Assembly (NCBI GenBank): GCA_009694085.1
Contig: SHVW01000022.1
Location: forward strand, 1-32,218
DNA length: 32,218 bases
Direction of reading: 5' to 3'
Source of the DNA: Alphaproteobacteria bacterium
Lineage (GTDB): Bacteria; Pseudomonadota; Alphaproteobacteria; SHVW01
Below, in pieces: positions 1 to 32,218 of the stretch; position 1 is the stretch's first letter; every line of letters begins with the position of its first letter. A program made the translations under genes and the position numbers. A model generated the notes under the pieces. That model saw nothing but the letters and a program-made list of their open reading frames with translations. It made no database searches and was not told the origin of the DNA.

Positions 1-150
1 GCCAGCCGCGTATCGACCACGCGCGAGACCGTGGCACGCGTTTTCGGCGACCTGGCCCAGCAGGGGATTATTCACCGCGAGGGCGATGCGCTCCGGGTCG
101 GCGATTTGCAGAAATTGGAAGAGATGGTCCTTCAGTTTTGCAGCGAGTAG
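1..150 (+). CDS. Crp/Fnr-family transcriptional regulator, C-terminal HTH portion (truncated by window start)
   Basis: Frame 1 reads ASRVSTTRETVARVFGDLAQQGIIHREGDALRVGDLQKLEEMVLQFCSE* with a Crp-type recognition helix (RETVARV); stop TAG at 148-150. Confidence 0.8.
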   Translation, partial: ASRVSTTRETVARVFGDLAQQGIIHREGDALRVGDLQKLEEMVLQFCSE

Positions 151-248
151 ATTTTAAAGGACAACACTTTAATAATAGATAGTTATATTATTTTTATAAT
201 CTAAAACATTATTAAACGTCAGCTCGGATTCCAACAAATTTCCCCACC

Positions 249-264
249 TGTGACGACGGTCACA
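249..264. promoter_or_regulatory. CRP-type palindromic site TGTGA-CGACGG-TCACA
   Basis: Perfect 5-bp arms matching the TGTGA-N6-TCACA consensus, ~100 bp downstream of the Crp/Fnr-family gene. Confidence 0.6.
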
Positions 265-374
265 GCGTTCGACGCGGAAGGGAGCGATGCTGTCCTTGTC
301 GGCGGATCGTTCCCCACGAATGGTTGGCCGGCATTTCGTACCCCGCGTATCGCACAAACTGGGCCGGCCTCTGC

Positions 375-404
375 GCCGGCCCGTATTTCGCCGGCCCGTA
401 TTTC
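375..404. repeat. Tandem direct repeat, two perfect 15-bp units GCCGGCCCGTATTTC
   Basis: Units at 375-389 and 390-404 are identical. The first unit overlaps the right arm of a GC hairpin (361-368/375-382). Confidence 0.85.
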
Positions 405-412
405 GATTGAGG

Positions 413-428
413 TGTGACGACCGTCACC
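413..428. promoter_or_regulatory. CRP-type site TGTGA-CGACCG-TCACC
   Basis: Near-perfect TGTGA-N6-TCACA, second copy of the 249-264 site. A weak -10-like TAGGAT lies at 453-458. Confidence 0.55.
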
Positions 429-461
429 GCGCCGGGGGGGCTCGCGGCACGTTAGGATCGA

Positions 462-545
462 AGCATCGAGAGACCATCACCCTCCTCCTCTCGGACTGGC
501 AACCTCCCCCGGGCCGGAGCCCCCTCCGGCCCGGTTTTCTTTTTG
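462..545 (+). ncRNA. Candidate small RNA with anti-Shine-Dalgarno-like loop and intrinsic terminator
   Basis: No credible ORF. Hairpin CGAGAG(467-472)/CTCTCG(488-493) exposes loop ACCATCACCCTCCTC. A terminator hairpin follows at 509-534 with TTTTCTTTTT. A CRP-type site is centred ~41 bp upstream of the inferred start. Confidence 0.45.
509..544 (+). terminator. Rho-independent terminator
   Basis: CCGGGCCGGAG-CCCC-CTCCGGCCCGG (11-bp perfect stem) followed by TTTTCTTTTT. Confidence 0.8.
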
Positions 546-617
546 CAAGGCCTTCGGCCTTGCCCGGGGCACGCAATCCTGCATCATGGGCCCCTTGCCG
601 CAACTCGAGCAGGTCCC

Positions 618-1481
618 ATGCCCGCGCGCGATCTATCCCCCACGCCGATTCCGAGCCAGGCGCTGCTCGATGCGCTCCAGGTCGAGCTTGGTTTCGAACG
701 TGCCGGCAGCTTGGCGACGTTGCGCGACCGCGCTTCCCGCCGGCTGGAGCGGCAGGAAGCGCGGCGGCAGATCAACCTGGAAAACATCGCCCGGCGCACG
801 CTCGATCGGGTGGCGATCGATGCCGCCGGCGCGATCGATCCGCTTTGGCTCGCGCGCTTCGCCGAATCGGCAGCCGAGATCGAAGACGAATCGCTCCAGG
901 ATCTGTGGTCGCGCGCACTGGCGCAGGAGGCGACGCGACCCGGCGCCATTTCGTTGCGCACCTTGACCGTATTGCGCGACCTGTCCGGCCCTCATGTCTC
1001 GCTTTTCGCCGGATTTGCGCGCTTCGCGATCAACAATTTCGTGATGCGGCTGGAGGAGGCCTTTTTCGAAGGCAAGGGCCTAGCACCGGACGACCTTCTG
1101 CTGTTCGAAGAACTCGGCCTGCTCCGACCGGGTTCGGGCCAGGTCAAGACGTTCAAAAGCCAAAGCGAAGATAGCTATGTCACCCATCTGCTCTACCGCG
1201 ATCAGGTGTTGCGGGTGACGCACGAAACCAACAAAAAACCGCTCGCCCTGCCTTGCCACCGATTGACCGCAGCCGGTGCCGAGTTGGCTGAAATCCTGCC
1301 GGTCGAAGAAGACAGCGACTACATCGTCGGCATGACGGGATGGCTGGCCAAGCGCGGCTATCGTGTGGCGCAGGCGCGTATCAACGCGCGTTCCGATCGC
1401 AACACGGTGACCAGTCATTCCCCGTTCTGCGAACTTTATCCCTATGACCGCCGCCGCCGTTTGAAACGCGCCGGCCGTTAA
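618..1481 (+). CDS. DUF2806-like protein of unknown function
   Basis: Start chosen at MPARDLSP. The core QINLENIARRTLDRV...ALDPLWLARFAESA(E)IEDESLQDLWSRALAQEATRPGAISLRTLTVLRDLS region resembles DUF2806 proteins. Confidence 0.65.
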   Translation: MPARDLSPTPIPSQALLDALQVELGFERAGSLATLRDRASRRLERQEARRQINLENIARRTLDRVAIDAAGAIDPLWLARFAESAAEIEDESLQDLWSRALAQEATRPGAISLRTLTVLRDLSGPHVSLFAGFARFAINNFVMRLEEAFFEGKGLAPDDLLLFEELGLLRPGSGQVKTFKSQSEDSYVTHLLYRDQVLRVTHETNKKPLALPCHRLTAAGAELAEILPVEEDSDYIVGMTGWLAKRGYRVAQARINARSDRNTVTSHSPFCELYPYDRRRRLKRAGR

Positions 1482-1500
1482 TTCAACACGACCGGGGGAC

Positions 1501-2266
1501 TTAAGACCCGCTGGGGCGCGGCGTTCTGTGCGGTTGAGACCGTTCGGCCGGGGCTGATTTCTGCTGGTTTCGCTGCGCGGCCTCGGGGAGAGGCGCGATT
1601 TTGGGTGCTGCCTCGCGCGCGCTGGCCCACACCTTTTCGGTCGTCGCCTTGGCCGCCACGCGCGGCGCCGCCGGTGCGGCCTCCGGTTTCTCGATCGGAG
1701 CCATGACGGTCGGTTGGGCCGGCGTCTTCGGCAAATTGGGCATCATCTCGACCACATTCGACGCGGCCGCGGCCGGCTTCTCTTCCACCGGCAGAGGTGC
1801 CGGCGCCGGCTTCGGCGATTGGTGCCGCTCCAACGGCACCACCACAGGCGTCGGGCGCGCCGGGCGGGGTGCCGGTTCGATCGCCGCCGGCCGCTGGGGC
1901 ACCGGGCCTCGGTTCGGGCTGTTTGATTTCGGCAAGACGAGGCGGCGCAGGCCGTGCCGGCATGGCCTCGACGATCGGGGTCAGCAAGGCCGGCGTCGGC
2001 AATTTGGCGAGCGCCTGCACGGGTTCGCCGGCATTTCCGACCGACTCGCGCGCCTGCTCGAATGCGGTATGGCCGATCTGATTACGCTTGGTTCCGGGTA
2101 GGGCGTTGAACACGGAACTGGCCGTGAGATAATCGACAAGATCTCCAGTTTCGTATGCATTTTTAATGGTTTGATAGACTAAGCTAACCTTTCCCATAAC
2201 CTTATGCGAGGCATCGGACAGGATCCCCATGGCACGACGCTGCATGTCATCGAAGTCGGACGCCAT
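1501..2266 (-). pseudogene. Pro/Ala-rich protein with helical N-terminus, apparently frameshifted
   Basis: N-terminal frame MASDFDDMQRRAMGILSDASHKVMGK...LAEIKQPEPRP. The sensible Pro/Ala-rich continuation (VPQRPAAIEPAPRPARPTPVVVPLERHQ...) is in the neighbouring frame and ends at 1501. Confidence 0.45.
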
Positions 2267-2329
2267 AGAGCGGAAAAACCTTGCAATTCCAACGCGGCCT
2301 CTTAAAAGACCGCTCCTACCGGATGAATC

Positions 2330-2809
2330 TTAAGGCAAATATGTGCCCGACGCCAGCGCCGTTGGTCGGTCGAGGGTGCGCAACGCCTCCGGCTTGCCCC
2401 GGAGCATGCTGCAATCGGCGTCAAGATAGGCGCCGCGTTCGACCGACAGACTCTCATAGGACAAAGAGCCCAGCACCCGGCATGTGGCGCCGAGTTTGAC
2501 CGCGTGGCCGACGATGCTGCCGCTGACCTCGCCGTGGACGGTAACGTCGCGGGCAACAATGTTGCCGTTGACCGCGCCGGTCCGTCCGATCAGCAACACG
2601 CGGCAGGCGACGTTACCATCCATCACGCCATCGAGTTCGATGTCGCCCTCGCTCCGGATATTTCCTTGAAATACAATTTTGGCGGCAAGTACGGCCGTCT
2701 TATTGGGCGGAACGGTTTTCACCCAGACCTCCAGGGATGAAACGGGCGGCGCGACAGCAGTTACCTGTGCCGCGACCCGATTTGTAACAGATTTTCCGAT
2801 CTCGCCCAA
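2330..2809 (-). CDS. Bactofilin family (polymer-forming) protein
   Basis: Repeating beta pattern ...FQGNIRSEGDIELDGVMDGNVACRVLLIGRTGAVNGNIVARDVTVHGEVSGSIVGHAVKLGATCRVLGSLSYESLSVERGAYLDADC. Confidence 0.85.
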   Translation of the reverse strand: MGEIGKSVTNRVAAQVTAVAPPVSSLEVWVKTVPPNKTAVLAAKIVFQGNIRSEGDIELDGVMDGNVACRVLLIGRTGAVNGNIVARDVTVHGEVSGSIVGHAVKLGATCRVLGSLSYESLSVERGAYLDADCSMLRGKPEALRTLDRPTALASGTYLP

Positions 2810-2839
2810 GCCGCCATCGACGGTTGGCGCATACGCGGC

Positions 2840-3142
2840 TTACTGGACGCGCAGATCGCTGATATTGACGCTCAGAATCTCCAGGGGCGGTTTGAACACG
2901 GCCCGCATCCGCTCCACCAGGTCTTGCCGCATCTTGATAAAGCCGGGATCGTCCAAAAATTTATCCGGATCCTGGCGATGGAAATAGGTCGCCACGACGT
3001 CCTGCAAACGCGCCAAATTGGCTTTGCAGCGCTCGATATCTTCCTCCCTTTTCAATTTGATGTTCAGTTTCAACTGCAAGAACAGCCCGTAAGGCCCCCC
3101 CTTGCGCCCAAGGGCAACGGCGGCGGGGTCTTTCTGTACCAC
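2840..3142 (-). pseudogene. FliL-like protein, C-terminal fragment lacking its N-terminus
   Basis: LQLKLNIKLKREEDIERCKANLARLQDVVATYF...VERMRAVFKPPLEILSVNISDLRVQ* resembles the C-terminal part of FliL-type proteins. No signal/TM segment; upstream sequence switches to an unrelated gene. Confidence 0.45.
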
Positions 3143-3713
3143 TACCCCCGGCTGGCCGTGCTCGACATCTGCCCGACCCTGGAGATGTTCGAGTCAACCG
3201 ACCGGGCCTTCGCCACGGGGTACTATCACTGGTTCTTCCTGATCCAACCCTTCGACCTGCCCGAGCGCATGATCGGCGCCGATCCCGAATTCTATCTACG
3301 CCGGAAGCTCGGTCATTGGGGGCGCGACAGCGGCGCGTTTACGCCGGAGGCCATGGCCGAATACATCCGCTCTTTCAGCGACCGCGCAACGATTCATGCG
3401 ACCTGCGAGGACTATCGCGCGGCGGCTGGCATCGACCTCGACCACGACCGAGCCGACCGGTACGTCAAGCTGGCCTGTCCTCTGTTGGCGTTGTGGGGCG
3501 CCAAGGGGTTCGTCGCGCGCAGCTTCGACGTGCTCGACGTCTGGCGCCGCCGAGCGGCGGACGTCGGCGGCGCAGCGCTGCCCTCCGGCCATTTCCTGGC
3601 CGAGGAAGCGCCGGATGAAACCTATCGGGCCCTGGTCGATTTCCTATCGCGAGCCCTGGAGCGACAGAACTTGGGAACGATCTTGCCTAAAGCATCGGTT
3701 TCGCCACATATAG
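3143..3713 (+). pseudogene. Haloacetate dehalogenase-like alpha/beta hydrolase, C-terminal fragment
   Basis: RLAVLDICPTLEMFESTDRAFATGYYHWFFLIQPFDLPERMIGADPEFYLRRKLGHWG...SGHFLAEEAPDETYRALVDFL is typical. The N-terminal half with the nucleophile motif is missing, and the frame has no stop near the expected end. Confidence 0.75.
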
Positions 3714-3719
3714 CCCGCC

Positions 3720-4436
3720 ATGACCGACAAGCCCCCGGCTTCCCCCGCGTCAATCCCGGCAACCGCCTTCCACACCAGTGTGATCGTGCGGCTGCGCGCC
3801 TATTTCCTGGCCGGTGTGCTGATCACCGCGCCGATCGGCATCACGATCTATCTGGCCTGGCAGTTCATCCGCTACGTCGACACCACCGTCGCGCCGCTGC
3901 TGCCCGACCGCTACCACCCGGCGACCTACCTGCCGTTCTCGGTCCCTGGCTTCGGCGTCGTGATGGTTGTGGTTGGGTTGACCCTGATCGGTTTTTTCAC
4001 GGCCGGCTTTGTCGGCCGCTTCCTCGTGCGGGTCAGCGAAAGCGTGCTCAGCCGCATGCCCGTGGTGCGCGGCCTCTACGGCGCGATCAAGCAGATTTTC
4101 GAGACCGTCTTCAAGAGCCAGTCCAACGCTTTCCAACAAGTCGTGTTGGTCGAATTTCCCTGCCCCGAGGCCTGGTCCATGGGCTTCATCTCGGGCAACA
4201 CCGAGGGCGAGGTGGGCGACAATCTGCCCAACGACATGGTCAACGTGTTCGTGCCCATGACGCCCAACATCACCTCGGGCTATTTGATCTTCGTGCCCCG
4301 GCGCAAGCTGGTGCCGCTATCCATGTCGGTGGAGGACGGGCTGAAGATGGTGATCTCCATCGGCATCGTCACGCCGCCGGACCGCCGGCTGGAGCGGGTG
4401 GCGGAACTGGCGCGGAGCCAGCAGGCCGCGCAGTAG
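3720..4436 (+). CDS. DUF502 family membrane protein
   Basis: Two TM segments and PVVRGLYGAIKQIFETVF...VVLVEFPCPEAWSMGFISG...VFVPMTPNITSGYLIFVPRRKLVPLSMSVEDGLKMVISIG. Confidence 0.9.
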   Translation: MTDKPPASPASIPATAFHTSVIVRLRAYFLAGVLITAPIGITIYLAWQFIRYVDTTVAPLLPDRYHPATYLPFSVPGFGVVMVVVGLTLIGFFTAGFVGRFLVRVSESVLSRMPVVRGLYGAIKQIFETVFKSQSNAFQQVVLVEFPCPEAWSMGFISGNTEGEVGDNLPNDMVNVFVPMTPNITSGYLIFVPRRKLVPLSMSVEDGLKMVISIGIVTPPDRRLERVAELARSQQAAQ

Positions 4437-4514
4437 GGTTTAGGGGTTTGCTAACAGGCCAGGCAAGCACAAGAACGCGCAACATCGCGGCACCTTGGAA
4501 CGGTATGCACTTCA

Positions 4515-6626
4515 TCATCCGCTCCTCAAATTCTTCACCGCCGCATCGCGCTGGAACAGGTACAGCAACACCCGCAGCGCCTTCCCGCGTTCCCCCATCA
4601 AATCAGGATCGCGGCCCTGGATCAGCTTCACATCGTCGCGCGCGGCGGCCAGCAACTCGCCATGGACGGCCAGATTGGCCAAGCGAAACTCGGGCAAACC
4701 GCTCTGGCGCGTGCCGAGCAATTCGCCGGCGCCGCGCAGGCGAAGATCCTCCTCGGCGATGCGGAAGCCGTCCTCGGTTTCGCGAATGATCTGCAGGCGC
4801 GACCGCGCCACCTCGGTCAGCGGCGTTTGGTAGAGCAGGATGCAGGTGGATTTAGCCTGGCCCCGGCCGATCCGGCCGCGCAATTGGTGAAGCTGCGCCA
4901 GGCCGAAGCGTTCGGCATGTTCGATCACCATGATTGTGGCGTCGGGCACGTCGACGCCGACCTCGATCACCGTGGTGGCGACCAGGATGTCGAGCCCGCC
5001 GCCCGGTGTGGCGAAGGCCTCCATGGCACGGTCGCGCTCCGGCCCCTTCATCTGGCCGTGGACCAGGCCGACGCGCTCGCCGAATCGTCCGCGCAGCTCG
5101 GCCTGGCGGTCGGCGGCGGCGGCCAAATCGGTCAACTCGGATTCCTCGACCAGGGGACAGACCCAATAGACCTTGGCGCCCGCCACGACCGCGCGGCCGA
5201 CGGCATCGACCACCTCGGCCATGCGGTCGAGCGGCACGGTGCGGGTGTCGATGGGCTGCCGGCCCGCCGGCTTCTCGGTCAGGCGCGAGGCGTCGAGATC
5301 GCCATAGGCGGTCAGCTTCAGGGTGCGCGGGATCGGCGTTGCCGTCATCACCAGCATGTCCACCGCCTTGCCCTTGGCTGCCAGCGTGACGCGCTGGTGG
5401 ACGCCGAAGCGGTGCTGCTCGTCGATCACGGCCAACGCCAAATCATGAAATTCCACCTCGTCCTGGAACAGGGCGTGGGTCCCGATGGCGATATCGACGG
5501 TGCCGCCGGCCAGTCCATCCAGCACCGCGGCGCGCGCCTTGCCGCGGTCGCGCCCGGTCAGCAAGGCGATGCGCACGCCTGAAGCAGCCGCAATGGGTGC
5601 AATGGTCTGGAAATGCTGGCGCGCGAGAATTTCGGTCGGCGCCATCAAAGCGGCCTGCGCGCCGGTTTCGACGGCGTTGAGCATGGCCAGCAGGGCCACG
5701 ATGGTCTTGCCGCTGCCCACATCGCCCTGGAGCAGGCGCAACATGCGCAAGGGCTCGGCCATATCGGCCAGAATCTCGGCCAGCGCGTTCTTTTGCGAGC
5801 CCGTGAGTTCGTAGGGCAGGGCGGCGAGCGCCAGGGCGCGCAGGCGGCCGTCGCCGGCAACCACCCGGCCCATCAACTTGCGCTGATGGGCACGCACCAG
5901 GGCGAGGGCGAGCTGATTGGCCAGCAATTCGTCATAGGCCAGCCGCTGGCGGACCGGATGGGTCGGCTCCAGATCGGCTTCGCCCTCGGGCCCATGGGCG
6001 GCGGTCAGCGCGGCGCGCCAAGTCGTCCAGCCCTGCTGTTTCAGCCAGGCCGGATCCTGCCATTCCGGCAATTCCGGCGCGCGGGCGAGCGCGGCGCGGA
6101 TGGCCTTGCCGACGATCTTCAAGGTCAACCCGGCCGTCAACGGATAGACCGGTTCGACCGCCTGAAGCCCCGCGGCTTCTTCCACGGTGACGATATGGTC
6201 GGGGTGGCCCATCTGGAGCTGGTCGTTGAACGCCTCGATCTGGCCGCTGACCACCCGCGTTTCGTTGGGCGGCAGCAGCTTGGTCAGCCAATCCTGGCGC
6301 GCGTTGAAAAACACGAGCTGGAGCGTGCCGGTCTCGTCGGCGCAGATGACCTTGTAGGGCCGGCGCGGATTGTGCGGCGGTTCGTGTTTCCACACCTTGA
6401 CCGTGATGGTGGCGACGCGGCCGGGTATCGCGTCGCGAATCTTAGGCGCGTAGCGCCGGTCGATCAGCCCGGCCGGCAGATGCCAGAGCAAATCCACCAC
6501 ATGGGCGCCTACGGCCTTTTTGACCAATTTGCCCAAGCGCGGGCCGATGCCGGAAAGCGCGGTCACGGGCGCGAAGAGGGGGAACAGGATTTCCGGGCGC
6601 ATGGGTTGCTGATGGCTGACAGACAT
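4515..6626 (-). CDS. recG: ATP-dependent DNA helicase RecG
   Basis: 703 aa with LLQGDVGSGKTIVALLAM, MAPTEILARQHF, VIDEQHRFGVHQR, MTATPIPRTL and QLRGRIGRG motifs. Confidence 0.97.
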   Translation of the reverse strand: MSVSHQQPMRPEILFPLFAPVTALSGIGPRLGKLVKKAVGAHVVDLLWHLPAGLIDRRYAPKIRDAIPGRVATITVKVWKHEPPHNPRRPYKVICADETGTLQLVFFNARQDWLTKLLPPNETRVVSGQIEAFNDQLQMGHPDHIVTVEEAAGLQAVEPVYPLTAGLTLKIVGKAIRAALARAPELPEWQDPAWLKQQGWTTWRAALTAAHGPEGEADLEPTHPVRQRLAYDELLANQLALALVRAHQRKLMGRVVAGDGRLRALALAALPYELTGSQKNALAEILADMAEPLRMLRLLQGDVGSGKTIVALLAMLNAVETGAQAALMAPTEILARQHFQTIAPIAAASGVRIALLTGRDRGKARAAVLDGLAGGTVDIAIGTHALFQDEVEFHDLALAVIDEQHRFGVHQRVTLAAKGKAVDMLVMTATPIPRTLKLTAYGDLDASRLTEKPAGRQPIDTRTVPLDRMAEVVDAVGRAVVAGAKVYWVCPLVEESELTDLAAAADRQAELRGRFGERVGLVHGQMKGPERDRAMEAFATPGGGLDILVATTVIEVGVDVPDATIMVIEHAERFGLAQLHQLRGRIGRGQAKSTCILLYQTPLTEVARSRLQIIRETEDGFRIAEEDLRLRGAGELLGTRQSGLPEFRLANLAVHGELLAAARDDVKLIQGRDPDLMGERGKALRVLLYLFQRDAAVKNLRSG

Positions 6627-6661
6627 ATTCGAAGGCTCTATACCATAGCCCCGCCACAGCC

Positions 6662-6925
6662 ATGACCGACACGCAAGATATCCGCCTGAAGAAATTGCTC
6701 TTTCGCAGCCAGCACCGGGGGACGCGGGAGAGCGATCTATTGCTCGGCGGTTTCGCCGCCGCCAACCTCGCGACCATGACGCCGGAGCAACTCGATCGCT
6801 ACGAGGCGTTGCTGGAGGAAAACGACGCCGATCTGATCGACTGGATCACCGGCCGTTCGGCGCCGCCCGTAAGCCGCGATCATGATATTCTAAACCTCTT
6901 AGTTAACTTTAGATTAAAGACATAG
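6662..6925 (+). CDS. sdhE: SdhE-like FAD assembly factor for succinate dehydrogenase
   Basis: 87 aa: RLKKLLFRSQHRGTRESDLLLGGFAAANLATMTPEQLDRYEALLEENDADLIDWITG. Divergent from recG and upstream of mfd. Confidence 0.92.
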   Translation: MTDTQDIRLKKLLFRSQHRGTRESDLLLGGFAAANLATMTPEQLDRYEALLEENDADLIDWITGRSAPPVSRDHDILNLLVNFRLKT

Positions 6926-6934
6926 AAAATTGAT

Positions 6935-9900
6935 ATGTTGAACGAATTTCAAAAAAAATCGGACCGGCAAACGCTCGGCGGCGTGCCCGAAGGTTATGAC
7001 GCGCTCGTGCTGGCCCGGCTAACGCGGGCGAGCGCGCATGCCGCGATCCATATCGCGCGCGACGATGCCAGGCTGGCCCAGCTTGCCGAGGGGATCGGCT
7101 TCTTCGCACCCGATATCGAGCTTTTAGCTTTTCCGGCCTGGGATTGCCTGCCCTATGACCGGGTCTCGCCCAACGCGACGATCGTCAGCCGCCGCTTGGC
7201 GACCCTGGCGCGGCTGGCGACCGTTCCGCCCACGGGGCCGTGCCTGGTGGTCACGACGGTCAATGCCGTCTTGCAGCGCGTTCCCGCGCGCGACTTCTTT
7301 CGCGGCACGGTTCGCCGCCTGGCGCCGGGCAGCCAAACCAGCTTGGCCGATCTCGTCCGCTTCTTCGGCGACAATGGCTATACCCGGACCGATACCGTGC
7401 GCGAACCCGGCGAGTTCGCCGTGCGCGGCGGCATCATCGACGTGTTTCCGCCGGGTGCCGAGGAACCCCTCCGCCTCGATTTCTTCGGCGACGAGATCGA
7501 GGCGATCCGGCGCTTCGATCCCTTGAGCCAGCGCAGCCTGGGCACCCGCGATGCCGTCGATTTCGCGCCGGTCAGCGAAGTGGCGCTCGATGCCGCCACG
7601 GTGCAGCGCTTTCGCACGGGCTACCGGGAGATGTTCGGCGCCGAGACCGCGAGCGACCCTCTCTACGAGGCGGTCAGCGCGGGACGCCGGCATATCGGCA
7701 TGGAGCATTGGCTACCGCTCTATCACGAGCGGCTGGAAACCCTGCTCGACTATGTCGCCGGCGCCGTCGTTACCCTGGACCACCAGGCCGAGCAGGGTGC
7801 CCTCGTGCGCCAGGACTTGATCCGGGAATATTACGACACGCGGAAATCGCTGAGCCGGCTCGACGATCGCGAGGGCGGGTCAGTTTACAAGCCCATGGCA
7901 CCGGATCGGCTCTACCTGATGGGCGAGGCCTGGGCGGAAGGTCTCGCGGGCCGCTCCGTGTTGAGTCTGACGCCCTTCGTCGCCGACGGCCCCGGCGCCA
8001 TCGATCTCGGCGGCCGCCTGGGACCGGATTTCGCCGAGGCGCGCAACCGGCCCGGAGTCAACGTCTTCGATCAGGTGCGCACGGCCATCGCGGCCGAGCG
8101 CGCCGCCGGCCGCCGGGTTGTCATTGCCGCCACCAGCGAAGGCACGCGCGACCGTCTGGGCGGCGTGCTGCGCGATCACGGTATCGCCGACATCGTGCCG
8201 GCGGCCAGTTGGGCGGATGCCAGCGCACGGCCCGAGCCTGCTATTGCCGCAATCGTGCTGGCGCTCGATCGCGGATTCACCGCGGATGGCCTGACCGTAA
8301 TTTCCGAGCAAGACATCCTCGGCGAACGCATGGCGCGACCCGGCCGCCGGCGCCGGCGCGGCGAGGAGTTCCTGACCGAAATGTCGGCGCTGGCCGAGGG
8401 CGATCTGGTCGTCCATGTCGAGCACGGCATCGGCCGCTACGAAGGGCTGGAAACGCTAAACGTGACCGGCGCACCTCACGATTGCCTGCGCGTGCTCTAT
8501 GCCGGCAACGACAAGCTGTTCGTGCCGGTCGAGAACATCGAGGTGCTCTCGCGTTACGGTCCGGAGGAAAGCGACGCCCAACTCGACAAGCTCGGCGGTG
8601 CCGCCTGGCAGGCGCGCAAGGCCAAAGTCAAAGAACGCATCCGCGATATCGCCGAGGGGTTGATCCGCATCGCCGCCGAGCGCCAGGTGCGCGTGGGCGA
8701 GGCGGTGACGCCGCCGGAAGGGCTCTACGACGAGTTCTGCGCGCGCTTTCCCTATCCCGAGACCGAGGACCAGCAGCGCGCCATCGAAGAGACGCTCGGC
8801 GATCTCGCTTCGGGTCGCCCCACCGACCGGCTGATCTGCGGCGATGTCGGCTTCGGCAAGACCGAGGTGGCCTTGCGCGCCGCTTTCGTCGCCGCCATGG
8901 CCGGAACCCAGGTCGCCGTGGTCGTACCGACCACGCTGCTGTGCCGCCAGCATTTCCGTACCTTCACCGAGCGTTTTCACGGCCTGCCCCTGCGCATCGC
9001 CCAGCTCTCGCGCCTGGTGACCGCCAAGGACGCGGCCCAGACCAAGCGCGACATCGCCGAAGGTCGCGTCGAGATCGTCATCGGCACTCATGCGCTGCTC
9101 AGCAAATCGATCGCGTTCTCCCATCTCGGTTTGCTCGTCGTGGACGAGGAGCAGCATTTCGGCGTTGCCCAGAAAGAGCGGCTGAAGGCGCTCAAAACAG
9201 ATGTCCATGTCTTGACCCTGACCGCGACGCCAATCCCGCGCACGCTCCAGATGGCGCTGTCGGGCGTACGCGAGATGAGCGTGATCGCGACTCCGCCGGT
9301 CGACCGTCTGGCCGTGCGCACCTTCGTGCTGCCCTATGACGGCGTGGTCATCCGCGAGGCGATCCTGCGCGAGCATTATCGCGGCGGTCAGACCTTCTAC
9401 ATCTGCCCGCGGATCGAAGATTTGACGCGCGTCGGCGACCGGCTGAAACGCTTGGTGCCCGAGGTCAAGCTGGCGGTTGCCCATGGCCGTATGGCGGCGA
9501 GCGAATTGGAATCGGTCATGACCAAATTCTGCGATGGCGCCTTCGACGTGCTGCTGTCGACCCAAATCGTGGAATCCGGCCTCGACATTCCCTCGGTCAA
9601 CACGCTGGTCCTGCACCGGGCCGATATGTTCGGCCTGGCCCAGCTCTACCAGCTTCGCGGCCGGGTCGGTCGGTCGAAGGTCCGGGCCTATGCCTATCTG
9701 ACGCTGCCGCCGGACAAGAAGCTGGGTGCCGCGGCCCAGCGCCGACTGGAAGTCATGCAGACGCTCGACACGCTGGGCGCGGGCTTCACGGTCGCAAGCC
9801 ACGACCTCGACATCCGCGGTGCCGGCAATCTCCTGGGCGAGGAACAATCCGGCCATATCCGCGAGGTCGGCATCGAACTCTACCAGGCCATGCTGGAGGA

Positions 9901-10408
9901 AGCGGTTGCCGATGCGCGTAACAGCGGTGCGCGATCCGACAAGCCTCGGGCGGACGATATGTGGACACCGGCCATCAATCTGGGGGCGTCGGTATTGATT
10001 CCGGACAGCTACGTCGCCGATCTGACCGTGCGGCTCGGCCTTTATCGTCGCATTGCGCTGCTGGTCGACCGGGCGGAGATCGACAGCTTTGCCGCCGAGC
10101 TGATCGATCGCTTCGGCGCCTTGCCGGCGGAGGTCGACAATCTCCTCCAGGTCGTGGCGCTCAAGCGTCTGTGCCGGGATGCCGGGGTGGAGAAGGTCGA
10201 GGCCGGGCCGAAGGGGGTCGTGCTCAGCTTCCGCCACAACCGCTTCGCCCGCCCGGACAAGCTGGTCGGCTACATCAACAAGCAGGCCGGATCGGTCACC
10301 CTGCGCCCCGACCACAAGCTGGTTTTCAAGCGCGCCTGGCACGATCCCCAGGTAAGATTGGCCGGCATCAACAAACTGATGCAGGAATTGGCCCAGGTCG
10401 CGGCCTGA
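6935..10408 (+). CDS. mfd: Transcription-repair coupling factor Mfd
   Basis: 1157 aa with LVVHVEHGIGRYEGLE, RLICGDVGFGKTEVALRAAF, VVDEEQHFGVAQKERLK, LTATPIPRTLQMALSGVREMS and QLRGRVGRSKVRAYAYL. Confidence 0.97.
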   Translation: MLNEFQKKSDRQTLGGVPEGYDALVLARLTRASAHAAIHIARDDARLAQLAEGIGFFAPDIELLAFPAWDCLPYDRVSPNATIVSRRLATLARLATVPPTGPCLVVTTVNAVLQRVPARDFFRGTVRRLAPGSQTSLADLVRFFGDNGYTRTDTVREPGEFAVRGGIIDVFPPGAEEPLRLDFFGDEIEAIRRFDPLSQRSLGTRDAVDFAPVSEVALDAATVQRFRTGYREMFGAETASDPLYEAVSAGRRHIGMEHWLPLYHERLETLLDYVAGAVVTLDHQAEQGALVRQDLIREYYDTRKSLSRLDDREGGSVYKPMAPDRLYLMGEAWAEGLAGRSVLSLTPFVADGPGAIDLGGRLGPDFAEARNRPGVNVFDQVRTAIAAERAAGRRVVIAATSEGTRDRLGGVLRDHGIADIVPAASWADASARPEPAIAAIVLALDRGFTADGLTVISEQDILGERMARPGRRRRRGEEFLTEMSALAEGDLVVHVEHGIGRYEGLETLNVTGAPHDCLRVLYAGNDKLFVPVENIEVLSRYGPEESDAQLDKLGGAAWQARKAKVKERIRDIAEGLIRIAAERQVRVGEAVTPPEGLYDEFCARFPYPETEDQQRAIEETLGDLASGRPTDRLICGDVGFGKTEVALRAAFVAAMAGTQVAVVVPTTLLCRQHFRTFTERFHGLPLRIAQLSRLVTAKDAAQTKRDIAEGRVEIVIGTHALLSKSIAFSHLGLLVVDEEQHFGVAQKERLKALKTDVHVLTLTATPIPRTLQMALSGVREMSVIATPPVDRLAVRTFVLPYDGVVIREAILREHYRGGQTFYICPRIEDLTRVGDRLKRLVPEVKLAVAHGRMAASELESVMTKFCDGAFDVLLSTQIVESGLDIPSVNTLVLHRADMFGLAQLYQLRGRVGRSKVRAYAYLTLPPDKKLGAAAQRRLEVMQTLDTLGAGFTVASHDLDIRGAGNLLGEEQSGHIREVGIELYQAMLEEAVADARNSGARSDKPRADDMWTPAINLGASVLIPDSYVADLTVRLGLYRRIALLVDRAEIDSFAAELIDRFGALPAEVDNLLQVVALKRLCRDAGVEKVEAGPKGVVLSFRHNRFARPDKLVGYINKQAGSVTLRPDHKLVFKRAWHDPQVRLAGINKLMQELAQVAA

Positions 10409-10434
10409 GCGGCGCATTCGGGTTCGGAGACATC

Positions 10435-11472
10435 ATGGTCGGCATCTCGGATTTCAGCATCGGCTTGATTGCCCAAAACTATGTCGATGCCGAGGATTTC
10501 AAGAATCTCGACATCCTGATCAAGAATATCTTGCCCCAGCGCATGAAAATTTCGGCGCTCCATGCCATCCAAGCCTATACCCATCATCGCCTCGGGCGGG
10601 TCGAAGCCGCCTCCGCCGCCATGGCGCGCGCCATGGGGCTGGATGCTCATGAGCCGTTCGTCAACTATTTCGCCGGACGCCTGGCTATCGAACGTGGCCA
10701 GCGCGACGCGGCCGTGCGCCATTTTGGCGCGGCGATCGACGTTGTGCCCTGGTTCGCGCCTGCTCACGATCGCCTCATCCCGATTCTGTTTCCGGGCTTG
10801 GAATATCACGATGTTTTTAAGATCGTTCACGGCGTCTTCAAGCCCGGGGTCTATTTTGAAATCGGCGTCAGCACCGGCGCTTCCCTCGCGCTTGCCGACA
10901 AAGCCGACATTGCCGTGGGCGTCGATCCCGATCTGTCCGGCTGCACGGCCGAACTGGGCTCGAACACACGGCTCTTCGCCACGACCAGCGACGCGTTCTT
11001 CGCTGGGCTGGACCGCACCGAGGTGCTGCGCGATCGCCCGGTCGATCTCGGCTTCATCGACGGCATGCATCATTTCGAGTATTCCCTACGCGATTTCATC
11101 AATATCGAGCGGCTGTCCCGGCCCGGCGGCATGATTTTGATCCATGACGTCGTGCCCGTGAGCGCCCGGGTAGCGGCACGGGAACGCACGAGTGGACCAT
11201 GGACCGGCGATGTCTGGAAAATACTGCCCTGCCTGGCCGAGCTGCGGCCCGATCTCGATATTTCCCTGATAATGACCGCCCCGAGCGGGCTTGCCGTGGT
11301 GCGCAATCTCGATCCCGCCAGTACCGTTCTGGCGAATGGTCTGGATGGGATCGTCGACCGCTTCGGTTCGCTGCCGTTCTCCGGCCCCACCTATTGGCAA
11401 GGGCTGGGTCTGCGCCCGATCGCGGCCGAGCTTGCTGCGATCGAACAACTACTAACCGAGGGGGCGAGGTAA
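10435..11472 (+). CDS. TPR-like helical region fused to class I SAM-dependent methyltransferase (Methyltransf_24-like)
   Basis: From [10 protein letters not shown]: helical N-terminus, then [30 protein letters not shown]...[38 protein letters not shown]. Confidence 0.75.
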
Positions 11473-11786
11473 TGGCCTGGATCGTGCTTGGCTTTGCCGG
11501 CTTGTTCGAGATCGGTTGGGCGGTCGGGCTGAAATACACCGATGGCTTTACGCGCTTATGGCCGAGCGTGCTGACCCTGATCTCCATGGCAGCCAGCGTT
11601 ATATTGTTGTCCCATGCCTTGCGCGCAATCCCGCTCGGTACGGGCTATGCCGTGTGGACGGGGATCGGCGCGGTCGGCACGGCGATTTTCGGCATGATCC
11701 TATTCGGCGACTCCCGCGCGCCGCTCCGCCTGGCGTTCATCGGCTTGATCGTGATCGGCATGATTGGACTGAAGCTCAGCGATTGA
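11472..11786 (+). CDS. gdx: SMR family transporter of the Gdx/SugE (guanidinium exporter) type
   Basis: [36 protein letters not shown]... is the Gdx/SugE signature; four TM segments, 104 aa. Confidence 0.9.
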
Positions 11787-11858
11787 TGCCTATCCAGTTT
11801 TTCGATATCTTTCTCCGATCCGAATCTGTTTTTGCGATATCGATCGAGGATTCCGGCT

Positions 11859-12764
11859 ATGGACGCGGCCGATCTCAGGATTTTCGAAGCGGTGGCGCGG
11901 CTCGGCGGCATGAACCGGGCGGCCGGCGAACTCCATACCGTGCAGTCCAATGTCACCCATCGAATCCGGCTGCTGGAAGACGAGCTGGGATCGCCGCTTT
12001 TCCGCCGCAACAGCCGCGGCGTCACCTTGACCGCGGCGGGCGAGCGTTTGATGCCCTATGCCGTTCGCGTCGGCCAACTTCTGAGCGAAGCGCGCCGCGC
12101 GGTCGACGACACCGGAACGCCCCAGGGCAAACTTGCAATCGGATCGCTGGAAAGCACGCTGGCACTGCGTCTGTCGCCGGCGCTGGCGAGCTATGCCAAA
12201 GCTTTCCCGGATGTCGATCTGACCATCGAAACCGGCACGTCGGCCGAACTGGTCGATGCCGTCCTGGCCCGCAAACTCGATGGCGCCTTCGTCTGCGGGC
12301 CGGTCGAACATGCCGCATTGGCCGGCGAGACTGTGTTTCAGGAAGATCTCGCTCTCGTGACGCCGCCGGCCCTGCGCCGGTTGGGCGACCTGACCGCATC
12401 GAACGGCGTCAAGATCGTGGTGCTGCGCGCCGGTTGCTCCTATCGCCAGCGGTTGGAGGAGATCTTGGCCCGGCGCGGCATCGTCGGCCTCAGGCGTCTG
12501 GAATTCGGCACCCTCGACGCCATAATCGGTTGTGTCGCCGCCGGCATCGGCGTGACCTTGCTGCCGCGCAACCTGGTGGAAGCGCCGCGACGCGCCGGGA
12601 AGGTTCGAATCCATGCTCTATCGAGTGCGGAATCGCGGGTCGATACCGTCTTCATCCACCGGCGCGATGCCATGGCGAGCAGCGCGCTGACGGCATTCGT
12701 CGCTCACACGGAACAGACCTCCCGCGCCGGCGGCCGAAGGGGGCGGGGACTCAAAACATCTTGA
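11859..12764 (+). CDS. LysR-family transcriptional regulator
   Basis: MDAADLRIFEAVARLGGMNRAAGELHTVQSNVTHRIRLLEDELGSPLFRRNSRGVTLTAAGERL plus a substrate-binding domain. Confidence 0.92.
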   Translation: MDAADLRIFEAVARLGGMNRAAGELHTVQSNVTHRIRLLEDELGSPLFRRNSRGVTLTAAGERLMPYAVRVGQLLSEARRAVDDTGTPQGKLAIGSLESTLALRLSPALASYAKAFPDVDLTIETGTSAELVDAVLARKLDGAFVCGPVEHAALAGETVFQEDLALVTPPALRRLGDLTASNGVKIVVLRAGCSYRQRLEEILARRGIVGLRRLEFGTLDAIIGCVAAGIGVTLLPRNLVEAPRRAGKVRIHALSSAESRVDTVFIHRRDAMASSALTAFVAHTEQTSRAGGRRGRGLKTS

Positions 12765-14112
12765 GATAGCGCGTCTTCTCCCAATCGGAGACGTGGGTGT
12801 TGTAGCTCTCCCACTCGTCGCGCTTATAGTCGAGCCAGGATTGGAACATCTGATCGCCGAAGGTGGTGCGGCTAAGCGGGTCGTCGGCGAAGGCGTCGAG
12901 CGCTTCGGCCAGGCTGCGCGGCAGCATGCGGATGCCGAGCTTCTTTAGCTCGCGCGGCGTTTTCAGATACATGTTGTCGTTATGCGGCTCGCCCGGGTCG
13001 AGCTTGCCTTCCACGCCTTCCAACCCCGCCATCAGCACCATGGCGGCGCCGAGATAGGGATTGCACGCGCTGTCGGCCGCGCGCAATTCCACCCGCCCGC
13101 CGGGCAGCGGAATGCGTAGCGTGTTGGTGCGGTTGTTGCCGCCATAGCAGGCGAACACGGGCGCCCAGGTGAAGCCGGACATGCTGCCCCGCAGGATCAG
13201 GCGCTTGTAGCTGTTGACCGTCGGCGCCGCCACCGCGCAGATCGCCGGCAGGTGGCGCAGCACGCCGGCGATGAACTGGTAGCCGAGCCGGGACAGCTTC
13301 TTGCCCCGGGGATCGCGGTCGTCCTTGAACAGGTTGCGGCCGGATTTGAGGTCGTAGAGCGATAGGTTGTAATGGGCGCCGCTGCCGGCGCGGTCGCCGA
13401 AGGGTTTCGGCATGAAGCTGGCGAAGGCGCCATGGCGCCGCGCGATCTCGTGGGCCATGCGGCGGAAGAAGACATAGCGGTCGGCCATGACCAGGGCATC
13501 GGCATAGGCGAAATCGATTTCGAACTGGCCGATGCCGTCCTCGTGGTCGAAGGAATAGACGTCCCAACCCAGCCCGTTCATGGCGCGCACCAGTTCGCCC
13601 ATCCACGGCATATTGTCGAGCAGGCGGGCGGTGTCGTAGGCCGGCTTGGCCAGATGGTGGCGCGTACTGACCGGCTTGTAGCTGCCCTCGGCCGTGTCCG
13701 TGAGCACGAAGAACTCGGCCTCGATGCCGAAATTGAGGCCGAGGCCGAGCTTGGCCGCGCGGGCTTGCGCCCGTTTCAAGATGTGCCGGCTACAGGCCTC
13801 GAAAGGTTTGCCCTGACACCAGAGATCGCTGGCGAACCACGCGATGTCGGGCTGCCAGGGCTGAACGATGCAAGAGGAGGGGTCGGGATGGGCGGCGACT
13901 TCCTCCTCGTTCACTTCCTGCGGCACGCCCTCAAGCGCCGCGCCCGTGCACAGCTCCGAGCCCGCCATCATTTGATCGTAATGATCGATCGGCACCATCT
14001 TGCTCTTGGACACGCCGTGCAAATCGACATAGGTCGGTAGCAGGAATTCCACGCCCTGCTTGCGCAAGGCTGCCGCCTGGCCCGCGTTACTCTTTCGCAC
14101 CTTGCCAACCAT
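12751..14112 (-). CDS. Type III glutamine synthetase (GlnT/gamma-glutamylmethylamide synthetase-related)
   Basis: 453 aa with LNFGIEAEFFV, FDHEDGIGQFEIDF, GDRAGSGAHYNLSL and PLPGGRVELRAADSACNPYLGAAMVLMAGLEGV. Confidence 0.85.
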   Translation of the reverse strand: MVGKVRKSNAGQAAALRKQGVEFLLPTYVDLHGVSKSKMVPIDHYDQMMAGSELCTGAALEGVPQEVNEEEVAAHPDPSSCIVQPWQPDIAWFASDLWCQGKPFEACSRHILKRAQARAAKLGLGLNFGIEAEFFVLTDTAEGSYKPVSTRHHLAKPAYDTARLLDNMPWMGELVRAMNGLGWDVYSFDHEDGIGQFEIDFAYADALVMADRYVFFRRMAHEIARRHGAFASFMPKPFGDRAGSGAHYNLSLYDLKSGRNLFKDDRDPRGKKLSRLGYQFIAGVLRHLPAICAVAAPTVNSYKRLILRGSMSGFTWAPVFACYGGNNRTNTLRIPLPGGRVELRAADSACNPYLGAAMVLMAGLEGVEGKLDPGEPHNDNMYLKTPRELKKLGIRMLPRSLAEALDAFADDPLSRTTFGDQMFQSWLDYKRDEWESYNTHVSDWEKTRYLKMF

Positions 14113-14259
14113 GTCCGAAGCCCCCTTGAATCAACTCACCTCGCCCGGCCCGTGACACTTCCACAAGCCAGGCGACGAGCGCAAGTGGGCCCCCAGAGTA
14201 CGATTCGCAGTTCCCGGGGTCACACGCGTTTGTCGCGCGGGGCTTTCCCAGCGTTTGCT

Positions 14260-14367
14260 TTATGCGCTTCGCGCCTCGGCCATCAGCCAATCGCGAAACG
14301 CCCTCACGCTGGGCCGCTGCGGGGCATGTTGTGGATAGACCACGTATAGGCGAAGCCGGCGGGCAGG
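14260..14367 (-). pseudogene. Remnant of the C-terminus of a LysR (GcvA-like) regulator
   Basis: Minus strand reads PARRLRLYVVYPQHAPQRPSVRAFRDWLMAEARSA*, a typical LysR tail. An in-frame stop lies directly upstream (14368-14370). Confidence 0.65.
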
Positions 14368-14799
14368 TTACCCCTTCCGATTCCGGCAATTCAAGCGATT
14401 GCCCTAACCCCGCCGAGCAAAATCTTGAACTCGCCGCTTGAACCGGTAATCTACCCATGGGAGATCATCGCAACCGACAATTTCCACCAACTGCGCGACA
14501 CGACCTCGGAGTTGCACCGACTCTGCTGTCCTCGACGGCGCAAACCGACGAGCGCTCGCGGGCTGAGGTATAAGGCTTGCGCCCCGCACCATCAACGCCG
14601 GTGGGGATTTTCCCCCCGCCCTGAGAACGTCGCCGCTCGAACCGGGAGGTGCGAGCGACAATGGGAGTATAGGGCGGCGTGGCGCGCCGCGACAGAGGTT
14701 TAGCTCATCTCGATCCGAGATCGCCGCCATCGCGTTTATTCATTTCCGAGCCGGGAAGTGGGCGCCTAAACTTGCGTTCGATCTCAAAGGTGCCAACCC

Positions 14800-15867
14800 A
14801 TGACAATACGCACCCCCCTGATGGAGCAGCTCAAGCTCGCTCACCCCATTATCCAAGCCCCCATGGCCGGCGGCAGCGACACGCCGGAACTGGCGGCTGC
14901 CGTCTGCAATGCCGGCGGCATGGGTTTCCTCGGCGCTGCCTATTTGACGCCGCGGCAGATTGGCGAGGCTGCGGCAGCCGTGCGCGCCCGAACCAACCGA
15001 CCCTTCGGCATCAATCTGTTCTCGCCTTTGTCGGCGGTGCCGACGGGTGACACGGGGCCGGCCATGGTTGTCGTCGCGCATTTCTATGCCGAGCTCGGGC
15101 TTGCGCCACCGGACCCGCCAGTTTCGTCCGGCTATTCCTTCACCGATCAGCTCGCCGCCATTCTCGACAGCGGTGCAGTTGTAGTCAGTTTTCATCTAGC
15201 CATTCCGCCCGCCCATGATTTGGCGGTCATTAAATCGCGCGGGCTGTTTCTGATGGGAAGCGCCACCACGGTAGAGGAAGCGCGTCAGTGGGAAGCGGCC
15301 GGCGCCGACGCCGTCGTGGCTCAGGGTTCTGAAGCCGGCGGCCATCGCGGCACCTTCGCGGGCAGTTTCGAAGCCGCCATGATCGGAACCATGGCCCTGG
15401 TGCCTCAGATGGTCGACGCCGTTTCCGTTCCGGTCGTCGCCGCCGGTGGCATCATGGACGGGCGCGGCATCGCCGCCGCATTAGCGCTTGGCGCCCAGGC
15501 GGCCCAGATGGGCACGGCGTTCCTGACTTGTGCCGAGTCCGGACTAATCGAAGCCTATCGCCAAGCGATCTTGAACGCGGCACCACACGAAACGGCGATC
15601 ACGCGCGCCTTCTCCGGCCGCCCCGCCCGCGGCATCGTCAACCGCTTCATGACCGAGGTGGAAGCGGGCGGCGCGATTCTACCGTTTCCGCAGCAGAATG
15701 CCTTGACCCGACCGCTGCGCACGGCGGCGGCCAAACAGGGACGGGCGGAGTTCCTGTCCCTATGGGCAGGGCAGGGGCTCGGCTTGGCGCGACGGCAAAG
15801 CACGGAAGAATTGATGGTCCGGCTCGTGCGCGAAACGGAAGACGCGATCGGGCGGTTGGCGCGTTAA
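14800..15867 (+). CDS. Nitronate monooxygenase / 2-nitropropane dioxygenase-like flavin oxidoreductase
   Basis: HPIIQAPMAGGSDTPELAAAVCNAGGMGFLGAAYLTP...GADAVVAQGSEAGGHRGTF...VPVVAAGGIMDGRGIAAALALGAQAAQMGTAFL. Confidence 0.93.
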   Translation: MTIRTPLMEQLKLAHPIIQAPMAGGSDTPELAAAVCNAGGMGFLGAAYLTPRQIGEAAAAVRARTNRPFGINLFSPLSAVPTGDTGPAMVVVAHFYAELGLAPPDPPVSSGYSFTDQLAAILDSGAVVVSFHLAIPPAHDLAVIKSRGLFLMGSATTVEEARQWEAAGADAVVAQGSEAGGHRGTFAGSFEAAMIGTMALVPQMVDAVSVPVVAAGGIMDGRGIAAALALGAQAAQMGTAFLTCAESGLIEAYRQAILNAAPHETAITRAFSGRPARGIVNRFMTEVEAGGAILPFPQQNALTRPLRTAAAKQGRAEFLSLWAGQGLGLARRQSTEELMVRLVRETEDAIGRLAR

Positions 15868-15871
15868 GTCG

Positions 15872-16516
15872 TCAAGCCGCCGGCTGCGACGCCGGTTCCT
15901 GGCGCGCCAGGTCGAACAGGGGAAACAGCCCCTCCGGTTCTTGCGCGCCGCTGATGGCGTATTGGCCGTTGGCGATGAAGCAGGGCACGCCGGTGATACC
16001 GACCTTGGTGGCGAAGGCGGATTCGGCCTGCACGTCTTCTACATGGGCCGGGCTGGCCAGGAACTCGGCAGCCTCCGCCTTGTCCATACCCGCACCCGCG
16101 GCGATCTCGGCAAGCGCAGCGGCATCGCTGAGATTCGCTCCGTTTAGGAAATAAGCCTGGAACAAGGCCTCCACCATGGCGTCCTGTTGGCCGACGATGC
16201 CGGCCAGACGCACCAGGCGATGGGCGTCCACGGTGTTGGGCGTGCGTGTGATTTTTTCGAAGCGGAAGGCGATGCCCTCGGCCTCGCCAACCTGGCGGAT
16301 CGTGCGATAGATCTGGTCGGCCTTGGCATGGCCGAATTTGGCGGCGAGATAGGCCGCGCGATCCATGCCGTCGTGCGGCATGTCGGGGTTGAGCTGAAAG
16401 GCGCGCCAGCGCAACGTCAGGCCGGGCTGCGGCCGTTCCAGCAGCGCCCGCTCCAGGCGTCGTTTGCCGATGAGGCACCAGGGGCAAATGATGTCGCTGA
16501 AGATGTCGATCTGCAT
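15872..16516 (-). CDS. DsbA-family oxidoreductase, FrnE-like
   Basis: MQIDIFSDIICPWCLIGKRRLERAL with CPWC motif; 214 aa; ...GITGVPCFIANGQYAISGAQEPEGL. Confidence 0.92.
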   Translation of the reverse strand: MQIDIFSDIICPWCLIGKRRLERALLERPQPGLTLRWRAFQLNPDMPHDGMDRAAYLAAKFGHAKADQIYRTIRQVGEAEGIAFRFEKITRTPNTVDAHRLVRLAGIVGQQDAMVEALFQAYFLNGANLSDAAALAEIAAGAGMDKAEAAEFLASPAHVEDVQAESAFATKVGITGVPCFIANGQYAISGAQEPEGLFPLFDLARQEPASQPAA

Positions 16517-16568
16517 GGGTTCAGCCTATCCGGTTCGATTATGCGCGTACAGCCAAGATGGCAGGGCC

Positions 16569-17411
16569 TCACGCTAATTTGAAACCATGCTTAAGCAGAA
16601 AATCGCGGAACCCCGCACGCTCCGGCCGGGACAGGCGGCGCGCCGCGTTGTGGGACCAGTGGTAGGTCTCGGCCTGGCCGTAATGCTCGAGGTGAAGCTG
16701 CTTGTCCGGGGTAATCGGAAATCGCTTGTGACGGCGCGTATCGTATGCGGTCAACTCGGCTTCCAGATCGCCATCGTCGTAGCGGTCTTCATGGACGACT
16801 AAGGCGGGCGGCAAACGCAGTGTCGTAAACCCAGCAGCAGCCGGCCAGCCCACGCAGAGGCAGGCGACGGGAAACACGCCATCGGGCAGGCCGAGCGCCG
16901 CCGATACCTCCTCGATCCGGTTGCGGATCACGCTGAGGGGGCAGCAGCCAAGGCCGGCCGCCTCGGCCGCGAGGATAAAGGACTGCATGGCGAGTGCGGC
17001 ATCGACCGCCGCGTTCATGAAACTATCCATGTTGTTGTTGGCATGGGCCAGGCCGCGCAGCGCGGTTACCCGTTGACCGCGCCGGAAATCGCCGCAGAAC
17101 ACCAGCATGACGGGAGCGCCCACAACCCAGGGCTGGGACGCCAGCAGCGCGTTCATTTGTGTGCGCAGCGCGGCGTCGCGGATCGCAATGATGGCGTATT
17201 GCTGCAAATCCGATTTCGCTGGGGCCGACTGAGCGCAAGCCAGCAAGGTGCGGAGCAGATCGGGCGCGACCGGATCGGGGCGGAATCGCCTATGGGACCG
17301 GCGCGCCAGGATGGCGGCCAATGCTGGGTTCATCTCGGCCGGCGCCGGGAAATCGGGCGCTAGCCCAAATCTATCCTCGTAGAGGCGCGTGAACGGCGTC
17401 TCCGGCTCCAT
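16569..17411 (-). CDS. Nitroreductase family protein
   Basis: ILARRSHRRFRPDPVAPDLLRTLLACAQSAPAKSDLQQYAIIAI...AEAAGLGCCPLSVIRNRIEEV. Start at MEPETP chosen because AAGGAG lies just upstream; an upstream in-frame ATG (17435) is possible. Confidence 0.88.
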   Translation of the reverse strand: MEPETPFTRLYEDRFGLAPDFPAPAEMNPALAAILARRSHRRFRPDPVAPDLLRTLLACAQSAPAKSDLQQYAIIAIRDAALRTQMNALLASQPWVVGAPVMLVFCGDFRRGQRVTALRGLAHANNNMDSFMNAAVDAALAMQSFILAAEAAGLGCCPLSVIRNRIEEVSAALGLPDGVFPVACLCVGWPAAAGFTTLRLPPALVVHEDRYDDGDLEAELTAYDTRRHKRFPITPDKQLHLEHYGQAETYHWSHNAARRLSRPERAGFRDFLLKHGFKLA

Positions 17412-17431
17412 GACCTTCTCCTTGGACAACT

Positions 17432-19876
17432 TCATTGCGGCCGCGCCAGACCGGGGGCAAGGCGGTCGATGTCGACGAGGTGGACATCGGTACGCGCAGT
17501 CGCCATGGCGATGCCGGCCGCGCGCAACGCCGCGTCGATCGCCATGCGCAGATCGGTCGGCACGACGTTGAAATAATCGACATCGTTGACGAACACGCGC
17601 AACTCGAAATCCAACCCGTTTGCCCCCAGATCGGCCAACACCACCTGGGGGGCGGGGTGCAATGCGACTTGGGAATGGGCGCGCGCGCAATCCATCAGAA
17701 GCTGCTGCACGCGCCGCGTATCAGCGCCATAGGCGATGGCCACCTTGATGTCGATCCGCGCCATGCGGTCCTTGTGGGTCCAGTTGACCACGGCGCTCGA
17801 CAGGATTTCCGAGTTCGGAATGATGATCGTCGCCTTATGGAAGGTCTCGATCTCGGTTGCCCGCACCTTGATGTTGCGCACCGTGCCCTCTTTGGTGCCG
17901 ACCACGACCCAGTCGCCCACTTTGATCGGCCGTTCGATCAACAGGATCAGGCCGGAGACGAAATTATTGACGATGTTCTGAAGGCCGAAGCCGATGCCCA
18001 CGGACAGGGCGCCGAAGATCAGCGCCAGGTTGGACAGGTCGAGCCCGATTGCAGCCACCGCGACCACGAAGGCCAGGATCAATCCGATGTAACCGACCCC
18101 GGCCTTGACCGAGTGGCGCATCCCAGCGTCGAGCCGGGTCTGCGGCAGGATGCGATTCTCCAGGGTGCGCTGGGCATAGCGCGTGCCGAACAGCACGGCG
18201 ACGAACAGTGCGGCCGCAAACACGATATCGACGATCGAGAAGGTGTATTTGCCGACCGTCACCCCCTTGATCGCGGCGGCCAGGAAGTAGAACAGGCTCT
18301 CGTGATCGCCGCCCCATTGAAGGAGCAAAAAGAACAGACCGGCAATCCAGAGCAGGGTATCGAGCACCAGCTCCAGCCAGAAAATCAGACTTCGGCTGAG
18401 TGCGGCATCGAGGTCGAGGGTTCGGCGCAGGAAGGCGGAAGCGCGGGTCGGCTCGAACAACAGCACGGTCATGACGTCGTGGACGAGACCGCGTACCAGG
18501 AGCAGAAGCGTCGCCATGAACAGCGTGTCGATCAAATTGCCGATCAGGAACCATGGCAATTCCGAGAACCCGATCAACGCGGCAAGCGGCGCGGCACAAG
18601 CGATGACCGTGACGGCGACGCGCAAAGCCGGCCACAGCCGGCTTGGTCGGGAGGGCAGCACCGGCTCGTCCAATTCGGTGACGGGCGGCGGTGCGGGTTT
18701 GGTCTGCCAATTCCGGCGCTGAACGAGAGCGACCAGCGCTGCCGCGATCAGGCCGTTGAAAACGAAGGCCGCAGCCTGGCTTAACTCCGGCCCGACGGGA
18801 TACCGGTTCTCGATGCCGATCAAAAAATTATAGGCGAGCAGGGCGCCGGCCAACGTCATGATGCGACGATTGATGCGTCCCGCGCTGTCGTCGGTAAAAG
18901 GTGCCAGCCGCCAGTCCGGCATATCGGGTGCCAGGGCCGCGCGCGCAAAACCGGTCACCAGCAGGAACTTGACGAGCGCCAAAACCAACACGGTCAAGGC
19001 ATGCTGAAACATTCCGCTGACGAGATCTTCGATCAGCACGACCGCCAGCACCGCACCCGCCGCCAATGCCGGCAGCAAGCCGCGGCAGACCGCCTCTACG
19101 ATCGAAGCCAACACCCGGCGCGGGTAGGTCGGTTGAGCCGTGCCGGACTGCCGGCCATAACGCCGGAGCAGCCATAGCCGCAACGGCCAGGCGGCGAATC
19201 CGACGATCGCGACGGTGGCGACGAGCATCGGCGCCGACTGGCGCCAACGCTGGCTGTTGGCATCCGCTCGGTACCACGCGAATGGCGCCTCGACGACCCG
19301 CGCGAGGGCATTGGCGAAATCGACCGATGCGGTCATCCAGAGACTGGGCGATAGCAGCGACGGGCCGCGCTGCTTGAGCAATTCGATCAGTCTCAAGCGC
19401 CGGGCCGCGGTGATATCGGCCAGCAAGCGGTCCGAGCGCGCGATAATCAATTCGGTTTGCTTGACCTGGCCCTCGGCGGCGGCCAATTCCTCATCGAGCG
19501 CCTTGCGGCGGCCGGCGACCGCTTCCGCCTCGGCCGGCTGGTCCTTGCCGGGCGCGGGGCCGAGCGCGTCGAGCAGGCGGCGAACCGTGGCAACCCGCGC
19601 CGCGCCCTCTTCCTTGATCTTGATCGCACCTTGCTGAACCTCTTCGATGGCAACGCGCAGATTGGTTAGCTCCGCCTGGGTCGCGCCGGGCCGGCCGGCT
19701 TCCTGACCGACCCGGTCGAGCGTGCGCTCCCACCCGCTGGCAATCAAGGTGAAGGGGCGCTGCGGGCGCTGGACTTGGGCGGTGGCGTCACAGGCCAGCA
19801 CGAACGCAACCAACGCCAGAACCAGGGCTAGCGCGCGGCGAAATATCTGAGTTCGAGCGGTCACGCCGGCGAGCAT
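17432..19876 (-). CDS. MscS-family mechanosensitive channel with long N-terminal extension (DUF3772-like)
   Basis: 814 aa, many TM segments; C-terminal GALSVGIGFGLQNIVNNFVSGLILLIERPIKVGDWVVVGTKEGTVRNIKVRATEIETFHKATIIIPNSEI. Confidence 0.92.
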   Translation of the reverse strand: MLAGVTARTQIFRRALALVLALVAFVLACDATAQVQRPQRPFTLIASGWERTLDRVGQEAGRPGATQAELTNLRVAIEEVQQGAIKIKEEGAARVATVRRLLDALGPAPGKDQPAEAEAVAGRRKALDEELAAAEGQVKQTELIIARSDRLLADITAARRLRLIELLKQRGPSLLSPSLWMTASVDFANALARVVEAPFAWYRADANSQRWRQSAPMLVATVAIVGFAAWPLRLWLLRRYGRQSGTAQPTYPRRVLASIVEAVCRGLLPALAAGAVLAVVLIEDLVSGMFQHALTVLVLALVKFLLVTGFARAALAPDMPDWRLAPFTDDSAGRINRRIMTLAGALLAYNFLIGIENRYPVGPELSQAAAFVFNGLIAAALVALVQRRNWQTKPAPPPVTELDEPVLPSRPSRLWPALRVAVTVIACAAPLAALIGFSELPWFLIGNLIDTLFMATLLLLVRGLVHDVMTVLLFEPTRASAFLRRTLDLDAALSRSLIFWLELVLDTLLWIAGLFFLLLQWGGDHESLFYFLAAAIKGVTVGKYTFSIVDIVFAAALFVAVLFGTRYAQRTLENRILPQTRLDAGMRHSVKAGVGYIGLILAFVVAVAAIGLDLSNLALIFGALSVGIGFGLQNIVNNFVSGLILLIERPIKVGDWVVVGTKEGTVRNIKVRATEIETFHKATIIIPNSEILSSAVVNWTHKDRMARIDIKVAIAYGADTRRVQQLLMDCARAHSQVALHPAPQVVLADLGANGLDFELRVFVNDVDYFNVVPTDLRMAIDAALRAAGIAMATARTDVHLVDIDRLAPGLARPQ

Positions 19877-19974
19877 AACACGGTGTTTTTAGGTTTGCAG
19901 CGCCGCCCCACGGTTGACTTGGGTTCCCCCACCGTCTGAAATGGCGCCGCCGCAGTGGAGATGGGGAGCGCGCC

Positions 19975-20739
19975 GTGGATCGTTTTTCGCTTGAGGGGCA
20001 TGCGGCCATCGTCACCGGCGCGTCCGGCGGGCTCGGCCGGCATTTCGCCCTGACCCTGGCGCGCGCCGGGGCCAAGGTGGCGCTGGCCGCCCGGCGGCTC
20101 AACGCACTCGCCGATGTTGCAAAGGAGATCGCCGGCTTCGACGGCCGCGCCATTCCCGTGACACTCGACGTCACCGATCCGGCGAGCGTGCGCAAGGCGG
20201 TGGCCGACGCCGCGACCGAGCTGGGGCCGATCACCGTGCTGGTCAACAATTCCGGCATCACCGTGTTCAAGGAGCTGTTCGCTCACGACGAATCCGATTG
20301 GGACGGGGTGATCGATACCAATCTGAAAGGCGCCTGGCTGATGGCCCAGGAAACGGCGCGTCATATGGCGGGGCACGGGCGCGGCGGCAGCATCGTCAAC
20401 GTCGCCTCGATCCTGGGCCTGCGCCCGACCATCGGCGTACCCGCCTATCTCGCCTCCAAGGCCGGGTTGATCCATCTGACCCATGGGCTGGCGCTCGAAC
20501 TGGCGCGCTATAAGATCCGGGTCAACGCGCTGGCACCGGGCTATTTCGCCACCGACATCAACCGGGAATTCCTGGAGGGCGCGGCGGGCGAGGCGCTGAA
20601 AAAACGCATCCCCCAGCGCCGCTTCGGCCAACTGGAAGACCTCGACGGCGCCTTGCTCTTGCTCGCCTCCGACGCCGGGCGTTATATGACCGGCGCGGTC
20701 ATCCCCGTCGATGGCGGCCACCTCGTCAGCTCCGTGTGA
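19975..20739 (+). CDS. SDR family oxidoreductase
   Basis: VTGASGGLGRHFAL, NNSG, S...YLASKAGLIHLTHGLALELARYKIRVNALAPGYFATDIN. Confidence 0.95.
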   Translation: MDRFSLEGHAAIVTGASGGLGRHFALTLARAGAKVALAARRLNALADVAKEIAGFDGRAIPVTLDVTDPASVRKAVADAATELGPITVLVNNSGITVFKELFAHDESDWDGVIDTNLKGAWLMAQETARHMAGHGRGGSIVNVASILGLRPTIGVPAYLASKAGLIHLTHGLALELARYKIRVNALAPGYFATDINREFLEGAAGEALKKRIPQRRFGQLEDLDGALLLLASDAGRYMTGAVIPVDGGHLVSSV

Positions 20740-20755
20740 AGGAAGGTTTCATCCC

Positions 20756-21412
20756 ATGATCGTCGATATGCGCACCTACACCCTGTTTCCCGGCCTGATT
20801 AACGATTACATCGCGAACTACGAGAAGAACGGGCTGCCCGTGCAGAAGCGCCATCTCGGCGATGCCTTCATGGCCTATTTCATCACCGAGGTCGGCCAGC
20901 TCAACCAGGTCACCCATTTCTGGCGCTACGACAGCATGGCCGATCGCGAATCCCGGCGCACGCGCATGCAGGCCGACCCGGAATGGGCCGCCTATCTCGG
21001 CCAAAACAAGGGCAGTTTCATCGCCCAGGACAACCGCATCATCAAGCCGGCGCCGTTCTGGCCCGTGCCCGAGGCCAATCGCAAAGGCCCGGCGAATTTC
21101 GCCGATATCCGCATCTACACCGCGCGCTCGGGCAATCTCGGCGCCTATTTCAAGCTTTACGAGGCCGAAGGCATGAAGGTCCAGCTCGGCCATATCGGCC
21201 ATTGCATCGGCTATTTCCAGAGCGGCGAGGTCGGCCCCAGCCACCAGATCATCCATATCTGGGGCTATAGCAGCCTCGACGACCGCATGAAGCGCCGCGC
21301 CGCCATGGGCGCCGACCCGGCCTGGCAGGCCTATGCCAAGCAGATGTTGCCGCTGCTCGCCAATATGGAAAATCGGATCGTGCGGTCCGCCTCGTTCTCG
21401 CCGGTCAAATAG
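20756..21412 (+). CDS. NIPSNAP-like family protein
   Basis: MIVDMRTYTLFPGLINDYIANYEKNGLPVQKRHLGDAFMAYFITEVGQLNQVTHFWRYDSMADRESRRTRMQADPEW, with a second related half. Confidence 0.88.
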   Translation: MIVDMRTYTLFPGLINDYIANYEKNGLPVQKRHLGDAFMAYFITEVGQLNQVTHFWRYDSMADRESRRTRMQADPEWAAYLGQNKGSFIAQDNRIIKPAPFWPVPEANRKGPANFADIRIYTARSGNLGAYFKLYEAEGMKVQLGHIGHCIGYFQSGEVGPSHQIIHIWGYSSLDDRMKRRAAMGADPAWQAYAKQMLPLLANMENRIVRSASFSPVK

Positions 21413-21422
21413 GCCCGGCCCG

Positions 21423-22640
21423 ATGGACTTCACCCTATCGCCCGAGATCGAGGATTACCGGCGCCGCATCCGCGATTTCGTCGCCGCGCATATCCTGCCG
21501 CTGGAAAGCGATCCCGCCACCTTCGACGAACACGAAAACATCGCCGACGGCCCGCTGGAAAAGCTGCGCGCCCGGGCGCGCGCCGAGGGGCTCTGGAGTT
21601 TCCAGATGCCGAAATCCCGGGGCGGGCAGGGGATCGGGCTGGTTGGCATGGCGGCGTGCTACGAGGAAATGGGCCGCTCCATTGTCGGCCCCGTCGCCTT
21701 CAACTGCGCCGCGCCCGACGACGGCAACATGATGCTGCTGGAGAAGGTGGGCACGGACAAGCAGAAGGAACGCTGGCTCCAGCCGATTGTCGACGGCAAG
21801 GTGCGCTCCGCCTTCGTCATGACCGAGCCCCATCCCGGTTCCGGCTCCGACCCCTCCATGATGCTGACCCGGGCGGAAAAGCGCGGGGCCAAGTGGGTTA
21901 TCTCCGGCCATAAATGGTTCATCACCGGCGCCGGCATCGCCCAGCACTTCATCGTGATGGCGCGCACATCCGACGATCCGCGCACCGGGCTGACCGCCTT
22001 CCTGTTCGATCGCGATCAACCGGGTTGGGAGATCGTGCGGCGCATCGAGATCATGGGGCCGGAGGAACATGGCGGCCATTGCGAGCTGCGCTTCGATGAC
22101 CTGGAGGTTGCCGACGAAAACGTGCTGATGAACGTGGGCGACGGCTTGCGCGCGACCCAGATCAGGCTTGGACCGGCGCGCCTGACCCATTGCATGCGCT
22201 GGCTCGGCATGGCCAAGCGGGCGCTGGAAATCGCATCGGCCTATGTGGCCGAGCGCAAGAGCTTCGGCACCACGCTGGCCGAGCACGAGGGCGTGCAATG
22301 GCTCCTGGGCGAGGCGGCCATGGAGATCGAGATGGGCCGCCTCATGACCATGAAGGCGGCCTGGCTGCTGCAAAACGGCGACCTCGCGCGCAAGGAAGTC
22401 TCCATGGCCAAGGTCCAGGTCGCCGGCACCTTGCACAAGGCGGTGGACACGGCGATCCAGCTTCTGGGGGCGCGCGGCTATTCCAAGGATACCAAGCTGG
22501 ACTGGATGTACCGCTATGCCCGCCAGGCCAGGCTGGTGGACGGCGCGTCGGAAGTGCACAAGATGGTGCTCTCGCGCTTCCTCATGAAGGAAGGCCAGGA
22601 TTTCTGGCAATGGGGCGTGCCGCCGCGCAAGAACCGATGA
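21423..22640 (+). CDS. Acyl-CoA dehydrogenase family protein
   Basis: MDFTLSPEIEDYRRRIRDFVAAHILPLE...FVMTEPHPGSGSDPSMMLTRAEKRGAKWVISGHKWFITGAGIA...QLLGARGYSKDTKLDWMYRYARQARLVDGASEVHKM. Confidence 0.95.
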   Translation: MDFTLSPEIEDYRRRIRDFVAAHILPLESDPATFDEHENIADGPLEKLRARARAEGLWSFQMPKSRGGQGIGLVGMAACYEEMGRSIVGPVAFNCAAPDDGNMMLLEKVGTDKQKERWLQPIVDGKVRSAFVMTEPHPGSGSDPSMMLTRAEKRGAKWVISGHKWFITGAGIAQHFIVMARTSDDPRTGLTAFLFDRDQPGWEIVRRIEIMGPEEHGGHCELRFDDLEVADENVLMNVGDGLRATQIRLGPARLTHCMRWLGMAKRALEIASAYVAERKSFGTTLAEHEGVQWLLGEAAMEIEMGRLMTMKAAWLLQNGDLARKEVSMAKVQVAGTLHKAVDTAIQLLGARGYSKDTKLDWMYRYARQARLVDGASEVHKMVLSRFLMKEGQDFWQWGVPPRKNR

Positions 22641-23147
22641 ACGCCGCCTATGACGCACTTCTCCAGGTCATGCGCGAACGCAAGACCAGCCGCGCCTTCG
22701 ATCCAAATTTCGTCGTTCCCCGCGAGCACTACGATCTGATCCTGTAGGCCGCGCGCCACGCCCCATCCGGCGCCAACGCCCAACCCTGGCACTATATCGT
22801 CGTGACCGACCCCGTGCTGAAAGCGCGGATCGGCGATTATTTCGTCGAGGAACAGCGCGGCCGCGCTCGGCTATGGCGTGTGGTGGGTGACCGCGATCGG
22901 GCAGGAGGCGGCGCAAGCCGCGCTCAAGCCCGCGCTCGGCGTGCCCGACGATCTCGCCATCATCGACATCCTCTGCTTCGGCCCGCCGCTCAAGCCGCCC
23001 TATAAGCGCTGGAAGAAGACCTTGGATGAAATCCGGAGCTTCGAACGCTTCGACATGGCGAATTACCGCACGGTCGAGCAGATCGAGGATTGGGTGAAAA
23101 CGGCCCGGCACAAGGTGATGTACCGGGACGAGGGGAATGTGGATTGA
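22637..23147 (+). pseudogene. Nitroreductase-family pseudogene (in-frame TAG plus internal deletion/frameshift)
   Basis: MNAAYDALLQVMRERKTSRAFDPNFVVPREHYDLIL*AARHAPSGANAQPWHYIVVTDPVLKARIGDYFVEEQRGR, then in another frame LGYGVWWVTAIGQEAAQAALKPALGVPDDLAIIDILCFGPPLKPPYKRWKK... Confidence 0.85.
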
Positions 23148-23208
23148 GGGCGTCGTCGTGAGGCCCAGCCTCCACTAGCTGACGCTTACAGCGGATTTCA
23201 GTTGCTTG

Positions 23209-23323
23209 CCTCATCCTGAGCTTGTCGAAGGATGAGGCCGGTTCGTCCGGAAATGCGCACGCCATTTGGCGTTTGTCCGGCGGAGAGGGCCTCGCCCTTC
23301 GACGGGCTCAGGGTGAGGCGAGG
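23209..23323. repeat. Intergenic inverted-repeat pair of the CCTCATCCTGAGC..TCGAAGGATGAGG type
   Basis: Left arm CCTCATCCTGAGCTTGTCGAAGGATGAGG (23209-23237) and imperfect inverted copy CCTCGCCCTTCGACGGGCTCAGGGTGAGGCGAGG (23290-23323); each arm is itself a hairpin. Confidence 0.8.
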
Positions 23324-23352
23324 AGGAGGGGATTGAGCCAAGAAGCGTTTGG

Positions 23353-25800
23353 CTACCCCTTCACCCTTGCCGACGCCGGATCGTAAAACGGCTTGAGGCT
23401 CGCCTGGGTCGCATAGCGTTTACCCGCGATCTCGATCTCGAACCCACTGGCCGCCACGAAGGCCTCGTCCACGCCGGCGTCGCGGCGCAGATAACCCAGC
23501 GCGATCGATGCGCCCAGCGTGTGGCCATAGGCGGCCGAGGTGACGCGGCCGACGCGCTCACCGTTCAGCCAGATCGGTTCGTCGTGATAGGGGAAGGCGT
23601 CGGGGTCGGCGAGCTTGAAGACGGTCATGCGCTTTTTCAGCAGTTTGCCCCGCTGGGCCTCGACTGCCTTGCGGCCGATGAAATCGGCATTCTTCTTCCA
23701 GCCCACGGCGAAGCCGAGGCCGGCTTCAACAGGCGTATCCTCGTCGGCGATGTCGTGGCCCCAATGGCGATAGGCCTTTTCGATGCGCAAACTGTCCATG
23801 GCGTGATAGCCCGCGAGCTTCAGGCCGTGTTCGGCCCCGGCCGCCACCAATTCCTCGAAGACATGGGCGGTGAACTCGGCGGGCACAAACAGTTCCCAAC
23901 CGAGTTCACCCACATAAGTCATGCGCTGGGCCCAGACCAGGGCGGAGCCCACATCGATCTCGCGCGCGCTGGCGAAGGGGAAGCCTGAGTTGGAGAGATC
24001 GGCGCTGGTGAGTTTCGACAGGACATCCCTAGCGCGCGGTCCCATCAGGCCGAGCGTCGCCCAGCCCGAGGTCACGTCGACGGCGACGGCGTTGAAGCCG
24101 GCCAGATGTTTCTTCAGCCAGATCAGATCGCGCCGCGTGCCGGCGGTGGCGGTGACGACGAGGTAGCGGTCTTCCGCCTGGCGCGTCACGGTTAGATCGG
24201 ATTCGATGCCGCCGCGCTCGTTCAGCCATTGGGTATAGACCACGCGGCCCACGGGCACGGCGACATCGGCGGCGCAGATTTTCTGCAAGGCGGCCTCGGC
24301 ATCGCGGCCTTCGACGACGATCTTGCCGAACGAGGTCTGGTCGAACAACCCAACCGCCTCGCGCACGGCTTTGTGCTCGGCGGCGGAATGGGCGAACCAA
24401 TTCTGCCGGCCCCAGGAGTATTCGTATTCGGGCTTCGTGCCCTGGGGGGCGTACCACATCGGCCGTTCCCAGCCATCGCCTTGGCCGAAGCAGGCGCCGG
24501 CCGCCTTGTGCTGTTCGTAGATCGGCGTGCGGCGGATACCGCGCGCTGTTTTGAGCTGTTTGAACGGCCAGGGCATGGCGTAGAGTTGGCCGACGGATTC
24601 GTGGGTGCGCGCCTCCAGGAAGCGCGGCGTGCCATGGAATTGGTGGAAGCGCCTGATATCGATATCCGCGAGGTCTAGGGGAGGATGGCCGTTGACGATC
24701 CACGCCGCCATGGCCCAGCCGGCGCCGCCCGAGGTCTGAATGCCGGTGGAGTTGAATCCGGCGGCGACGTAGAGGTTCTGGATTTCGGGCGCCTCGCCGA
24801 CGATGTGGCGGGTATCCGGCGTGAAACTCTCGGGCCCGATCAGCAGCTTGCGGATTTCCGCCTTTTCCAGCGATGGAATGCGTTCGAGCCCGCTGTTCAT
24901 GAACACTTCGAACTGGTCCCAATCCTCGTTGAAGGTCTGGAACTCGAATTTATCGGGGATGCCGGCCATGCCCCAGGGCTTGGCCTCGGGCTCGAAGCCG
25001 CCGAGCAGGAGGCCGCCGACCTCTTCCTTGATATAGATATAGCCGTCGGGGTCGCGCAGCGTCGGCGCGCTGCGCACCACGCCGTCCATCGGGCGCGTGA
25101 CGGCATACATGTGTTCGGCCGCGTGCAGCGGAATTGACACGCCGATCTTGCGGCCGAAGGGCTGGGACCACATGCCGCCGCAGAGCACGACGATCTCCGC
25201 CTCGACCTCGCCTTGGTCGGTCGCCACGCCGACCGCGCGGCTATTGCGGCGGAGCACGTCGGTGACCTTGACGCCCTCGATGATCTTCGCGCCGCCCATG
25301 CGCGCGCCCTTGGCCAGGGCCTGGGTGTAGTCGGCCGGGTTGGTTTGGCCGTCGCCCTTGATGAAATAGGCGCCGGCGAGGTCCTTGGTCTCGGCCACGG
25401 GCCAATATCTCTTGACCTCGTCCAGCCCGATGCGGTGCATCTCGATGCCGAAGCTGGCCGCCGCGGTGGCCGAGCGCTTGAGGTATTCGAGGCGGCCCTC
25501 GGTGCGCGCGAGCGTGATGCTACCCGTGGGCTTGAACCCGGTGGCCTGGCCGGTTTCTTTCTCCAGGGTCAGCAGCAAATCGGCGGTGTATTTGGCGAGC
25601 CGGGTCTGGTTGACCGAGGAACGGAGTTGGCCGATCAACCCCGCCGCGTGCCAGGTGGTGCCGCAGGTGATCTGGCCTTGTTCGAGCAGCAGCACGTCCG
25701 ACCAGCCCTTGTGCTTGGTCAGGTGATAGGCGACGGAGCAGCCGATGACGCCGCCGCCGATGACGACGACACGGGCGCGCGACGGGAGCAACGCAGGCAT
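23353..25800 (-). CDS. FAD-dependent oxidoreductase, dimethylglycine/sarcosine dehydrogenase-like, with C-terminal GcvT-type domains
   Basis: [62 protein letters not shown]...; C-terminal [18 protein letters not shown]...[12 protein letters not shown]...[17 protein letters not shown]...[11 protein letters not shown]. Confidence 0.93.
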
Positions 25801-25808
25801 CGTCGAAC

Positions 25809-27284
25809 TCAACCCGACCAGGGCATCGAGTAGGTCTTGAGGTTGGTGAAGCTCTTCATCGCTTCGAGCACGCCTTCCTTGTAGCCCAGGCCGGAATCCT
25901 TGATGCCGCCGAAGGGTGACATTTCGATGCGGTAGCCCGGCACCTCCCACACATTGACCGTGCCGACATTCAACTCGCTGATGAAGCGCGTGATGTCGTC
26001 GAGCCGGTTGGTGCACACGCCGGAGGACAAGCCATAGGCGGTGGAATTGGACACGCGGATGGCATCGTCGATGTTTTTGACCCTGATCACCGGCACGGCC
26101 GGCCCGAAGGTTTCCTCGCGCACGAGTTCGCAGTCATAGGGCACTTTGTCGACCACCGTCGGCGGGAAGATGGCGCCGCGCTGATCGTTGCCGTGCATCA
26201 GCATCGCGCCCTTGGACACGGCGTCGTCGACCCGGCGCTTGAAGAGCGCGGCCGAACGCTCGTTGATCACGGTGCCCACATCGGTCGCGGGGTCCATGGG
26301 ATCGCCGCATTTCAGCTTCTTCACCTTGGCCAGCACCAGCTTGACGAAGTCGTCGCCCACCTTATCTATGACCAGGATGCGCTTGACCGCCGTGCAGCGC
26401 TGGCCCGAATTTTTGGTGGCGCCGGCCACGGCCAGTTCCGCCGCCTTGTCAAGATCGGCGTCGTCCATGACGATCAGCGGATCGTTGCCGCCCAGTTCCA
26501 GCACGACGCGGCGATAGCCCGCCTTCTCCGCGATGTATTTGCCGACGCGCACGCTGCCGGTGAAGGTGACGAGATCGGCGTTGGAATCGGTGATCATGGC
26601 GTCGCCGATATCGTCGGGTCGGCCGGTGATGATCGATAGCATTTCCGGGGGCAGGCCGGCTTCGTAGAGCAGATCGCACAGCAGCAGCGCCGTCATCGGC
26701 GTCAGCTCCGTCGGCTTGGCGACCATGCGGTTGTTGGTGGCGACCGCCGGGGCGATCTTGTGGGAAATCATGTTGAGGGGATGGTTGAACGGCGTGATCG
26801 CGCTGATCACGCCTTGGAGCGGTTGGCGGAAGGTATGGATGCGCCGAGGCTTGCCCTGGGGCGTCACGTCGCAGGAAAAGGCCTGGCCGTCGTCGAGAAT
26901 CGCCAACTGGCCGGCCAGCGACCACACGTCATAGGCGCGGCCGCATTCGTAGAGCGAATCTTTCAGGCACAGACCCGATTCCGCCGTGATCAGACGGGCG
27001 ATCTTGTCCTTGCGCGCGGCAATCAACTCGGCGGTCTTTTGGCAAATGCGCTGACGGTCGTAGCGCGTCAGCTTGGATTTGAACTTAGCGCCGATCTCGA
27101 ACGCCTCGCGCACCTGGCGCGCCGAGGCGCGCGGCACCGTGCCGACGAGTTCGTTGTTGTAGGGATTGAACACCTCGATCGCGCCATCGACCTCGCCCGC
27201 CACCTCGCGGCCGGCAATGCGCAGAGATTCTTGAATGACCGTGGATTTTGGCGCGGCTTTGAGCGCGCTGGCGGGCGGGTTCAT
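25809..27284 (-). CDS. phnY: Phosphonoacetaldehyde dehydrogenase (aldehyde dehydrogenase family)
   Basis: 491 aa ALDH with [19 protein letters not shown] and [14 protein letters not shown]; 8 nt downstream of phnA, in the phnWA operon. Confidence 0.85.
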
Positions 27285-27292
27285 TTCTGGCC

Positions 27293-28525
27293 TCAGTGAA
27301 CGTGGTTGAGGGCGACGTGGAAAATGTCGAAATTGCGCAGGGGCGCATCGGCGGCGAGGTCATGAACAGGGCGGTTGACGATCAACGGCACGCGCTGTTC
27401 GGACAGCCCGCCATGGGAGCGCAGCGGCGCGTCCAAGCCGGAGAGGTCGTGCTTGGCAGCCGAGGTGCCGACGGCGGCGTTCGTCTTAGTCACGATGACC
27501 AGATCGCCCATGCGATCCTCGGGCAGGCCGAAACGCTGGCAAGCCTCGGCGCGGGTCAGTACAACCTCCACATCGGGCAATAGCTGCGTGCGCCGGGCGA
27601 GCCAGGCCGGGTCGGTACCATCGGGGATATAGGCGGTGGCGAAGGAGCCGAGCGCGCCGTGATGCAGGACATAGGGATCGGTGATGGGCAGAATGACGCG
27701 CGCCTTTCCCTGGCCGAGCCATTCGTCATAGAGGTCTTGCAGATAGACCACGCGGGGTTTGCCGGCATCGTCGGTCTTGGCATTCATGCCGTGATCGGCG
27801 GTCAGCGCGATGGTGCAGCCCATGGCCTCAAGCTTGGCCCAATAGCCATCCATCATGGCGTAGAAGGAATTGGCGCCTGATGTGCCGGGGGCATGCTTGT
27901 GCTGCACGTAATCGGTGGTCGAGAGGTACATGATATCGGGCCGGCGGGTTTCCATCAGCTTGACGCCGGCGGCGAACACGAATTCGGACAAGTCGGCGCT
28001 GTAAACCGAGGGCAGGGGCCGACCGACGAAACCGAGCGCGTCGTCGATGCCGTGCTCGGCCATCGTCGTGCCCTCGGCCTTTTCGGCGGAGAAGCAGATA
28101 CCGGTCATGCCATGGCCGAGCAGCCGGCGCAGCTTGTCCTTGGCGGTGACGGCGGCAAGCTTGGCCCCGGCCCGCGCGAACTCGGCCAGGATGGTGCCGC
28201 AGCGCAGATATTTCGGATCGTTCATCATCACTTCGGCGCCGCTATCGCGGTCGAAGAAGTAATTGCCGCAGATGCCGTGCACGGCGGGCGGCACGCCGGT
28301 GACGATGGACAGGTTGTTGGGGTTGGTGAAGCTGGGCACCACGCAATGGGCGGTGCGCTCGGTGCCGCGCTTCAACATGGCGGCCGTATAGGGCATGGCG
28401 CCCGATTTGACCGCCTCGGTAATATAGGCCGGCTCCGACCCATCGATGCAGACCACGACCAGGGGCTGCTGCGGCCAGGCATAGCGCCGGCCGTTGACGG
28501 TCAGGGGCGCGCGCTTGGTGCTCAT
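27293..28525 (-). CDS. phnA: Phosphonoacetate hydrolase
   Basis: Alkaline phosphatase superfamily: [85 protein letters not shown]...[11 protein letters not shown]. Confidence 0.9.
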
Positions 28526-28537
28526 ATCGCGTTCCCC

Positions 28538-29692
28538 CTAGGCCGCGCGCTTGGCGGGGCCGGTCTGGGTGACGCCCATGTCCTTGAGGCAGGCCTTGAT
28601 CGCTTCCAACACACCCTTCATCTGGGCTTCATGCACTTGCCCGATGCAGCCGATGCGGAAGCTGTCGGCGCGCGTGAGCTTGCCCGGATAGATGACGTAA
28701 CCCTGGGCGGACAGGCTGTCGTAGAAGGTTTCGAAATGAAAGCGCGGATCGGCCGGCTGGTGGAAGGTGACGATGATCGGCGCCTGCAAATGGTCGGGCA
28801 GCAGGGTTTCGAAGCCAAGCGCACGCATACCATCGACCAGGATTTTGCAGTTGCCCGCATAACGCGCGTGCCGGCCTTTGACGCCGCCTTCCGCCGCGTG
28901 CTGATCGAGCGCGGCATCGAACGCGGCGAGCACATGGGTCGGCGGCGTGAAGCGCCATTGCTGGCCCGATTTTTCCATGTAGCTGCGCTGATCGAACAGG
29001 TCGAGGACCAGGGCATGGGCGTTGCCCGCGGTCTTCTCCAGCGCTGCTGTGCGGCAGATGACCAGGCCGATGCCGGGCACGCCCTCGATGCATTTGTTGG
29101 ACGAGGCGGCGAGCGCGTCGAATCTGATGCGCCGCGCGTCGATCTCGATAGCCCCAAAGGCGCTCATGGAATCGACGAGGAGGGCGCGACCCTGCTTTTC
29201 CACCACAGCCGCGATCTCGGCGAGCGGGTTGAGAATGCCCGAGGTGGTCTCGCAATGGATGACGGCGACATGGGTGATGGCGGGATCGGCCTGGAGCGCC
29301 GCCTCAACCTGCTGGGCCGTGGGCGCCACGTCTTCGGCCGTTTCGATCACGCTATGGGCGCGGCCGATGAGCTGGCAGATCTTGACGATGCGCTGGCCAT
29401 AGGCGCCGTTGACTAGGATCAGCAGCTTGCCCTGGCGCGGCACGAAGGTGCCGATCATGGCCTCGACCGCGAAGGTGCCGCTGCCCTGGAGCGGCACCGC
29501 GACATGGCTGCCCTGGCCATGGATCAGCGCAACCAGCTTGGTGCGCACGCCCCGGGTCAATTCGCGGAAATCGGTATCGCGCGAGCCCCAATCCCGCAGC
29601 ATGGCCGCCCGGGTCTCTTTGGAGGTCGTCAGGGGGCCGGGGGTGAGCAGGAAAATGTCCCTAGGGCGGGCGGCGGGGCGGGCGGCGGTCAT
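28538..29692 (-). CDS. phnW: 2-aminoethylphosphonate--pyruvate transaminase
   Basis: FLLTPGPLTTSKETRAAMLRDWGSRDTDFRELTRGVRTKLVALIHGQGSHVAVPLQGSGTFAVEAMIGTFVP...ALAASSNKCIEGVPGIGLVICR. Confidence 0.95.
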   Translation of the reverse strand: MTAARPAARPRDIFLLTPGPLTTSKETRAAMLRDWGSRDTDFRELTRGVRTKLVALIHGQGSHVAVPLQGSGTFAVEAMIGTFVPRQGKLLILVNGAYGQRIVKICQLIGRAHSVIETAEDVAPTAQQVEAALQADPAITHVAVIHCETTSGILNPLAEIAAVVEKQGRALLVDSMSAFGAIEIDARRIRFDALAASSNKCIEGVPGIGLVICRTAALEKTAGNAHALVLDLFDQRSYMEKSGQQWRFTPPTHVLAAFDAALDQHAAEGGVKGRHARYAGNCKILVDGMRALGFETLLPDHLQAPIIVTFHQPADPRFHFETFYDSLSAQGYVIYPGKLTRADSFRIGCIGQVHEAQMKGVLEAIKACLKDMGVTQTGPAKRAA

Positions 29693-29777
29693 GGGCGGAG
29701 CTCCGGGTTAACCTGACGATGGACGATCAATGACGCACACCATCCCATATGTCTAATTGATCTTTTCGATAGTTAGT

Positions 29778-29792
29778 ATAGATTTTATCTAT
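29778..29792. promoter_or_regulatory. Dyad ATAGAT-TTT-ATCTAT overlapping the LysR start codon
   Basis: Perfect 6-bp inverted arms in the AT-rich phnW/LysR divergent intergenic region. Confidence 0.4.
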
Positions 29793-30660
29793 GAATTATG
29801 CTCAGATACGCGCCTTCCATGCGGTCGCGCGCGAGCTTAGCTTTACCCGCGCCGCGCGGGTGCTGAACGTGTCCCAGCCCACGCTTTCGGCTCAGGTGAA
29901 GGCGCTTGAAACGGGCCATGGCGTGCGCTTGTTCGATCGCCGGGGCCGGCGCATTGCCATGACCGAACTCGGCGACGCCCTCCTCGGCATTACCCATCGG
30001 ATGTTCGCGCTGGAAGAGGAAGCCGACGATTTTCTGGCCGGTGCCCGTGCGCTCATGCACGGCCATTTGAAGGTGGGGGCGGACGGTCCTCATCATGTGA
30101 TCCCGCTGATGGCTGCGTTTCGCCAGCGTCACCCCGGCATTCGCCTGTCGCTCGCCATGGGCAACGCGGACGAAGTTCTGGAAGATTTGGCCGGCTACCG
30201 TACCGACATCGCCGTGGTCGGCCGGGCGCCGAGCGATGGCCGCTTCCATGTTCTGCCGTTCGGCAGCGCGCCGCTCGCCGTTTTCGTCGCCGCCGGCCAT
30301 CCCTGGGCCAAGCGCAAGAGCGTGCGGCTTGCCAACCTGGCTGGCCAGCCGATGGTGCTGCGCGAGCCGGGCTCGCTCACCCGCCAGGTGCTGTCTCGCG
30401 CGCTCGAACGAGCCGGTATCGAAATCGATCCTGTTATAGAGATCGACAGCCGCGAAGCCGTGGCAGAGGCGGTGGCTGGCGGCCTTGGCATCGGCGTGGT
30501 TTCGCTCGGCGAGTTCGGCGGCGACAACCGGGTTTGTGCCATTCCGATCGAAGGCAATCCGATCGAGATGGAAGAGCACGTCGTCTGCCTGGAGGACCGC
30601 CGGCGCTTGCGCATTGTGCGGAGCTTCCTGGCCTTGGCGCGCGAGATGGTCAGGGCATAG
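29791..30660 (+). CDS. LysR-family regulator, aminoethylphosphonate-catabolism-associated type
   Basis: MNYAQIRAFHAVARELSFTRAARVLNVSQPTLSAQVKALETGHGVRLFDRRGRR...; divergent from phnWAY. Confidence 0.9.
   Translation: MNYAQIRAFHAVARELSFTRAARVLNVSQPTLSAQVKALETGHGVRLFDRRGRRIAMTELGDALLGITHRMFALEEEADDFLAGARALMHGHLKVGADGPHHVIPLMAAFRQRHPGIRLSLAMGNADEVLEDLAGYRTDIAVVGRAPSDGRFHVLPFGSAPLAVFVAAGHPWAKRKSVRLANLAGQPMVLREPGSLTRQVLSRALERAGIEIDPVIEIDSREAVAEAVAGGLGIGVVSLGEFGGDNRVCAIPIEGNPIEMEEHVVCLEDRRRLRIVRSFLALAREMVRA
30563..30660 (+). repeat. Direct repeat copy A: 3' end of the phn LysR gene
   Basis: TCGAGATGGAAGAGCACGTCGTCTGCCTGGAGGACCGC[CGGCGC]TTGCGCATTGTGCGGAGCTTCCTGGCCTTGGCGCGCGAGATGG... matches 31429-31520. 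Confidence 0.95.
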
Positions 30661-30725
30661 CGACGGTCCTTCGCCGTACATCGATCCCTGTTGTCGAATG
30701 TCTAACAGTATTTTACACTCACTCC

Positions 30726-31001
30726 GTGATTCGCGACTTTCGCAACAAGAGTCTGCACGCGTTTTTTCGGGATGGCGACCCGCGCGGTATTCGCGGCGAT
30801 CTGGTCGAGAGGGTGCGCGGGCGGTTGCAGGCGCTTCATCGGGCAAAGTCGCTGGGCGATCTGCGCTTTCCGGGTTGGCGCCTACACCGACTGCCCACCA
30901 GACCCGTGCGCTGGGCAGTCGCGGTAAACGGACCCTGGCGGATCACATTCGAATGGGCGGACGACGATGCCGTCATGGTTGATCTTGAGCAATATCACTA
31001 G
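30726..31001 (+). CDS. higB: HigB/RelE-family toxin
   Basis: GTG start; VIRDFRNKSLHAFFRDGDPRGIRGDLVERVRGRLQALHRAKSLGDLRFPGWRLHRLPTRPVRWAVAVNGPWRITFEWADDDAVMVDLEQYH*. Confidence 0.92.
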   Translation: MIRDFRNKSLHAFFRDGDPRGIRGDLVERVRGRLQALHRAKSLGDLRFPGWRLHRLPTRPVRWAVAVNGPWRITFEWADDDAVMVDLEQYH

Positions 31002-31006
31002 GAGAG

Positions 31007-31333
31007 ATGAGCATGCCCCGCTCCTTCAAGGTGTCTCGCCCGCCTAAAATGCGTCCACCCCACCCGGGGGCCATCCTGCGATTGGACATCATTCCGGCCC
31101 TGAGCATTTCGATAACGCAAGCAGCGCGCGAACTCGGCGTATCGCGTCAACTTTTGCACGGCATCCTGGCGGAAAAGCATCCGGTTTCGGCGGACACGGC
31201 CGTTCGACTCGGCAAATGGTGCGGCAACGGTGCGGATATTTGGATCGCGCTTCAGCGGGACCGCGATCTCTGGGAAGCGGAAAGGCGGCTGAGTCGCGCC
31301 ATCGCGGATATACCGACCCGCGCCGCAGCGTAG
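31007..31333 (+). CDS. higA: HigA-family antitoxin (XRE-type HTH)
   Basis: PPHPGAILRLDIIPALSISITQAARELGVSRQLLHGILAEKHPVSADTAVRLGKWCGNGADIWIALQRDRDLWEAE, 5 nt after higB. Confidence 0.93.
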   Translation: MSMPRSFKVSRPPKMRPPHPGAILRLDIIPALSISITQAARELGVSRQLLHGILAEKHPVSADTAVRLGKWCGNGADIWIALQRDRDLWEAERRLSRAIADIPTRAAA

Positions 31334-31410
31334 GAATTGCAGGATGGACAGTCACGTCGTTCGCCATGGCTGAAAACGGCATGCTACGGAGACGATAGGG
31401 GATGGCCCTA

Positions 31411-31520
31411 AGATTCGGGGCGGTCCGGTCGAGATGGAAGAGCACGTCGTCTGCCTGGAGGACCGCTTGCGCATTGTGCAGAGCTTCCTGGCCTTGGCGC
31501 GCGAGATGGCGAAGGCGTAG
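31411..31520 (+). pseudogene. LysR 3'-end remnant, direct repeat copy B
   Basis: Encodes IRGGPVEMEEHVVCLEDRLRIVQSFLALAREMAKA*, matching the end of the phn LysR (NPIEMEEHVVCLEDRRRLRIVRSFLALAREMVRA*). No N-terminus present. Confidence 0.9.
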
Positions 31521-31606
31521 AAAAAAACTCGGCCGTCCCGGCTTGTCCTCATATTGCGATCTGGTATACGCATCGCTCGCGGATCGGAGCGAGCGATCTC
31601 ATAAAG

Positions 31607-31945
31607 TTGCGTGCGGTCTTGGAACAAGTTCACAAAGCATTGGAAGATGCCATCGCCGGCCAAAGGCGCGTCGAATTGCGCTATATAGACGACGCCCATT
31701 ACCGGCTGTTCGAGCCTTATGTCATTCACGTGCTGACCGGCATTCACCGCGTTGTCAGCGGCGTGCAGGTATTCCATCCCGTCGATTCCGACATGGCCAA
31801 TACCTGGGGCTGTCTGGAGCTGGCGCAGATTCGCGATGTCCGCGAGATCGACGAGGCGTTTATGCCCCATCGCGGTTTCAGCTCCTTCGCGGTCGAGCGC
31901 TACCAGAATGTCACGGCGGCCGTCGATCGCAAGAAGGTCGCGTAG
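31607..31945 (+). CDS. Small protein resembling a WYL-like domain
   Basis: 112 aa ORF (TTG start): LEDAIAGQRRVELRYIDDAHYRLFEPYVIHVLTGIHRVVSGVQVF...RGFSSFAVERYQNV. Family call is by pattern only. Confidence 0.45.
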   Translation: MRAVLEQVHKALEDAIAGQRRVELRYIDDAHYRLFEPYVIHVLTGIHRVVSGVQVFHPVDSDMANTWGCLELAQIRDVREIDEAFMPHRGFSSFAVERYQNVTAAVDRKKVA

Positions 31946-31954
31946 CCGCGAACC

Positions 31955-32218
31955 TTACTCTGTTAAGACCCATTCGGGCGGCACTTCCCGGATGATCTGC
32001 CAGTCGGCCGCAGTCTTCACGCGGGCATCGACGGCGTAGAGGACCAGCAATGCCAAATCGATTCGCGCGCCGTCGCGCGAGAAGGGCAGAAGCAAACGGT
32101 CGTAGCCCAGCGCAATCGCCATGAAGCGAAAGCCGCGCCGGGTGTAGATCGGTGCCGCGCTTGCGATCATGCTGCGATAAGCCGCGTGAACTTCCGACCG
32201 GATGGGCGGCGGATACAG
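31955..32218 (-). CDS. PAS-domain-like protein, C-terminal portion (runs off window end)
   Basis: Minus strand reads LYPPPIRSEVHAAYRSMIASAAPIYTRRGFRFMAIALGYDRLLLPFSRDGARIDLALLVLYAVDARVKTAADWQIIREVPPEWVLTE*. Confidence 0.55.
   Translation of the reverse strand: MYPPPIRSEVHAAYRSMIASAAPIYTRRGFRFMAIALGYDRLLLPFSRDGARIDLALLVLYAVDARVKTAADWQIIREVPPEWVLTE

Follow-up and report, generated by a model that had tools for sequence, protein, structure and literature searches.

The enterobacterial RNA CyaR is activated by CRP and, to our knowledge, is not encoded beside crp. It bears an anti-Shine-Dalgarno (anti-SD) loop (PMC3927594). VcdRP of Vibrio cholerae is a CRP-controlled RNA that combines a 29-aa open reading frame (ORF) with a C-run near its 3' end, which pairs with translation starts (PMC8672173). 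RNAs of the alpha-r8 group (alpha-r8/MmgR/SisA-D; RF00519 'suhB') pair with mRNAs through a UUUCCUCCCU core (PMC12559287). The alpha-r14 RNA NfeR1 folds into three hairpins, each of them carrying CCUCCUCCC, and uses this motif to block translation of ntrB (PMC10746234). The literature that we searched held no report matching a CRP-linked small RNA of Alphaproteobacteria.

The window analysed here is 32,218 nt long and comprises the whole of contig C119 in an alphaproteobacterial assembly of 3.08 Mb and 141 contigs. An initial annotation had proposed, at positions 405-545, a small RNA that is controlled by CRP, displays an anti-SD sequence and is tied to the Crp protein encoded next to it. Comparative evidence strongly supports this proposal. 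Its promoter geometry was wrong, however, and its extent covered only the second of two modules, the upstream half (249-392) having been overlooked. Comparison between genomes shows a linkage of Crp gene, CRP site, predicted class II -10 element, putative short transcript and terminator, and in the interval 249-545 a conserved RNA gene, which has its place directly 3' of a Crp gene of the cAMP-receptor type, is probably present in tandem duplicate (Table 1).

Table 1. Features of the crp-proximal part of the window
Feature	Position	Strand	Basis or remark
Crp/Fnr-family regulator, C-terminal 49 aa (helix-turn-helix)	1-150	+	Pfam HTH_Crp_2 E 1.7e-9, Crp E 8.3e-6
Perfect CRP consensus site TGTGACGACGGTCACA	249-264	+	Consensus match; upstream module
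-10-like GATGCT at class II distance (+37 from site start)	286-291	+	Predicted start ~298
Putative upstream module RNA: GTCGGCGG start, CAAACT-GGGCCGG linker, GC-rich hairpin 361-384	298-392	+	
Second CRP site TGTGACGACCGTCACC	413-428	+	One mismatch to TGTGAN6TCACA
-10 hexamer TAGGAT, then 6 nt, then ATCGA	453-458	+	Predicted +1 = A465
Candidate small RNA, ~80 nt	465-544	+	Fold, covariance-model and comparative evidence
Weak 6-bp hairpin 467-472/488-493, loop 473-487 (15 nt)	467-493	+	Minimum free energy (MFE) fold
Anti-SD motif CCTCCTCCTCTC, counterpart of family CCTCCTCTCC	481-492	+	Family motif position weight matrix (PWM)
Second C-run ACCTCCCCC, linker 5' of terminator	502-510	+	Sequence
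Intrinsic terminator, 11-bp stem 509-534 and U-tract TTTTCTTTTT 535-544	509-544	+	
DUF2806 gene, separate downstream gene outside the RNA unit	618-1481	+	Pfam PF10987 E 9.2e-29

Because the contig begins within the gene, crp is visible only as its last 49 codons. The signature ASRVSTTRETVARV in this fragment is also present in the Crp protein of genome G217, and these 49 residues suggest that the two are orthologous. The G217 protein (P0003) consists of a cNMP_binding and an HTH_Crp_2 domain, which makes control by a cyclic nucleotide plausible. As in the crp-linked RNA family described below, the CRP site of the window follows a Crp gene of the VSTTRETVAR type. The upstream site, one of three perfect consensus sites in the assembly, begins 98 nt past the crp stop; in homologues this distance ranges from 6 to 131 nt, with one site at 262.

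With P0003 as the query for ranking Crp homologues, a CRP site was found within 300 nt past the stop in 18 of the 30 best homologues, against 0.2 expected from shuffles, and in three of the next 38; several homologues had no CRP site. Nineteen homologues were scanned for TANNNT at offsets of 30-45 from the site. The hexamer stood at +37 in ten, at +36 and +42 in one each, and at no other offset of this range. The peak at +37 corresponds to class II spacing, and a start of the ATCG type usually comes next. Eight orthologues have a CCTCC-type motif and a GGCCGG terminator in common, and the terminator stem shows paired changes at three positions. The orthologues repeatedly carry CCTCC(T/C)TCC, unpaired and some 25 nt 5' of the terminator. 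The arrangement of Crp gene, CRP site, short RNA and terminator recurs in many distantly related Alphaproteobacteria, and the conserved locus is composed of Crp gene, CRP site, class II -10, ATCG start, CCTCC motif and GGCCGG terminator. Conservation in relatives that share the neighbourhood, the check named in the initial annotation, holds for the organisation of the locus, but not for the particular hairpin and loop sequence of the window.

A single-sequence covariance model of window positions 462-545 (R1) was searched in 386 alphaproteobacterial genomes. Its match in G217 (locus L068) is located 3' of the Crp gene, whose product likewise has the ASRVSTTRETVARV signature; other R1 matches mostly had the appearance of bare terminators. 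When 59 relatives were searched with the region by BLASTN, nothing significant but only short stretches came up; the best outside the window's own genome (25 nt, contig C83 of G008) sits downstream of the G008 Crp homologue. Both searches were blind, and each led to a place directly 3' of a Crp/Fnr gene of the type seen in the window. G001, the only congener compared, lacks this DNA, the DUF2806 gene and a clear Crp orthologue, and no syntenic relatives were found via DUF2806, the phasin-like gene or DUF502. At 1238-1420 of locus L068 there is also an array of roughly 11 repeats of 17 bp each (CCCGTGTGACGGCGATC); it resembles a series of CRP half-sites and ends directly at the CRP site that precedes the RNA and looks functional.

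The orthologous loci differ in what they encode. RNA-only forms with a CCTCC(T/C)TCCAAACGC end (CCTCC(T/C)TCC...ACGC) and a GGCCGG terminator are found in G217, G384, G115, G080, G184 and G008, and RNA-only forms with a shorter motif in G200, G088 and G370. G306 and G017 combine an ORF with a tail, as do G377, G297 and G208 with weaker tails, and G211, G106 and G380 have the ORF only. The predicted peptides of G306 (contig C323, L081) and G017 (contig C89, L085) are about 32 aa long, end in PSELWIGxPF and have their coding sequence 3' of the crp-linked CRP site and 5' of the anti-SD tail; a search of Pfam and NCBIfam with the G306 peptide gave no match.

Small ORFs with a plausible ribosome-binding site occupy the same transcript position in G306, G017, G106, G380, G377, G297 and G208, an ORF is readable in G211 as well, and the tail is absent from G211, G106 and G380. 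The unit beside crp might accordingly be read as basically a CRP-activated mRNA for a hydrophobic peptide of about 30 aa, with RNA-only forms as remnants and the C-rich part of minor importance. We consider this unlikely, since at least nine orthologues without the ORF still have the site, the CCTCC motif and the terminator, and G306 and G017 carry both the ORF and full-length tails matching R2, a family model built without the window sequence. As a tentative but serious possibility, the locus beside crp may be ancient and previously undescribed: the Crp-activated transcript would originally have encoded a membrane peptide of about 30 aa and a 3' anti-SD segment, individual lineages would have retained either of these or the two together, and the bacterium of the window would have duplicated the RNA-only form in tandem, followed by complementary losses. 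Such a locus would be the alphaproteobacterial counterpart of CRP riboregulation of the CyaR/Spot 42 type, adjoining its own activator, and the natural series of peptide-only, peptide-plus-RNA and RNA-only forms would lend itself to studying the gain or loss of either half of a dual-function RNA.

Turning to the conserved RNA gene as it appears in the window, the second module contains the elements of the family in order, with an ATCGAG start at 465, the motif at 481-492 and GGGCCGG at 511. The CRP-type site that the initial annotation had centred at about 420.5, the TAGGAT hexamer, the second C-rich stretch and the 11-bp terminator stem with its T-run are all present where it placed them. Its start near 462, which would put the site at -41.5, is disfavoured because it leaves only 4 nt after the -10 element. 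A start at A465 is likelier from the TAGGAT-N6-ATCG spacing and the ATCG starts of homologues, and the centre of the site then lies at -44.5, 3 bp beyond the class II distance; seven consecutive Gs stand in the spacer. Folding of the RNA gives a stability above that of shuffled sequences (z -3.35), nearly all of it due to the terminator. The small hairpin proposed earlier does appear in the MFE fold; taken alone, it is no more stable than shuffled sequences (z -0.07, 85/200). By the PWM of the family motif, positions 481 and 484 rank third and fourth among 64,418 window positions, and the terminator (509-544) is the top R2 match in the window (20.4 bits, E 4.6e-4). R2 aligns only the terminator half and not the motif half of the window RNA, and the family assignment therefore rests separately on position, start, motif and terminator. 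The 9-mer of the second C-run also occurs in the G384 and G115 RNAs, but on the opposite side of the motif. Aligned to the orthologues, the second module fits G217 best (z 4.2, best among eight orthologues tried), and its CRP site is identical to the crp-downstream site of G008 at 21 of 22 nt.

The interval had been described as free of ORFs. This is loosely true, as the ORFs listed mechanically across it have no support, and by our own reading the window RNA contains no small ORF with a stop that would make it a dual-function RNA like VcdRP. Other copies of CCCTCCTCCTC in G000 and G001 were rejected as candidates; the four forward-strand copies listed outside the window locus look coding by eye. 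Directly 3' of the U-tract, positions 545-563 form a perfect inverted repeat (GCAAGGC-CTTCG-GCCTTGC) without a U-tract of its own.

GC-rich genomes commonly hold C-rich motifs and GGCCGG terminators, no close relative is available for comparison and the 5' hairpin is weak. One may ask whether chance alone, without any RNA gene, brought together three elements each common by itself in such a genome: a palindrome resembling a CRP site, a terminator of high GC content and a run rich in C. Three observations speak against this, namely the location, which adjoins a Crp gene of the appropriate type, the start of the ATCG kind and the linkage seen in homologues (18 of 30 against 0.2). We give chance assembly little credence.

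The tandem arrangement that we favour includes the upstream module, in which the class II distance is kept, though its hexamer is weak; the same GATGCT stands at the identical distance in G200. The -10 distance of the second module is 3 bp longer and its hexamer is better; the well-spaced promoter is that of the module without an anti-SD motif. The upstream module has no CCTCC motif and no good U-tract (broken). Its start resembles TGTCGGCGG of G008, and its CAAACT-GGGCCGG linker and terminator likewise resemble those of G008, the RNA end of which was its best match among eight orthologues tried (z 3.9, or 4.4 when the site is included). R2 matched this module at 360-388 with 15.9 bits. In a repeat analysis, the sites at 249 and 413 shared 89% over 19 nt and the GC-rich hairpins at 361-389 and 511-539 shared 72%. 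Judged by these likenesses, the interval 249-545 looks like a tandem duplication with complementary losses between the modules, and transcription might also read through and give an RNA spanning 298-544. That the terminator should instead be an attenuator in a DUF2806 leader, with a transcript from the 249 site re-folding so that the G-rich stretch 427-445 sequesters a terminator arm, is very improbable, for although DUF2806 starts 73 nt past the U-tract and the predicted fold of the 298-545 RNA pairs the 427-446 region with the 3' part of the terminator, GC-rich RNA easily re-folds, the RNA unit adjoins crp in genomes in which DUF2806 was not found, and no candidate ligand-binding domain or leader peptide was seen.

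If the tandem RNA gene is functional, Crp would activate it and the product would be an RNA of about 80 nt from 465, possibly accompanied by a longer read-through RNA from about 298. The RNA would expose its CCUCCUCCUC stretch, which could block translation of trans-encoded mRNAs by pairing with their G/A-rich Shine-Dalgarno regions, probably with the help of Hfq. By analogy with described anti-SD RNAs, mRNAs that have a strong SD sequence would be expected to be translationally repressed by the candidate RNA of the window. It may thereby act as the repressing arm of the cAMP-CRP response, possibly feeding back on crp. Duplex energies between the RNA and the crp start region were -1 to -18 kcal/mol, values that stand without a control, and feedback on crp's own start region is only an idea. 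A locus of this kind would provide a post-transcriptional arm for a cAMP-CRP-type regulon in Alphaproteobacteria, and the defined unit of Crp gene, CRP site and anti-SD RNA would be open to testing in cultured relatives.

Among described RNAs, CyaR is alike by description, being CRP-activated with an anti-SD-like loop that blocks ribosome binding. VcdRP shares the combination of ORF and C-rich pairing element with the G306 and G017 versions, but it is repressed by CRP, the window version has no ORF, and we claim no sequence relation to this gammaproteobacterial RNA. The Rfam search suggested in the initial annotation gave no match in the window at gathering cut-offs, and the crp-linked RNA family has no counterpart in Rfam 15; what emerged was a resemblance to alpha-r8/MmgR below threshold. 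The likeness consists of a weak hairpin, a single-stranded CU-rich anti-SD stretch and a GC-rich terminator. RF00519 scores of family tails were 17-29 bits against a gathering cut-off of 41 bits (best orthologue tails 24.5-29.3), and when the whole assembly was searched, the window locus had no match to RF00519 with E<=1. The single-stranded 10-mer UUUCCUCCCU of alpha-r8 is absent; the window has CCCUCCUCCUCUC and the crp-linked family CCUCCUCUCC. Moreover, alpha-r8 adjoins an N-formylglutamate amidohydrolase gene, whereas the family described here adjoins crp, and above-cut-off alpha-r8 copies, present in six of 12 genomes tested including G001, were never at crp-linked sites. With alpha-r14/NfeR1 and the other CCUCCUCCC RNAs (RF02344), the window RNA shares a CCUCC anti-SD motif in unpaired regions, but it is formed of one weak hairpin and a terminator and scores 15.7 bits against a cut-off of 58.8. 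Weak Rfam matches to Cupriavidus-1, SR6 and Scr5676 were judged to be chance and rejected as identities. A different, highly conserved terminator-proximal sequence, TTGAAGACACCCCACCATTACCCAACGCCTTGGGGCCGG, was encountered in loci L156, L157, L158, L160 and L163, with a tRNA-like sequence just upstream in L156, L157 and L160; it had no Rfam RNA-family match in the scanned loci L156, L158 and L163 and looks like an undescribed small RNA or leader.

Beyond the interval, the gene order is DUF2806, a phasin-like gene, bactofilin, DUF502, recG and mfd, the last two assigned by inspection. DUF2806 has no match in G001 or in most relatives. The phasin-like gene (1478-2266, minus strand) has no Pfam match and its name is our own. 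A link to phasin via MmgR was dropped, as by our reading no GGAGG-type SD precedes the nearby phasin-like start. This gene shows an apparent frameshift near 1890-1935: its two halves occupy different frames, the C-terminal one, rich in Pro and Ala, being found in the overlapping ORF 1501-1935. Further downstream (25809-29692, minus strand), the window carries what by inspection is an aminoethylphosphonate degradation-type cluster, with an aldehyde dehydrogenase, an alkaline-phosphatase-like hydrolase, an aminoethylphosphonate transaminase-like gene and a divergent LysR gene.
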